From: Bradyrhizobium guangzhouense
Lineage (GTDB): Bacteria; Pseudomonadota; Alphaproteobacteria; Rhizobiales; Xanthobacteraceae
Length of the DNA stretch: 64,000 bases
Assembly (NCBI RefSeq): GCF_004114955.1
Contig: NZ_CP030053.1
Location: 1-64,000 of the forward strand
Reading direction: 5' to 3'
Shown: one piece after another, positions 1-64,000 of the stretch
How the letters are laid out: the number at the start of each line of letters is the position of its first letter
How positions within the stretch are numbered: position 1 is the first letter of the stretch
Made by a program: the position numbers and the translations under genes
The notes under the pieces: generated by a model
The model's database searches: none
Told to the model about the DNA's origin: nothing
What the model saw: the letters and a program-made list of their open reading frames with translations, nothing else

Positions 1-1416
1 ATGATGACGACATCGGAACAGGATCGCTGGTCACGCGTGAAGAGCAGGCTGCGCTCGAACGTCGGTGAGGACGTCTATACGAGCTGGTTTGCGCGCATGG
101 ATCTCGAAGGCGTGCAGGACGAGAGCGTGCGGCTCTCGGTTCCCACCCGCTTCCTGAAGAGCTGGATCCAGGCCCATTATGCCGAGCGCGTGCTGTCGTG
201 CTGGCAGGCCGAGATGCCGGAAGTGCATCGCATCGATCTCACCGTTCGCTCCGCAGTGCGCCCGGTCGTTCAACCGAAGGAAACGCCTGCGCCGGTCGAA
301 GCCCGCCGCGCCCCTGCGCCGGAGCTGCGCTCGACCGCGACCGCGCCGGTTTCCGCCAGTCATGACGCGCTCGGCGGCTCGCCGCTCGATCCGCGCCTGA
401 CCTTTGCAAGCTTCGTCGTCGGCCGCTCCAACACGCTGGCCCATGCCGCCGCGCGCCAGGTCGCCGAAGGCCGCCGCGGCGACCCCGTGATGTTCAACCC
501 GCTCTACATCCATGCCGGCGTCGGCCTCGGCAAGACGCATCTCTTGCAGGCCGTGACCTGGGCCGGCAATTCCGGCAACGAGCGCAAGGTGCTCTATCTC
601 ACCGCCGAGAAATTCATGTACGGCTTCGTCGCCGCGCTGAAGACGCAGACGGCGCTGGCCTTCAAGGAAGCGCTGCGCGGCATCGACGTGCTCGTCATCG
701 ACGATCTGCAGTTCCTGCAGGGCAAGTCGACGCAGGCCGAGTTCTGTCACACGCTGAACGCGCTGATCGATGCCGGCCGCCAGGTCGTGATCGCGGCCGA
801 CCGGCCGCCGTCCGATCTCGAGAGCCTGGACGATCGCGTCCGCTCGCGCCTCGCCGGCGGTCTCGTGGTCGAGATGGGCTCGCTCGGCGAGGAGCTGCGC
901 CACGGCATCCTCAAGTCGCGCGTCGCAGCCGCCCGCACCCATCATGCGACCTTCGACGTCCCGGAGGAGGTGCTGCATTATCTGGCGCGCGCCATCACCC
1001 ATAACGGCCGCGACCTCGAAGGCGCGATCAATCGGCTGCTTGCTCACTCCAAACTCAACAACCAGCCGGTGACGCTCGAGATGGCCGAGCGCGAGGTGCG
1101 CGATCTGATCCGTCCCTCGGAGCCGAAGCGGATCAAGATCGAGGACATCCAGCGCGTGGTGGCGCGGCAGTATAATGTCAGCCGCTCCGATCTCCTGTCC
1201 TCGCGGCGGACCGCCAATGTGGTGCGTCCGCGCCAGGTGGCGATGTACCTCGCCAAGACGCTGACGCTGCGCTCGCTCCCCGAGATCGGCCGCCGCTTCG
1301 GTGGCCGCGACCACACCACGGTGCTGCATGCCGTGCGCAAGATCGAGGCGCTGGTGTCCAAGGACAATGCGCTGTCCGAGGAGGTCGAGTCGCTCAAGCG
1401 CCAGCTGCAGGAATGA
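1..1416 (+). CDS. dnaA: Chromosomal replication initiator protein DnaA
   Basis: AAA+ ATPase that binds DnaA boxes and melts the origin. The protein is 471 aa. Domain I is at about 1-85, a Pro/Ala-rich linker at 86-125, and the ATPase domain from about 130 with Walker [10 protein letters not shown] (172-180) and Walker [11 protein letters not shown] (230-239). The C-terminal DNA-binding domain carries the signature [10 protein letters not shown]. The window starts exactly at ATG-ATG, so an upstream ribosome site cannot be seen; the second ATG is an alternative start. dnaN follows after about 270 bp with a terminator between, so the two need not be cotranscribed. Confidence 0.97.
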
Positions 1417-1456
1417 ACGCCCAAGGAATATACGCCTAAGGCTTCCTCCCCCACCT

Positions 1457-1494
1457 CCCGCCGTCCCGGTCATGCCCGGGCGGCGGGTTTCGTT
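1457..1494 (+). terminator. Intrinsic terminator after dnaA
   Basis: GC-rich inverted repeat: the left arm at 1457-1469 pairs with 1475-1487 with a single-base offset, and the loop is TCATG. The T-rich tract TTTCGTTT follows. It lies 41 bp after the dnaA stop. No DnaA box of the TTATCCACA type was seen in 1417-1682. Confidence 0.6.
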
Positions 1495-1682
1495 TGGGCG
1501 GGTAAATCGTGGGGAACTGGCTCGCGATCCCTTGAATCCCGGGGCCATCCGCGCCACCTTGCGCGACCCTGACGGCTTTGGTCATATCGGCTCGATGACC
1601 CGGCCTTCCGGGGTCTTCGGTGCCGCGGCGCGCTGTCCTCCGCCCGGCTTTTTCCATCTTTGGGGATCGGGCGAGTAGTGCA

Positions 1683-2801
1683 ATGAAGGTTACGGTCGAA
1701 CGCGCGCAACTCCTTAAATCGCTGGGCCATGTCCATCGCGTGGTCGAGCGCCGCAACACGATTCCGATCCTGGGCAACGTGCTGGTGCGCGCCGAAAACG
1801 CGAAATTGTCGCTGAAGGCGACCGACCTCGACCTCGAGGTGACCGAGACCCTGCCGGCGGAAACCGCAACCGCCGGCTCGACCACGGTGCCGGCGCACAT
1901 GTTCTACGACATCGTGCGCAAGCTGCCCGACGGCTCGCAGATCGTGCTGGAGACCGACGGCGATCGCGCGGTGCTGGCGATCCGCGCCGGCCGCTCGCGC
2001 TTCACGCTGCAGACCCTGCCCGAGAACGATTTCCCGGACCTTGCCGCCGGCGACCTCTCGCATTCGTTCAATCTCGCCGCCAAGGACGTCAAGCGGCTGA
2101 TCGACCGCACCCAGTTTGCGATCTCCACCGAGGAGACGCGCTACTACCTCAACGGCATCTATCTGCACGCCGCGGGCACCGCGAAGGCTGCGACCTTGCG
2201 CGGCGTCGCCACCGACGGCCACCGCCTCGCCCAGCTCGATCTGGTCCAGCCCAAGGGCGCCGAGGGCATGCCGGGCGTGATCGTGCCGCGCAAGACCGTC
2301 GGCGAGGTGCAGCGCCTGATCGAGGACACCGAAGCCGAGATGACGATCGAGCTGTCGCAGGCCAAGATCCGCTTCACCATCGGCAACGTCGTGCTGACCT
2401 CGAAACTGATCGACGGCACCTTCCCCGACTATGGCCGCGTCATTCCGCAAGGAAACGACAAGGAACTCGTGGTCGACAAGAAGGATTTCGAGAACGCGGT
2501 CGACCGCGTCTCCACCATCTCCAGCGAGCGCGGCCGCGCCGTGAAGCTCTCGCTGTCGCCGGGCAAGCTGGTGCTGTCGGTGACGAATCCGGACTCGGGC
2601 AGCGCCACCGAGGAGCTCGAGGTCGAATACGCCTCCGACGCGCTCGATATCGGCTTCAACTCCCGCTACCTCCTCGACATCGCCGCCCAGATCGAAGGCG
2701 ACGCCGCAGTGCTCCGCCTCGCCGACCCCGGCTCGCCGACCCTGGTGCAGGACAAGGACGACAAGAGCGCGCTCTACGTGCTGATGCCGATGCGGGTGTG
2801 A
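1683..2801 (+). CDS. dnaN: DNA polymerase III subunit beta (sliding clamp)
   Basis: Ring-forming processivity clamp that tethers Pol III and other clamp-binding proteins to DNA. It is 372 aa, the normal length, with three similar clamp domains of about 120 aa. It begins MKVTVERAQLLKSL and ends YVLMPMRV, as clamps usually do. The frame is open upstream to 1620, but the clamp homology starts at the ATG at 1683, which follows a GGGCGAG Shine-Dalgarno-like stretch. It sits between dnaA and recF in the standard replication cluster. Confidence 0.97.
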   Translation: MKVTVERAQLLKSLGHVHRVVERRNTIPILGNVLVRAENAKLSLKATDLDLEVTETLPAETATAGSTTVPAHMFYDIVRKLPDGSQIVLETDGDRAVLAIRAGRSRFTLQTLPENDFPDLAAGDLSHSFNLAAKDVKRLIDRTQFAISTEETRYYLNGIYLHAAGTAKAATLRGVATDGHRLAQLDLVQPKGAEGMPGVIVPRKTVGEVQRLIEDTEAEMTIELSQAKIRFTIGNVVLTSKLIDGTFPDYGRVIPQGNDKELVVDKKDFENAVDRVSTISSERGRAVKLSLSPGKLVLSVTNPDSGSATEELEVEYASDALDIGFNSRYLLDIAAQIEGDAAVLRLADPGSPTLVQDKDDKSALYVLMPMRV

Positions 2802-2833
2802 GGCTTACCGGCGTCTATACTTATCACTACATT

Positions 2834-2914
2834 CGTCTTGGCCGGGCTTGTCCCGGCCATCCACGTCTTCGGAGCCAAGAACGTGGATGCCCGGCACAAG
2901 GCCGGGCATGACGG
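2834..2914. repeat. Bradyrhizobium-type palindromic intergenic repeat
   Basis: About 80 bp of imperfect inverted repeat between dnaN and recF. The left half runs from CGTCTTGGCCGGGC through CCATCCACG and the right half from CGTGGATGCCCGG to GGGCATGACG. It would fold into one long hairpin in RNA. Repeats of this CCGGGC / CCATCCACG type are common between genes in Bradyrhizobium. A short relative lies at 58861-58885. Confidence 0.6.
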
Positions 2915-2926
2915 AAAACGGATCAA

Positions 2927-4063
2927 ATGACCCCCTCCCGCATCCATCGCCTGACGCTGACGCATTTTCGCAACTATCGGGCGGCGGGGCTCGAGACGGC
3001 GGCTGACATGGTGGCGTTGGTCGGGCCGAACGGGGCAGGCAAGACCAATTGCATCGAGGCGATCTCGTTCCTGTCGCCGGGACGGGGCCTGCGCCGCGCC
3101 ACGCTGGAGGATGTCGCCGACAACCAGGGCGACGGCTCCTGGGCGGTCTCCGCGCAGGTCGAGGGCGCGCTGGGGCTCGCCACGCTCGGCACCGGCATCG
3201 AGCCGCCGCGCGCGGACGCCGCGGTGATCAGGCGCTGCCGCATCGACCGCGAGCCCGTGAATTCGGCGGCCAGCTTTGGCGATCACGTCCGCATGGTGTG
3301 GCTGACGCCGGCGATGGACGGACTGTTCATGGGCGCCGCGTCCGAGCGCCGGCGCTTCTTCGACCGCCTGGTGCTGGCGATCGACAGCGAGCATTCCAGC
3401 CGCATCAACGCGCTGGAACGCTCGTTGCGTTCGCGCAACCGCCTGCTGGAGACGCGCAATTACGACGACCATTGGTGCGACGCGATCGAGCGCGAAACCG
3501 CAGAGCTCGCGGTCGCCGTCGCCGCAACGCGCGGCCAGACCGCAGCGCGTCTGACCGGCATGCTGAATGCGCGCGCGCAACAATCCGCGTTTCCCTCGGC
3601 GCAGATCGCGCTCGACGGCTGGATGGAAAATGCGCTGCTGACGGAGACGGCGACATCGGTCGAGGATCGCTATCGCCAGATCCTGCGCAACAACCGCCCG
3701 CGCGATGCCATCGCCGGCCGCACCACCGACGGCCCGCATCTCACTGATCTCCAGGTGATCTACGCGCCGAAAAGCATGCCCGCGCGCGATGCCTCGACCG
3801 GCGAGCAGAAGGCGCTGCTGATCGGCCTCGTGCTGGCGCACGCGACGCTGGTTGCCGAGATGACCGGCATCGTGCCGCTCTTGCTGCTCGACGAGGTCGT
3901 CGCCCATCTCGATCCCAACAGGCGCGCGGCGCTGTTCGACGAGCTGCGCAGGCTCGGCGCGCAGGTCTGGCTGACCGGCGCGGACCCGGCCGCATTTGCC
4001 GAGATCGGCGCCGGCGGCGAAGTCTTTGACGTCGAGAGCGGACGCGTTTCGGCCCGGCGATAG
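2927..4063 (+). CDS. recF: DNA replication and repair protein RecF
   Basis: SMC-like ATPase that helps load RecA at gaps together with RecO and RecR. It is 378 aa, normal for the family. Walker A GPNGAGKTN is at about 33-41. Near the C terminus are the ABC-type signature STGEQKALLIGL and Walker B LLLLDEVVAHLD. The ATG lies directly after the palindromic repeat. The gene is third in the dnaA-dnaN-recF cluster; gyrB, often next, is displaced by about 4.2 kb of unrelated tandem genes. Confidence 0.96.
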   Translation: MTPSRIHRLTLTHFRNYRAAGLETAADMVALVGPNGAGKTNCIEAISFLSPGRGLRRATLEDVADNQGDGSWAVSAQVEGALGLATLGTGIEPPRADAAVIRRCRIDREPVNSAASFGDHVRMVWLTPAMDGLFMGAASERRRFFDRLVLAIDSEHSSRINALERSLRSRNRLLETRNYDDHWCDAIERETAELAVAVAATRGQTAARLTGMLNARAQQSAFPSAQIALDGWMENALLTETATSVEDRYRQILRNNRPRDAIAGRTTDGPHLTDLQVIYAPKSMPARDASTGEQKALLIGLVLAHATLVAEMTGIVPLLLLDEVVAHLDPNRRAALFDELRRLGAQVWLTGADPAAFAEIGAGGEVFDVESGRVSARR

Positions 4064-4071
4064 CCGTTTTG

Positions 4072-4100
4072 TTGAACCCGGCTTATTCGGATCGCGACTA
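4072..4100 (+). promoter_or_regulatory. Conserved promoter-like element, copy 1
   Basis: TTGAAC at 4072-4077, a 17-bp spacer, then CGACTA at 4095-4100. The same two boxes with the same spacing precede the two downstream paralogues (4965-4993 and 7232-7260), while the spacers differ. This points to a real promoter, either of sigma-70 type with a weak -10 or of an ECF sigma factor. The sigma factor is unknown. Confidence 0.6.
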
Positions 4101-4181
4101 GGTCCGTGAGGCCGCGCAGGCGGTGTCGCAGCCGTTGCAATCGCGCGATCGACGCGCGCGATATCCCTGGAGAGAAAGACC

Positions 4182-4940
4182 ATGACGACGGTAAGGCGCG
4201 GGACGAAAGTCCCGGCACGATGGCGGCTGTTCGTGTGCGGCCTCGCTTTGCTTGCGAGCGGCGTCGCCACGGCAGGCGCGGCCGGATGGACGCCACATCT
4301 GCCGCTGCTGTTTTCGTCCGCGCTCACGCCGGACCCCGACGCCGTGCTGCCCGCGCCGACGAGGACCAGCTATCGCGAGATCGGCACCACAAAAATGCTC
4401 GGCATTGACGCGCCGCTGCGGACCAGGCTCACGGCACGCATTCCCGCCGGGCTCGGCGAGGTGCTCGCCTTCTACCGTACCGAGCTCGGCAAGCTCGGCT
4501 GGCAGGAGCAGCACGATGGCGCGGACATCGCCAGCGATCACGTCCGGCTCGCCTTCACGACTCCGCTGGGGCCGGCAGCGCTGGCACTCGACCGCAAGGG
4601 GTCGAGCACCTCGGTCAATCTGGTGCAGCGAAACAGGGAGGCCGCGATCCTGGCGCATGTGATGCCGAGGCCCGGCCGCGCGGCGCTGATGTTCACCAAT
4701 CTCGGCAACAAGGAAACCGTGCTCACGCTCGACAATCACACCGTCACGCTTCCCGCCCGCACCGGCAAGGAACGCCCCGAGGCGCCGCTGTTCAATGTTC
4801 CGCCGGGCAAATACGCCTACGTCTTGAAGATCGACGGCGAAGCGGACCGCGACACGACGATCGAGCTGGCGGCCGGCGATGCCTGGGAGGTCACGGTCGG
4901 CCCCGAAGGCGATTTGTGGTCGCCGCTCCAGCTCTATTGA
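4182..4940 (+). CDS. Exported protein of unknown function, FYxxEL-GW module (paralogue 1 of 3)
   Basis: Function not recognised. It is 252 aa with an N-terminal signal peptide: RRGTKVPARWR, then a hydrophobic stretch at about 15-35 without a lipobox. A module at about 55-150 carries EVLAFYRTELGKLGW (93-107) followed by a beta-rich stretch ending in SVNLVQRN. A second beta-rich domain at about 160-252 contains NVPPGKYAYVLK and TTIELAAGDAW and loosely resembles a PEGA-type fold. The chain ends PLQLY. Both domains recur in the next two genes. An AGAGA Shine-Dalgarno lies before the ATG, and the roughly 80-nt leader is similar to that of copy 3. An envelope role is inferred only from the signal peptide. 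Confidence 0.75.
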   Translation: MTTVRRGTKVPARWRLFVCGLALLASGVATAGAAGWTPHLPLLFSSALTPDPDAVLPAPTRTSYREIGTTKMLGIDAPLRTRLTARIPAGLGEVLAFYRTELGKLGWQEQHDGADIASDHVRLAFTTPLGPAALALDRKGSSTSVNLVQRNREAAILAHVMPRPGRAALMFTNLGNKETVLTLDNHTVTLPARTGKERPEAPLFNVPPGKYAYVLKIDGEADRDTTIELAAGDAWEVTVGPEGDLWSPLQLY

Positions 4941-4964
4941 GTTCGACCCCGCCGGATACCGCTG

Positions 4965-4993
4965 TTGAACCTGTGAGGTTCCCGCCACGACTA
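4965..4993 (+). promoter_or_regulatory. Conserved promoter-like element, copy 2
   Basis: TTGAAC at 4965-4970, a 17-bp spacer, CGACTA at 4988-4993. It starts 24 bp after the stop of paralogue 1 and 41 bp before the start of paralogue 2, so each gene can have its own transcript. Confidence 0.6.
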
Positions 4994-5033
4994 GCTGACA
5001 GTGCTGCTCTCGCGAATTCCAGGAGTTTTGCCG

Positions 5034-7202
5034 ATGTCGATGATCAAGCGCGGGATGCAGGTCCCGGCACGCGGGCTGCTGCTTGCCTGCAGCCTTATGC
5101 TGATGGCGAGTACCGCACACGCAGCACAATTCGACGCCGGCTTTGTCGATCCTCATACGCTGCCGCTGCTGCCAGGCGCGATCGAGGACACCTCGCGCCC
5201 CGATCCCTACCGGATGCAGTACGGCACTCCGACTGTGGTCGCGGTGACATCAGCTGCCGTGAAGAAAATGCTCGTCACTGACGGCTGGGTGCCCTACGTC
5301 CGCCCGCTCGACGAGACCAACAGCAATCTCGCCTTCAAGAAGGGGCGGCAGGGACTGTCCGTCTCCTTCACGCAGGGCCTCGGCCGGCCCGATCAATCCG
5401 GCGTCACCTACACCCCGAACCGCATCTATTCGAATGTCCCGTTCCCGGACGGCGCGATCGATCTCGTGTTCGACGAGACCCGTCCCTACCTCGGTTGCAT
5501 CGCGCCCAGCGCTTTCGACGCGACGGTGGAGTTCTACGCGAAGGAAATGGCTGCGATCGGCTGGCGCAAGCTGACGCCCGAAACAGCCACAAGCTGGCCG
5601 AACGCGGACCTGAGCGAGACCGTCGCGAACGGTGTACGTGTCTTCTTTGAGCACCCCGAAGGCGACGAGACGCAATTCTACAAGCAGAAGCCGGTGATGC
5701 TGACGCTGACCCGCCGCGACGACGGGCGGACCAATGTCGACATCAGGATCGCGCCGTTCGCGTTGCCGACCAACCTCACTACGGAAGAGATGTCCGGCCT
5801 GCCGATACCGAAGCCGTACAAGTCGGCAGGCGGCAGAGGCGCCGGCCCGAACCGGCACGACCTGACGGTCGCGGCTCTTGCCGAACCGTCCGCCGTGCTC
5901 GCTTTCTATCATCGCGAATTCGCGGCACGCGGCTGGACGGAAGAAGGAAATGCACCTCTTGCCGCAGGCGATGAAGTTGCGCTGAAGTTCTCCTCAACTG
6001 AGCAAACCGGCGTGCTGCGGCTCTCGCGCAAATACGACTTCACGATGGTCTATCTGACCGCGCAGGTGAAGGAGAGCGTGCTCGCGGCCCGTGCCAAGGC
6101 GAAGAAGGATGCCGACGACCAATTCATGAGGGATGCCGCGGCGATGACGAAGCAAGTCCTCGCCGAAGACGCTATCAGGCGCAAGGCGCAGGCCGCAGCG
6201 CTGTCCGATGCGCCCTTGCAGGCGCAGGCCGGCGGCAACACGCCGCTGCCGGTGCCGGTGAACGCACAGGAGGTGGAGTCCGGTGACGGCCGGCTGGAAT
6301 TCAACTCGGCCTCGAGCGTGAAGGCGCTGGCCGCCTTCTACCGCGCCTCGCTGAAGCCCGCCGGCTGGAAGGAGCAGCCCTCCGTCATCAACCAGCCCAA
6401 CATGGCGGTGATGGAATTTTCCAAGGCCGGTAAATCGATCTCGATGACCTTGATGCAGATGGGCCCGAAGGTAAACGTCAGCGCCAACGGATCCGGCCTG
6501 AGGATGGCTGCCGCCAAGCCTGCCGCCACCAGCCAATCGGCGAGCAACGATCCTGCTGCAAGGCCAGCCGGAGCTCCCGCCCCGCTGGAAGCAGATCCAG
6601 ACTCCGCACTGCCCGTGCCGAAGCAACACAGCTCGACCTCGCTGGGCACGGCAAAGCTGCCCGGCATCGAGGTGCCGTTCCGCCGCGAGCTCGACGCCAG
6701 CGTGCCCGCCGAGCTCGGTGACGTGCTCGCCTTCTATCGCAGCGAGCTGAAAAAACTCGGCTGGCAGGAGAAGCCTGAAGGCGCGGTCACGACCACCGAT
6801 CGCGTCCAACTCGCCTTCGCCTCTCCGCAGGGACCGGCGACGCTGAAGCTTGGCCGCGCCAAGGGCGAGACGTCGGTCAACCTGGTGCAGAAGAACCCGG
6901 AAGCCGCGACCAAGGCGAACATCATGCCGAGGCCAGGTCAGGCCAAACTGCTGCTTGGCAATATGGGCTATCAGGAAGCCGTGCTCACCATCAACAAGCA
7001 GACCGTCAAGGTTGCGGCCGGTGCCGGTGGCCCGCAATCGCCGAAAGGGCCGATGCTCGATCTGCCGCCCGGCAAGTACCTGTACGCCCTGAAGGTTGCG
7101 GGGCAGCCGGGCCGGAACGCCACGATCGAGCTTGCCGCCGGCGATGCCTGGGGCCTGATGGTGGGGCCGACCGGCGAGGTGCTGCCGCTGCAAATGTATT
7201 GA
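5034..7202 (+). CDS. Large exported protein with repeated FYxxEL-GW modules (paralogue 2 of 3)
   Basis: Function not recognised. It is 722 aa. The signal peptide (KRGMQVPARG, hydrophobic 14-28, likely cut after AHA at about 30) matches the paralogues. It then has five successive modules with the pattern FYxxE...GWxE: a divergent one (GW at 84), then FY/GW pairs at 167/176, 291/300, 435/444 and 567/576. A charged helical segment at 345-390 separates modules 3 and 4, and an Ala/Pro-rich linker at 490-525 precedes module 5. The last module plus the beta-rich domain at 625-722 is nearly the whole of paralogues 1 and 3, ending PLQMY. The ATG at 5034 was chosen because AGGAG lies 8 nt upstream; an in-frame ATG follows at 5040. 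Confidence 0.75.
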   Translation: MSMIKRGMQVPARGLLLACSLMLMASTAHAAQFDAGFVDPHTLPLLPGAIEDTSRPDPYRMQYGTPTVVAVTSAAVKKMLVTDGWVPYVRPLDETNSNLAFKKGRQGLSVSFTQGLGRPDQSGVTYTPNRIYSNVPFPDGAIDLVFDETRPYLGCIAPSAFDATVEFYAKEMAAIGWRKLTPETATSWPNADLSETVANGVRVFFEHPEGDETQFYKQKPVMLTLTRRDDGRTNVDIRIAPFALPTNLTTEEMSGLPIPKPYKSAGGRGAGPNRHDLTVAALAEPSAVLAFYHREFAARGWTEEGNAPLAAGDEVALKFSSTEQTGVLRLSRKYDFTMVYLTAQVKESVLAARAKAKKDADDQFMRDAAAMTKQVLAEDAIRRKAQAAALSDAPLQAQAGGNTPLPVPVNAQEVESGDGRLEFNSASSVKALAAFYRASLKPAGWKEQPSVINQPNMAVMEFSKAGKSISMTLMQMGPKVNVSANGSGLRMAAAKPAATSQSASNDPAARPAGAPAPLEADPDSALPVPKQHSSTSLGTAKLPGIEVPFRRELDASVPAELGDVLAFYRSELKKLGWQEKPEGAVTTTDRVQLAFASPQGPATLKLGRAKGETSVNLVQKNPEAATKANIMPRPGQAKLLLGNMGYQEAVLTINKQTVKVAAGAGGPQSPKGPMLDLPPGKYLYALKVAGQPGRNATIELAAGDAWGLMVGPTGEVLPLQMY

Positions 7203-7231
7203 TCCCGCCGCATTCGCCTGCGACGGCCGGG

Positions 7232-7260
7232 TTGAACCTGAGCGGTTCGCGCGGCGACTA
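7232..7260 (+). promoter_or_regulatory. Conserved promoter-like element, copy 3
   Basis: TTGAAC at 7232-7237, a 17-bp spacer, CGACTA at 7255-7260. The leader after it holds a perfect 9-bp stem, GAGGCTGCG paired with CGCAGCCTC (7269-7296). The leader of copy 1 has a weaker version of this stem. Confidence 0.6.
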
Positions 7261-7343
7261 GTGGTCCTGAGGCTGCGCAGCGTGTGTCGCAGCCTCCGTA
7301 GCGCGCGAAGCTTGAGCACGCGCGACGTCCCTGGAGATTGAGC

Positions 7344-8027
7344 ATGGCGATGGTCAAGCGCGGGCCGAACGTCCCGGCAAGATGGCGGCTGCTGGTCTGC
7401 GGCCTCGTTCTTCTCGCGGGCTGTGCGAAGCAGCCGCTGACGGCAGATCCCCAAGTCGAAATGCCGGCACCGAAGCAAAGCAGCTTCAGTCAATTCCGCA
7501 CCACGCATGCGCTTGGCGCCGAGGCCCCGCTCCGGACCGAGATCGAAGCGCGCGTGCCCGCGGAGCTCAGCGAGGTGCTCGCCTTCTACCGCAGAGAGCT
7601 CGGACAGCGCAGCTGGCAGGAGAAGCCGGATGACGCGGTCATCGCCGTCGATCGCGTGCAACTGGCCTTCGTCTCCCCGAAGGGCCCGGCCGTGCTGAAG
7701 CTTGGCCGCGCCCAGGGCGAGACCACAATCAGCCTGGCGCAAAGGAATCCGGAGGTCGCGGCCAAGGCCGATATGCTGCCGACATCGGGGAAAGCGCGGC
7801 TGATCTTCGGCTATCTAAGGCCGGACGTGGCTTCGCTCGTGATCAACGATCGGACGATCGAGATTGCCGGCGGCGAAAATCATCCGCAGACGCTGGATCT
7901 GCCGCCCGGCACGTATCCTTACGAACTGCGCGCGTCGGGCCTTCTGCTGCGCGCCGACACCGTCACTCTGGCCGCAGGCGAGGCCTGGGACCTCAGCGAC
8001 GATAACAAGCCGTCCCAGATCTACTGA
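7344..8027 (+). CDS. Putative lipoprotein with FYxxEL-GW module (paralogue 3 of 3)
   Basis: Function not recognised. It is 227 aa. The N terminus KRGPNVPARWRLLVCG matches the two upstream paralogues, but here it ends in a clear lipobox LLAGC with Cys27, so the product should be lipidated. The module at about 38-135 has EVLAFYRRELGQRSW, with Gly of the GW motif changed to Ser. The C-terminal beta-rich domain carries DLPPGTYPYELR and VTLAAGEAW, and the chain ends PSQIY. The ATG at 7344 follows GGAG by 7 nt; a TTG two codons upstream is possible. It is the last gene before gyrB and has its own promoter copy. Confidence 0.75.
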   Translation: MAMVKRGPNVPARWRLLVCGLVLLAGCAKQPLTADPQVEMPAPKQSSFSQFRTTHALGAEAPLRTEIEARVPAELSEVLAFYRRELGQRSWQEKPDDAVIAVDRVQLAFVSPKGPAVLKLGRAQGETTISLAQRNPEVAAKADMLPTSGKARLIFGYLRPDVASLVINDRTIEIAGGENHPQTLDLPPGTYPYELRASGLLLRADTVTLAAGEAWDLSDDNKPSQIY

Positions 8028-10745
<2,718 letters not shown>

Positions 10746-10751
10746 GGCTTG

Positions 10752-10880
10752 CTTCGCCTCTCCCGCTTGCGGGAGAGGCCGACGCGTAGCGGCGGGTGAG
10801 GGTTCTTTCCTCTGGGGGAGTGTCCCGTTGTGGAAACACCCTCTCCCCGGCCCTCCCCCGCTTGCGGGGGAGGGGGCGCA
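10752..10880. repeat. CCTCTCCC-type palindromic repeats between gyrB and murA
   Basis: Two hairpins: CCTCTCCCGC-TT-GCGGGAGAGG at 10757-10778, and an 11-bp arm pair at 10851-10861 / 10864-10874. Similar CCTCTCCC...GGGAGAGG palindromes lie at 29969-29989, 42191-42211 and 63407-63430, so this is a dispersed family. The first could act as the gyrB transcript end. Confidence 0.65.
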
Positions 10881-10984
10881 CCTCGCTCGCAGCGAAATCA
10901 AGCCGAATTGCTCCCGCGCTCGTTTCTCGATAGTTTCCGCCCCCAAAGCAGCCCGCCCCAACCCGACAGGACGGAGAGATCCCA

Positions 10985-12280
10985 GTGGCGCCCATCCAAT
11001 ACATCGTCGAGGGCGGTCACCGGCTCTCGGGCTCGATCGAGCCGGCCGGCAACAAGAACTCGGCGCTGCCGATCATCGCGGCCGCTCTGCTCACCGAGCA
11101 TCCAGTGATGCTGGAGAACGTGCCGCGGATCCGCGACACCGAAACCCTGGTCGAGCTGATCCGCTCGGTCGGTGCATCGGCCGAGTGGACCGCCCGCAAC
11201 ACGCTTCACATCCATGCCAAGAGCATCCGCGCCGCCGATCTCGACCCTGAGCTCTGCGTGCGCATCCGCGCCTCGATCCTGCTGGCAGGCCCCCTGCTCG
11301 CGCGCTGCGGCGAGGTGATGCTGCCGCCGCCCGGCGGCGACGTCATCGGGCGGCGCCGGCTCGACACCCATGTGCTGGCGCTGGAACAGCTGGGGGCCAA
11401 GGTCACCGCGACCGACCGGCTGGAATTCCGTTGCCCCAAGCTCACCGGCGCCGACGTGTTCCTGGACGAGCCGAGCGTGACCGCCACCGAGAACGCGCTG
11501 GTCGCCGCTGTCGCGGCCGACGGCGTCACTTACTTGCGCAACGCGGCCTCCGAGCCGCATGTGCAGGACCTCGCCAATTTCCTGGTTGCGCTCGGTGCGA
11601 AGATCGAGGGCATCGGCACCAACACCATGGTGATCCATGGTCCGGCGACGCTGGGCTCTGCGACCTATCGGATCCAGCCCGACCATATCGAGGTCGGCTC
11701 GCTGATCGGGCTTGCCGCGGTGACGCGCTCGCCCTTGCGCATCGTACGCGCGGGTGTCGAGCATCTGCGCTCGATCCGCATGGGATTCGAGCGGCTCGGC
11801 ATCGTCTGCCGCGTCGAGGGCGACGACCTGATCGTGCCCTCGAACCAGACGCTGAAGATCCAGGACGATTTCGGCGGCCACGTGCCGAAGCTGGAAGACC
11901 AGCCCTGGCCGGCTTTCCCCGCCGATCTGATGTCGATCGCGATCGTCACCGCCACGCAATGCGAAGGCGTGATCCTGATGTTCGAGAAGATGTTCGAGTC
12001 GCGCATGTTCTTCGTCGACAAGCTGATCGGGATGGGCGCGCGCATCGTGCTGTGCGATCCGCATCGCGCCATCATCGCCGGCCCCAGCCGGCTGCACGGC
12101 GCAACCCTGAGCTCGCCCGACATCCGCGCCGGCATGGCAATGCTGCTCGCCGCCATCTGCGGCGAGGGTACATCCACCATCAACAACGCCGACCAGATCG
12201 AGCGCGGCTACGAGCGCATCGACGAGCGGCTGAACGCGCTAGGCGCGAAGATCCGGCGCGTGCCGGAACGCAAGGGGTGA
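10985..12280 (+). CDS. murA: UDP-N-acetylglucosamine 1-carboxyvinyltransferase (MurA family, Asp in place of catalytic Cys)
   Basis: Transfers enolpyruvate from PEP to UDP-GlcNAc, the first committed step of peptidoglycan synthesis, in the cytoplasm. It is 431 aa, close to the usual 419. Lys24-Asn25 (AGNKNSALP) match the catalytic Lys22-Asn23 of E. coli MurA. The active-site loop reads PPPGGDVIGRRRLDTHV, where E. coli has GGCTIGARPVD. Asp119 therefore takes the place of Cys115, the change known to make MurA insensitive to fosfomycin in mycobacteria and chlamydiae. Translation starts at GTG. A second MurA paralogue elsewhere in the genome cannot be excluded, so which copy is essential is unknown. 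Confidence 0.88.
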   Translation: MAPIQYIVEGGHRLSGSIEPAGNKNSALPIIAAALLTEHPVMLENVPRIRDTETLVELIRSVGASAEWTARNTLHIHAKSIRAADLDPELCVRIRASILLAGPLLARCGEVMLPPPGGDVIGRRRLDTHVLALEQLGAKVTATDRLEFRCPKLTGADVFLDEPSVTATENALVAAVAADGVTYLRNAASEPHVQDLANFLVALGAKIEGIGTNTMVIHGPATLGSATYRIQPDHIEVGSLIGLAAVTRSPLRIVRAGVEHLRSIRMGFERLGIVCRVEGDDLIVPSNQTLKIQDDFGGHVPKLEDQPWPAFPADLMSIAIVTATQCEGVILMFEKMFESRMFFVDKLIGMGARIVLCDPHRAIIAGPSRLHGATLSSPDIRAGMAMLLAAICGEGTSTINNADQIERGYERIDERLNALGAKIRRVPERKG

Positions 12281-12298
12281 GTTCGTCTGACGTTGGTC

Positions 12299-12417
12299 TC
12301 GTGCCCCGGACGCAGCGCAGCACGTCAGTGATGCGCTGCTGAGCCGGGGCCCATGTCGCAAGCTCGGAGCGTGTGACTCCTAGGTCCCGGCTCGCGCTTT
12401 GCGCGTCCGGGACACGA
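12299..12417. repeat. 119-bp imperfect inverted-repeat element
   Basis: The ends TCGTGCCCCGGACGC (12299-12313) and GCGTCCGGGACACGA (12403-12417) pair with one mismatch. Inside are GCAGCGCAGCA and TGCGCTGCTGAGCCGGGGC. This is a dispersed Bradyrhizobium-style intergenic palindrome; no coding sequence is present. Confidence 0.55.
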
Positions 12418-12458
12418 GAGCCATGTTTTGGTCGCGCGGCTGTGCTAATGACGCCGCC

Positions 12459-13850
12459 ATGCTCGACACCGTCCAACCACAACAGCCGCCGCAAACGGGC
12501 GTGCAAAGCCATCTCGCGCAGGAATTCGTCGAGACGCTGCGGCTGGCCGTGCCGATGATGCTGACGCAGCTCGGGCAGATCGCGATGATCACCAGCGATC
12601 TTGCGCTGATCGGGCGGCTCGGCGAGGATTCGGTCGCGGCTGCGGCACTTGCGCACACCGTCTATTTCGTCAGCTTCACCTTCGGGCTCGGCCTGATGGC
12701 CGCGGTCTCGCCGCTGGCAGCCCAGGCGTTCGGGGCCGGCGACGTCAGGCGTGTCCGCCTCTCCTTGCGCGTCGGCCTGTGGGTGGCGCTGCTGATCTCG
12801 CTGCCGATGATGGCCTCACCGCTCTATGGCGAGCACATCCTGATCGCGCTCGGACAGGCGCCACATTCGGCCGCGCTGGCGCAGCGCTATCTGAACGGCC
12901 TTGCCTGGGGCATCGCGCCGGCGCTCGGCTTCATCGCGATCCGCAGCATGATGAGCGCGGTGAACCGGCCGCAGGCACCGCTGTGGATCACGCTTGCGGC
13001 GATTCCTGCGAATTTCGCGCTGGTCTATTGCCTGATCCATGGCCTGTTCGGCTTACCGAAGTTCGGCCTGTTCGGCGCGGGGCTGGCGACGGCGCTGGTC
13101 AATCTCGGCACCTTCATCGCCGCGCTCGCCATTGCTGCGTGGCGCAAGCCGTTCGCCGACTACCATCCGCTCAAGCGTCTCTGGCGGATCGACTGGCCGT
13201 TGATGCGCCAGCTGATCGCGATCGGCGCGCCGATCTCGTTCTCACTGCTGCTGGAATACGGCCTGTTCTCCTCCGCCGCGCTGCTGATGGGCCTGATCTC
13301 GACCACGGCACTGGCCGCGCACCAGATCGCGCTCCAGGTCACCGCCGTGCTGTTCATGGTCCCGCTCGGCATCGGCATGGCCGCGACCGTGCGGGTCGGC
13401 CATGCCTTTGGCCGCGACGACCCGGCCGGCGTGCGGCGCGCGGGCCTCGTTGCCGCGGTGCTCGGGGTTGCGTCGGTCTCGGCCCTGACCGTCGCCATCA
13501 TCCTTGGGCGCTATCAGCTGGGGCGGCTGTTCTTCGGCAGCGACGCGGCCAGCGCGCCGACGATCGAGCTCACTGCGACCCTGCTCCTGGTCGGCGCGAC
13601 CTTCTTCATCGCCGATGCGCTCCAGACCATCATGGGCGGGGCGCTCCGCGGCATCAATGACACCAGGATGACGCTGGCGTTCGCGGCAACAGGCTATTGG
13701 TGCGTCGGCTTTCCGATCGCCTGGATGCTTGCCTTCCACGGCGGCCTCGGCGCGGTCGGCGTCTGGATCGGCCTGTCGATCGGATCGTTCGTCTATGCCG
13801 GACTCCTGGTCTTGCGATTCCGGATGCTGACGCGCAAACTGGTGGGATGA
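12459..13850 (+). CDS. MATE family efflux transporter
   Basis: Inner-membrane multidrug/toxin exporter of the NorM-like MATE family, driven by Na+ or H+. It is 463 aa with about 12 hydrophobic segments in two six-helix halves. The first half has VPMMLTQLGQIAMITSDLALIGRLG and the second QLIAIGAPISFSLLLEYGLF, the usual MATE pseudo-repeat. The ATG at 12459 gives the family length; the open frame runs 20 codons further upstream into the repeat. Its stop overlaps the next gene in ATGA, so the two are translationally coupled. The substrate is unknown. Confidence 0.9.
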   Translation: MLDTVQPQQPPQTGVQSHLAQEFVETLRLAVPMMLTQLGQIAMITSDLALIGRLGEDSVAAAALAHTVYFVSFTFGLGLMAAVSPLAAQAFGAGDVRRVRLSLRVGLWVALLISLPMMASPLYGEHILIALGQAPHSAALAQRYLNGLAWGIAPALGFIAIRSMMSAVNRPQAPLWITLAAIPANFALVYCLIHGLFGLPKFGLFGAGLATALVNLGTFIAALAIAAWRKPFADYHPLKRLWRIDWPLMRQLIAIGAPISFSLLLEYGLFSSAALLMGLISTTALAAHQIALQVTAVLFMVPLGIGMAATVRVGHAFGRDDPAGVRRAGLVAAVLGVASVSALTVAIILGRYQLGRLFFGSDAASAPTIELTATLLLVGATFFIADALQTIMGGALRGINDTRMTLAFAATGYWCVGFPIAWMLAFHGGLGAVGVWIGLSIGSFVYAGLLVLRFRMLTRKLVG

Positions 13851-14335
13851 CAGGACCGGTTCGCGAAATCATTCCCGATGTCGATGCCGGCGCGGTGCTG
13901 GCAGGCGCGCAGTTCATCGATGCCTTCCGTGTCGGGGTCGGCGGGGCGCAATTGAGCGCCCGCGAGGCCTGCACCCGAATGGTCGTGCACGGGCCGCGCT
14001 GGGTCGATGTACTGACGCGCTTGCGCAACATTCTGGTGAAACCCCTTGGACTGAAGACGTCCGGCGAAGGTGCTCCGGCTCCGCACGGGATGATCGGCCT
14101 GTTTCCAGTGCTGAGCGAAACGCCGGAGCGGCTGATCGCCGGCTTTGACGACTACCATCTCGATTTCCGCGTCGTGGTCGACGTCGCCGGCGAGGCGGCG
14201 GACCGACGGGTGACATTGACCACGCTGGTGCGGACCAACAATCTGCTCGGGCGGACCTACCTCGCGCTGATCGTGCCGTTCCACAAGCTCGTGGCCCGCA
14301 GCATGATGGGGGACATCGCGGAGCCGGCGCGATGA
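13847..14335 (+). CDS. DUF2867 domain-containing protein
   Basis: 162-aa protein of unknown biochemical function, matching my recall of DUF2867: about FDDYHLDFRVVVDV in the middle and TTLVRTNNLLGRTYLALIVPFHKL near the C terminus. No signal peptide is seen. The start ATG overlaps the stop of the MATE gene (ATGA at 13847), and its own stop overlaps the next gene the same way. The three are therefore coupled and probably coexpressed. Confidence 0.75.
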   Translation: MTGPVREIIPDVDAGAVLAGAQFIDAFRVGVGGAQLSAREACTRMVVHGPRWVDVLTRLRNILVKPLGLKTSGEGAPAPHGMIGLFPVLSETPERLIAGFDDYHLDFRVVVDVAGEAADRRVTLTTLVRTNNLLGRTYLALIVPFHKLVARSMMGDIAEPAR

Positions 14336-14982
14336 CGCTGTCCGTCGACCTGTTCTTTTCCTATCGCAGCCCGTTCAGCTATCTGGCGCTGCCGAAGACG
14401 CTGAAGCTGGTCGCGGAGCATGACCTCGCGGTGAACCTGCGGCCGGTCTATCCGCTCGCGGTGCGCGTGCCCGGGTTCTTCAAGAAGGCCAGCCCGAACT
14501 TCATCCGCTATGTGGTGCTCGACAGCACGCGTGTGGCGCAGCATGAGGGCATTCCATTCCGCTTTCCGCGGCCGGACCCGATCGTGCAGGACAAGACGAC
14601 GTTCGATGTCGCAGCCGAGCAGCCCTACATCCACCGGCTGACCCGGTTGGGCGCGATGGCGCAGCTCGAAGGCCGTGCGCTCGCGTTCACGGATGCGATC
14701 GCGCGAGTGCTGTGGGACGGTTCGGTTGCGGGCTGGAACGAGGGCGATCATCTCGCCCGCGCCGCGGAGAAGGCCGGCTTCGATCTCGCCGCGATGGATG
14801 CGGCGATCAGCGCCGATCCGGATCGCTACGAGCAGGTGATCACGGAAAACGAAAAGGACCACGCCGCCTCGGGCCATTGGGGCGTGCCGACCTTCTTGTT
14901 CGAGAACGAGCCGTTCTTCGGCCAGGACCGCATCGACCTGCTGTTGTGGCGCCTGCAGAGCAAAGGGCTGACGAAGCGTTAG
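14332..14982 (+). CDS. 2-hydroxychromene-2-carboxylate isomerase / DsbA-like thioredoxin-fold protein
   Basis: 216-aa thioredoxin-fold protein of the HCCA isomerase (kappa-GST-like) group. The N-terminal motif SYRSPFSYLA has Ser instead of the CxxC of DsbA, as in the glutathione-dependent isomerases. GHWGVPTFLFENEPFFGQDR carries the cis-Pro loop and the family C-terminal signature. HCCA isomerases act in naphthalene-type aromatic degradation, but no other aromatic-degradation gene is nearby, so the substrate is open. It is the last gene of the coupled trio. Confidence 0.8.
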   Translation: MTLSVDLFFSYRSPFSYLALPKTLKLVAEHDLAVNLRPVYPLAVRVPGFFKKASPNFIRYVVLDSTRVAQHEGIPFRFPRPDPIVQDKTTFDVAAEQPYIHRLTRLGAMAQLEGRALAFTDAIARVLWDGSVAGWNEGDHLARAAEKAGFDLAAMDAAISADPDRYEQVITENEKDHAASGHWGVPTFLFENEPFFGQDRIDLLLWRLQSKGLTKR

Positions 14983-14994
14983 CGCACGATGCGC

Positions 14995-15387
14995 TCAGCC
15001 CAGGCCGCTGACAAAATGGTCCATGTAGTCGAGCAGCTCTCCGACATCCTGCTCGCGGACGGCATCCGACAAAACCCGGTCAATTGCGGTTGCCCGCCCT
15101 GAATATGCCAGCGCCCAGCCTCCATACCTGCGTTGCTTGATCGCAGGCGTTGCCAGCGTCCGGATATCTGCATGTCTGCGATCCCGGCAAATCGACGCCT
15201 TCATCACGGCGAGTTTCTCGTCCGGGCCTTCGAGAAACTGCGCGAAGTGACGGCCGGAGAACATCAGCACGCCGGTGAGCCCAAGCTCTGCGTTTCTGGT
15301 TTCCGCAATGCTTCGGATGTTCGCGATCTCGCCATCGGCGCTTTCGCCAAGCAGGCTGCTGCTGACATAGACCCAGGTCGAAAACAT
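14995..15387 (-). CDS. BLUF domain blue-light sensor protein
   Basis: 130-aa stand-alone BLUF (FAD-binding) domain. The key flavin-site residues are present: Tyr7 (VYVSSS), Asn32 (AETRNAELGLTGVL) and Gln50 (HFAQFLEGP). Trp91 is in GGWALAY, but the Met that usually follows two residues later is Leu93. No output domain is attached, so it should signal through a partner. It lies 24 bp downstream of the FUSC transporter on the same strand and may share its transcript. A GAGCGGAG Shine-Dalgarno precedes the ATG. Confidence 0.85.
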   Translation of the reverse strand: MFSTWVYVSSSLLGESADGEIANIRSIAETRNAELGLTGVLMFSGRHFAQFLEGPDEKLAVMKASICRDRRHADIRTLATPAIKQRRYGGWALAYSGRATAIDRVLSDAVREQDVGELLDYMDHFVSGLG

Positions 15388-15411
15388 GGCTCCGCTCTCA
15401 ATCCAGATACA

Positions 15412-16527
15412 TCACTCCGCCACCTTCACCGGACCATCCGCCGCGGCCTCCGACCATTCGCCGACGACGCGGTCGAGGTCGCAGAGGTTCTGGTGCATCT
15501 GCTCCAGCGAGAAGCCGAGCGCAAAAAAGCGCTCCGCGGTATCGCTCGTGTGGCCGCGGATCAGTCCATCCTGGCGCACCGCGGCGACCGCCTCGGAATA
15601 GTGCGCAAGCGCGACGTGCACGGGGTGGATCGGCGGCGCGCCGGCGCCCTCGCGCAAGGCCTCCGCAGCGGATTTGAGGAAGCGCAGGATCGCCGCGCTC
15701 ACCTCTGCCAGGGGACCTGCGAGCCTCACCTGCACCTCGGCCGGCAGCGGCACCACGGTGGCGCGGCCGATCATCACGACGTCATGGCGCAGCCGCAGGA
15801 TGGTGCGCAGCAAGGGGCCGGTGTCGGGGCCGCTCGACAGCCGCGCCGAACGCTCGCGCTCGGCTTCAGTGCCGATCGTGTTCATGCCCACCATGGCGGT
15901 GCCGATGCCGTCCTGGATCCGATGCAGCGCATCGTTGTCGCGGCCGCGCGTCAGGCCGGCCAGCAGTTCGCCGAAGGCTTCCGCGATCAGATCGAGCAGT
16001 TTCGCGGCGCTGGCACGGATCTGCCGGACCGCGCGCGAGGGCAGCACCAGGAAAGAGACGAGCAGTCCGGTCACCGCGCCGACCGAAACCTCGCAGACGC
16101 GGTCGATCGCCGAGGCCATGGGATCGGCATGATGCATCGAGGGCAGCACGAGCACGATCACCGCCGTCACCGTCGCCGAGCTCAGATTCGGGTAGATCGC
16201 TGCGAGAAAGGAAAGCGGCGCCACGGCCAGCACCAGCAGGCCCAGCAGGCCGAGCTCACCGGAATAGGGAATCAGGACCGCGATCGCGCCGCCATAGATG
16301 GCGCCGCCGATCGTGCCGAGCATGTAGTCGCGCGTCGCCTTCAACGAGCGGCCGACGCTCATCTGCGTCACGATGATCGAGGTCAGCACGGCCCAGAGCG
16401 GCAACAACAGATGCAGCGCGGTGGCGAGCGCATAGGCGCTGGCGGCCGCGACCGTGACCCGGACCGCCAGCCCCAGTTGCGTTCTGCGCGACCAGACCCG
16501 GTCGAACAACTCACTTGCTGAAATCAT
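15412..16527 (-). CDS. FUSC family membrane protein (aromatic acid exporter-like)
   Basis: 371-aa inner-membrane protein. The N-terminal half holds about six hydrophobic segments (for example VRVTVAAASAYALATALHL and TIGGAIYGGAIAVLI). The C-terminal half is soluble and helical, as in fusaric-acid resistance / AaeB-type exporters, although at half the length of the classical two-repeat members. LPLWAVLTSIIVTQMSVGRSLKATRDY is typical of the family. It is probably cotranscribed with the BLUF gene 24 bp downstream. The exported substrate is not known. Confidence 0.8.
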   Translation of the reverse strand: MISASELFDRVWSRRTQLGLAVRVTVAAASAYALATALHLLLPLWAVLTSIIVTQMSVGRSLKATRDYMLGTIGGAIYGGAIAVLIPYSGELGLLGLLVLAVAPLSFLAAIYPNLSSATVTAVIVLVLPSMHHADPMASAIDRVCEVSVGAVTGLLVSFLVLPSRAVRQIRASAAKLLDLIAEAFGELLAGLTRGRDNDALHRIQDGIGTAMVGMNTIGTEAERERSARLSSGPDTGPLLRTILRLRHDVVMIGRATVVPLPAEVQVRLAGPLAEVSAAILRFLKSAAEALREGAGAPPIHPVHVALAHYSEAVAAVRQDGLIRGHTSDTAERFFALGFSLEQMHQNLCDLDRVVGEWSEAAADGPVKVAE

Positions 16528-16650
16528 CGTCTGATGTCCCGGACCGATCCCATTGCGCCGACCAAAAGCATAGCTGATGCCCGCGGGCCCAAGGCCGCTT
16601 GAAAGGCAAAATCAGCCCGCCTAACTTGCCGGCCAAAACGAGGAAACACG

Positions 16651-18021
16651 ATGGCCCACGAAACCGCAACGCTCGCCGCGTATGTCGCCAACCTGAAATA
16701 CCAGGATATTCCGGCGGAGGTGCTGGATCGCGCCAAGGTGCTGACGCTGGACTTTCTGGGCAGCGCCATCCGGGCGCGGCGCGAGGCCGAATCCACCCCG
16801 TCGCTGCTGAAGATGCTGGAAGCGCTGTCGCTCGACACCAAGGGCGATTCCACCGTGTTCGGCGATTCCAAGACCTGGACGCCGGCGGTGGCGGCGCTGC
16901 TCAACGGGGCGCTCGGCCATTCCCTCGATTTCGACGACACGCATGCGGATTCCTCACTGCATCCGAGCGCGCCGGTGGTTCCGGCCGCCTTCGCCGTCGG
17001 CGAGATGGTCGGCGCGTCCGGCCGCGATGTGCTGACGGCGATCGTTGCGGGCTATGAGGTCTGCTGCCGGCTCGGCAACGCGCTCGACCCGACCTCGCAT
17101 TATGCGCGCGGCTTCCACCCGACTGCGACCGCCGGCACCTATGGCGCGGCCGCGGCGGCGGCGAAATTGTTCGGCCTGTCCGAGCCGCAGATCATCGCGG
17201 CCTTCGGCGTTGCCGGCAGCCAGGCCGCGGGCTCGTTGCAGTTCCTGATGAACGGTGCCTGGAACAAGCGCTATCAGGTCGGCGCCGCCGCGATGAACGG
17301 CGTGATCGCAGCGACCCTGGCGCGCAACGATTTCGTCGGTGCGACGGAATCGGTCGAAGGCAAGCACGGCCTGCTCGCCGGCTACACCGACGACGCCCAT
17401 CCCGACAAGGCTGTCGCCGGGCTCGGCAAGACCTACGAGACCATGAAGATCGGCGTGAAGCCGTATCCGAGCTGCCGCTACACCCATGCCGCGATCGATG
17501 CGCTGATCGCGATGCGGCGCGAGCACAATCTGACGCCCGACCAGGTCAAGCGCGTCGAGATCGGCCTGCACCGCAACGGCATCACGCTGACCGGCGATGC
17601 CGCGACCAAGCGGCATCCGACCTCGATCGTCGGCGGCCAGTTCTCGATGTTCTTCACCGGCGCGCTCGCGCTCGACCAGGGCTCGTTCGGCTGGGACGAT
17701 TACGCCAGGCTCGGCGATGCCGCGATCGACGCACTCGCCGACAAGTTCGACGTGGTGCAGGACGACCGGCTCGAGGTCGGCCGCACCCATCCGTTCGGCG
17801 CGCGCGTCAGCATCACCACTGAGGACGGCGTGCACGAGCGGCTCTATGCCGATCCCTCCGGAGAGCCGAATTCCTTCCCGGATGCGCAGGCGATGCAGCA
17901 GAAGTTCCTGACGCTGGCGCGGCCCGTGCTGAACGCGCGGGCCGACAAGTTCGCGGATGCGATCATGACGCTGGAGCGGTTCGACCGCGTGGCAAAGGCG
18001 ACTGAGCTGGCGCGGCAGTAG
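16651..18021 (+). CDS. MmgE/PrpD family protein
   Basis: 456-aa protein of the 2-methylcitrate dehydratase / iminodisuccinate epimerase superfamily. Visible family features are LDFDDTHADSSLHPSAPVVPAAFA, FHPTATAGTYGAAAAAAKLFGL and KPYPSCRYTHAAIDAL. No prpB or prpC lies nearby, so a methylcitrate-cycle role is not supported and the reaction is left open. The ATG follows CGAGGAAACACG. It converges on the next gene with only 4 bp between stops. Confidence 0.85.
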   Translation: MAHETATLAAYVANLKYQDIPAEVLDRAKVLTLDFLGSAIRARREAESTPSLLKMLEALSLDTKGDSTVFGDSKTWTPAVAALLNGALGHSLDFDDTHADSSLHPSAPVVPAAFAVGEMVGASGRDVLTAIVAGYEVCCRLGNALDPTSHYARGFHPTATAGTYGAAAAAAKLFGLSEPQIIAAFGVAGSQAAGSLQFLMNGAWNKRYQVGAAAMNGVIAATLARNDFVGATESVEGKHGLLAGYTDDAHPDKAVAGLGKTYETMKIGVKPYPSCRYTHAAIDALIAMRREHNLTPDQVKRVEIGLHRNGITLTGDAATKRHPTSIVGGQFSMFFTGALALDQGSFGWDDYARLGDAAIDALADKFDVVQDDRLEVGRTHPFGARVSITTEDGVHERLYADPSGEPNSFPDAQAMQQKFLTLARPVLNARADKFADAIMTLERFDRVAKATELARQ

Positions 18022-18025
18022 CCGT

Positions 18026-19453
18026 CTAATTCACCCCCGCCATCTTGCCCTTCTCGCGCGTCGTCGCCACGACGTCGCGCACGAGATCGAATACGCCGTC
18101 GACTTCCGGCGGCCAGTTCTGCGAGCGGCCCATTCGCACGATCACCAGTCGTTCCGATGGAATGATGATCGTGTACTGCCCGATCGTGCCCTTGGCGAAG
18201 AAGGCATCGCGCGGCCAGCCGTGGTCGACGCGAAATCTTGCGCCGAAACTGTTGCCCTGGTTGGTCCAGAAGCCGGCGCCGATGCCGACCCAGCCATGCG
18301 GCGTGGCAGACGCCGAGTAGTTCACCCAGCCCTCCGGCAGGATGCGTTTGCCGCCGGCGATGCCGTCGTTGAGATAAAGCTGACCGAAGCGCGCCCAGTC
18401 GCGCGCGGAGGCCTGCATCGAGCCGGAGCCCTCGATCGTGCCCGAAGCATCGAGCTGAAGCGTGACGTGGCGCATGCCGAGCGGCGCAAACAATTCGCGG
18501 CGCGCGAAGGCAAGCGCATCGGCGGGCTTGCCGCCAGCGGCCTGACGCAGCAGATGCGCAAGAATGACGAAGTTGCCGTCGTGATAGTTCCACGCCGTGC
18601 CTGGTGCCGTCGCAAGCGGCGCGCGCTCGGCAAAGCTCGCCATATCGTCCGTGGCGTATTTCATGGTGTTGACCGGTTCGAGCGCGGAGCCCAGCGAGGC
18701 CTCCAACGAGCTTCCGAGCGCAATGCCGGCGGTGTGACGCAGCAACTGGTCGACGGTGATCGCATGTCGCGGATCCTCGGGATTTTGCCAGGCGGCGACA
18801 GGCGCGGGGCCGTCGAGCTTCAACTTGCCCTGGCGCACGAGAATGCCCGTCAGCGCTGAAATCACCGACTTGGTCATGGAGAAGCCGAACAGCTGTGTCT
18901 CCGGCCCGATGCCGTCGGCGTAGCGCTCGGCAATGATGCGGCCGTCCTTCATGACCACGATCGCACGGGTGTGGCGATAAGGCGGCTGCGCAGGTTCGGT
19001 GAAGGCGCGGTCGAGCGCGGCAGCCAGGCCCTCGCTTTGCGGGGCCACGATACCGGGGCCGGCGATCTCGGGGAGCAAGGTGGGCTGCTTGTCGTCAGGC
19101 GGCAACGCGACCTCGGCGATCCCCTGGCCGTGCTCGAGCGTGCAACCAAGTCCCGCGCGATAGACGGCATGGCTGCGGCCAATCCCGAACAGGGACACCG
19201 TGACATCCTTGCGCGTGCGATCGACCTGGAAATCCATCGCCCAGGTCAAAAGACGCGCGCCCGGCATCGCGTCGGTGGTTTCAGCGAGGTCGCGCTGGGG
19301 ATCGAGGCCGGAGACGAAGATCTCGGAACAGAGCGTATGGGCGATGAAGCCGGTGGCAACCTTGGGTACGTCACGGGCCCGCGCCGCGCCGAGCGCGAGG
19401 CCGGCACAGGCAATGGCAGTGGTGAGGAGGAGGATCTTGCGGCGGCGGGTCAC
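18026..19453 (-). CDS. Serine hydrolase, beta-lactamase (class C) family
   Basis: 475-aa exported serine hydrolase. The N-terminal signal peptide runs MTRRRKILLLTTAIACAG..ARA. The catalytic SxxK motif is SMTKS, followed by LLRHTAGIALGSS and WNYHDGN as the likely second motif. The fold covers penicillin-binding proteins, esterases and 6-aminohexanoate-dimer-type hydrolases, and the sequence does not decide between them. The start is GTG with GGAGAAAGCCC just upstream. It faces the MmgE/PrpD gene tail to tail. Confidence 0.82.
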   Translation of the reverse strand: MTRRRKILLLTTAIACAGLALGAARARDVPKVATGFIAHTLCSEIFVSGLDPQRDLAETTDAMPGARLLTWAMDFQVDRTRKDVTVSLFGIGRSHAVYRAGLGCTLEHGQGIAEVALPPDDKQPTLLPEIAGPGIVAPQSEGLAAALDRAFTEPAQPPYRHTRAIVVMKDGRIIAERYADGIGPETQLFGFSMTKSVISALTGILVRQGKLKLDGPAPVAAWQNPEDPRHAITVDQLLRHTAGIALGSSLEASLGSALEPVNTMKYATDDMASFAERAPLATAPGTAWNYHDGNFVILAHLLRQAAGGKPADALAFARRELFAPLGMRHVTLQLDASGTIEGSGSMQASARDWARFGQLYLNDGIAGGKRILPEGWVNYSASATPHGWVGIGAGFWTNQGNSFGARFRVDHGWPRDAFFAKGTIGQYTIIIPSERLVIVRMGRSQNWPPEVDGVFDLVRDVVATTREKGKMAGVN

Positions 19454-19599
19454 GGGCTTTCTCCGGCTATGGGGCGAATGCGGGGATGAAGCCGGAGGTG
19501 AGCGAAGTGTGCTCGCCGGATTTGGAAAATGACCTCGTCGAAACTGATCGGGGGCTGGTCGATTTCGAAATTATTATGTGATTTCAAAGATATAAAAAT

Positions 19600-20661
19600 C
19601 TAAGCCGCATCGGCCTTGAGGCGGCGGTATTCCGTCGGCGTCACCCCGGTCACCGCCTTGAAGGCGCGGTTGAACGGACCGAGCGACTGGAAGCCGGCGT
19701 CCATCGCGATGGTGATGACGGGAACCTCGGCCTGGGTGGGATCGGCCAGCGCGGCCTTGGCTTCCTCGATCCGGTGGTTGTTGAGGAACACATTGAAATT
19801 GCGATAGCCGAGCCGCTGGTTGATCAGCCGCCGCAGCCGGTATTCGGGGATCTTCAGCCGGCCTGCCAGCACGCCGATGGTGATGTTTTCCTGACGATAG
19901 ATCCGCTCGTCCGCCATCAGCCGCATCAGGGCGTCGATGAGCTTTTGATCGGCGGCGTCATCGGCCGCAGGCTGACTGAAAATAACAGGCGGCGCGGGCT
20001 CCACTGCGGCCCGAAACAGATCCGCCCCGTCAACGCGCATCATGGCATAGACGATCGCAGCGACCGTGCAGGTCAGCGCGCCGGTATTGATGGTTTCGGC
20101 GACAGCGCCGACGTGGTCGCCGGCGGCGGCAATCTGGAGCACCGCGTTCAGCCCGCCATAGAGCGCGATCGCGCAGACAATGAAGAAGCGAACATGGCGG
20201 CGGCGCTCGACCAGATCGGCCGGCCAGGAGGCGACCATCTGCCCGACCGCGAGCGCGATGAAACCGAGCACGATCAGATTAACCATCGTCACCGAGAATC
20301 GCACATGGCCGCTGGGTGCAATCCAGACGCAGCCCGCGAAGCTGTAGGCCGTCACCAGCGCCCAGATCAAACCGTGCCACCAGCGCAAACGAAACTCGTC
20401 GTCGAACAGGGCGCGCGTGAACAGCCAGAACATCACGATGGTGCCGGTCGACAACGCGATCAGCGGTGCATGCCAGAGCGGAACCCGCGACGTGACATCC
20501 AGCGAATAGCTTACTGCATGCGCGACCGAGCCCAGCACGAAGGCCGCACCAAGACGGCCAGCCAGCACATTGCGATAATCATGTAACAGCGACACTGCCA
20601 GCATCAGCAGCAGCGCGACGCTGGCGGCGCGAAAGGCGAGGTCGAGAGCGGCGAGGGTCAT
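19600..20661 (-). CDS. AraC family regulator with N-terminal membrane domain
   Basis: 353 aa. The N-terminal two thirds hold about seven hydrophobic helices (for example ASVALLLMLAVSLLHDY and GLIWALVTAYSFAGCVW), and the C terminus is an AraC HTH pair (NITIGVLAGRLKIPEYRLRRL and AMDAGFQSLGPFNRAFKAVTG). Such proteins are thought to sense at or in the membrane while binding DNA. The serine hydrolase gene lies 146 bp downstream on the same strand and is a possible target. The ligand is unknown. Confidence 0.83.
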   Translation of the reverse strand: MTLAALDLAFRAASVALLLMLAVSLLHDYRNVLAGRLGAAFVLGSVAHAVSYSLDVTSRVPLWHAPLIALSTGTIVMFWLFTRALFDDEFRLRWWHGLIWALVTAYSFAGCVWIAPSGHVRFSVTMVNLIVLGFIALAVGQMVASWPADLVERRRHVRFFIVCAIALYGGLNAVLQIAAAGDHVGAVAETINTGALTCTVAAIVYAMMRVDGADLFRAAVEPAPPVIFSQPAADDAADQKLIDALMRLMADERIYRQENITIGVLAGRLKIPEYRLRRLINQRLGYRNFNVFLNNHRIEEAKAALADPTQAEVPVITIAMDAGFQSLGPFNRAFKAVTGVTPTEYRRLKADAA

Positions 20662-20985
20662 CGATTGATACGGTCGATCGCGGTTACGGTCGGCCGAACA
20701 TCGTTTGTTGGGCGACTTTTTTCAAGGACCATCCCCGCGCCACTGCTGGAGCGGCATCCACCGCCGTCATCGCCCGGCCAGTGCGCAATTGCGCACTAGG
20801 ACCGGGCGATCCAGTACTCTGAGACAGCAGTGATTGAATCGAGAGGCCGCGGCGTACTGGATGCCCCGGTCAAGCCGGGCATGAGAGTAGTGTATGTGAC
20901 CATTGCGCCGCGACGTTTGCCCCTTTGTCGCGACGACTATACGAAATTCTGCTACGATCATAGCAACAAGAAACAGGAGTCCACC
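20662..20985. other. Intergenic region between AraC regulator and pirin
   Basis: 324 bp with no supported gene. It holds a dispersed palindromic repeat (20766-20885) and, nearer to pirin, an inverted repeat CGCGAC...GTCGCG (about 20913-20936) that could be an operator. The divergent arrangement means promoters for both genes should lie here, but no strong consensus was found. Confidence 0.4.
20766..20885. repeat. Dispersed palindromic repeat, family CGCCCGG...CCAGTA (copy 1)
   Basis: About 120 bp running from CATCGCCCGGCC to GCCGGGCATGAGA. Its centre holds GCGATCCAGTACTC and GGCCGCGGCGTACTGGATGC, which pair with each other. It contains a perfect 18-bp palindrome, AGTGCGCAATTGCGCACT (20780-20797). 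A second copy lies at 23031-23135. Confidence 0.65.
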
Positions 20986-21903
20986 ATGAGCTGGCAACCC
21001 TCTAACGATCCCGTGCTCGGCGATCCCATGTCCTGCGATGCGCTCGATCTCGTCATCGTGCCGCGCACCCGCGATCTCGGTGACGGGTTCGAGGTGCGGC
21101 GGGCGCTGCCGCATGGCAAGCGGCAGATGGTCGGACCCTTCATCTTCTTCGATCATTTCGGCCCGGTGCAGTTCGTCTCCGGCAAGGGCATGGACGTGCG
21201 GCCGCATCCGCATATCGGCCTTGCCACCGTCACCTATCTGTTCGACGGCTCCATCATGCATCGCGACAGCGAGGGCAACGTGCAGGAGATCGCACCGGGT
21301 GCGATGAACTTGATGACCGCGGGGCGCGGCATCGCCCATTCCGAGCGCACGCCGGATGCGCAGCGCGCCTCGGGCCAGAAGATGCTGGGCCTGCAAAGCT
21401 GGATCGCGCTGCCTGAAGGCTCCGAAGAGATCGATCCCTCGTTCCAGCATTATGCGGCGGGCGATCTGCCGATGATCTCCGAACGCGATTTTACCGCGCG
21501 GGTGATCGCGGGATCCGCCTTCGGCATCACCTCGCCGGTGAAAATGGTCTCGCCCTGGTTCTACACCGAGGTCACCGCCGTTGCGGGCGCGACCATACCG
21601 CTCGACCCTGATCATGAGGAGCGCGCGATCTATGTGGTCGACGGCGAGGTCGAGATCGCCAATGAGCGCTACGAAGGTCCGCGGCTGCTGATCTTCCGTC
21701 CCGGCGACCGCATCACCGTGAAGGCGCTCAAGGCGACGCGGATGATGTTTCTCGGCGGCGATGCCCTGGAAGGCCCGCGCCACATCTGGTGGAATTTCGT
21801 CTCCTCCAGCAAGGAGCGGATCGAGCAGGCCAAGCAGGACTGGAAAACCGGCCGCTTCGCCGCTGTTCCGCAGGAACATGAGTTCATTCCGCTGCCGGAA
21901 TAG
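20986..21903 (+). CDS. Pirin family protein
   Basis: 305-aa bicupin. The N-terminal cupin carries the metal-site pattern RPHPHIGLATVTYL and HRDSEGN, with RGIAHSERTP providing the further His and Glu. Bacterial pirins bind Fe and some oxidise quercetin, but the role here is not fixed by context. The ATG at 20986 follows AGGAG (20976-20980); the frame is open further upstream but enters the repeat. Confidence 0.9.
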   Translation: MSWQPSNDPVLGDPMSCDALDLVIVPRTRDLGDGFEVRRALPHGKRQMVGPFIFFDHFGPVQFVSGKGMDVRPHPHIGLATVTYLFDGSIMHRDSEGNVQEIAPGAMNLMTAGRGIAHSERTPDAQRASGQKMLGLQSWIALPEGSEEIDPSFQHYAAGDLPMISERDFTARVIAGSAFGITSPVKMVSPWFYTEVTAVAGATIPLDPDHEERAIYVVDGEVEIANERYEGPRLLIFRPGDRITVKALKATRMMFLGGDALEGPRHIWWNFVSSSKERIEQAKQDWKTGRFAAVPQEHEFIPLPE

Positions 21904-21980
21904 GCTAATCCGGTGTCCGGCCGTGCCACCAGGCGCAGCCGGACTTATTTCCTGAAGGCCAAATCCACGAAAGCCTTGCG

Positions 21981-22895
21981 ATGACCACCATGCTCTCCAG
22001 CGACCTGCCCCTGACCAAGATCGGCCGCGGCAAGGTGCGCGATATCTACGCCGTCGACGACGACCGCCTGCTGCTCCTCACCACCGACCGCATCAGCGCC
22101 TTCGACGTCGTGATGGGCGAGACCATTCCGATGAAGGGCGCAGTGCTGACCCAGATCAGCGCGTACTGGTTCAACAAGCTCGAAGGCATCGTGCCGCATC
22201 ACATGATCAGCGCCGACACCGACGAGATCATCGCGGCCGTCCCGGCGTTGAAGCCGCATCGTGGCGAGCTTCTCGGCCGGGCCATGCTGTCCCGCCGCAC
22301 CACCGTGTTTCCGATCGAATGCGTGATCCGCGGTTACCTCTCGGGCTCGGCCTGGAAGGAATATGCGGCGAGCGGCACGCTGGCGGGGGAGAAGCTCAAG
22401 CCCGGCCTCGTCGAAAGCGAGAAGCTCGAACCGTCGATCTTCAGCCCGGCGACCAAGGCCGAGACCGGCCATGACGAAAACATCACCATCGCGAAGATGC
22501 GATCAGTCGTCGGCGACGACGTCGCCTACACCCTCGAGAGCATGACACGCGCGATCTACACGCTCGGCGAGGAGCTGGCGCGCGAGCAGGGCATCATCAT
22601 CGCAGATACAAAATTCGAGTTCGGTCGCGACAAGAACGGGCGCATCATCCTGATCGACGAAGTCATGACCCCGGACTCATCGCGCTTCTGGGCGGTCGAT
22701 ACCTACAGGCCCGGCCAGTCGCAGGCGAGTTTCGACAAGCAGCCCTTGCGCGATTATCTCGACGCCGAACGCCGCGCCGGCCGCTGGAACGGCGACGCCC
22801 CGCCGCCGCCACTTCCCGCCAGCGTGGTGGACGCAACCAGCAAGCGATATTTGGAGGCGTATCGGCGGGTGACGGGTCGCGAACTCAAGATCTAG
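21981..22895 (+). CDS. purC: Phosphoribosylaminoimidazole-succinocarboxamide synthase
   Basis: Ligates aspartate to CAIR with ATP to give SAICAR in de novo purine synthesis. It is 304 aa, the longer SAICAR-synthase subtype. Visible signatures are [20 protein letters not shown] (N-terminal), [22 protein letters not shown] and [15 protein letters not shown]. The ATG at 21981 gives [11 protein letters not shown]; the ATG at 21990 is equally possible. It stands alone, with a repeat-rich gap downstream. Confidence 0.95.
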
Positions 22896-22916
22896 CCCGG
22901 CCGCTTCTGCGAACTC

Positions 22917-23003
22917 CGTCATTGCGAGGAGCTCTTGCGACGAAGCAATCCAGAGTCCCTCCACGGAGACAGCCTGGATTGCTTCGCCCCGCTCGCAATG
23001 ACG
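22917..23003. repeat. 87-bp palindromic repeat, family CGTCATTGCGAG (copy 1)
   Basis: The ends CGTCATTGCGAG and CTCGCAATGACG are inverted repeats, and GAAGCAATCCAG pairs with CTGGATTGCTTC inside. A second copy of the same length lies at 33695-33781 in the opposite orientation. The element contains stop-free frames that look like short genes but are not. Confidence 0.75.
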
Positions 23004-23030
23004 TGGAGAGGCCGGTGCTGCACCCCCAAC

Positions 23031-23135
23031 TGCCATCGCCCGGCTCGACCGGGCGATCCAGTATTCCAGAGACGGATGTGATTGAGCCGGGAAGCCGCGG
23101 CGTACTGGATTCCCGGCTTTCGCCGGGAATGACAG
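23031..23135. repeat. Dispersed palindromic repeat, family CGCCCGG...CCAGTA (copy 2)
   Basis: Related to 20766-20885: it shares GGGCGATCCAGTA, GTGATTGAG and GCCGCGGCGTACTGGAT. It lacks the 18-bp AGTGCGCAATTGCGCACT insert, so the two copies differ by that palindrome. Confidence 0.65.
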
Positions 23136-23313
23136 CGGTGGGTGGAACGGCCTTCTGTCACAACGCCGCCAGCGCGGCATTTTCGGCTTTCCCCTCAAAC
23201 ATATGATTGACCGTTCACACGCAGGCCCCGGCAGAACTGTCGGATACTTCATATTTGCAAGAATCCCGTTGCGCTAGGCTCGCACTCGTCTACCTCTCCG
23301 GGCGGGAATTTTC

Positions 23314-25548
23314 ATGAGCGAGTTTCAGGACGTGACAGATCCGGCAATTGGCTTTGGTCCGGTCGCGGGGCTCAGCCCGTCCGTCAAGCGTGCACTGAAT
23401 GATATGCTGGGAGGAGGCGCGGCGAGCGTCCTCACCGTGACGTTTGGCCTGTCCTATTCGCTGCTGATCTTTGCCGGCCCGCTTTCGCCGTATCTCTCCT
23501 ACGGCATCGCTGCGACCTTCGTCAGTTCGGCCGTGCTCGCACTCGTGATCGGGCTCGGCAGCTCGCTGCCCTTCGCGATCGCCGCCCCCGACAGCTCGAC
23601 CGCGGCCGTCACCGGCATCCTGGCGGCCTCGCTGGTCGAGCGCATCGAAGCGGCCAACGCGGCGGCGCCCCTGCTCTCGCCGGTCCTGATCACGCTCGGT
23701 CTGTCGACCGTGCTGACCGGAATCGTGCTGTGCGGGCTGGGCCTGACGCGGATGGGCCGCGCCATCCGCTACGTGCCCTATCCCGTGGTCGGCGGCTTCC
23801 TCGGCGCCACGGGGCTCCTGATCGTGATGGGTGCGATCCGGGTGATCACCGGTCAACCCGTGCAATTTGCGACGCTGCTGCGCTTCATCAACGGCGTCAC
23901 TTTGTCGGAGCTCGGCGCGGCCTGCGCGATGGCGATGGTGCTGTATCTGACCTGGCACCGCTCGCGCAGCCCGTTCGGTTTGCCGATCATCCTCATCGGC
24001 GGCATGCTGACGGCGCATCTGGCATTCTGGGTCACAGGCGTCTCGCTCGATGAGGCCCGCGCCTTGGGCTGGACGTTCCAGCCGCCGCCGGCGGCGGCCT
24101 TCATGGTGCCCTGGCACATGGACGGCTTCATCCACTATCCCTGGTTCGCGGTGCCCGACCTGCTCGGCAACCTCGTCGCCGTCATCTTCGTCACCGCCTC
24201 CAGCACGCTGTTCAACACCACCGGCATCGAGGTCGCGGTACATCGCGAGGCCAATCTGGAACGCGAGCTGAACACGACCGGCGCCGCCAACATGTTGACC
24301 GGCGCACTCGGCGGCTATGCCGGCTGCATCTCGGTCAGCCGCTCGATCCTCAATTTCTCGAGCGGCGGCCGCGGACGCCTGTCCGGCCTCACGGCCGCCG
24401 CCATCTCGCTGCTGATGCTCGCGGTCGCGCCGGAGTTACTCGGCTTCATGCCGAAATTCGTGCTCGGCGGCCTCCTGCTCTATCTCGGCGCCGACCAGCT
24501 GCACAAATGGATCATCGAATCGCGCAAGCGGCTGTCCAGGCTCGAATATCTGTCGCTGATCGCCATCATCGCAATCATCGTCGCCTGGGGCTTCGTGCCC
24601 GGCATCCTGATCGGCGTGATCATCGGCTGTGCGACCTTTGCGTTCAGCGCGGCGCGGGTGGAATCGATCAAGTACAGTTTTGACGGCTCGGAATACCGCT
24701 CCTCGCTCGACCGCTCGCGCGACGACCAGGAGGTGCTGCTGGCCCATGGCGGCAAGATCCAGGGTCTCAACCTGCAGAGCTATCTGTTCTTCGGCTCCGC
24801 CAACCGGCTCTACCAGCACGTCAAGCTGCTGCTGCACGAACGCCCGGAGTGTCGCTATCTGCTGTTCGATTTCAAGCTCGTCACCGGCGTCGATTCCTCG
24901 GCCGCCTACAGCTTCGCCCAGATCAAGCGCAGCGCGGCCGATCTCGGCGTCGAGCTGATCCTGGTGCACCTGTCGGCCGCGGCCGAGAAGGTGCTGCGCT
25001 CCAGCGATTTCATCGGCGACGGCGTCACCATCATTCCAGAGCTCGATCGTGCGCTGGAATGGTGCGAGAACGAAATCATCGCGCAGCATCAGGGCCTGGC
25101 GCGGGAAGAAGCTTCCTTGCGCGACTGGTTCGCCGGCATTCTCGGCAGCGAGGATGATGCAGACGAGCTGATCCGCCGCTGCCAGCGCATCGAGGTCGAG
25201 GCCGGCGAAATCATCGTGCAAGCCGGCAATCCCGCGGATTCCATGCACTTCATCCTCGACGGGCGCGTCGGCATCATGATCCCCGCCGACGACGACCGCA
25301 CCACGCGCGTGCGCAGCCTCGGGCGCTATACCACGATCGGCGAGATGGGCCTGGTGTCACACACGCCACGCAGCGCGACGATCCAGGCGGAAGTCGACAG
25401 CGTGCTCTACGTTCTGAACACGCTCCAGTTCGACGAGATCAAGGAACAAGACCCCGCGCTTAGCCACAAGCTGCTGACTTATTTCGTGTCGGTCATGGCC
25501 GAGCGCCTGACATTCGCGAACCGGACGATTGCGGTGCTGCGGCGGTAG
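23314..25548 (+). CDS. SulP/SLC26 anion transporter with STAS and cyclic-nucleotide-binding domains
   Basis: 744-aa inner-membrane anion transporter (sulfate, bicarbonate or carboxylates). The N-terminal ~430 residues are hydrophobic with the SulP pattern (SSLPFAIAAPDSSTAAVTG; FNTTGIEVAVH). A STAS domain follows at about 465-575, with LFDFKLVTGVDSSAAYSF. A C-terminal cNMP-binding domain covers about 610-735 (VQAGNPADSMHFILDGRVGI and IGEMGLVSHTPRSATIQAE). The added sensor domain suggests transport is gated by a cyclic nucleotide or similar ligand. The ATG follows GGCGGGAA. Confidence 0.9.
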   Translation: MSEFQDVTDPAIGFGPVAGLSPSVKRALNDMLGGGAASVLTVTFGLSYSLLIFAGPLSPYLSYGIAATFVSSAVLALVIGLGSSLPFAIAAPDSSTAAVTGILAASLVERIEAANAAAPLLSPVLITLGLSTVLTGIVLCGLGLTRMGRAIRYVPYPVVGGFLGATGLLIVMGAIRVITGQPVQFATLLRFINGVTLSELGAACAMAMVLYLTWHRSRSPFGLPIILIGGMLTAHLAFWVTGVSLDEARALGWTFQPPPAAAFMVPWHMDGFIHYPWFAVPDLLGNLVAVIFVTASSTLFNTTGIEVAVHREANLERELNTTGAANMLTGALGGYAGCISVSRSILNFSSGGRGRLSGLTAAAISLLMLAVAPELLGFMPKFVLGGLLLYLGADQLHKWIIESRKRLSRLEYLSLIAIIAIIVAWGFVPGILIGVIIGCATFAFSAARVESIKYSFDGSEYRSSLDRSRDDQEVLLAHGGKIQGLNLQSYLFFGSANRLYQHVKLLLHERPECRYLLFDFKLVTGVDSSAAYSFAQIKRSAADLGVELILVHLSAAAEKVLRSSDFIGDGVTIIPELDRALEWCENEIIAQHQGLAREEASLRDWFAGILGSEDDADELIRRCQRIEVEAGEIIVQAGNPADSMHFILDGRVGIMIPADDDRTTRVRSLGRYTTIGEMGLVSHTPRSATIQAEVDSVLYVLNTLQFDEIKEQDPALSHKLLTYFVSVMAERLTFANRTIAVLRR

Positions 25549-25559
25549 CGCCAGCCGCG

Positions 25560-26438
25560 TCAGATGAGCTCCGCAGACCAGGGTTCATGCCGGATCTCGA
25601 ACGATTGTCCTGTCTTCGACAATCGCGCGAAACCCGGGAAGTTCAGGTGCATTCCAGCGACGAGCTCTCCGGTCGCGGACACCCTCTCCAGCACTTTCTT
25701 CCGGGTTGCGCTGGCTGCGGCCTGATCCACGTCGAACGCGATCGTCACGTCGGGTCTCGGCACCTGTATATCCGGGTAGTGAACGATATCGCCCCAGATG
25801 AGCAGGGACACACCGCCAGCGTCGATCCTATAGCCGCTATGTCCGGGCGTGTGGCCGGGGAGATGTTCGATCACGATGCCGGGCGCGACTTGTCCCGCGC
25901 TGACCGTCCGCCGGCGCACGCCGTAGGCCTTGAACACGGCACGCGCGGCTTGAAAGAACGGCTTCATCGCATCCGGTGACCGATTGAGGTTCGCGTCATC
26001 GCTCCAAAAGGCAAACTCGGCTTCGTGCATGACGAGCTCGGCGTTCGGAAACAGGGGCGCGGACGGCAAGACTCCGACGAGACCGCCGATATGATCCGGA
26101 TGGGCGTGGGTCAGCAGGATCTGGTCGATCGCGAGCGGGTTCACGTTCGCCGCAGCAAGCGCCCCGTGCAGCCGCCCTCCCCACCCGTTGATGCCACCTC
26201 CTCCACCGTCGACCAGGATGGTGCGGCCTTTGCCCTCGATCAGATAGATGCTGACGGTCATCGCGGATGACGAAGGACGTCCCGCTGCCACCGTCATGCT
26301 CATCGCTTCGTCAGGCCCTATTCCGGCCAGAAGATCGAACGGCGCGGCGACGATGCCGTCGACGATCGCGGTGACTATGTAGTCGCCGACTTTTCGCCGG
26401 TTCAGGCCGGGAGCTTGCCAGTTGTTCGAATTCGTCAT
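25560..26438 (-). CDS. MBL-fold metallohydrolase
   Basis: 292-aa metallo-beta-lactamase-fold hydrolase with two metal sites. The core motif is THAHPDHIGGL, then LPGHTPGHSGY (His) and IWGDIVHY (Asp). It resembles the lactonase/AttM-like subgroup, but the substrate is not determined. The start at 26438 (MTNSNNW) was preferred to the in-frame ATG 13 codons upstream because AAGGGG lies directly before it. It is 88 bp downstream of the NAD(P)-binding gene on the same strand and may be part of that transcript. Confidence 0.86.
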   Translation of the reverse strand: MTNSNNWQAPGLNRRKVGDYIVTAIVDGIVAAPFDLLAGIGPDEAMSMTVAAGRPSSSAMTVSIYLIEGKGRTILVDGGGGGINGWGGRLHGALAAANVNPLAIDQILLTHAHPDHIGGLVGVLPSAPLFPNAELVMHEAEFAFWSDDANLNRSPDAMKPFFQAARAVFKAYGVRRRTVSAGQVAPGIVIEHLPGHTPGHSGYRIDAGGVSLLIWGDIVHYPDIQVPRPDVTIAFDVDQAAASATRKKVLERVSATGELVAGMHLNFPGFARLSKTGQSFEIRHEPWSAELI

Positions 26439-26526
26439 TCCATCACCCCTTGATTGCGCCGCGCGTTTCAGACGCACGACGACGATCTTCCCGATCTGCT
26501 CATTCGATTTTGGCGATGCCGACCAG

Positions 26527-27408
26527 CTACGACAACGTGTCGCGCACCATCATGTCCAGGCTGCTTGCGGTGACGCCCAACCGTTTCTCCGTATCGTCGG
26601 CGTCAAGCAGAAGCGGCTTTTCGAACAGGTAAGACATCTCGACGGCCTCACCGAAGCCGCTGCTTTCGAGATCGGCCGAGGTAAGGCGACGCAAGTTCGG
26701 AGCGTCGATCTTCAGCGCGTCCGCGAATTTTTGCACCAGTTCGCGCACCGAGACGGACTGCGACGGCACGTGAAAGGCGCGCCCCCATTCTCCAGTGTAG
26801 CGCGACGCAGCGACCAGCGTGCGCGCCGTATCCCCGGTGAAGGACCAAGCGTGCGGCGCATCAAGGTCGCCAAGGAAAGATACCGGTTCGTTCTTGAGTA
26901 GCGACGGCAGCGCCAGCAACGAGAAATACGTGACCGCGCCTTTGCCCAGATAATCGCTTGCGCGGACCTCGATCGCAGGAACATTCGACCGCAAGGCGCG
27001 CTGCCACATGATGTGGCGGGTCGTGCCCTTTCGGCTGGTCGGGTCCGGCTCCAGTTCGGGCGTGAGAGGGCTGACAGCCCCCGCGCCGTAACCGTAGACA
27101 TTTCCAGCCACGATCAGCTTCGCGCCGACCTGCTCGGCCGCCTTGACCGTTCCGTCCATGATGGGGAAGAAATCGGTTGGCCATCGATGATAGGCCGCCA
27201 TGGCGCACATGAAGATCGCATCCGCGCCTTTGGTGAATCCGGCCAGCTGCGCGGCGTCTGTGGCATCCGATGAAACGGTCCGCACGGGCCCGACATCGAT
27301 CGACCCGGCATTTCTGCTGGTGAGGATGACGCTGTGTCCTTGCTCTGCCAGAAGGCGAGCGGTTTCGCGGCCAACCGGACCGGCTCCAACGACAACGTAA
27401 TGGCTCAC
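26527..27408 (-). CDS. NAD(P)-binding / NAD-dependent epimerase-like protein
   Basis: 293-aa Rossmann-fold protein of the extended SDR / NmrA type. The nucleotide-binding motif GAGPVGRETARLLAEQG starts at residue 8. VAGNVYGYGAG takes the place of the usual catalytic Tyr region and has no clear YxxxK, so it may be a binding or regulatory member rather than an active dehydrogenase. It is transcribed divergently from the AraC gene at 27528, a common regulator-target layout. Confidence 0.75.
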   Translation of the reverse strand: MSHYVVVGAGPVGRETARLLAEQGHSVILTSRNAGSIDVGPVRTVSSDATDAAQLAGFTKGADAIFMCAMAAYHRWPTDFFPIMDGTVKAAEQVGAKLIVAGNVYGYGAGAVSPLTPELEPDPTSRKGTTRHIMWQRALRSNVPAIEVRASDYLGKGAVTYFSLLALPSLLKNEPVSFLGDLDAPHAWSFTGDTARTLVAASRYTGEWGRAFHVPSQSVSVRELVQKFADALKIDAPNLRRLTSADLESSGFGEAVEMSYLFEKPLLLDADDTEKRLGVTASSLDMMVRDTLS

Positions 27409-27527
27409 TCTGTCCCCTCATCGTCAGGAAAACGACAGGTGAGCTGTTTGACGCCCGGGCCGTTGAAAATCGCGCATGATGCGCCAAATATCGAACACGT
27501 TCCGCCAAGCCACTCTGGAGCCCGGTC

Positions 27528-28340
27528 ATGCGTGCGATATCGCGTTCGGCGTCATCATCGGTCGGCAGCATCGCCGCAGCCACGCGGACGGAGTCCGATC
27601 CCGATGCCCTCGAGCCAATCGGCGATCACCGGATCATCATCCATCTCACAGCCACCACGCGCTCCCGTTGCCTCGCGACTGGAGAAAAGTATTTGCGTCG
27701 CGCCGGCGATATCGACCTGATCCCGTCGGGTACGGCTTCAGGCTTCATCGCAGAGACGCCCTATCGGTCGCTCCAGATCCGGCTCGCGCCCGGGATGCTC
27801 GCGCATGCGGCGTCGAAGGCAGGACGATTGACGTCAGTCCGGCTCGGTACCCATCACATGCTGCGCAATGACCGCATCGTCCTACTGGGACAGGCGCTCG
27901 AGAGCGACGTCAAGGCGGGCTCGCCGAGCGGCCCGCTATTCGCCGAGGCTGTCGGAATGGCCCTGGCGGTCGAGCTGCTTGGGCTTACGGATGATGCGCC
28001 GCGTGACATCACGCGCCTCTCCGACGCGCAACTCCAGAGGATCGCAGCCTATGTCGATGACAATCTGGACCAGCCACTCACTGTCGACATTCTCTGCCGC
28101 GAGGCCGGCGTCAGCAGCTCGCACTTGAGGACGTGGTTCAAGGCGGCCATGGGGGTCACCGTGCACCGCTACGTCCTGCAGCGACGGCTGGAGCACGCAC
28201 GCCAGCTGCTTCTCCAGGGCGATCGCAAGCTCAGCGACATCGCCCTGGAGGCAGGCTTTTCGCATCAGTCACACCTCGCCAAATGGATGCGCCGCGAATT
28301 CGGCCGCAGTCCCGGTGAGCTGCGTCGAAGCAGGAACTGA
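27528..28340 (+). CDS. AraC family transcriptional regulator
   Basis: 270 aa. The N-terminal part resembles a cupin-like sensing domain (IIIHLTATTRSRC and RRAGDIDLIPSGTASGF). The C-terminal HTH pair is QPLTVDILCREAGVSSSHL and KLSDIALEAGFSHQSHLAKWMRREFG. It is soluble, unlike the regulator at 19600-20661. It shares a 119-bp intergenic space with the divergent NAD(P)-binding gene, its likely target together with the MBL hydrolase. The inducer is unknown. Confidence 0.85.
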   Translation: MRAISRSASSSVGSIAAATRTESDPDALEPIGDHRIIIHLTATTRSRCLATGEKYLRRAGDIDLIPSGTASGFIAETPYRSLQIRLAPGMLAHAASKAGRLTSVRLGTHHMLRNDRIVLLGQALESDVKAGSPSGPLFAEAVGMALAVELLGLTDDAPRDITRLSDAQLQRIAAYVDDNLDQPLTVDILCREAGVSSSHLRTWFKAAMGVTVHRYVLQRRLEHARQLLLQGDRKLSDIALEAGFSHQSHLAKWMRREFGRSPGELRRSRN

Positions 28341-28349
28341 TAGGGGTCC

Positions 28350-29843
28350 TCACACCCCCGCCATCATCACGTATTTGATCTCGACATATTCTTCCATGCC
28401 GTGACGCGAGCCTTCACGGCCCAGGCCGCTTTCCTTGACGCCGCCGAACGGTGCGACCTCAGTCGTGATGAGGCCGGTGTTGACGCCGACCATGCCCGAC
28501 TCCAGCGCCTCGGCGACGCGCCAGACGCGGCCGATATCGCGGGAATAGAAATAGGAGGCGAGGCCGAACGGCGAGGCATTGCACATCGCGATGACGTCGG
28601 CCTCGTCCTTGAAGCGGATGACAGGCGCGAGCGGGCCGAAAGTTTCCTCCTGCGAAACCAGCGAGTCCGGCTTCACATCGGCGAGCACGGTCGGCTCGAA
28701 GAAGGAACGGCCGAGCTCGCTGCGCTTGCCGCCGGTCACCACCTTGGCGCCACGCTTGACGGCATCGGCGATGTGACGCTCGACCTTGTCGACCGCCTTC
28801 ATGTTGATGAGCGGGCCCTGCGTTACGCCGCTTTCGGTGCCGTCGCCGATCTTCATCGCCGCGACCTTGGCCGACAGCTTCTTGACGAACTCGTCGTAGA
28901 TCTTGTCCTGTGCGTAGAGGCGGTTGGCGCAGACGCAGGTCTGGCCCATGTTGCGGTATTTCGAGACGATCGCGCCTTCGACCGCCGCATCGATATCGGC
29001 GTCGTCGAACACCACGAACGGCGCGTTACCGCCAAGCTCGAGGCCGAGCCGCTTCACGCCGACGGAGGCTTGCTGGTAGAGGATCTTGCCGACCGCGGTC
29101 GAGCCGGTGAAGCCCACGAAGCGTACCGCCGGATGCTCGCACAGCACCTTGCCGATCGGGGGCGCATCACCGGTGATGATGTTGAGCACGCCCTTGGGGA
29201 TGCCGGCCTTTTCGGCGAGCACTGCGAGCGCCAGTGCCGACAGCGGCGTCTCGTTGGCGGGCTTGAGCACCACGGTGCAGCCTGCGGCCAGTGCCGGCGA
29301 GACTTTTCGGGTGATCATCGAGTTCGGGAAGTTCCACGGCGTGATGGCCCCGCAAACGCCGATCGGCTGCTTGATCGCGAGCAGCCGCGCATCGGGCCGC
29401 TGCGTCGGGATGGTCTCGCCATAGACGCGGCGGGCTTCCTCCGCGAAGAACTCGATATAGGCGGCGCCGATATCGACCTCGCCGAGCGCTTCCGACAGCG
29501 GCTTGCCCTGCTCGGAGGTCAGGATCAACGCGAGGTCCTCGCGGTTGGCGATGATCAGCTCGAACCATTTGCGCAAAATGTTGGAGCGCTGCTTGGCAGT
29601 GTGCTTGGCCCAGGCCGGAAACGCGCGCTGGGCGGCTTCGACGGCCTTGGTGGTATCGTCGGCGCCAAGCTGCGGGACTTTTGCGATCTCGACACCGGTC
29701 GCGGGATTGTTCACGGCAAACACCGGCGTGCCGACCCAGGCGCCGTCGATGTAGCAGGCCTCCTTCAGCAGCGACGGGTCCTTCAATCGGTCGCGCAGGT
29801 TGGCGGTGGATTGCTGGGCGCGTGCTGCGGCGGTCGGGGTCAT
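28350..29843 (-). CDS. gabD: NAD(P)-dependent succinate-semialdehyde dehydrogenase
   Basis: Oxidises succinate semialdehyde to succinate in GABA breakdown. It is 497 aa, the normal length for the aldehyde dehydrogenase family. The catalytic Glu is in LELGGNAPFVVFDDADID and the catalytic Cys in GQTCVCANRLY; the second Cys two residues on (CVC) is typical of SSADH. The cofactor region ITPWNFPNSMITRKV is present. A GAGGAGC Shine-Dalgarno precedes the ATG. No gabT is adjacent, so a related semialdehyde cannot be excluded. Confidence 0.9.
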   Translation of the reverse strand: MTPTAAARAQQSTANLRDRLKDPSLLKEACYIDGAWVGTPVFAVNNPATGVEIAKVPQLGADDTTKAVEAAQRAFPAWAKHTAKQRSNILRKWFELIIANREDLALILTSEQGKPLSEALGEVDIGAAYIEFFAEEARRVYGETIPTQRPDARLLAIKQPIGVCGAITPWNFPNSMITRKVSPALAAGCTVVLKPANETPLSALALAVLAEKAGIPKGVLNIITGDAPPIGKVLCEHPAVRFVGFTGSTAVGKILYQQASVGVKRLGLELGGNAPFVVFDDADIDAAVEGAIVSKYRNMGQTCVCANRLYAQDKIYDEFVKKLSAKVAAMKIGDGTESGVTQGPLINMKAVDKVERHIADAVKRGAKVVTGGKRSELGRSFFEPTVLADVKPDSLVSQEETFGPLAPVIRFKDEADVIAMCNASPFGLASYFYSRDIGRVWRVAEALESGMVGVNTGLITTEVAPFGGVKESGLGREGSRHGMEEYVEIKYVMMAGV

Positions 29844-29968
29844 GGCGTTGCTCCTCGGGCGATCATTCGGGGCGATCGGATCGGCCGCAATATAGGGACA
29901 TCAGGTGCCCAATGCACCGTCCCGCAACGCACATCTGCCGGGAGTTAAAGTCGGGAGCGCAGTCCTTC

Positions 29969-29989
29969 ACCTCTCCCTATGGGAGAGGT
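29969..29989. repeat. CCTCTCCC-type palindrome
   Basis: ACCTCTCCC-TAT-GGGAGAGGT, a perfect short hairpin of the same family as the one after gyrB. It lies between gabD and the small GIY-YIG-like gene. Confidence 0.5.
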
Positions 29990-30014
29990 ATAGCACCCAA
30001 CCTTGTGGAGATGA

Positions 30015-30335
30015 TCAGGCCGCGCCGCTCATATAGGTCTCGCGGCGGCCGATCATGCGTTCAGCCGCGGCCTTGGCGCTGGCCTTCGAGGAGGTCGCGC
30101 AGGTCCGGTATTCGAGATCGGGTGCATCGGAGGTATCGCGGCGGCCGAACCAGGATTTTGAGCCGACCGGCAGCAGCGCCAGTGCCTGCGCCAGATTGTC
30201 GACCGCGCCGAACGAATAGAGCGCGCCTGATCCGGCGATCCGCACCTCGTAAATGCCGGGCGAGATCGGCGCTTCCAGATTGTCGCCCCGTCCGGGACGG
30301 GGATAGCGCTTCCATTCGCTCCAGGTCGAAATCAT
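30015..30335 (-). CDS. Small protein with degenerate GIY-YIG-like fold
   Basis: Not a named family to my knowledge. It is 106 aa from MISTWSEWKR. PGIYEVR (26-32) and ALYSFG (38-43) match the spacing of the GIY and YIG motifs, and a late ERMIGRRE helix could hold the family Glu. The catalytic Arg after YIG is replaced (DNLAQAL), so nuclease activity is doubtful. The start at 30335 was chosen because GAGGGG lies 9 nt upstream; an ATG 15 codons further up is possible. Confidence 0.6.
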   Translation of the reverse strand: MISTWSEWKRYPRPGRGDNLEAPISPGIYEVRIAGSGALYSFGAVDNLAQALALLPVGSKSWFGRRDTSDAPDLEYRTCATSSKASAKAAAERMIGRRETYMSGAA

Positions 30336-30434
30336 CTTTAAGTCCCCTCGCGACCGATGGAGGCCGCCAAATTGCATCAAGTTCTAACGTCGGCCGCCGA
30401 CCGGGCCACAAGCTGAACGCCGCAACGCACAAAA

Positions 30435-30451
30435 TGTTTCAAGTGTTTCAA
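30435..30451. promoter_or_regulatory. Direct repeat TGTTTCAA-G-TGTTTCAA
   Basis: Two perfect 8-bp direct repeats separated by one base, in the 340-bp space between the GIY-YIG-like gene and the serine hydrolase that point away from each other. The placement suits an operator. No regulator is assigned, and nothing else was seen in the gap. Confidence 0.3.
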
Positions 30452-30675
30452 ACACCGGAAAACATATCGCCGGAGCCTATCCAAGGTCACGATCGGATGC
30501 GGCCATCCACCGCAGATTGTGAAGAAGTGTTGCAGATCAGTCGTCCCGCGCGGAGCGCAGAGCGTCAAGTCACGACATCGCGACCGGAGGGTGCATATCG
30601 CCACGCTTGCCGCACACGACTTGCGGGAGGACAATCCGAACACTTCCAACAATAATCAAACCGGAGGAAACGCTG

Positions 30676-31869
30676 ATGCAAAGCAAAGCCCAGATCGACG
30701 AGATTCTGCGCAAGACCAGCGATGCCAAGGAGATTCCCGGCGTTGTTGCGATCGCCGCCAGCGGCGGCGACATTCTGTATCAGGGCGCGTTCGGCAAGCG
30801 CGATCTGTCCAAGCCCGATGCGATGACCACCGACAGCGTGTTCTGGATCGCCTCGATGACGAAGGCGGTGACTGCAGCGGGCGCGATGCAACTGGTCGAG
30901 CAGGGCAAGCTGTCGCTCGATGCACCGATCGGCGGCGTGCTGCCCGACCTCGCCAATCCGCAAGTGCTGGAAGGCTTCGACGCCAAGGGCGAGCCGAAAC
31001 TACGGCCCGCGAAGGGCGCGATCACGCTGCGTCAACTCATGACCCACACTGCCGGCTTCTGCTACGACATGTGGAACGGCGAATTCGGGCGCTACATGGA
31101 GAAAACAGGCACGCCGGGGATCATCACCTGCCAGAACGCTGCACTGAAGACGCCCGTGATGACCGATCCCGGCACGCGCTGGGAATACGGTACCAACATC
31201 GACTTCGTCGGCAAGGCGGTGGAAGCCGTCAGCGGCAAGCGGCTCGACGCCTACTTGCGCGACAATCTGTTTGCGCCACTCGGCATGAGCGACACCGGCT
31301 TCAAGATCAGCGACGACATGCGCAAGCGTCTCGTCGGCATGCATGCCCGCGGCGAAGACGGCCAGCTTGCCGCGATGCCGTTCGAGCTCGAGCAGAATCC
31401 GGAATTCCACATGGGTGGCGGCGGCCTCTACTCGACCGCGGGCGACTACATCAAATTCACCCAGATGATCCTCAACAAGGGCCGCGGCAACGGCAACCAG
31501 GTGCTCAGGCCAGAAACGATCGCCATGATGGGGCAGAACCAGATGGGCGATCTCAACATGACCAAGATGACGACCGCGGCGCCACCTTACACCAACGACG
31601 TCGATCTCTATCCGGACCAGGCGAAGAAATGGGGCCTCAGCTTCATGATCAACACCGCCAAGACCGCGGAGGGGCGGAGCGCCGGCAGCCTCGCCTGGGC
31701 GGGCCTCGCCAACACTTACTACTGGATCGACCCGGCCCGCGACGTCACGGGCGTCATCCTCATGCAGCTGTTGCCGTTTGCGGATGCGAAATGCCTGCAG
31801 GCCTTCGCGGGATTCGAGCGCGGCGTCTATGCCGGGCTCGATGCCGGCAGCGGGCAGAAGGCGGCGTAA
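30676..31869 (+). CDS. Serine hydrolase, beta-lactamase (class C) family
   Basis: 397-aa hydrolase with the SxxK motif in IASMTKAV, then LMTHTAGFCYDMWNG and RWEYGTNIDFVG (the Tyr of the second motif), and a Gly-rich HMGGGGLYSTAGDY. There is no signal peptide, unlike the hydrolase at 18026-19453, so this one is probably cytoplasmic and esterase-like (EstB / LovD type). The ATG at 30676 follows a strong GGAGGAAA; the open frame extends 23 codons upstream without homology. A 9-bp hairpin at 31883-31904 follows the stop. Confidence 0.86.
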   Translation: MQSKAQIDEILRKTSDAKEIPGVVAIAASGGDILYQGAFGKRDLSKPDAMTTDSVFWIASMTKAVTAAGAMQLVEQGKLSLDAPIGGVLPDLANPQVLEGFDAKGEPKLRPAKGAITLRQLMTHTAGFCYDMWNGEFGRYMEKTGTPGIITCQNAALKTPVMTDPGTRWEYGTNIDFVGKAVEAVSGKRLDAYLRDNLFAPLGMSDTGFKISDDMRKRLVGMHARGEDGQLAAMPFELEQNPEFHMGGGGLYSTAGDYIKFTQMILNKGRGNGNQVLRPETIAMMGQNQMGDLNMTKMTTAAPPYTNDVDLYPDQAKKWGLSFMINTAKTAEGRSAGSLAWAGLANTYYWIDPARDVTGVILMQLLPFADAKCLQAFAGFERGVYAGLDAGSGQKAA

Positions 31870-31882
31870 CTCCTTAGTATGA

Positions 31883-31904
31883 GGCGCGCGGCGTCGCGCG
31901 CCTT
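31883..31904 (+). terminator. Hairpin after serine hydrolase
   Basis: AGGCGCGCG-GCGT-CGCGCGCCT, a perfect 9-bp stem 14 bp after the stop. There is no T-run, so it may be a Rho-type end or an mRNA-stabilising structure. Confidence 0.4.
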
Positions 31905-31919
31905 CGCTGCAACGGATAA

Positions 31920-31955
31920 CCTCGTGCTCGAAAGCCATCGGCTTCGGGCACGAGG
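31920..31955 (+). promoter_or_regulatory. Leader hairpin before acyl-CoA synthetase
   Basis: CCTCGTGC (31920-31927) pairs with GCACGAGG (31948-31955). The stem continues inward through CGAA/TTCG and GCC/GGC around an ATC loop. It ends 24 nt before the TTG start and 12 nt before the GAGGAGA Shine-Dalgarno, so it could influence translation. Confidence 0.35.
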
Positions 31956-31979
31956 CGATCAGGTTTTGAGGAGACGAAC

Positions 31980-33686
31980 TTGGCGAACGATCTTGCAGGC
32001 AAGGCCGACAGCTATGTATGCGGCATCTCGGATACGCCGCTGCTCGGCGACACTATCGGCCGCAGCCTCGATCACGCGGTGCGGCGCTGGGGTACCAGCG
32101 AGGCGCTGGTCTCGCCCAGCCACGGTGTGCGATGGAGCTGGACCGAATTCGCCGAGCGCGTCGATGCGCTGGCTGCCGGTTTTCTCGCGCTTGGTCTCGA
32201 ACGCGGTGAGCGGATCGGCATCTGGTCGCTGAACCGGCCGGAATGGACGCTGACCCAGTTTGCCGCCGCCAAGGCCGGCCTGATCCTGGTGACGATCAAT
32301 CCCGCCTATCGGCTCAGCGAGCTCGAGTTCGCGCTGAAGAAAGTCGGCTGCGCCGCGATCGTCACCGCGACGGCGTTCAAGACCAGCCAATACATGGACA
32401 TGCTCAACACGCTACTGCCGGAGCTTTCGAGCGCGAGGCCCGGCCAGCTGCGCGCGGCGCGGCTGCCGGCCTTGCGGATCGTGATCCAGATCGGCGGTCC
32501 CTCGGTGCCGGGCACGATCCCCTTCGAGGAAGTCGCGCGCATGGGCAAAGCGGAGCATCGCGAGCAGCTTGCCGCGCTCGGCGCGGCACTGCAGTTCGAC
32601 GATCCCGTCAACATCCAGTTCACCAGCGGCACGACCGGCTTACCCAAGGGGGTGACGCTGACGCACCACAACATCCTCAATAACGGCTATTTCACGGGAC
32701 GCGCGATGCGCCTGACGGAAGCGGATCGCATCTGCATTCCCGTGCCGCTCTACCATTGCTTCGGCATGGTGATGGGCAACCTCGCCTCCGTCACGCTGGG
32801 GGCGACCATGGTCTATCCCGGCGAGGGCTTCGATCCGCTGGCGACACTGCGCGCGATCGAGCAGGAGAAATGCACGACGCTGTACGGCGTGCCGACCATG
32901 TTCATCGCCGAGCTCGATCACCCAGAATTCAAGACGTTCAATCTGAAATCGTTGCGCACCGGCATCATGGCCGGCGCGCCCTGCCCGATCGAGGTGATGA
33001 AGCGCGTCAACACCGAGATGAACATGCGCGAGGTCACCATCGCCTATGGCATGACCGAGACCAGCCCGGTCAGCTTCCAGAGTGCGACGGACGACCCGCT
33101 GGAGCGGCGCGTCTCCACCGTCGGGCGGATCCATCCGCATGTCGAGGTGAAGGTCGTCGATCTCGAAGGCAAGATCGTCAAGCGCGGCGAACGCGGCGAG
33201 CTCTGCACCCGCGGCTACAGCGTCATGCTGGGCTATTGGGAGGAGAAGGAAAAGACCGGCGACGTGCTCGACGCCGCCGGCTGGATGCACACCGGCGATC
33301 TCGCCACCATCGACGACGAGGGCTATTGCAACATCGTCGGCCGCATCAAGGATCTGGTGATCCGCGGCGGCGAGAACCTCTATCCGCGCGAGATCGAGGA
33401 ATTCTTGTACCGCCATCCCAAGATCCAGGACGTGCAGATCTTCGGCGTCGCCGACACCCGCTATGGCGAGGAGCTCTGCGCCTGGATCCGAGTCAGATCA
33501 GGCGAGACGCTCACGGCAGAGGAGGTCCGCGCCTTCTGCGACGGCCAGATCGCCCACAACAAGATCCCGCGCTACGTCGAGTTCGTCGACGAATTCCCGA
33601 TGACCGTGACCGGCAAGATCCAGAAATTCGTGATGCGGGACACCGTGGAGCAGCGGCTGGGGCTGAAGGCTGCGAAGACGGCGTGA
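31980..33686 (+). CDS. AMP-binding acyl-CoA synthetase (fatty-acyl-CoA synthase type)
   Basis: 568-aa adenylate-forming enzyme that activates a carboxylic acid to its CoA thioester. The P-loop-like motif is [40 protein letters not shown] and the hinge region [20 protein letters not shown] follow, and the C-terminal catalytic Lys is in VTGKIQKF. The start is TTG ([10 protein letters not shown]) after GAGGAGA. Chain-length preference cannot be read from the sequence, and neighbours give no pathway. Confidence 0.9.
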
Positions 33687-33694
33687 GGCCACGA

Positions 33695-33781
33695 CGTCAT
33701 TGCGAGCGCAGCGAAGCAATCCAGAATCCTTCCGCGGAGGCAGTCTGGATTGCTTCGTCGCAAGAGCTCCTCGCAATGACG
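33695..33781. repeat. 87-bp palindromic repeat, family CGTCATTGCGAG (copy 2, inverted)
   Basis: Reverse-complement counterpart of 22917-23003 with the same ends and length. It fills the space between two convergent genes (acyl-CoA synthetase and PfkB kinase) and could serve as a bidirectional transcript end. Confidence 0.75.
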
Positions 33782-33798
33782 GGGAGAGAGCGGAGTCC

Positions 33799-34800
33799 TT
33801 AAACCGTCAGCCCGCGCTGCTGGGCCAGCTCCTTCAGCGACACCTGGGGGCGCGCGCCGATGTGCTGGATGACCTCGGCGGCGGCAAGCGCGCCTAGCTC
33901 GCCGCACTGCTTGTGCGAGAGGTCGCGTGAGAGGCCGTAGAGGAAGCCGGCCGCGAAGAGGTCGCCGGCGCCGGTGGTGTCGACCAGCTGCGTGATCGGC
34001 GAGGCCGGTGCGGCAACCGCATCCGTCGGCGTCACCACGACGCAACCCTTCTCGCTGCGAGTGACCACGCCGAGCTTGACGTCGCTGCGCAGAAGCTTCA
34101 GCGCGGTGTCGAAATCGGAGGTCTCGTAGAGCGAGTGCAGCTCGGACTCGTTGGCGAACACGATGTCGGCGGTGCCGTTGCGCATCAGCCCCAGAAACTC
34201 GTCGCGATAGCGGCCGACGCAGAAGGAATCCGACAGCGTCAGCGCCACCTTGCGGCCGGCTTCGTGGGCAATCTTGGAAGCCTTGAGGAAGGCTTCCTTG
34301 GCGCCCGGCGGATCCCAGAGATAGCCTTCGAGATAGACGATCTTGGCTGCCGCGATCTCGGCCGGATCGATATCGGCAGGCGACAGATCCTGCGCCGCGC
34401 CGAGATAGGTGTTCATGGTGCGCTCGCCGTCGCCGGTGACCAGGATGTAGGAGCAGCCGGTGGCGGGACCGTCCTTCGCGGGTGGCGTGTTGAAGGCAAC
34501 GCCGGCGGCGCGGATGTCGTGGACATAGAGCTTGCCGATCTGGTCGTCCTTGACCTTGCCGACATAGGCGGCGCGCGCGCCCAGGCTGCCGATGCCGACG
34601 ATGGTGTTGGCGGCAGATCCCCCCGAGACTTCCGTCGCCGGGCCCATGTCGGCGTAGATGGCCGCGGCCCGCGCCTCGTCGATCAGCGACATGCTGCCCT
34701 TGGTCATGCCGTGCTTGACCAAAAAGGCCTCGTCGGTCCGGACCAGCACGTCGAACAGCGCATTGCCGATGCCGAGAACGTCATATTTCACGTCAGCCAT
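33799..34800 (-). CDS. PfkB family kinase (adenosine kinase-like)
   Basis: 333-aa ribokinase-fold sugar/nucleoside kinase. The N-terminal GGSAANTIVGIGSLGA binds substrate. The C-terminal PfkB signature is DTTGAGDLFAAGFLYGL, where the Asp is the catalytic base. The overall pattern (YDVLGIGNALFDVLV at the start) is that of the proteobacterial adenosine kinase group. Sugar kinases of the same fold cannot be excluded. AAGGTGA precedes the ATG; murJ diverges 125 bp away. Confidence 0.83.
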   Translation of the reverse strand: MADVKYDVLGIGNALFDVLVRTDEAFLVKHGMTKGSMSLIDEARAAAIYADMGPATEVSGGSAANTIVGIGSLGARAAYVGKVKDDQIGKLYVHDIRAAGVAFNTPPAKDGPATGCSYILVTGDGERTMNTYLGAAQDLSPADIDPAEIAAAKIVYLEGYLWDPPGAKEAFLKASKIAHEAGRKVALTLSDSFCVGRYRDEFLGLMRNGTADIVFANESELHSLYETSDFDTALKLLRSDVKLGVVTRSEKGCVVVTPTDAVAAPASPITQLVDTTGAGDLFAAGFLYGLSRDLSHKQCGELGALAAAEVIQHIGARPQVSLKELAQQRGLTV

Positions 34801-34924
34801 TCACCTTGATCCTGTTTGCCGGATTGCGGTACCCGCGGAAATCCGCTTCCTGTGAGCCTGAAATCTGGCTCGCGGCCTATCACGAGGGGACCGCTGCGGG
34901 CAAGCAACGGTATTATCAAAGAGC

Positions 34925-36457
34925 ATGATCCGCTCCTTCCTGACCGTCTCCACGGGAACACTGGCCTCGCGCCTGCTCGGCTTTGCCCGCGATTCCCTGA
35001 TCGCGGCGCTGCTCGGCACCGGCACTGTCGCGGATGCGTTTCTGGCGGCTTTCCAGCTCGTCAACGTGGTGCGGCGGCTGCTCAGCGAAGGGGCACTCAA
35101 TGCCGCCCTGATCCCGGCCTGGCTGCGCGTCCGTGAGCGCGATGGCGAACGGGCCGCCTCCGCCTTTGCCGGGCGCGTGCTTGGCACGGTCAGCGCATCC
35201 CTGATCGTGATTTCGATCGGCATTGCGCTGACGATGCCGCTGATCATCATGATCATCGCACCAGGCTTCGCCGGCAGCGCCACGCTCGATCTCGCCGTCC
35301 AGAACGCGCGGCTGATGCTGCCCTATCTCGCCTTTGCCGGTCCGGTCACGGTGTTGATGGGGCTATTGAACGCGCAGGGGCGCTTTGCGCTCACGGCGTT
35401 CTCGCCGCTGCTGTTCAACATCGCGCTGATTGCCGCCATCGGCGCGCTGCTGCTGTGGCACGCCGATGCCGCTCTCTCCGCATGGATGCTGGCGGCGACC
35501 GTCGGCATTGCCGGCCTGCTGCAGCTGGTGATGCTGGGCTCGCAGCGAAGCGCGCGCCTGGCGACGCCGTTGCGCGCAAGCTTCGACAGGGAGATGCGCG
35601 GCTTCTTCGCCAAAGCCATTCCCGGCATGATCGCAAGCTCGGGCCCGCAATGGCTGATGGTCGCGGGCGCCATCATCGCCTCCGCGACACCATCGGCGGT
35701 GTCCTGGCTGTATTTCGCCAACCGCCTGATCGAGCTGCCGCTCGGCATCGTCGGCGTCGCCATGGGCACGGTGCTGGTGCCGGAAATGACGCGCGCGGTG
35801 GGCAGCGGCGACCGTGTCGCGGTGGCGCACGCCGAATCGCGCGCGCTGGAACTGGCGACTGGGCTGGCGCTGCCAGCCACGCTGGGCCTTGCCATTCTGG
35901 CAGGACCGATCGTGCGGCTGCTGTTCGAGCACGGCGCCTTCAGCGCGCAGGACAGCGCCGCAACGGCACACGCGTTGACGTGGCTGGCATTGGGATTGCC
36001 GGCGCATGTGCTGATCAAGGCGCTGTCGCCAGCCTTCTTTGCCCGTAGCGACACGATGACGCCGCTGCTCGCTACGGCCAAAGGCTTTGTGGTCGCGGTC
36101 GGCCTTGCGGTCCTGCTCGGACATTTCTTCGGCGCAAGCGGGATCGCCGCGAGCATCGCGGCTGGCGCCTGGAGCAGCGCCGTCTCGCTGCTCCGGAAAG
36201 GCACCAGCGAATTCGGCTTCTCGGTCGATGCCGCCGCCCGCAGGCGGCTGCCGCGGATCGTGCTCGCTGCCGCCGCCATGGGTGCCCTGCTCTGGCTGAC
36301 CACGGGTCTGATGCCGGCTGAGGCCCATGGCCTCATTCGCTTCATTGTGCTTGGCCTGCAGATCGCCGCCGGGATCGCCGTCTACGGCGTGCTCCTGCAA
36401 ATCCTCGGCGCGGCCTCCTGGCGCGAGGCGGCCGCCGCCCTGAAGCGGCCCGGCTGA
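34925..36457 (+). CDS. murJ: Lipid II flippase MurJ
   Basis: Inner-membrane MOP-superfamily protein that flips lipid II to the periplasm for peptidoglycan assembly. It is 510 aa with about 14 hydrophobic helices. The family start [20 protein letters not shown] and the [11 protein letters not shown] region are clear, and Arg residues lining the early helices are present. trpS follows about 95 bp downstream on the same strand, an order common in Rhizobiales. Confidence 0.93.
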
Positions 36458-36551
36458 ACAGGCCACGCTGCGAATTGCCCTTGACGGGGCAGCCCCGCTG
36501 TTGGAAACGACGGCCGACCACCTATGGGAAGGCGTGCCAGGAAGATTAACC

Positions 36552-37604
36552 ATGCCATTCGTTGAACGGGTTTTTTCGGGCGTCCAGCCGACGGGCAATC
36601 TGCACCTCGGCAACTATCTCGGCGCGATCGTCAACTTCGTGAAGATGCAGCAAACCCACAACTGCATCTATTGCGTCGTCGACATGCATGCGATCACGCA
36701 AGGGGTGGACGTCTGGGGCGGGCCGACCGAGCTCGCGCGCGTCACCCGCGAGGTAACCGCGGCGTTCATCGCCGCCGGCATCGATCCGAAGAAGCACATC
36801 GTGTTCAACCAGAGCCAGGTCTCCGGCCACGCCGAACTCACCTGGATTTTCAACTGTGTCGCGCGCCTGGGCTGGCTGAACCGCATGACCCAGTTCAAGG
36901 AGAAGGCCGGCAAGGATCGCGAGAACGTCTCCGTTGGGCTCTACGACTATCCCGTGCTGATGGCCGCCGACATCCTGCTCTACCGGGCCACCCATGTTCC
37001 CGTCGGCGAGGACCAGAAGCAGCATCTCGAGCTCTCGCGCGACATCGCCCAGAAGTTCAACAATGATTTCGGCGATTCCATTCGCGCCCAGGGCACCAAT
37101 GACGGCTTGTTCTTCCCGCTGCCGGAACCCTTCATCACCGGCCCGGCAACGCGCGTGATGAGCTTGCGCGACGGCACCAAGAAGATGTCGAAGTCGGATC
37201 CGTCGGACAATTCGCGCATCAACCTGACCGACGATGCCGACACCATCGCGCAGAAGATCCGCAAGGCGAAGACCGATCCGGAGCCGCTGCCGAGTGAAGA
37301 GAAAGGCCTGGAAGCGCGGCCCGAGGCCGACAATCTGGTCGGCATTTTCGCAGCCCTGTCCGACCGCTCCAAGGCCGACGTGCTGCGCGAATTCGGCGGC
37401 GGCCAGTTCTCCAGCTTCAAGAACGCGCTGGCTGAGCTGTGCGTGACAAAGCTTGCACCGATCGCCGGCGAGATGAAGCGCCTGGTTGCGGACCCCGGTC
37501 ACATCGACGCCATCCTGAACGATGGTTCCGACCGGGCTCGCGCGATCGCCGAGGAGACCATGAATCTCTCCAAGGACATTGTCGGCTTCATCCGCCGGCG
37601 CTGA
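36552..37604 (+). CDS. trpS: Tryptophan-tRNA ligase
   Basis: Class I aminoacyl-tRNA synthetase charging tRNA-Trp. It is 350 aa. The HIGH-type motif is [13 protein letters not shown], and the second motif is KMSKSDPS. The start at 36552 gives [16 protein letters not shown]; the frame is open 17 codons upstream but homology begins here. A GC-rich hairpin (37615-37644) follows the stop, without a T-run. Confidence 0.96.
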
Positions 37605-37614
37605 TCACAGCTCG

Positions 37615-37644
37615 CCCTCCCTGGATGGACCCTCCAGGGGAGGG
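37615..37644 (+). terminator. GC-rich hairpin after trpS
   Basis: CCCTCCCTGGA pairs imperfectly with TCCAGGGGAGGG around a short loop, 11 bp after the trpS stop. It may end the transcript or belong to the CCTCTCCC repeat family. No T-run is present. Confidence 0.4.
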
Positions 37645-37775
37645 TAGGTCAGCACCTAACCCGCTGATATGATGGCGAAACGACCGTTTCGCCCCTTGAC
37701 CGTGCGTTCCTCGTCGCCATCTGCTAGGGAAGAGGCCACGCGCCGGCCTTGAACCGGCGACGTCTGGAGAAAACC

Positions 37776-38345
37776 ATGTTCATTCAAACCGAAGCCACCC
37801 CCAATCCCGCCACGCTGAAGTTCATTCCCGGCCGCGTCGTGTCCGACGGCAACCCGATGGAGTTTGCGAGCCGCGAAGCCGCAACCCGTTCGCCGCTCGC
37901 GGAAAAGCTGTTCGAGGTGCCCGGCGTCACCGGTGTGTTTTACGGATCGGATTTCATCACCGTCACCAAGGCGAACGGTGAATGGCAGCAGCTCAAGCCC
38001 GCGATCCTGGGTGCCATCATGGAGCACTACATGTCCGGCGCGCCGCTGCTCGCAGGCGGCGACGCGCAGGGCGACATCGATCTCGACGACGAGGACGAGT
38101 TCTTCGACGAGGCCGATGCCGAGACGGTCGACATGATCAAGGACCTGATCGAGACACGGGTGCGGCCGGCGGTCGCCAATGACGGCGGCGACATCACCTT
38201 TCGCGGCTTCAAGGACGGAATCGTCTATCTCAACATGAAGGGCGCCTGCTCCGGCTGCCCGTCATCTACCGCAACGCTCCAGCACGGCATCCAGAATTTG
38301 CTGAAGCACTTCGTGCCTGACGTGGTCGAAGTCCGGCCGATGTAA
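37776..38345 (+). CDS. NifU family Fe-S scaffold/carrier protein (NfuA-like)
   Basis: 189 aa. The N-terminal Nfu_N domain begins MFIQTEATPNPATLKF. An acidic linker (DLDDEDEFFDEADAE, about 102-116) leads to the C-terminal NifU domain with GACSGCPSS, where Cys158 and Cys161 form the CxxC that holds a 4Fe-4S cluster shared between two subunits. The likely role is Fe-S delivery to target enzymes. The ATG at 37776 starts exactly at family homology. Confidence 0.92.
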   Translation: MFIQTEATPNPATLKFIPGRVVSDGNPMEFASREAATRSPLAEKLFEVPGVTGVFYGSDFITVTKANGEWQQLKPAILGAIMEHYMSGAPLLAGGDAQGDIDLDDEDEFFDEADAETVDMIKDLIETRVRPAVANDGGDITFRGFKDGIVYLNMKGACSGCPSSTATLQHGIQNLLKHFVPDVVEVRPM

Positions 38346-38351
38346 CGAGCT

Positions 38352-38490
38352 GTAGGGTGGGTTAGCCCTGAAGATGCGCGAAGCGCAGCTGCTCGGCGTA
38401 ACCCACCATTTCTGTCACTGCGGAAACGAAGGAGGTGGGTTACGCCGTGCGAACTGCGCTTTGCGCAGTCGCAGGGCTAACCCACCCTAC
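38352..38490. repeat. 139-bp element with perfect 19-bp terminal inverted repeats
   Basis: The ends GTAGGGTGGGTTAGCCCTG (38352-38370) and its exact complement (38472-38490) frame two further nested arm pairs. TGCGCGAAGCGCAG pairs with CTGCGCTTTGCGCA (one mismatch), and GGCGTAACCCACC (38395-38407) pairs with GGTGGGTTACGCC (38434-38446). The whole element folds into one long hairpin. It lies between convergent genes. The shape is MITE-like, but no target-site duplication is obvious. Confidence 0.75.
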
Positions 38491-38495
38491 AAGAT

Positions 38496-40181
38496 CTACG
38501 CCGCCTGGCCGATGCTGGCCGCTTCCTCTGCGGCCCTGCGCATGCTCGATGACATGTCCTGCGTCACCGTACTCTGCTCCTCGACGGCGGCGGCCGTTGA
38601 CGAGACATATTCGCTGACGCCCTGGATCGCGGTCTTGATCGCGTCCAGCGCCGAGACGACGTCGCTGGAGATGCCGTTCAGATTGCCGATCTCCTGCTCG
38701 ATCCGGTCAGCCGCCTGCTTGGCCTGATTGGCGAGGTTCTTCACCTCGGATGCGACCACCGCAAAACCGCGACCGGCCTCGCCAGCGCGTGCGGATTCGA
38801 TCGTGGCATTGAGTGCCAGCAGGTTGATCTGGCCGGTGATGTTGCCGATCAGCTGCACGATCGTGCTCATCGATTCCGCCGCCTGGGTCAGCCGCTGCGC
38901 CTGCTGATCCGCCGCCTCGACCCGATCGACCGCGGTCGATGCGGTCTCGCGCGAACGCGTCATGGCTTCGGCGATCTCGCGCACCGAGGCATTGAGCTCC
39001 TCGGCGCCGGCGGCGACCGATTCCATCATGCTGCGCACCTTTTCGCTGCGCTTGCGCGCGATCACCTGCGCGGTGGTGTCGGAGGCGTATTTCACCACCT
39101 TGAACGGCTTGCCGTTGAGATCGCGGATCGGATTGTAGGAAGCCTGGATCCAGACCTCCCGTCCGCCCTTGCCGACGCGTTGATATTCGCCGGACTGGAA
39201 TTCGCCCGCATTCAGCCTGGCCCAGAAGGCGCGATAGGCCTCGCTGTCGCGCTCACCGGCCTCGACGAACATGCTGTGATGCCGGCCGACGATCTCGGAC
39301 AGCGTGTAGCCGAGCGCACTGAGGAAGTTTTGGTTTGCAGTCGTGATCTTGCCGTCCATGTCGAACTCGATCACGGCCTGCGACTTGCCGATCGCCTCGA
39401 TCTGGCCGGCGAAATTCGCGTTCGACAGCTTCTGCGCGCTGACGTCGGTCGCGAACTTCACCACCTTGAACGGCTTGCCGGCGTCGTCGAGGATCGGATT
39501 GTAGGAAGCCAGGATCCAGACCTCTTTCCCACCCTTGCCGAAGCGCTTGTACTCGCCGGACTGGAATTCGCCGCGACCGAGCCTGGCCCAGAACTCGCGA
39601 TACGCCGCGCTGTCGCGTTCGCCTGCGCTAACGAACATTTTATGGTGCTGGCCCTGGATCTCATTCAGCCGATAGCCGACAGTATCCAGGAAGTTATCAT
39701 TGGCCGTGATGATGGTGCCGTCGAGATTGAACTCGATCACGGCTTGCGCGCGACCGATCGCGGAAATCTTTCCGGCATCTTCGAGGCTGCGAATCTTGCG
39801 CGCAGTGATGTCGGTCGCGAACTTGACGACCTTTACCGGCTTGCCTGTTACGTCGATGATCGGGTTGTAGGACGCTTGAATCCAGATGTCGCGGCCGCCC
39901 TTGCCGAGCCGCTTGTACTCGGCGGATTGATATTCGCCGCGGGCAAGCTTCGCCCAGAACTCGCGATAGGCCGCACTGCCCCGTTCCTCGGAGACCACGA
40001 ACATGCTGTGGTGCTTGCCCTTGATCTCGTCGAGCCGATAGCCCATCGCGTCCAGGAAGTTCTGGTTCGCATTGATGATGGTGCCGTCGAGATTGAATTC
40101 AATGACCGCCTGAGATTTCGAGAGCGCCGTGACTTGGGCCATTGCCTCGCGCGCTGAAGAGCCGCTTCGCCAAAAAGACAT
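38496..40181 (-). CDS. Soluble methyl-accepting chemotaxis protein with three tandem PAS domains
   Basis: 561-aa chemoreceptor without membrane segments. Three PAS domains repeat with a period of exactly 122 residues: AVIEF at 25, 147 and 269; SYNPI at 104, 226 and 348; each ends in a PAC-like [14 protein letters not shown]. The signalling domain has the conserved hairpin tip [20 protein letters not shown] (458-477) and EVKNLANQ. It should sense a cytoplasmic cue (redox, heme or FAD are typical PAS ligands) and signal to CheA/CheW. The start at 40181 was chosen because GGAAGGA lies upstream; the frame opens 19 codons earlier. Confidence 0.9.
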
Positions 40182-40308
40182 TAATGAAATCCTTCCAATT
40201 GCCCGGAGCGTGCGTGGCTTGAGCTGCCAATAATGCATCGCCCGAGTCGCCGTTGACTCGCTTTTCCGCAGTCGAAAGGTGTCAGTTGATTGCTAATGCT
40301 CTATTAAT

Positions 40309-40323
40309 TTGAAATAATTTCAA
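40309..40323. promoter_or_regulatory. AT-rich dyad upstream of the chemoreceptor
   Basis: TTGAAAT-A-ATTTCAA, a perfect 7-bp inverted repeat in an unusually AT-rich patch about 130 bp upstream of the chemoreceptor start. It is a candidate operator or promoter region. Confidence 0.35.
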
Positions 40324-40344
40324 TCACTTAGGGATATTTTAGGT

Positions 40345-40363
40345 TGCAAATGATGCGTTTGCA
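40345..40363. promoter_or_regulatory. Dyad TGCAAA-N7-TTTGCA
   Basis: Perfect 6-bp inverted repeat in the 310-bp space between the divergent chemoreceptor and tsaB genes. It overlaps a second small dyad, GATGC-GTTT-GCATC. It may be an operator; no regulator is assigned. Confidence 0.3.
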
Positions 40364-40491
40364 TCAAAACGAGAGAGCCCGGATTGCGCGCTTTTCCCGG
40401 CGACGTAGAACTACGGAGGCACGATCGTGCGCCTGTCGAGAAATCAAACTTGGACTGGTTCGATCGCGCCGGAACCGATTAAGCTGATTCG

Positions 40492-41187
40492 ATGCTGATC
40501 CTTGCCATCGATACCGCGCTGGAAGCGTGCGCGGCCGCCGTGCTCGATACCGACGCCGGCGAGCTCCTCGCGCAGGAGCAATCGCTCATGAAGCGCGGCC
40601 ATGCCGAGGCCCTGATGCCGATGATCGCGCGCGTCATGCAATCGGCCGACCTGGCTTTCACAGCGCTCGACCGCATCGCCGTGACGGTCGGTCCCGGTAG
40701 CTTCACCGGCCTGCGCGTCGGCATTTCGGCGGCACGCGGTCTTGCGCTCGCAGCCAAGCGGCCGGCGGTCGGGCTGACGACCCTGTCGGCCTATGCGGCC
40801 CCCATCGTTGGCCGGAGCGGTTCGACGTCGGTGATCTCGGCGATCGATGCCCGGCACGATCACGTCTATTTCCAGATCGTCGGCGGTGACGGCAGCCAGC
40901 TGGTGAAGCCAGGCATCGCCCCCATCGACGAGGCGATCGCGGCCTCGCAATTCGGTGCGCCGCATCTGGTCGGCAACGCCGCAAACATTCTCGCCGAGCG
41001 TTGGCCGAAGGATGCGCCACAGCCAGTTGCTGTCGACGCACAGCCTGCACCCGACATCAGCTGGGTGGCGTGGCTCGGCGCTGCGGCCAATCCCGACACC
41101 AATCCGGCGAGGCCGTTTTATCTGAAGGCCCCCGATGCAAAGCCGGCTGCGTTGCCGCCGCTGGCACAAGCCGCAAGCTCATCATGA
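40492..41187 (+). CDS. tsaB: tRNA threonylcarbamoyladenosine biosynthesis protein TsaB
   Basis: Scaffold partner of TsaD in making t6A37 on ANN-decoding tRNAs. It is 231 aa with an ASKHA-type fold. It begins MLILAIDTALEACAAAVLD and carries VTVGPGSFTGLRVGISAARG. Its stop overlaps the rimI start (ATGA at 41184), the usual tsaB-rimI pairing. AAGC...GATTC precedes the ATG without a strong Shine-Dalgarno. Confidence 0.94.
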   Translation: MLILAIDTALEACAAAVLDTDAGELLAQEQSLMKRGHAEALMPMIARVMQSADLAFTALDRIAVTVGPGSFTGLRVGISAARGLALAAKRPAVGLTTLSAYAAPIVGRSGSTSVISAIDARHDHVYFQIVGGDGSQLVKPGIAPIDEAIAASQFGAPHLVGNAANILAERWPKDAPQPVAVDAQPAPDISWVAWLGAAANPDTNPARPFYLKAPDAKPAALPPLAQAASSS

Positions 41188-41666
41188 GATCGATTCTGGA
41201 ATGGTGGCGCGGCGGCACGGCCGCCGTCGAGCCCGCATCGCTGCGCGACGCGCAGCGGCTGGCGCAGCTTCACGGCGCTTCCTTTGCGCAAGGCTGGGGC
41301 GAAAGCGAGTTCGAGACGATGCTCAGCGAGCGCAACACGCTGGTCCATCGCTTGCGCGTCGGCCGCAAGACGATCGGCTTTGCGGTGTCGCGGATCGGCG
41401 CGGACGAAGCCGAAATCCTCTCGGTCGCGGTCGATCCGTCCCACCGCGGCCGCGGTCTCTCCCGCACGCTGCTGATGACCCATCTCGGTCATCTTGCCGG
41501 GCGCGGCGTACGCACGATTTTTCTGGAGGTCGAGGAGAACAACCAGCCCGCGCGACGGCTCTATGACAGGGGCGGATTCGTGGTGGTCGGGCGCCGCGAA
41601 CGCTACTATAAGCAGCCGAACGGGGAACAATTGAACGCACTTCTGATGCGACGTGACTTGTCGTAA
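41184..41666 (+). CDS. rimI: Ribosomal protein S18-alanine N-acetyltransferase-like GNAT protein
   Basis: 160-aa GNAT acetyltransferase. The acetyl-CoA motif is VAVDPSHRGRGLSRTLL, followed by EENNQPARRLYDRGGF, which is the RimI-type signature with the conserved Asn and Tyr. In E. coli RimI acetylates the N-terminal Ala of S18. The start is coupled to tsaB by ATGA overlap; the frame continues upstream inside tsaB, so the coupled ATG was chosen. Confidence 0.9.
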   Translation: MRSILEWWRGGTAAVEPASLRDAQRLAQLHGASFAQGWGESEFETMLSERNTLVHRLRVGRKTIGFAVSRIGADEAEILSVAVDPSHRGRGLSRTLLMTHLGHLAGRGVRTIFLEVEENNQPARRLYDRGGFVVVGRRERYYKQPNGEQLNALLMRRDLS

Positions 41667-41704
41667 CATTGATGGCAGAAAGCGCCCCGTCAGGCGGACA
41701 CGAT

Positions 41705-42160
41705 ATGACCGGACTTAAACCTTCTTCGGCCTCCAAGGCGACCGGCATCGAGGCGCGCTGTGCCGCCACCGGCATGCGCATGACCGAGCAGCGCCGCGTG
41801 ATCGCGCGCGTCCTTGCGGAAGCGGTCGATCATCCCGACGTCGAGGAATTGTACCGGCGCTGTGTTGCCGTCGACGACAAGATCTCGATCTCGACCGTCT
41901 ATCGGACCGTCAAGCTGTTCGAGGATGCCGGCATCATCGAACGCCACGATTTCCGCGAGGGCCGCGCGCGCTACGAGACGATGCGCGACAGTCATCACGA
42001 CCACCTCATCAATCTGCGCGACGGCAAGGTGATCGAGTTCACCTCGGAGGAGATCGAGAAGCTGCAGGCGGAGATCGCCCGCAAGCTCGGCTACAAGCTG
42101 GTCGATCACCGGCTCGAGCTCTATTGCGTCCCGCTCGACGACGACAAGCCGGCGTCTTGA
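41705..42160 (+). CDS. fur: Fur family ferric uptake regulator
   Basis: Iron-responsive repressor, 151 aa from MTGLKPSSASK. The winged HTH covers MRMTEQRRVIARVLAE and ISISTVYRTVKLFEDAGII. The metal-site region is SHHDHLINLRDGKVIEF. No CxxC zinc pair is present, as is usual in alphaproteobacterial Fur. In Bradyrhizobium Fur acts beside Irr and controls irr. The ATG at 41705 has an AGGCGGA before it; an ATG at 41672 would add 11 residues and lacks a Shine-Dalgarno. It follows rimI by about 40 bp. Confidence 0.92.
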   Translation: MTGLKPSSASKATGIEARCAATGMRMTEQRRVIARVLAEAVDHPDVEELYRRCVAVDDKISISTVYRTVKLFEDAGIIERHDFREGRARYETMRDSHHDHLINLRDGKVIEFTSEEIEKLQAEIARKLGYKLVDHRLELYCVPLDDDKPAS

Positions 42161-42182
42161 TGGACGGTTCTTTCGGCAAGCC

Positions 42183-42310
42183 TCTCTTCACCTCTCCCCG
42201 TCGGGGAGAGGTCGATTTGCGCAGCAAATCGGGTGAGTGGGCGCAGGTCCCACGAGAGAGCAGATCCCCTCACCCGGCGCTTCGCGCCGACCTCTCCCTC
42301 CGGGAAAGGT
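42183..42310. repeat. CCTCTCCC-type repeat block
   Basis: Contains CCTCTCCCCG (42191-42200) paired with CGGGGAGAGG (42202-42211) and a second hairpin around GGCGCTTCGCGCC ending CCGGGAAAGG. Same family as 10752-10880. It fills the gap between fur and the HAD gene. Confidence 0.6.
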
Positions 42311-42333
42311 AACAGCAAGAGCGCCGCACTCCA

Positions 42334-43014
42334 GTGTCCATCGATCTCATCATCTTCGATTGCGACGGCGTGCTCGTGGACAGCGAGGTAATCTCCTGTC
42401 GCGCCCATGCGGACGTGCTGACGCGCCACGGCTATCCGATCACATCGGAGCAGGTGTCCGAGCGATTCCTCGGCCGCTCGACAAAACAGGCCAATCTCGA
42501 AATCGAAACCGAGCTCGGCCGCAAGCTGCCCGACGCCTATCACGGCGATCTCCAGGACGAGCTGTTCCGCGCGTTCGAAGCCGACTTGGAGGCGATCCGC
42601 GGCATCCACGACGTGCTCGATGTCGTGACGCAACGCGTCTGCGTGGCCTCCAGCGGTTCGCATCCGCGTATGCAGGTGAGTCTCGGAAGCACCGGACTTT
42701 ATGAACGCCTCGCGCCTAACATCTTCTCGTCCTCGCAAGTGGCTAACGGCAAGCCGGCGCCAGACCTATTCCTGTTCGCGGCCAAGCAGATGGGCACGCC
42801 GCCGGAGCGCTGCGTCGTGATCGAGGACAGCCTTGCCGGCATTGCCGGCGCGCGGGCGGCCGGGATGAAAGTGTTCGGCTTTTACGGTGGTAGCCATTGC
42901 GGTGCCGACCATGCCGAAACGCTGCGCCGGGCCGGCGCCGACCTGACCTTCTCGGACATGCATCAATTGCCGGAATTAGTCCGCCAGGTCTCGGCGGACG
43001 CCCTGACGGGCTAA
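42334..43014 (+). CDS. HAD family phosphatase (phosphoglycolate phosphatase-like)
   Basis: 226-aa haloacid dehalogenase-type hydrolase, subfamily IA. Motif I is IIFDCDGVLVDSE with the nucleophilic Asp, motif II is CVASSGS, and motifs III/IV are NGKPAPDLFLFAAKQMG and VVIEDSLAGIAGARAAGM. The cap sits between motifs I and II. Start codon is GTG. The physiological substrate cannot be assigned from the sequence. Confidence 0.87.
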   Translation: MSIDLIIFDCDGVLVDSEVISCRAHADVLTRHGYPITSEQVSERFLGRSTKQANLEIETELGRKLPDAYHGDLQDELFRAFEADLEAIRGIHDVLDVVTQRVCVASSGSHPRMQVSLGSTGLYERLAPNIFSSSQVANGKPAPDLFLFAAKQMGTPPERCVVIEDSLAGIAGARAAGMKVFGFYGGSHCGADHAETLRRAGADLTFSDMHQLPELVRQVSADALTG

Positions 43015-43143
43015 ATCCGGCGCCAAACCTCGCGATTCCGCACGTAGCCGCCCGGAATGGCCCCTTTCGGCCCCCCAATCGCTGGATTTTCGGCGCTCCA
43101 GCCTATATTTGATGGCCATCCTCCACCTCCATTTTCGGGTTCC

Positions 43144-44541
43144 ATGACGCCGCCGCGCAAGCTGCACATCAAATCTTATGGCTGCCAGATGAACGTCTAC
43201 GATGCCCAGCGCATGGTAGACACGCTGGCTCCGGAAGGATTCGTCGAGACCGGTAGCGTGGAGGACGCCGACCTCGTCATCCTCAACACCTGCCATATCC
43301 GCGAGAAGGCCTCTGAAAAGGTCTATTCAGAGCTCGGCCGCCTGCGCGTCGTCAAGGACGAGGCCGCGCGCGAGGGCCGCGCCATGCAGATCGCGGTTGC
43401 CGGCTGCGTCGCACAGGCCGAGGGCGAGGAAATCGTGCGCCGCGCGCCCACGGTCGACGTCGTGGTCGGACCGCAGAGCTATCATCATCTGCCCGAGCTG
43501 TTGAAGCGCGCCGGCAACGAAGGCCGCGCGATCGAAACCGAGTTTCCCGCCGCCGACAAGTTCGGCTTCCTGGCCCAGCCCAAGCCCGACGCGATCCGCG
43601 CGCGCGGCATTTCCGCTTTCGTCACGGTGCAGGAAGGTTGCGACAAGTTTTGTACGTTCTGCGTCGTACCCTACACGCGGGGCGCCGAAGTCTCACGTCC
43701 GGTCGCGAAGATCGTCGAGGATGTGAAGCGGCTCGCCGACAACGGCGTGCGCGAGCTCACGCTGATCGGGCAGAACGTCAACGCCTATCACGGCGAGGGA
43801 CCGGACGGAAAAACCTGGGGCCTCGGTAAATTGCTGGAGCGCCTGGCAGCGATTCCCGGCATTGCGCGGCTGCGTTATTCGACCAGCCATCCCCGCGACG
43901 TCGATGACGGTTTGATTGCAGCCCATCGCGATCTCGATGCCTTGATGCCGTTCGTGCACCTGCCGGTGCAGTCGGGCTCCGACCGGATTCTCGCCGCCAT
44001 GAACCGGAAACATACCGCCGATGATTATCGAGAAGTCATCGACCGTTTCCGCACCGCGCGCCAAGACATTGCTTTTTCATCAGATTTTATCGTCGGCTTC
44101 CCCGGCGAGAGCGAGCAAGATTTTCTCGCCACCCTCGCGCTTGTCACGCAAATCGGTTACGCTGCGGCGTATTCGTTCAAATACTCCGCCCGGCCGGGAA
44201 CGCCGGCCGCGGATATGCAGGAGACGGTGTCCCCCGCCGAGATGGACCAGCGATTGGAGCGGCTCCAGGAATTGATCGACAGCCAGCAATCGGCCTTCAA
44301 CAAGGCTGCGATTGGCTCAACGGTCGACGTGCTGTTCGAACGTCCGGCGCGCAAGGACGGCCAGATCGTCGGCCGCACCGCCTTCCTCCAGCCTGCCCAC
44401 GTGATGGCCTCGCCCGACATCATCGGACAGATCCTGCCCGTGCGGATCGACAGCCTCGAACGCTACAGTTTCCTCGGCGAGCTCGCCGTGCCACGCAATG
44501 TGCGCGAGCCCGCTTCATCATCCATCGCCACTGGAGCCTGA
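43144..44541 (+). CDS. miaB: tRNA-2-methylthio-N6-dimethylallyladenosine synthase MiaB
   Basis: Radical-SAM methylthiotransferase that converts i6A37 to ms2i6A37 in tRNA. It is 465 aa. The N-terminal UPF0004 domain has the cluster cysteines ([25 protein letters not shown]). The radical-SAM motif is [15 protein letters not shown], and a C-terminal TRAM domain follows. The ATG at 43144 starts at homology. The phoH-like gene begins 4 nt after its stop, so the two are coupled. Confidence 0.96.
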
Positions 44542-44545
44542 ACCC

Positions 44546-45604
44546 TTGCCAAAAAGCGCATCGGATTCGTCTTCTATCGCTCCCAGCCGCAAATTTGACC
44601 GCGACATGCAAGTTCCGCCCGAGACCCAGGTCGTCATCGACTTCGACGACAACCGCGCCGCATCCGCGCTGGTCGGCCCCTATGGCCAGAACCTGGCGCA
44701 GATCGAGCGCCGGCTCGGCGTCGTCGTGGACTCCAAGGGCAACCACATCACCATCGGCGGCACCCGCGACGGCTGCGATGCGGCGCGCCGCGTGCTCGAG
44801 ACGCTCTATGCCCACGCCGCAAAGGGCCAGGACGTCGACCAGGGCGAAGTCGAAGGCGCGATCCGTGCGGTGATTGCGCAAGGGTCCTTGTTCGAGTTCG
44901 ACGCCAAATCGTCGAAGTCGGCCTTCGACAGCATCAATTTGCGCAAGCGTCCTGTGCGCGCGCGCACGGCTGCGCAGGATTCCTACATCCGTGCGCTGAA
45001 GCGCCACGAGCTGGTGTTCGGCATCGGCCCCGCCGGTACCGGCAAGACCTGGCTCGCGGTTGCGCATGCCGCGCAATTGTTCGAGCGCAAGGAGGTCGAC
45101 AAGATCATCCTGTCGCGTCCGGCGGTCGAAGCCGGCGAGCGACTCGGCTTTTTGCCCGGCGATCTCCGCGAGAAGGTCGATCCCTATCTGCGCCCGATCT
45201 ATGACGCGCTGTATGACCTCATGGACGCACGCATCGTCGAGCGCGCGCTGCAGACCGGCGAGATCGAGATCGCGCCGCTCGCCTTCATGCGCGGCCGCAC
45301 GCTGACCAACGCCGCGATCATCCTCGACGAAGCCCAGAACACCACGTCGATGCAGATGAAGATGTTCCTCACGCGCCTTGGCGAGAACAGCCGCATGATC
45401 GTCACGGGCGATCCCTCGCAGATCGATTTGCCGAACGGCCAGACCTCGGGTCTCGCCGAGGCGACCCGTCTGCTCAATGGCGTCGAAGGCATTGCGCAAG
45501 TTCATTTCAAGGCCGAGGACGTGATCCGCCACGAGCTCGTGGCACGAATCGTCGCCGCCTATGAAGGCTCGCCGCAGCGGCCGCCCGCCGGCAACAAATC
45601 CTGA
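44546..45604 (+). CDS. PhoH family ATPase
   Basis: 352-aa P-loop NTPase of the PhoH/YbeZ type. An N-terminal KH-like region at about 30-110 is followed by Walker A GPAGTGKTW and Walker B AAIILDEAQNTT, then MIVTGDPSQIDLP. It is regularly found next to ybeY, as here, and is linked to rRNA maturation and translation. The TTG at 44546 (MPKSASDSSS) was chosen because TGGAG lies just upstream and it follows the miaB stop directly; an ATG about 20 codons further in is the alternative. Confidence 0.9.
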   Translation: MPKSASDSSSIAPSRKFDRDMQVPPETQVVIDFDDNRAASALVGPYGQNLAQIERRLGVVVDSKGNHITIGGTRDGCDAARRVLETLYAHAAKGQDVDQGEVEGAIRAVIAQGSLFEFDAKSSKSAFDSINLRKRPVRARTAAQDSYIRALKRHELVFGIGPAGTGKTWLAVAHAAQLFERKEVDKIILSRPAVEAGERLGFLPGDLREKVDPYLRPIYDALYDLMDARIVERALQTGEIEIAPLAFMRGRTLTNAAIILDEAQNTTSMQMKMFLTRLGENSRMIVTGDPSQIDLPNGQTSGLAEATRLLNGVEGIAQVHFKAEDVIRHELVARIVAAYEGSPQRPPAGNKS

Positions 45605-45664
45605 CGAGACAACAGCGGGACCAAGCGGGCGCCGAGACGGCGCCTTATCGTTCCGAACAGAGCC

Positions 45665-46174
45665 ATGTCACATCCCAACCTTCCCATCACCGAGGTCCTC
45701 GTCGTCGCCGATTGCTGGCAGAGCGAGCCTGACGCCGAGGCCGTGATCCAGCGCGCCGTTGCGGCTGCCGCCGAATCGGTCGACGAAGACGTTACGGATG
45801 CCGAAGTGGCCGTGATGCTGACCGATGATGCCGGCATCCGCACGCTCAACAGCAACTGGCGCGGCATGGACAAGCCGACCAACGTGCTGTCGTTTCCGGC
45901 GCTCCAGCCCGAGGGCGCGTGGAAGCCGGGCGATGCGCCGCGCATGCTCGGCGACATCGCGATCGCCTATGAGACCATGCGGCGCGAGGCGGACGAGGAA
46001 CACAAGCCGTTCGATCATCATTTGAGTCATCTCGCCGTGCATGGTTTCCTGCACCTGATCGGCTACGATCACGAGAACGACGACGACGCGGAAGAAATGG
46101 AAGCGCTCGAAACCGAGATCCTGGCTCACCTCGGCATCCCCGATCCCTATGCAGACCGCGCGGGGACGCACTGA
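45665..46174 (+). CDS. ybeY: Endoribonuclease YbeY (rRNA maturation factor)
   Basis: 169-aa zinc-dependent RNase needed for 16S rRNA 3'-end maturation and ribosome quality control. The metal site HGFLHLIGYDH matches the family pattern HxxxHxxGxDH, and the upstream TNVLSFP strand is also typical. Sits between the PhoH and CorC-like genes, the classic neighbourhood. The next start is 2 bp beyond its stop. Confidence 0.95.
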   Translation: MSHPNLPITEVLVVADCWQSEPDAEAVIQRAVAAAAESVDEDVTDAEVAVMLTDDAGIRTLNSNWRGMDKPTNVLSFPALQPEGAWKPGDAPRMLGDIAIAYETMRREADEEHKPFDHHLSHLAVHGFLHLIGYDHENDDDAEEMEALETEILAHLGIPDPYADRAGTH

Positions 46175-46175
46175 G

Positions 46176-47294
46176 ATGCCGGACTCCGAGCCTATTCACG
46201 ACAATCCGCGCAACACGGCCAATCTGCCGGCCGTCGTGACGCCGGGCGAGGTCATGCGCCCGACGGCGGAAGGCTGGTTGCTGCGCGCGATCCGCACGCT
46301 GTTCGGCTGGAAGGCCGGATCGGTGCGCGACGATCTCCAGGTCGTGCTCGATGCGACGACGCCCGGCGACACCGGCTTCTCCGCAGTCGAGCGCACCATG
46401 CTGCGCAACATCCTCGGCCTGCACGAGCGCCGCATCGCCGACGTCATGGTGCATCGTGCCGACATCATCGCGGTGAAGCGCGACATTCCGCTCGGCGAAT
46501 TGATGGACCGTTTCGAGAGGGCCGGCCATTCACGCCTCGTGGTCTACAACGAGACGCTCGACGACCCCGTCGGCATCGTCCACATCCGCGATTTGCTCGC
46601 CTTCATGACCGCGCGGGCGCGCGTGTCGGAGGCGACCAAGACCAAGCGCAAGAAGCCGCTGCCGGCCGGGCTCGATCTGAAGGCCGTGGACCTCGCGCTG
46701 CCGCTGCAGGACGCGCGCATCATCCGCAAGCTGCTCTACGTGCCGCCGTCGATGCGCGCGATCGACCTGCTGGCGCAGATGCAGGCGACGCGCATTCACC
46801 TGGCCCTCGTCGTCGACGAATATGGCGGCAGCGACGGGCTGGTCTCGCTCGAGGACATCGTCGAGCAGATCGTCGGCGAGATCGACGACGAGCATGACAG
46901 CGACGAGCCGCCGTCGATCGTGCGGCTGCCCGACAACGCCTTCATTGCCGACGCTCGCGCCAGCCTCGACGACGTGCGCACCGTCATCGGCGAAGACTTC
47001 GTCACCGGCGAGGCCGGCGAGGAGGTGGAGACGCTGGGCGGCTACCTCGTCAGCTTCGTCGGGCGCCTGCCGGTGCGCGGCGAGGTGATCTCCGGTCCCG
47101 GCAATTACGAGGTCGAGGTGCTCGATGCCGATCCGCGCCGTGTCAAGCGGCTGCGCATCTCGACCCGGAAAGAACGCCCCGCACCGCGCACCCAGCGCGA
47201 GAGAAGCCGCCGCGAGGCCACACCCGAGAGCGGCCAGCCGTCTTCCGGCGACACGCCGGCCCCGCCGCCTGCTGACGGGACCGGCCCGCAGTGA
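46176..47294 (+). CDS. Hemolysin/CorC family protein with tandem CBS domains
   Basis: 372 aa. A short N-terminal segment is followed by two CBS domains at about 85-230 (MVHRADIIAVKRDIPLGELM; MRAIDLLAQMQATRIHLALVVDEYGG) and a CorC_HlyC domain at about 245-335 (FVTGEAGEEVETLGGYLVSFVGRLP). The C-terminal tail is Arg/Pro-rich. There are no transmembrane helices, so it resembles CorC/YbeX rather than full TlyC transporters. Role is probably in Mg/Co homeostasis or ribosome function with its ybeY and PhoH-type neighbours. Its stop overlaps the lnt start. Confidence 0.9.
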   Translation: MPDSEPIHDNPRNTANLPAVVTPGEVMRPTAEGWLLRAIRTLFGWKAGSVRDDLQVVLDATTPGDTGFSAVERTMLRNILGLHERRIADVMVHRADIIAVKRDIPLGELMDRFERAGHSRLVVYNETLDDPVGIVHIRDLLAFMTARARVSEATKTKRKKPLPAGLDLKAVDLALPLQDARIIRKLLYVPPSMRAIDLLAQMQATRIHLALVVDEYGGSDGLVSLEDIVEQIVGEIDDEHDSDEPPSIVRLPDNAFIADARASLDDVRTVIGEDFVTGEAGEEVETLGGYLVSFVGRLPVRGEVISGPGNYEVEVLDADPRRVKRLRISTRKERPAPRTQRERSRREATPESGQPSSGDTPAPPPADGTGPQ

Positions 47295-48904
47295 CCGCAT
47301 TCCAGCGTTTCAGGCAGATTGCCCTCGCCATCATCCTGACCTGGGGATGGAAGCGCGCGCTCCTCGCGATGGCATGCGGCGCGCTCTCGGTGCTGGCGCT
47401 TGCGCCGTTCAACTTCTTTCCGGTGCTGTTCATCACCTTCCCCGTGATGGTCTGGCTGATCGACGGCGCCGGTGCCGGACGCTATGGCGGCGTTCCCGCC
47501 GCAGCGTTGACCGGCTACTGCTTCGGGCTCGGCTATTTCGTTCCCGGCCTCTACTGGATCGGCATTGCCTTCTTCGTCGACGCCGACGTGTTCGCCTGGC
47601 TGACGCCGTTCGCCGTATTGGGCTTGCCGGCCTATCTCTCCATCTTCACGGCGATCGGTTTCGCGCTGGCCCGCCTGCTCTGGACCAAGGACGCCACCCG
47701 CATTCTCGCGCTCGCCGCCAGCCTCACGATCGGCGAATGGCTGCGCGGGCACGTGCTCACGGGCTTTCCCTGGAACGCCTTCGGCTATGCGCTGTCGGAG
47801 CCGCTGGCGCTGGCGCAGACCTCATCCCTGATCGGCCAATGGGGCATGACCTTCCTTGCGGTTGCGATCTTCGCGAGCCCGGCCGTGCTGATCGACCGCA
47901 CGCGCGATCGCAAGCCCGCATGGCGCGTGCCGGCCGCGGCGCTCGCACTGCTGGTCGTCATGGGCATCTTCGGCGCGATCCGCATGTCGCTGCATCCGAC
48001 CACGATGGTTGCGGGTGCCAAGCTGCGACTGATGCAGCCGAACCTGCAGCAGGACCTGAAATTCAACTACTCCGCCAAGGCGGAGGTGATGAAGAAATAT
48101 CTGGCGTTGTCGGACCGCGCCTCCGGGCCGCAATCTTCAGGCGTGAGCGCGGCCACCATCCTGATCTGGCCGGAATCGGCGTTTCCGTTCTTCCTGACCC
48201 GCGAAGCCGACGTGATGGCCGAGATTGCCGACCTGCTGCCCAAGGGCACGGTGCTGATCACAGGCTCGGTCCGCGCGCCCGATCTGCCGCCGGGCACCCC
48301 GGTCACGCGTGCCTACAATTCGATCTATGTGATCGACCACGACGGCAGCGTGCTCGCCGTCTACGACAAGCTGCATCTGGTGCCGTTCGGCGAGTATCTT
48401 CCGTACCAGAACATCCTGGAGAAGCTCGGCCTCGAGCAGCTGACGCGCATGCGCGGCGGCTTTATTCCCGGTACGGTGCGGCACGTGCTGCCGGTGCCGA
48501 GTGCACCACCCGCGCTGCCGCTGATCTGCTACGAGGCGATCTTCCCCGGCGAGATCGGCACGCGCGACGAGCGCCCCGGCTGGATGGTGAACCTCACCAA
48601 TGACGGCTGGTTCGGCATTTCGACCGGTCCGTACCAGCATCTGGAGCAGGCGCGGATGCGCGCCATCGAGCTTGGACTGCCGCTGGTCCGCTCGGCCAAT
48701 ACCGGCATCTCGGCGGTGATCGATCCGGTGGGACGCACGGTGGCCAGCCTCGGCCTCGGGATCGAAGGCATTTTGGATGCAAATCTGCCGACCGCAATCC
48801 CGCCCACGATCTATGCGAGAGTCGGTGACATCCCCGCAGCCATGCTGGTCGCGCTGGCCGTGATTTTGGCGGTGCGGCGTCGTGTTGCCAAACGGCATCC
48901 CTGA
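47291..48904 (+). CDS. lnt: Apolipoprotein N-acyltransferase
   Basis: Inner-membrane enzyme adding the third acyl chain to the N-terminal Cys of lipoproteins. It is 537 aa. About six N-terminal hydrophobic helices precede a periplasmic nitrilase-like domain with the triad Glu (IWPESAFPFF), Lys (YDKLHLVPFGEYLP) and Cys (LPLICYEAIFPGE). Start is GTG overlapping the upstream stop (GTGA), so it is coupled to the CorC-like gene. Confidence 0.95.
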   Translation: MTAFQRFRQIALAIILTWGWKRALLAMACGALSVLALAPFNFFPVLFITFPVMVWLIDGAGAGRYGGVPAAALTGYCFGLGYFVPGLYWIGIAFFVDADVFAWLTPFAVLGLPAYLSIFTAIGFALARLLWTKDATRILALAASLTIGEWLRGHVLTGFPWNAFGYALSEPLALAQTSSLIGQWGMTFLAVAIFASPAVLIDRTRDRKPAWRVPAAALALLVVMGIFGAIRMSLHPTTMVAGAKLRLMQPNLQQDLKFNYSAKAEVMKKYLALSDRASGPQSSGVSAATILIWPESAFPFFLTREADVMAEIADLLPKGTVLITGSVRAPDLPPGTPVTRAYNSIYVIDHDGSVLAVYDKLHLVPFGEYLPYQNILEKLGLEQLTRMRGGFIPGTVRHVLPVPSAPPALPLICYEAIFPGEIGTRDERPGWMVNLTNDGWFGISTGPYQHLEQARMRAIELGLPLVRSANTGISAVIDPVGRTVASLGLGIEGILDANLPTAIPPTIYARVGDIPAAMLVALAVILAVRRRVAKRHP

Positions 48905-48949
48905 CTGTCATCGCTAGCGATTTCCGGCGAGGCGGCCGGAATCCTTTGA

Positions 48950-48969
48950 CAACCGTAGTCCCACGGTTG
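48950..48969. promoter_or_regulatory. Dyad CAACCGT-N6-ACGGTTG upstream of the XRE regulator
   Basis: Perfect 7-bp inverted repeat between lnt and the regulator gene. TTGACA boxes sit at both of its edges (48946-48951 and 48967-48972), so a protein bound here would cover a -35 region. A matching -10 is weak. It could be an autoregulatory operator. Confidence 0.4.
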
Positions 48970-49133
48970 ACAGACTGCACGCGGGCTCCCCATTCTGCAC
49001 GGGCTGCAAAAGACAGCGGTGCATTGCTAAATTTCTCCGCAATGTTTCCCCAATCAGAGTGAAGTTTGACGTCGCTGTCACCTGAGGCAATTCTTTCCAT
49101 TGCGCCGACGGTGGTGTTTGGAGGGCTGAGGAA

Positions 49134-49547
49134 ATGTCGAAAGCGCCCAACCCTGTTGACAAATATGTCGGCAGTCGCGTGCGCATGCGCCGCATCATGT
49201 TGGGCATGAGTCAGGAAAAGCTCGGTGAAGCTTTGGGCCTGACTTTCCAGCAGATCCAGAAATACGAGAAGGGCACGAACCGGGTCGGTGCGAGCCGCAT
49301 CCAGCAAATCGCAGAGATTCTGCAGGTGCCGGTGTCGTTCCTGTTCGAAGGCGGACCGAGCGGCGTCGCCGGCCCCGACGGCTTCGCCGAAGGCGCATCG
49401 CCCTCCTATGTCTCGGACTTCCTCGCGACATCGGAAGGACTGGCGCTGACCAAGGCGTTCACCCGAATCACCGATTCGAAGCTGCGCCGTTCGATCGTCG
49501 ATCTCGTCGAGCAGATCGCCGCCCGCGAAGGCCCGGACAAGCGCTGA
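49134..49547 (+). CDS. XRE family helix-turn-helix regulator
   Basis: 137 aa. The Cro/CI-type HTH is at about 10-65: VRMRRIMLGMSQEKLGEALG and FQQIQKYEKGTNRVGASRIQ. A short C-terminal part (about 90-137, SDFLATSEGLALTKAFTRI) is conserved in the rhizobial members. The protein resembles PraR, a repressor of quorum-sensing and biofilm genes in Rhizobium and Azorhizobium; that link is from family memory, not proven here. GGAGGG precedes the ATG. An intrinsic terminator overlaps the stop. Confidence 0.85.
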   Translation: MSKAPNPVDKYVGSRVRMRRIMLGMSQEKLGEALGLTFQQIQKYEKGTNRVGASRIQQIAEILQVPVSFLFEGGPSGVAGPDGFAEGASPSYVSDFLATSEGLALTKAFTRITDSKLRRSIVDLVEQIAAREGPDKR

Positions 49548-49557
49548 GGCGCTTTTT
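49539..49557 (+). terminator. Intrinsic terminator overlapping the regulator stop codon
   Basis: AAGCGC-TGAG-GCGCTT followed by TTT; the loop contains the TGA stop (49545-49547). The coding end doubles as the terminator stem. Confidence 0.65.
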
Positions 49558-49663
49558 CATTCCGATTTGAGACTGCGCCAAATCTGGCCTATGTCGTCAT
49601 TTGCGGACCGCACCTTGCGCTGCCTCCGCCTAAATGATGCGATTCGAAGGCACAGATACGTCC

Positions 49664-50791
49664 ATGGCAAACTCCAATTCGTTCGATTCCCAAACTATCC
49701 TCGCTGGTATCCGCCGCTGGGTGGAAATCGAGACGCCGACGGAAGTGCCTGAGCAGGTCAACAAGCTGACCTCGATGGTTGCCGATCATTATCGCGATCT
49801 GCCCGTCACGCTCGAGCGTGTCGCCGGTGTCGATGGCTGCGGTGATCATCTGGCGGTGCGTTCGACCTGGGGCCAGGACCGGCCCGGTATCCTGGTGCTC
49901 AGCCATCTCGACACCGTGCATCCGATGGGCTTCATCGCGCGGCTGCCATTCAAGGTCGAAGGCGACAGCGCGTTCGGTCCCGGCATCTACGACATGAAGG
50001 GCGGCGCCTACATCGCCTATCACGCCTTTCGCGAGCTGTGCGCTGCACCTACCCGGCCGCCGCTCGGCATCACCCATCTGTTCACGTCTGATGAGGAGAT
50101 CGGCAGCCCGACGTCGCGTGCGCTGATTGAGAACGAGGGGCGCAAGGCCAAGTACGTGCTGGTGACGGAACCGGCACGCGACGGCGGCAAGATCGTCACC
50201 GGACGCAAGGGCGTCGGGCGCTTCCAGGTGTTCATCAAGGGCGTGCCCGCCCATGCCGGCTCGCGGCCCGAAGACGGCCGCAGCGCGGTGCGCGAGCTCG
50301 CCAACGTGATCCAGACACTGGAAGGGATGAACGACCTGAAGCGCGGCGTCACCGTCAATGTCGGTGTGGTGCGCGGCGGCACGCGTCCCAATGTCACGCC
50401 GGAAGAGGCCTATGCCGAAGTCGATTTGCGCGTGCCTGGTATCGAGGACGCGGACGAGTTCGTCGGCAAGATCCTCGGACTGACCTCGAAGACCGATGGC
50501 GTCACCGTGACCGTGACCGGCGAGCTCAATCGCCCGCCTTACGAGAAGGGCAATGCCGGCGCCTCGCTGTACGAGCATGCGAAGACCTTGGCCGCCGAAC
50601 TTGGCTTCGAGCTGATCGATACGCATACCGGCGGCGGCTCCGACGGCAATTTCACGGCGCCGCACACCGGCACGCTCGACGGGCTCGGCGTCGACGGCAA
50701 GGGCGCGCACACCCATTATGAGCAGCTCTACGTCTCCTCGCTCGAACCGCGCGCGCGCCTGCTCTATCGCCTGTACCAGACGCTGCGATGA
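49664..50791 (+). CDS. M20 family metallopeptidase (glutamate carboxypeptidase-like)
   Basis: 375-aa zinc amidohydrolase/peptidase. Metal ligands are in LSHLDTVHP (His, Asp), YDMKGG (Asp), TSDEEIGS (the catalytic Glu and neighbour) and TEPARDGG. The dimerisation domain begins near GVPAHAGSRPEDGRSAV. Pattern is closest to carboxypeptidase G2-like proteins. The start at 49664 (MANSNSF) was preferred; in-frame ATGs at 49634 and 49637 would add about 10 residues. Its stop overlaps the trmB start (ATGA). Confidence 0.85.
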   Translation: MANSNSFDSQTILAGIRRWVEIETPTEVPEQVNKLTSMVADHYRDLPVTLERVAGVDGCGDHLAVRSTWGQDRPGILVLSHLDTVHPMGFIARLPFKVEGDSAFGPGIYDMKGGAYIAYHAFRELCAAPTRPPLGITHLFTSDEEIGSPTSRALIENEGRKAKYVLVTEPARDGGKIVTGRKGVGRFQVFIKGVPAHAGSRPEDGRSAVRELANVIQTLEGMNDLKRGVTVNVGVVRGGTRPNVTPEEAYAEVDLRVPGIEDADEFVGKILGLTSKTDGVTVTVTGELNRPPYEKGNAGASLYEHAKTLAAELGFELIDTHTGGGSDGNFTAPHTGTLDGLGVDGKGAHTHYEQLYVSSLEPRARLLYRLYQTLR

Positions 50792-51498
50792 GCGAGCGCA
50801 AATCAGATCCCGATCGCGCGGACGGCGAGCGCGCCTTCTTCGGACGGCGCAAGGGTCACAAGCTCAGGCAGCACCAGGCCGAGCTGGTCGATCAACTGCT
50901 GCCGCATCTGTCGCTCGACATCACGACGGAGAGACCGGCGAACGCCAGCGAGATCTTCGATTCCGCAGTGGAGGATCTGCGGCTCGAGATCGGCTTCGGC
51001 GGCGGCGAGCATCTCGCCGCGGAAGCGCAGAACTTTCCGACGACCGGCTTCATCGGCTGCGAGCCTTACGTCAACGGCATGGCCAAGATCCTCGCGCAGA
51101 TCGAAGCTGGAAACATCGGCAACATCCGCCTGTTCGCAGGCGATGCCGCCGAGCTGCTGGCCTGGCTGCCCGATGCCTCGCTGTCGCGGATCGATTTGAT
51201 CCATCCCGATCCCTGGCCGAAACGACGGCACTGGAAGCGGCGCTTCGTGCAGGACAGGACCATCGCTGCAATGGCCCGCGTGCTGAAGGCGGGCGGTGAA
51301 TTCCGCTTCGTCTGCGACATCGACGATTACTGCGCTTGGACGCTGTCGCATCTGTCGCGCGCGCCGGATTTTCAATGGCTCGCGGAACGCGCCGACGATT
51401 TCCGTCAGCCCTGGGCTGGTTACACCATGACGCGTTATGGGCGAAAAGCCGCGCGCGAGGGTCGCAAGGCTGCCTATTTGCGGTTTCGACGGCGCTAG
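50788..51498 (+). CDS. trmB: tRNA (guanine-N7-)-methyltransferase
   Basis: SAM-dependent enzyme making m7G46 in tRNA. It is 236 aa. The SAM-binding strand is LEIGFGGGEHLAAEA, and the family signature IHPDPWPKRRHWKRRF is present. ATGA overlap couples it to the M20 peptidase gene. Its TAG stop lies within CTAG, which is also the stop of the convergent DUF2336 gene. Confidence 0.94.
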   Translation: MSERKSDPDRADGERAFFGRRKGHKLRQHQAELVDQLLPHLSLDITTERPANASEIFDSAVEDLRLEIGFGGGEHLAAEAQNFPTTGFIGCEPYVNGMAKILAQIEAGNIGNIRLFAGDAAELLAWLPDASLSRIDLIHPDPWPKRRHWKRRFVQDRTIAAMARVLKAGGEFRFVCDIDDYCAWTLSHLSRAPDFQWLAERADDFRQPWAGYTMTRYGRKAAREGRKAAYLRFRRR

Positions 51499-52577
51499 AT
51501 CGTCGGCCGGTTGCGCCAGAAATTCACGACGCGCTCGGCGGTCGACGGCATCAGGCGGGTGAAGTTCATGCGCGCTTGCTCGAGATCGGCATCAGCAGGG
51601 GTGCGCTGCGGCCCGTACCACATCAGGATCAGCGCGCGCACCGTCGGCCAGCTGAGATTCAGCATGCGGCCGAGGATCAGGATCGGATCATAGCGGTCGC
51701 CCGAGATCAGGCGATCGAGGATCGACAGCCTGACGCCCGCCATCGCCGAGAGCGTGGCGACCGATTCCTCGTATTTGTGCGCCTTGGCGAAACCGAGCAG
51801 CGCGCTCTCGCCGAGATGACCGCCGCGATGCAGACCGAGCACCGTGCGTTGCGCGGCGGAGAAATCGCGCCGCGGTCCCGGCGGCAGCGAAGCCTCCTCG
51901 ATCGCGGCCATCGCGCGCTTGATCTCGACCTGACGCGCCGGATTGACCACCGTGGAGAGGCGACGCCTGATGACGTCGAGCGTGCCGTCCAGGAGCTCCT
52001 TGAGGTGCTCGCCGGAGAGATCCTCGCGCTGGCCGATCTTGAGCGTCAGCACGCCGTCCTGGCTCGCACGCTTGATCAGCTCTGAATAGCCGCCCGGCGA
52101 GAAATGCGCGCCGGCATTGCCGGCGGCGCGGCGCACCACGTCGCGATCGCCGCGCTCGACCAGCACGTCGGTGATCTCGGTCGACAAGGTTGGCCGCTCC
52201 GTCATCGCCAGCAAATGGCCCTGGCCTTTCAGCCGGGCGATCTCGATCAGCGCGGCTTCATCGAGCACGGGCGAACGGCGCAGCACCGGGGCCGCCACCA
52301 TGATTTCGTTTTCGCGCGCAAGCTGGCCGACCAGATGAGGCGGCGCATTGTCCAGCCGCGAGAAGCGCTCGGCGAGATCGACCCGCGCGGCAAGCTCGGC
52401 ATGCGGCACGAGATCGATCAGGAGATTGTCGAAGAGATCGACCAGCTCGGGACGGAGTTTTGCGGCGTCCTGGAAGAACAGCGCGGCAATGGCGCTCGCG
52501 ATTTCGCCACGACGCCGGGGATCGCCGCGTTTGACGATATCGTCCAGTCCGGGAATGAGCGACGTGGCAACGGTCAT
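51495..52577 (-). CDS. DUF2336 domain-containing protein
   Basis: 360-aa soluble, helix-rich protein with HEAT-like character, matching DUF2336 of alphaproteobacteria: the N-terminal LVDLFDNLLIDLVPHAELAARVDLAERFSRL and ADDENEIMVAAPVL-type repeat area. Biochemical function is unknown. The start at 52577 (MTVATSLIPG) was preferred over the open frame 13 codons upstream. It is tail to tail with trmB, with a 4-bp overlap. Confidence 0.78.
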   Translation of the reverse strand: MTVATSLIPGLDDIVKRGDPRRRGEIASAIAALFFQDAAKLRPELVDLFDNLLIDLVPHAELAARVDLAERFSRLDNAPPHLVGQLARENEIMVAAPVLRRSPVLDEAALIEIARLKGQGHLLAMTERPTLSTEITDVLVERGDRDVVRRAAGNAGAHFSPGGYSELIKRASQDGVLTLKIGQREDLSGEHLKELLDGTLDVIRRRLSTVVNPARQVEIKRAMAAIEEASLPPGPRRDFSAAQRTVLGLHRGGHLGESALLGFAKAHKYEESVATLSAMAGVRLSILDRLISGDRYDPILILGRMLNLSWPTVRALILMWYGPQRTPADADLEQARMNFTRLMPSTAERVVNFWRNRPTI

Positions 52578-52648
52578 GGAACGCAACTCGAATCTGGCAC
52601 GCCGTGGGCGCGCCATGGCTCAAGCCGCTCCACAATCGGGGAATTTAG

Positions 52649-52918
<270 letters not shown>

Positions 52919-52969
52919 TAGCCAAGCGTTAACCCAAACCTTACCCAAACGAGCGCCTTGACCCCTGAT

Positions 52970-53725
52970 ATGACCGGACCGACCACTGGTTCCAACGATG
53001 CCGAGTTGCTGGCCGAGCCGAGGCTCGTGGTCGAGCCAGGCGTCGCGGCACGGGTGTCGGCGGTCGCAGCACCGGTGCTCGAGGGCATGGGCTACCGCCT
53101 GGTGCGGATCCGCATTTCAGGCGAGGCCGGCTGCACCGTGCAGATCATGGCCGAGCGGCCCGACGGCTCGATGCTGCTCGAGGATTGCGAAGCGATCTCG
53201 CGGGCGCTGTCGCCCGTGCTTGATGTCGCCGACCCCATCGACCGCGCCTATCGGCTGGAGATTTCCTCGCCGGGGATCGACCGTCCGCTGGTGCGCCGCT
53301 CCGATTTCGAGCGCTATTCCGGCCATCTGGTGAAGATCGAGATGGCGGTCGCCCATGAGGGACGCAAGCGGTTCCGCGGCACGCTCGGTGCCGTCGAAGG
53401 CGATTGCGTGCATCTGCATCGCGACGATGCCAAGGCGGGCGACGATGCCGACGTGCTGCTGACGATGGAAGACATCGGTGAGGCACGGCTGGTGCTGACC
53501 GACGAGCTGATCGCCGAATCGATGCGCCGCGGCAAGGCCGAGGAGCGCCAGATGCGCCGCGAACTCGGCATCGCGCCGCCGCAGGCGCCGCACGCCGAGA
53601 TCAGTGCGAAAACCACCAAGAACACCAAGCCGAAAAAGAAACCGGCACCGACCAATACCAAAAAACATCGCCTTGCCGCCGAACGCGCGCGGCGCGGCGA
53701 GATCGAGCCTGACGAAGGAGACTAG
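52970..53725 (+). CDS. rimP: Ribosome maturation factor RimP
   Basis: 30S assembly factor, 251 aa. The N-terminal domain carries [22 protein letters not shown] and the conserved [20 protein letters not shown] long Lys/Arg-rich tail ([19 protein letters not shown]) extends beyond the usual ~150-residue core, as in other Bradyrhizobium. The ATG at 52970 (MTGPTTGSN) was preferred over a TTG 4 codons earlier. It is the first gene of the rimP-nusA operon; nusA starts 2 nt after its stop. Confidence 0.93.
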
Positions 53726-53727
53726 CC

Positions 53728-55338
53728 ATGGCAGTCAGCGCCAATCGACTTGAATTGCTCCAGATCGCCGACGCCGTCGCCCGCGAGAAATCGATCGACC
53801 GCGGCATCGTCATCGCGGCGATGGAAGATGCCATCGCCAAGGCGGCGCGCGCCCGTTACGGCAGCGAGACTGACGTTCACGCCGAGATCGACCCGAAGAA
53901 GGGCGAGCTGCGGCTGTCACGCCACATGCTGGTGGTCGACAAGGTCGAAAACCACTCCAACCAGATCTCGCTGATCGACGCGCAGCGCGCCAACCCCGGC
54001 GCCCAGGTCGGCGACACCATCGCAGACACCCTGCCGCCGCTCGAATATGGTCGCATCGCCGCGCAGTCGGCCAAGCAGGTGATCGTGCAGAAGGTGCGGG
54101 AGGCCGAGCGTGACCGGCAGTATCAGGAATTCAAGGACCGCATCGGCGACATCGTCAACGGCGTCGTCAAGCGCGTCGAATATGGCAGCGTGATCGTCGA
54201 TCTCGGCCGCGGTGAAGCCATCATCCGCCGTGACGAGATGCTGCCGCGCGAAGTATTCCGCAACGGCGACCGCGTCCGCGCCTACATCTTCGACGTCCGT
54301 CGCGAAACCCGCGGCCCGCAGATCTTCCTGTCCCGCACCCATCCGCAGTTCATGGCGAAGCTGTTCGCGCAGGAAGTGCCTGAAATCTACGACGGCATCG
54401 TCGAGATCAAGGCGGTTGCCCGCGATCCGGGCTCGCGCGCGAAAATCGGCGTGATTTCCCGCGATTCCTCGGTCGATCCGGTCGGCGCCTGCGTCGGTAT
54501 GCGCGGCTCGCGCGTGCAGGCCGTGGTGAACGAGCTGCAGGGTGAGAAGATCGACATCATTCCGTGGTCGCCCGACATCGCGACCTTCGTGGTCAACGCG
54601 CTGGCGCCGGCCGAAGTCTCCAAGGTCGTCATCGACGAAGACCGCGAGCGCATCGAGGTCGTGGTGCCCGATACCAACAACCAGCTCTCGCTGGCGATCG
54701 GCCGCCGCGGCCAGAACGTGCGCCTCGCCTCGCAGCTCACCGGCTGGGACATCGACATCCTGACCGAGCAGGAGGAATCGGAGCGCCGCCAGGCCGACTT
54801 CGAGAACTCCACGCGCGTCTTCATGGAATCGCTCAACGTCGACGAAGTGGTCGGCCAGCTGCTGGCCTCCGAAGGCTTCACCTCGGTCGAGGAACTCGCG
54901 ATGGTGGACCTCAAGGAACTCGCCGGCATCGAGGGCTTCGACGAGGAAACCGCGCAGGAGCTGCAGAGCCGTGCCCGCGAATATCTCGATCAGCAGGAAG
55001 CCGAGATCGAGGCCCGCCGCAAGGAATTGGGCGTCGAGGACGCCGTGAAGGACGTGCCCGGCGTGACCTCGAAGATGCTGGTGAAATTCGGCGAGAACGA
55101 CATCAAGACGGTCGAGGACCTCGCCGGCTGCGCCACCGACGATCTGGTCGGCTGGACCGAGCGCAAGGAAGGCGGCGAGCAGACCAAGTTCGCCGGCGCG
55201 CTCGACGGTCTCGGCATTTCCCGCGACGATGCGGAAGCCATGATCATGCAGGCCCGCGTCAAGGCCGGCTGGATCACCGAGGCTGACCTCGCCAAGCCGG
55301 CCGAAGAGGCCGACGCGGCCGAAGATCAGCCGGCTTAA
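53728..55338 (+). CDS. nusA: Transcription termination/antitermination protein NusA
   Basis: RNA polymerase-associated factor controlling pausing, termination and rRNA antitermination. It is 536 aa. The N-terminal RNAP-binding domain is followed by S1 (GVVKRVEYGSVIVDLGRGEA), two KH domains (GMRGSRVQAVVNELQGEKID; AIGRRGQNVRLASQLTGWDI) and C-terminal acidic helical repeats (VEELAMVDLKELAGI; TVEDLAGCATDDL). GAAGGAG lies 9 nt before the ATG. The order rimP-nusA-ylxR-infB is conserved. Confidence 0.97.
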   Translation: MAVSANRLELLQIADAVAREKSIDRGIVIAAMEDAIAKAARARYGSETDVHAEIDPKKGELRLSRHMLVVDKVENHSNQISLIDAQRANPGAQVGDTIADTLPPLEYGRIAAQSAKQVIVQKVREAERDRQYQEFKDRIGDIVNGVVKRVEYGSVIVDLGRGEAIIRRDEMLPREVFRNGDRVRAYIFDVRRETRGPQIFLSRTHPQFMAKLFAQEVPEIYDGIVEIKAVARDPGSRAKIGVISRDSSVDPVGACVGMRGSRVQAVVNELQGEKIDIIPWSPDIATFVVNALAPAEVSKVVIDEDRERIEVVVPDTNNQLSLAIGRRGQNVRLASQLTGWDIDILTEQEESERRQADFENSTRVFMESLNVDEVVGQLLASEGFTSVEELAMVDLKELAGIEGFDEETAQELQSRAREYLDQQEAEIEARRKELGVEDAVKDVPGVTSKMLVKFGENDIKTVEDLAGCATDDLVGWTERKEGGEQTKFAGALDGLGISRDDAEAMIMQARVKAGWITEADLAKPAEEADAAEDQPA

Positions 55339-55361
55339 GGGCGAAGGAGAATGTCGCCCGG

Positions 55362-56045
55362 ATGCTTGCCAGCACTGACAACGAACTTGACCATGGACCG
55401 CGGGCCGAAAGGTCCGCGACCATGCGCATGTGCGCGGTCAGCCGCGAGGTCCGGCCGATCGACGAGCTGATCCGCTTCGTCGTATCGCCCGCCGGCGATA
55501 TAGTTCCCGATCTCAAGCGCAAGCTGCCCGGGCGCGGCATGTGGGTGACCGCCTCGCGCCAGGTGGTTGCGGAAGCCGTGCGGCGTCACCAATTTAGCAA
55601 AGCCTTCAAGCGCGAGCTGCGCACTCCTCAGACGCTTCCCGCCGACATCGAGACGCTCATGGTCCGGAGCGTGACCGAAGCCCTTGGGATTGCCGCCAAG
55701 GCGGGCCAGATCGTCGCCGGCTTCGGCAAGGTCGAGAGCGCTCTCAAGGAGGGCACGGTCGAGGTCCTGATCCATGCCAGCGACGGGGCCGCGGACGGAA
55801 TCCGCAAATTGGACATGCTGGCACGGCAAAATGCCGGAAATCGCGGTACCAGGCCGCAGATTCCCGTCATCACCGCCCTGAAATCGATAGAATTGGATTT
55901 GGCACTTACCCGGTCAAATGTGATACATGCTGCCCTGCTCGCGGGCCCGGCGAGCAAGTCATTCCTGTCACGTAGCCAGATGCTGGTCCGATACCGGATG
56001 GCGGACGCTGACAAGACTGCCGAAAAGCCCGGCCAGGATTTCTGA
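55362..56045 (+). CDS. RNA-binding protein, YlxR (DUF448) fused to L7Ae-like domain
   Basis: 227 aa. The N-terminal YlxR domain (about 20-95) has MRMCAVSREVRPIDELIRFV and PGRGMWVTASRQVV. The second half (about 100-205) resembles the L7Ae/L30e fold (AKAGQIVAGFGKVESALKEG and VLIHASDGAADG). Both parts bind RNA; gene position between nusA and infB supports a role in ribosome or rRNA biology. GGAGA lies 13 nt before the chosen ATG, somewhat far. Confidence 0.88.
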   Translation: MLASTDNELDHGPRAERSATMRMCAVSREVRPIDELIRFVVSPAGDIVPDLKRKLPGRGMWVTASRQVVAEAVRRHQFSKAFKRELRTPQTLPADIETLMVRSVTEALGIAAKAGQIVAGFGKVESALKEGTVEVLIHASDGAADGIRKLDMLARQNAGNRGTRPQIPVITALKSIELDLALTRSNVIHAALLAGPASKSFLSRSQMLVRYRMADADKTAEKPGQDF

Positions 56046-56115
56046 GAGACACGACGACCCGATAGGACGGTGCGGCAACGCACAACACTGAATAAATCAG
56101 GATTAGGACTGCTGA

Positions 56116-58806
56116 ATGGTTGATACCAAGACCCCTGACGACAAGAAGCTGAGCGTTCCGAGCAAGACGCTATCGCTCAAGCCGCGCGTCGAAACGGGCA
56201 CTGTGCGCCAGAGCTTCAGCCATGGCCGCAGCAAGCAGGTCGTGGTCGAGAAGCGCGGTAAGCGCCGCATCGACGGCAGCCCTGAGCCGCAGGCGCCCAC
56301 GGTTGTTGCAAAGCCGACGCCGGCTGCGCCCACGCCCGCCCCGTCGCGCCCGGCACCGCCGCGCAACGCCGGCTCCGGCGTGGTGCTGCGTACGCTGACC
56401 GAGGACGAACGCTCCGCTCGCGCCAGCGCGCTGGCTGACGCCAAGGTTCGCGAAGTCGAAGAGCGCCGCCAGGCCGAGGAAGAGGCCCAGCGCCGCGCCG
56501 TCCGCGAGGCCGCCGAACGCGCCGAGCGCGAAGCCGCCGAATCCCGCCGCAAGGCCGAGGAAGAGCGTCACCGTCACGAGGACGAGGCCAAGCGCAAGGC
56601 CGAGACCGAAGCCAAGAAGCGTTTTGGCGAAGGCGAGCAGCCGGCTTCAGGCGCGCGTCCCGCCGCAGCAGCCTCTGCCCCGGCGGCCAGCGCGCCGCGC
56701 CCCGCGCCGACCACGACGCGACCGGGAGCGACGACTACTGCCCGCCCGGCAACGACCACCACGTCACGGCCGGGTGGCCCTGTGGGTCGCGCTCCCGCCG
56801 TTGCGGCCGGACCGGACGAGGACGATGGTCCGCGCCAGATCCGTCGCGGTCCCGGCGGCGCCGCGCGTCCTGTGGTCGCGCCAAAGCCCACCCATAAGCC
56901 TGGCCCGCAGAAGGAGCGCGGCCGCCTGACGGTCGTCACCGCGCTCAATGCCGACGAAGTGCGCGAGCGCTCGATCGCCTCGTTCCGCCGCCGCACCCAG
57001 CGCCTGAAGGGCCATGCCTCGAATGAGCCAAAGGAAAAGCTCATCCGCGAGGTGGTCATTCCGGAAGCGATCACCATCCAGGAGCTCGCCAACCGCATGG
57101 CCGAGCGCGCGGTCGACGTCATCCGCATGCTGATGAAGCAGGGCGCGATGCACAAGATCACCGACGTGATCGACGCCGACACCGCACAATTGATCGCAGA
57201 AGAACTGGGTCACACCGTCAAGCGCGTTGCCGCGTCCGACGTTGAAGAAGGCCTGTTCGACGCCACCGACGATTCCACCGACACCGAGACGCGTTCGCCT
57301 GTGGTGACCGTGATGGGCCACGTCGACCACGGCAAGACTTCGCTGCTCGACGCGCTCCGGCATGCCAACGTTGTCTCCGGCGAGGCCGGCGGCATCACCC
57401 AGCATATCGGCGCCTACCAGGTCGTCTCGCCCGAGAGCGGCAAGAAGATCACCTTCATCGACACGCCCGGCCACGCCGCGTTCACCGCGATGCGCGCCCG
57501 CGGCGCCAAGGTCACCGACATCGTCGTGCTGGTGGTTGCGGCCGATGACGGCGTCATGCCGCAGACGATCGAGGCCATCAACCACGCCAAGGCGGCGCGC
57601 GTGCCGATCATTGTTGCCATCAACAAGATCGACAAGCCCGATGCCAAGCCCGAGCGTGTCCGCACCGAGCTGCTCCAGCACGAGGTGCAGGTGGAATCGT
57701 TCGGCGGTGACGTCGTCGACGTCGAAGTGTCCGCCAAGAACAAGACCAATCTCGACAAACTGCTTGAGATGATCGCGCTCCAGGCCGAAATCCTCGACCT
57801 CAAGACCAATTCGGAGCGCCCGGCCGAAGGCACCGTGATCGAAGCCAAGCTCGATCGCGGCCGTGGTCCGGTTGCGACCGTGCTGGTCCAGCGCGGCACG
57901 CTTCGTGTCGGTGACATCATCGTCGCCGGCGCCGAGATGGGCCGTGTCCGCGCGCTGATCTCGGATCAGGGCGAGACGGTGCAGGAAGCCGGCCCCTCGG
58001 TGCCGGTCGAGGTGCTCGGCTTCAACGGCCCGCCGGAAGCCGGCGACCGTCTCGCGGTGGTCGAGAACGAAGCCCGCGCCCGTCAGGTCACGAGCTACCG
58101 TGCCCACCAGAAGCGCGAGAACGCGGCGGCCTCGATATCGGGCATGCGCGGCTCGCTCGAACAGATGATGTCGCAACTGAAGACGGCGGGCCGCAAGGAA
58201 TTCCCGCTGATCATCAAGGCCGACGTGCAGGGCTCGCTGGAAGCGATCCTCGGCTCGCTGGAGAAGCTCGGCACCGACGAAGTCGCCGCCCGCATCCTGC
58301 ATGCCGGCGTCGGCGGCATCTCGGAATCGGACGTGACGCTCGCGGAGGGCTTCAACGCCGCGATCATCGGCTTCTCGGTTCGTGCGAACAAGGAGGCCGC
58401 TGCGGCCGCCAAGCGCAACGGCATCGAGATCCGCTACTACAACATCATCTACGACCTCGTGGACGACGTGAAGAAGGCGATGAGCGGCCTGCTCGCGCCG
58501 ACCTTGCGCGAAACCATGCTGGGCAACGCCTCGATCCTGGAGATCTTCAACATCTCCAAGGTCGGCAAGGTTGCCGGCTGCCGCGTCACCGACGGCACCG
58601 TGGAACGCGGCGCCAATGTGCGCCTGATCCGCGACAACGTCGTCGTGCACGAAGGCAAGCTGTCGACGCTGAAGCGCTTCAAGGACGAAGTGAAGGAAGT
58701 CCAGGCCGGTCAGGAATGCGGCATGGCCTTCGAGAACTATCACGACATGCGTGCCGGCGACGTGATCGAGTGTTATCGCGTGGAGACGATCCAGCGCTCC
58801 CTGTAA
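56116..58806 (+). CDS. infB: Translation initiation factor IF-2
   Basis: GTPase that brings fMet-tRNA to the 30S subunit and drives subunit joining. It is 896 aa. A low-complexity Ala/Pro/Arg/Glu-rich N terminus (about 1-310) precedes the IF2_N region and the G domain with G1 GHVDHGKT (401-408), [16 protein letters not shown] and NKIDKP. Domains II, C1 and C2 follow. AGGA precedes the ATG. The N-terminal charged segment ([20 protein letters not shown]) is probably a long helix. Confidence 0.97.
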
Positions 58807-58860
58807 GTCCAAATCTTACCGAAGCGCCCGGATCTTTTTGAGCTGAAATTGCGGGAGTGC

Positions 58861-58885
58861 GATGGCCGGATTTTTTCCGGCCATC
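58861..58885 (+). repeat. Hairpin after infB
   Basis: GATGGCCGGA-TTTTT-TCCGGCCATC, a perfect 10-bp stem with a T5 loop, 55 bp after the infB stop. Its CCGGCCATCCACG edge links it to the palindrome at 2834-2914. It may be an mRNA processing or pause site between infB and rbfA. Confidence 0.5.
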
Positions 58886-58961
58886 CACGCTCCATTCGTT
58901 TCAACAGGACAAATGACAATGCTCGTGTCCCAACGCGGGCACGACGAGGTGATTTTCAACC

Positions 58962-59405
58962 ATGCCACGGCATCATCAGAAAAAGAGTTCCGCGCCCGGC
59001 GGCTCGCAGCGCCAGCTGCGCGTCGGCGAGCAGGTTCGCCACGCGATAGCCGATATTCTGGCGCAAGGCAGCGTGCATGATGCGGATCTCGAAGGCCACA
59101 TCATCACCGTGCCGGAGGTGCGGATGTCGCCCGACCTGAAGCTCGCGACAATCTACGTGATGCCGCTTGGTGGCCGCGACACCGAGCTCGTCATCGCTGC
59201 GCTCGATCGCAACAAGAAATTCCTGCGCGGCGAAGTCGCGCGGCGCGTTAACCTGAAATTTGCACCTGACATTCGCTTCCGCGTCGACGAACGATTCGAC
59301 GAAGCGGAACGGATCGAGAAGCTTTTGCGAACACCTGCGGTGCAAAAGGACTTGGACAGGAATCCGGATCAGAATCCGGATTCGGATCGGGAAGAAGAAC
59401 AATGA
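58962..59405 (+). CDS. rbfA: 30S ribosome-binding factor RbfA
   Basis: KH-fold factor for 16S rRNA 5'-end maturation and cold adaptation. It is 147 aa. Begins [20 protein letters not shown], and carries [21 protein letters not shown] and [24 protein letters not shown] lies before the ATG. Its stop overlaps the truB start (ATGATG at 59402). Confidence 0.95.
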
Positions 59406-60520
59406 TGATGGACCCCGCACACGGCACGATCGCCAGCGAAGAGCCCGATACGCGCGACGTGCAAAAAAATAGTTTTGCCGATGCCGTCGGCAATGGAATG
59501 CCGCATCAGGAGACGCGTCGCGTCAACAGCGATCCGCGCGCGGGCAAGCAGAAGGGCAATCAGGTGCGCCGCGACCGGCGCGACGTGCACGGCTGGGTCG
59601 TGCTCGACAAGCCGATCGGCATGACCTCGACGCAGGCCGTTGCCGTGCTCAAGCGCCTGTTCAATGCCAAGCGCGCGGGCCACGCCGGCACGCTCGATCC
59701 GCTCGCCTCCGGCGGCCTGCCCATTGCACTTGGGGAGGCCACCAAGACGGTCCCCTTCGTGATGGACGGCCGCAAGCGCTACCGCTTCACCGTATGCTGG
59801 GGCGAGGAGCGCGACACCGACGATATCGAAGGCCAGGTTACCGCGACGTCCGACCAGCGTCCGACCCGCGAGGCCATCCTGGCCCTGCTGCCGCGCTTCA
59901 CGGGCGTGATCGAGCAGGTTCCGCCGCGCTACTCGGCGATCAAGGTCCAGGGCGAACGGGCCTACGACCTGGCCCGCGACGGCGAGGTCGTGGAGCTGGC
60001 GCCCCGTCCTGTCGAGATTCACCATTTAACCCTTGTAGATCAACCGGATAACGACAGAGCCGTGTTCGAGGCCGAGTGCGGCAAGGGTACCTATGTCCGG
60101 GCGCTCGCCCGCGATATGGGCCGGATTCTCGGCACTTTCGGCCATATCTGCGCGCTGCGGCGGACCCTGGTCGGCCCATTCAGCGAAAATGACATGATTC
60201 CGCTGGATCAGCTGGAGGCTTTGTGCGATAGAGCCGCGTCCGGCGAGGGAAGCCTCGCCGACGCGCTGATGCCCGTTGAGACCGCGCTGGACGACATCCC
60301 GGCACTGGCCGTCACTCGGGCTGATGCGGCAAGGCTCCATCGGGGCCAGGCCGTTTTGTTGCGCGGACGGGATGCGCCCACAAGTAGCGGCACAGTCTAT
60401 GTCACGGTGGCAGGCCGTCTTTTGGCGCTTGCTGAGGTTGGCAATGGCGAAATCATCCCCAAGCGTGTGTTCAACCTGACCGGCTTGACTGCCTCAACCG
60501 GTCGCAACGAGAGAAATTGA
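59402..60520 (+). CDS. truB: tRNA pseudouridine(55) synthase TruB
   Basis: Makes pseudouridine 55 in the T-loop of tRNA. It is 372 aa; the core starts near residue 62 ([17 protein letters not shown]), so an unusual 60-residue N-terminal extension rich in polar residues precedes it. The catalytic Asp is in [14 protein letters not shown]. The start was set at the ATG overlapping the rbfA stop; two more ATGs follow at once (59405, 59408), and starts nearer the core cannot be excluded. Confidence 0.94.
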
Positions 60521-60522
60521 CG

Positions 60523-60792
60523 ATGTCGATTGCCGCAGAACGCAAAGCGGAAGTCATCAAGACGAATGCTACCAAGGCCGGTGATACCGGTTCGCCCGAG
60601 GTTCAGGTCGCGATCCTGTCGGAACGCATCAACAACCTGACCAGCCATTTCAAGACCCACGTGAAGGACAACCATTCGCGTCGTGGCCTCTTGAAGCTGG
60701 TCTCGACCCGCCGCTCGCTCCTCGACTACCTGAAGAAGAAGGACGAGGCGCGGTACAAGGCGCTGCTCGAGAAGCACAACATTCGTCGTTAA
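60523..60792 (+). CDS. rpsO: 30S ribosomal protein S15
   Basis: Primary 16S-binding protein, 89 aa, exactly the standard length. Begins [13 protein letters not shown] and contains the family core [20 protein letters not shown] with KHNIRR at the C terminus. The ATG at 60523 is preferred to an in-frame TTG at 60517 that overlaps the truB stop. A strong terminator follows, so pnp must have its own promoter or depend on readthrough. Confidence 0.97.
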
Positions 60793-60800
60793 GAGTTCTT

Positions 60801-60825
60801 GCGCGCGCCACTGGCGCGCGTTTTT
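60801..60825 (+). terminator. Intrinsic terminator after rpsO
   Basis: CGCGCGCC-ACT-GGCGCGCG followed by TTTTT: perfect 8-bp GC stem (60802-60809 / 60813-60820), 9 bp after the rpsO stop. Confidence 0.85.
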
Positions 60826-61170
60826 GCGCGTGGTTTCGAGCAAAAGCGCTTATTGCAGGGTTTTTGATCGAGGCTCACGCGGACGTCCGGTGCGAGCCAA
60901 TGATGCTTCGCATCCGGGGGCATGAAGCGCGAAGACCGCGGTTCGGTGTTCGCGAACGTGCCGACTGACAGTCCAGCAGCAATCCGGCGGCTGGGCGCAA
61001 CGGGCAAGGTGCCCGTATGACCCGAAAGGATGGACGCCATCCGACATCCAAAGACCATGGCAGGATCGCAGGACGCTGATCACCCGCTCCGATCAGCGTC
61101 CTGCAATCTTGACATGGTTTTTGTTTTTCGAGCCGTCCCTTCTTTCGAGAACCCATGAAAGAAGACCTCT
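60826..61170 (+). promoter_or_regulatory. pnp leader region with stacked hairpins
   Basis: About 345 bp without a gene between rpsO and pnp. It holds three clean stems: CGGGCA-AGG-TGCCCG (61001-61015), GGATGG-ACG-CCATCC (61028-61042) and a perfect 14-bp stem at 61068-61081 / 61091-61104 with a 9-nt loop. In E. coli the pnp leader is cut by RNase III at a long stem and then bound by PNPase to limit its own expression. This layout fits the same scheme, by inference. No strong promoter was recognised. Confidence 0.55.
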
Positions 61171-63333
<2,163 letters not shown>

Positions 63334-63358
63334 TCGCTTCAGCCACATCGGAAACACG

Positions 63359-63386
63359 AAGGGCGGCCGAAAGGCCGCCCTTTTTG
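63359..63386 (+). terminator. Intrinsic terminator after pnp
   Basis: AAGGGCGGCC-GAAA-GGCCGCCCTT: perfect 10-bp stem with a GNRA tetraloop, followed by TTTGTTT. It lies 26 bp after the pnp stop and ends the plus-strand cluster. Confidence 0.9.
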
Positions 63387-63406
63387 TTTGTGTTCGGGAG
63401 TGAGCG

Positions 63407-63430
63407 ACCTCTCCCGCGAGCGGGAGAGGT
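63407..63430. repeat. CCTCTCCC-type palindrome
   Basis: ACCTCTCCCG-CGAG-CGGGAGAGGT, a perfect 10-bp stem. It lies between the pnp terminator and the end of katG and could end leftward katG transcription. Confidence 0.55.
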
Positions 63431-63439
63431 GCAACAAAC

Positions 63440-64000
<561 letters not shown>

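Follow-up and report, generated by a model that had tools for sequence, protein, structure and literature searches.

What are the three genes that lie between recF and gyrB in Bradyrhizobium guangzhouense, how did they come to stand there, and in what process might they take part? In the window analysed here (a stretch of 64,000 nucleotides from this species), recF ends at 4063 and the start of gyrB is taken as 8310, and between them the three genes, named here A, B and C, follow one another on the plus strand.

Organization of the trio and homology among its genes

The open reading frames of 252, 722 and 227 amino acids that a sequence-only reading had placed in this interval were confirmed as gene A (4182..4940), gene B (5034..7202) and gene C (7344..8027). 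Their N-termini, judged by eye, are signal-like, so that all three products are predicted to be exported. The KRGxxVPAR start ascribed to the whole trio was found in B (KRGMQVPAR) and C (KRGPNVPAR) and not in A, where RRG stands instead of KRG (RRGTKVPAR), while the terminal Q-[LMI]-Y was present as described in all of them, as QLY in A, QMY in B and QIY in C. Protein C carries the lipobox LAGC and is lipoprotein-like; in A of this strain Gly replaces the lipobox Cys, and in alignment A2, whose rows were sorted crudely by C-terminus, this Cys is kept by 16 of the 21 rows for A and by 15 of the 19 for C.

Protein B is composed of a signal-like start, segments M1 (5145..5435), M2 (5430..5768) and M3 (5781..6083), a linker, M4 (6231..6509), a second linker, M5 (6576..6917) and a PEGA-like C-terminal domain (6897..7199), all encoded on the plus strand. 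Profile-profile comparison of sub-alignments of 35 rows related modules M2 to M5 to one another with probabilities of 71-99%, each having an FY...L...GW-like core; M1 reached 1-18% against the other modules, which does not establish kinship, and the C-terminal domain was independent of the modules (0.1-1.8%). Proteins A and C consist of the start, a module of the M5 type, which is the part that they have in common with B, and the C-terminal domain, the upstream modules of B being absent; in A the FY..L..GW module spans 4329..4655 and the PEGA-like domain 4647..4937, on the plus strand.

The homology proposed for all three genes was borne out by BLASTP, in which A aligned with the C-terminal part of B at 52% over 206 aa (E 5e-70), C with B at 51% over 191 aa (E 2e-61) and A with C at 43% over 252 aa (E 1e-62); A and C align along their entire length, and each corresponds to the final 200 residues of B. 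The similarity of the three units at the DNA level begins at an upstream element (at 4071, 4964 and 7231, respectively), runs through the leader and reaches codon 28. Between A and C, 146 of 201 aligned positions are identical, with a score of 81 and a best score of -5 among 300 shuffles; the scores for A/B (17.5, best shuffle -7) and B/C (36, best shuffle -8.5) likewise exceeded those of all shuffles, in keeping with the earlier proposal that promoter and 5' leader were copied along with the genes.

Family assignment and distant relatives

None of the three proteins gave a match above the cut-offs of Pfam or NCBIfam, so the description of the family as unrecognised stands, nor was there a match to the PADLOC anti-phage defence models at E 0.01 or a Psp domain in any of them. 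A PEGA domain was not detected in A, B or C themselves at E up to 10, the Pfam gathering score of 20.8 bits being reached by none. Among the 48 members of A2, those with a weak match to PEGA numbered 8 when E values as high as 1 were admitted (best 0.0033), those matching DUF2059 numbered 16 (best 0.01) and those matching fvmX5 11 (best 0.00075). When the C-terminal profile of A/B/C was compared with a PEGA profile built from seven alphaproteobacterial segments (eight were picked and one was dropped as cut off), the probability was 89.7% (E 1.8e-6, over 54 columns), falling to 36.6% for the B orthologs alone and to 0.1-0.6% for the modules. Since the Pfam PEGA matches are weak and DUF2059 and fvmX5 match more members, we regard the C-terminal domain as PEGA-like and not PEGA; it aligns with PEGA (PF08308) by profile-profile comparison, whereas a conserved W and the terminal Q-x-Y set the domain of A/B/C apart.

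More distant relatives were reached with a profile of M5 and the C-terminal domain, which gave weak module matches in small lipoproteins of Alphaproteobacteria. Aligned as A3, these lipoproteins matched the A/B/C module at 98% in hhalign, and their profile in turn retrieved from the host genome B (E 1.2e-5), A (2.1e-4) and, only at E 0.2, C. Of 299 genomes taken from across the phylum, 32 contained a match to this profile, Bradyrhizobium itself counted. The small lipoproteins, found in Alphaproteobacteria and other Proteobacteria, therefore resemble A/B/C in having a homologous module; unlike A/B/C they have a single module and lack the PEGA-like domain, and their neighbours vary between genera. 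They fell into no Pfam or NCBIfam family.

A sequence search of the PDB with B alone returned three MreB chains (E 0.65-0.87), taken as chance, and the search with the A/B/C profile yielded there a single weak match, in the C-terminal part, to 9k1u_D, an 89-residue "serine/threonine kinase" chain (E 0.0078). Protein B had no match on plasmids. No publication on this gene family or regulon was among the matches listed from the open-access literature, a coverage that does not extend to subscription journals. Altogether, A, B and C appear to form an uncharacterised modular family whose members are predicted to be periplasmic or membrane-anchored.

Distribution and history

A search of named genomes with protein B gave 49 loci, 46 of which come from records titled Bradyrhizobium, and recF and gyrB flank the gene at 47 of the 49. 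In a family-level sample it had a match in 21 of 149 genomes (10 of 47 genera), with two Bradyrhizobium genomes giving none (G105 and G122), and in an order-level sample in 13 of 249 genomes (8 of 111 genera). The adjacency of recF and B also occurs in two other genera (g20 and g26), and in further genera the family is found outside the recF-gyrB interval among unrelated neighbours. A scan of 20 neighbouring proteins, one of which lies in the recF-gyrB interval of g26, showed no consistent pattern, so that the neighbourhood yields no function. The trio interrupts the adjacency of recF and gyrB, as had been suggested. In the 18 family genomes picked for comparison, gyrB lies at most 300 nt from recF in five, one being a Bradyrhizobium, and within 1.3 kb in ten.

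The copies are unequal, and in this respect the earlier description as a tandem triplication of one unit has to be abandoned. In a tree of 118 rows, A formed one clade (100/99) and C another (100/100), the two being sisters (94/88), and A + C branched among the B sequences, at a fork that is itself weak (89/39). At five of the 49 loci protein B stands alone, and three of these five branch with the outgroups. It stands alone in sister genera too, and for this reason we take B to be the older protein. A and C, as single sister clades placed among B, are best read as two old partial copies, each arisen once, and not as the products of a recent triplication; both persist across many Bradyrhizobium. 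No further convincing copy of the family was detected by BLAST in the host genome, where two additional rows (E 0.25 and 0.51) proved to be C and A themselves, and one at E 0.41 lies elsewhere and contains a stop. A second, distant family member with a different N-terminal part was observed elsewhere in some Bradyrhizobium (L112:5545-6423, L113 and L121).

A conserved box pair upstream of A, B and C

Each of the three genes is preceded by a 31-nt element, GTTGAACC-N16-CGACTAG, on the plus strand. Before A it occupies 4071..4101, 8 nt past the preceding stop codon and 80 nt ahead of the ATG; before B, 4964..4994, 24 nt past the preceding stop and 39 nt ahead of the ATG; and before C, 7231..7261, 29 nt past the preceding stop and 82 nt ahead of the start. 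The core pattern, identical in all three, is TTGAAC-N17-CGACTA and resembles the promoters of ECF sigma factors.

The conservation of this element was scored at loci picked by protein homology and not by the motif, the window included. All 41 A genes and 19 of the 22 C genes scored at least 13 of 15, and 46 of 50 B genes at least 12 of 15; among random stretches, 75 of 1000 reached at least 12 of 15, a control drawn from the same loci that may overlap true sites. Among sites scoring at least 11, those of A and B show 98-100% conservation of TTGAACC and CGACT, and those of C show 84% at the first T and 100% at the other box bases; the spacer columns range from 30 to 100% and the flanks from 28 to 100%. 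When spacers of 12-21 nt were allowed, 43 of 43 matches had 16 nt. A rescan of the seven low-scoring cases recovered the boxes in two of the four B genes, L038 (12/12) and L026 (11/12), and in L041 with a spacer one nucleotide shorter; the pair was absent on rescan from the B gene of L014 and from the C genes of L009, L010 and L047.

Relatives of B in other genera or positions were scanned for the boxes, leaving out L122 and L072, which have too little upstream DNA. The boxes were found at 12/12 in L059, L116 and L119, at 11/12 in L120, at 10/12 in all five genomes of genus g26 examined, and at 10/12 for the second Bradyrhizobium paralog (L112, L113 and L121), as a near match 70 nt upstream; twelve loci of distant relatives (L105-L111, L114, L117, L118, L067 and L074) reached at most 8/12, which is chance level. 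The boxes thus travel with B and its nearer relatives, and not with the most distant ones.

Other genes preceded by the box pair

In the host genome (8.1 Mb) there are six exact copies of TTGAAC-N17-CGACTA, where 0.30-0.33 would be expected from base composition and the reversed control gave one. Three of them precede A, B and C, and the others lie 61-73 nt before a gene for a 206-aa protein (x206), pspA and a gene for a caspase-domain protein. Allowing two mismatches in the same genome gave 20 matches against 72 for the control, and therefore weak matches to the boxes mean nothing; the exported-protein genes near such two-mismatch sites (L196 and L197) were dismissed accordingly, the scan being below its control.

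The same classes of genes recurred in other genomes of the genus. A shorter pattern gave 133 matches in 40 Bradyrhizobium genomes, against 40 for the reversed control, and a longer one gave 48 sites in 60 genomes, against 16 for the control; these 48, located in 31 genomes, comprise 24 before the caspase gene, 20 of the A/B/C type and four others, one of them before lemA. The two scans together yielded 138 distinct sites, of which 113 fall into six recurrent classes (caspase 39, A/B/C 33, x206 17, pspA 13, lemA 8 and a 45-aa membrane protein 3), or 114 when a single site before a gene for a 205-aa membrane protein is added; the 24 that precede none of these classes are no more than the control predicts. 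Orthologous sites within one genus share ancestry and are not independent events, and as the caspase, pspA, lemA and x206 sites were found through the motif, their conservation is not unbiased. TTGAAC is followed by C at every A/B/C and caspase site, by G at those of x206 and pspA, and by T at seven of the eight lemA sites. A match to the box pair was also seen upstream of a tRNA gene (tRNA-His by eye) in L341 and L356, which may be due to chance.

The recurrent genes under the boxes look exported or membrane-bound. The PspA-family protein, which belongs to a membrane-stress family, matches PF04012 with 50.7 bits (cut-off 33.9), its box lying 73 nt upstream of a GTG, the assumed start codon, and genes for YqiJ and flotillin follow downstream of pspA in the host genome; the LemA match is 196.9 bits. 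The caspase protein matches Peptidase_C14 with 113.7 bits and has a signal-like N-terminus and the motifs YAGHG and DACRNNP (L253:2293-3813, minus strand), which we take to be its catalytic motifs. It recurs across the scanned Bradyrhizobium genomes as an exported protein, and a search for its function found nothing. Among the PADLOC models, the caspase protein matches that for caspase and the PspA protein, weakly, that for LeoA. The predicted co-regulation of A/B/C with the pspA, caspase and x206 genes is, in our opinion, well supported.

The family might instead be a structural or adhesive surface protein whose link to stress is incidental, as its PEGA-like C-terminus, its repeated modules and the lipobox Cys shared by most of the A and C sequences in A2 would allow; we hold this quite unlikely, as it leaves unexplained that A/B/C, pspA and lemA have the boxes in common.

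Probable type of promoter

The box pair has the features of a promoter of the ECF type, namely two boxes of the AAC...CG type separated by a fixed spacer of 16-17 nt and located shortly before the start. A promoter of the RpoH type was considered and rejected, the base before TTGAAC being free and the second box not fitting the RpoH consensus. An ordinary housekeeping promoter of the RpoD type, copied with the genes and tied to no special regulon, would account for the boxes of A, B and C by copying, and box 1 does start with TTG like the RpoD promoters of B. japonicum, for which the consensus is TTG-N(16-18)-TATA (PMC4842269). However, the second box is CGACTA and lacks the TATA of that consensus (PMC4842269), and the 8.1-Mb genome has only six exact copies, three of which precede genes without homology to A/B/C, which makes this explanation highly improbable.

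A somewhat better case, though still a rather unlikely one, can be made for a site bound by an activator or response regulator, with two half-sites 16-17 nt apart, so that the regulon would be real and driven differently. The fixed spacing and the strict conservation of the boxes would fit such an operator too, and the class-specific bases after TTGAAC suggest an additional specificity. Nevertheless, neither box repeats the other, in direct or in inverted orientation, and most pairs lie 40-100 nt ahead of the start codon and in the direction of the gene, as would be expected of a -35/-10 pair.

The nearest comparison for the ECF-type reading is the EcfF regulon of B. japonicum, which has the consensus GTAAC(g,a)-N14-15-(t,c)CG(t,a) and oxidoreductases as about half of its annotated targets (PMC3420878). 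The likeness lies in the two-box AAC...CG geometry and in the small size of the regulon; the difference is in box 1, GTAAC(g,a) in that regulon (PMC3420878) and TTGAAC here. No sigma-factor gene was recognised by eye near the loci analysed.

Proposed function

The shared promoter-like element suggests a function for A, B and C. We consider it on balance probable that they belong to an uncharacterised exported family, each member being transcribed from its own copy of an ECF-type promoter, within an envelope-stress regulon that would also include the pspA-yqiJ-flotillin cluster, lemA, the exported caspase-domain protein and the exported 206-aa protein. The grouping of PspA with YqiJ and flotillin has been described in connection with envelope stress (PMC11237479), and it is from this and from the exported, membrane-bound or PspA-like nature of the recurrent genes that we infer envelope damage as the trigger. 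In the operons of that report CesT/Tir-PspA occurs with YqiJ and a band-7/flotillin protein; PspA, YqiJ and flotillin are present here as well, and the host PspA has about 170 residues ahead of its PspA part, as would be expected of a CesT/Tir-PspA, whereas the words LemA, caspase, PEGA and ECF do not appear in the main text of the paper (PMC11237479). With the Psp envelope-stress system the candidate regulon shares a PspA homolog, which lies under the common element.

According to this proposal, the box pair would be read by an alternative sigma factor of the ECF type, released upon envelope damage, which would raise, at the inner membrane, the levels of LemA and of PspA-flotillin and, outside of it, those of A/B/C, the 206-aa protein and the caspase-domain protein. 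The repeated modules of A/B/C could bind a component of the envelope, stabilising it or holding it for repair, with the PEGA-like domain as the end facing the wall or membrane. As A/B/C appear to be under the same switch as membrane-repair and caspase genes, they probably help the cell to cope with damage to its outer layers. If so, a nameless exported family and an exported caspase-domain protein of bacteria would for the first time be placed in a functional context, and a candidate PspA/flotillin/LemA envelope-stress regulon would be defined by sequence in a genus that is important in nitrogen fixation; a box pair of 12 bases at fixed spacing makes such a regulon directly testable.

A bolder version, which we put forward as speculative and unlikely, is a dedicated and hitherto undescribed programme against envelope damage, served by a separate sigma factor, in which repair of the inner membrane by PspA, flotillin and LemA would be coupled to the periplasmic A/B/C and caspase proteins, A/B/C acting as guards or substrates of the caspase; if true, Bradyrhizobium and its sister genera would possess a repair-or-die switch outside the cytoplasm. 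A direct action of A/B/C with the co-regulated exported caspase, as its substrate, inhibitor or scaffold, also deserves mention, since A/B/C (20 of 48) and caspase (24 of 48) are the commonest classes of sites in the 60-genome scan and both kinds of protein have signal-like N-termini; the trio and the caspase gene are, however, about 4 Mb apart in the host genome, and we judge such a partnership distinctly improbable.

Further observations at recF-gyrB loci

Several loci departed from the common arrangement. About 3 kb are inserted between B and C at two of them (L018:7671-10800 and L028:10885-14050), and in both the last 186 nt of the insert directly repeat the end of B, with 94% and 92% identity, as if an element had integrated there. 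At L035:2698-3700, a shorter stretch after A repeats parts of the end of A (85% over 174 nt). Between B and gyrB, a long open reading frame on the opposite strand, resembling by eye an OafA-type acyltransferase, was found in B. jicamae PAC68 and B. hereditatis (L040:10134-12350 and L042:10158-12370), and a FUSC-family gene occupies this position in a g26 genome (L115:6172-7320). Finally, a record titled Frankia sp. RB7 (L006) contains a Bradyrhizobium-like recF-B-gyrB locus whose protein is 80% identical, and is probably a mislabelled or contaminated genome.
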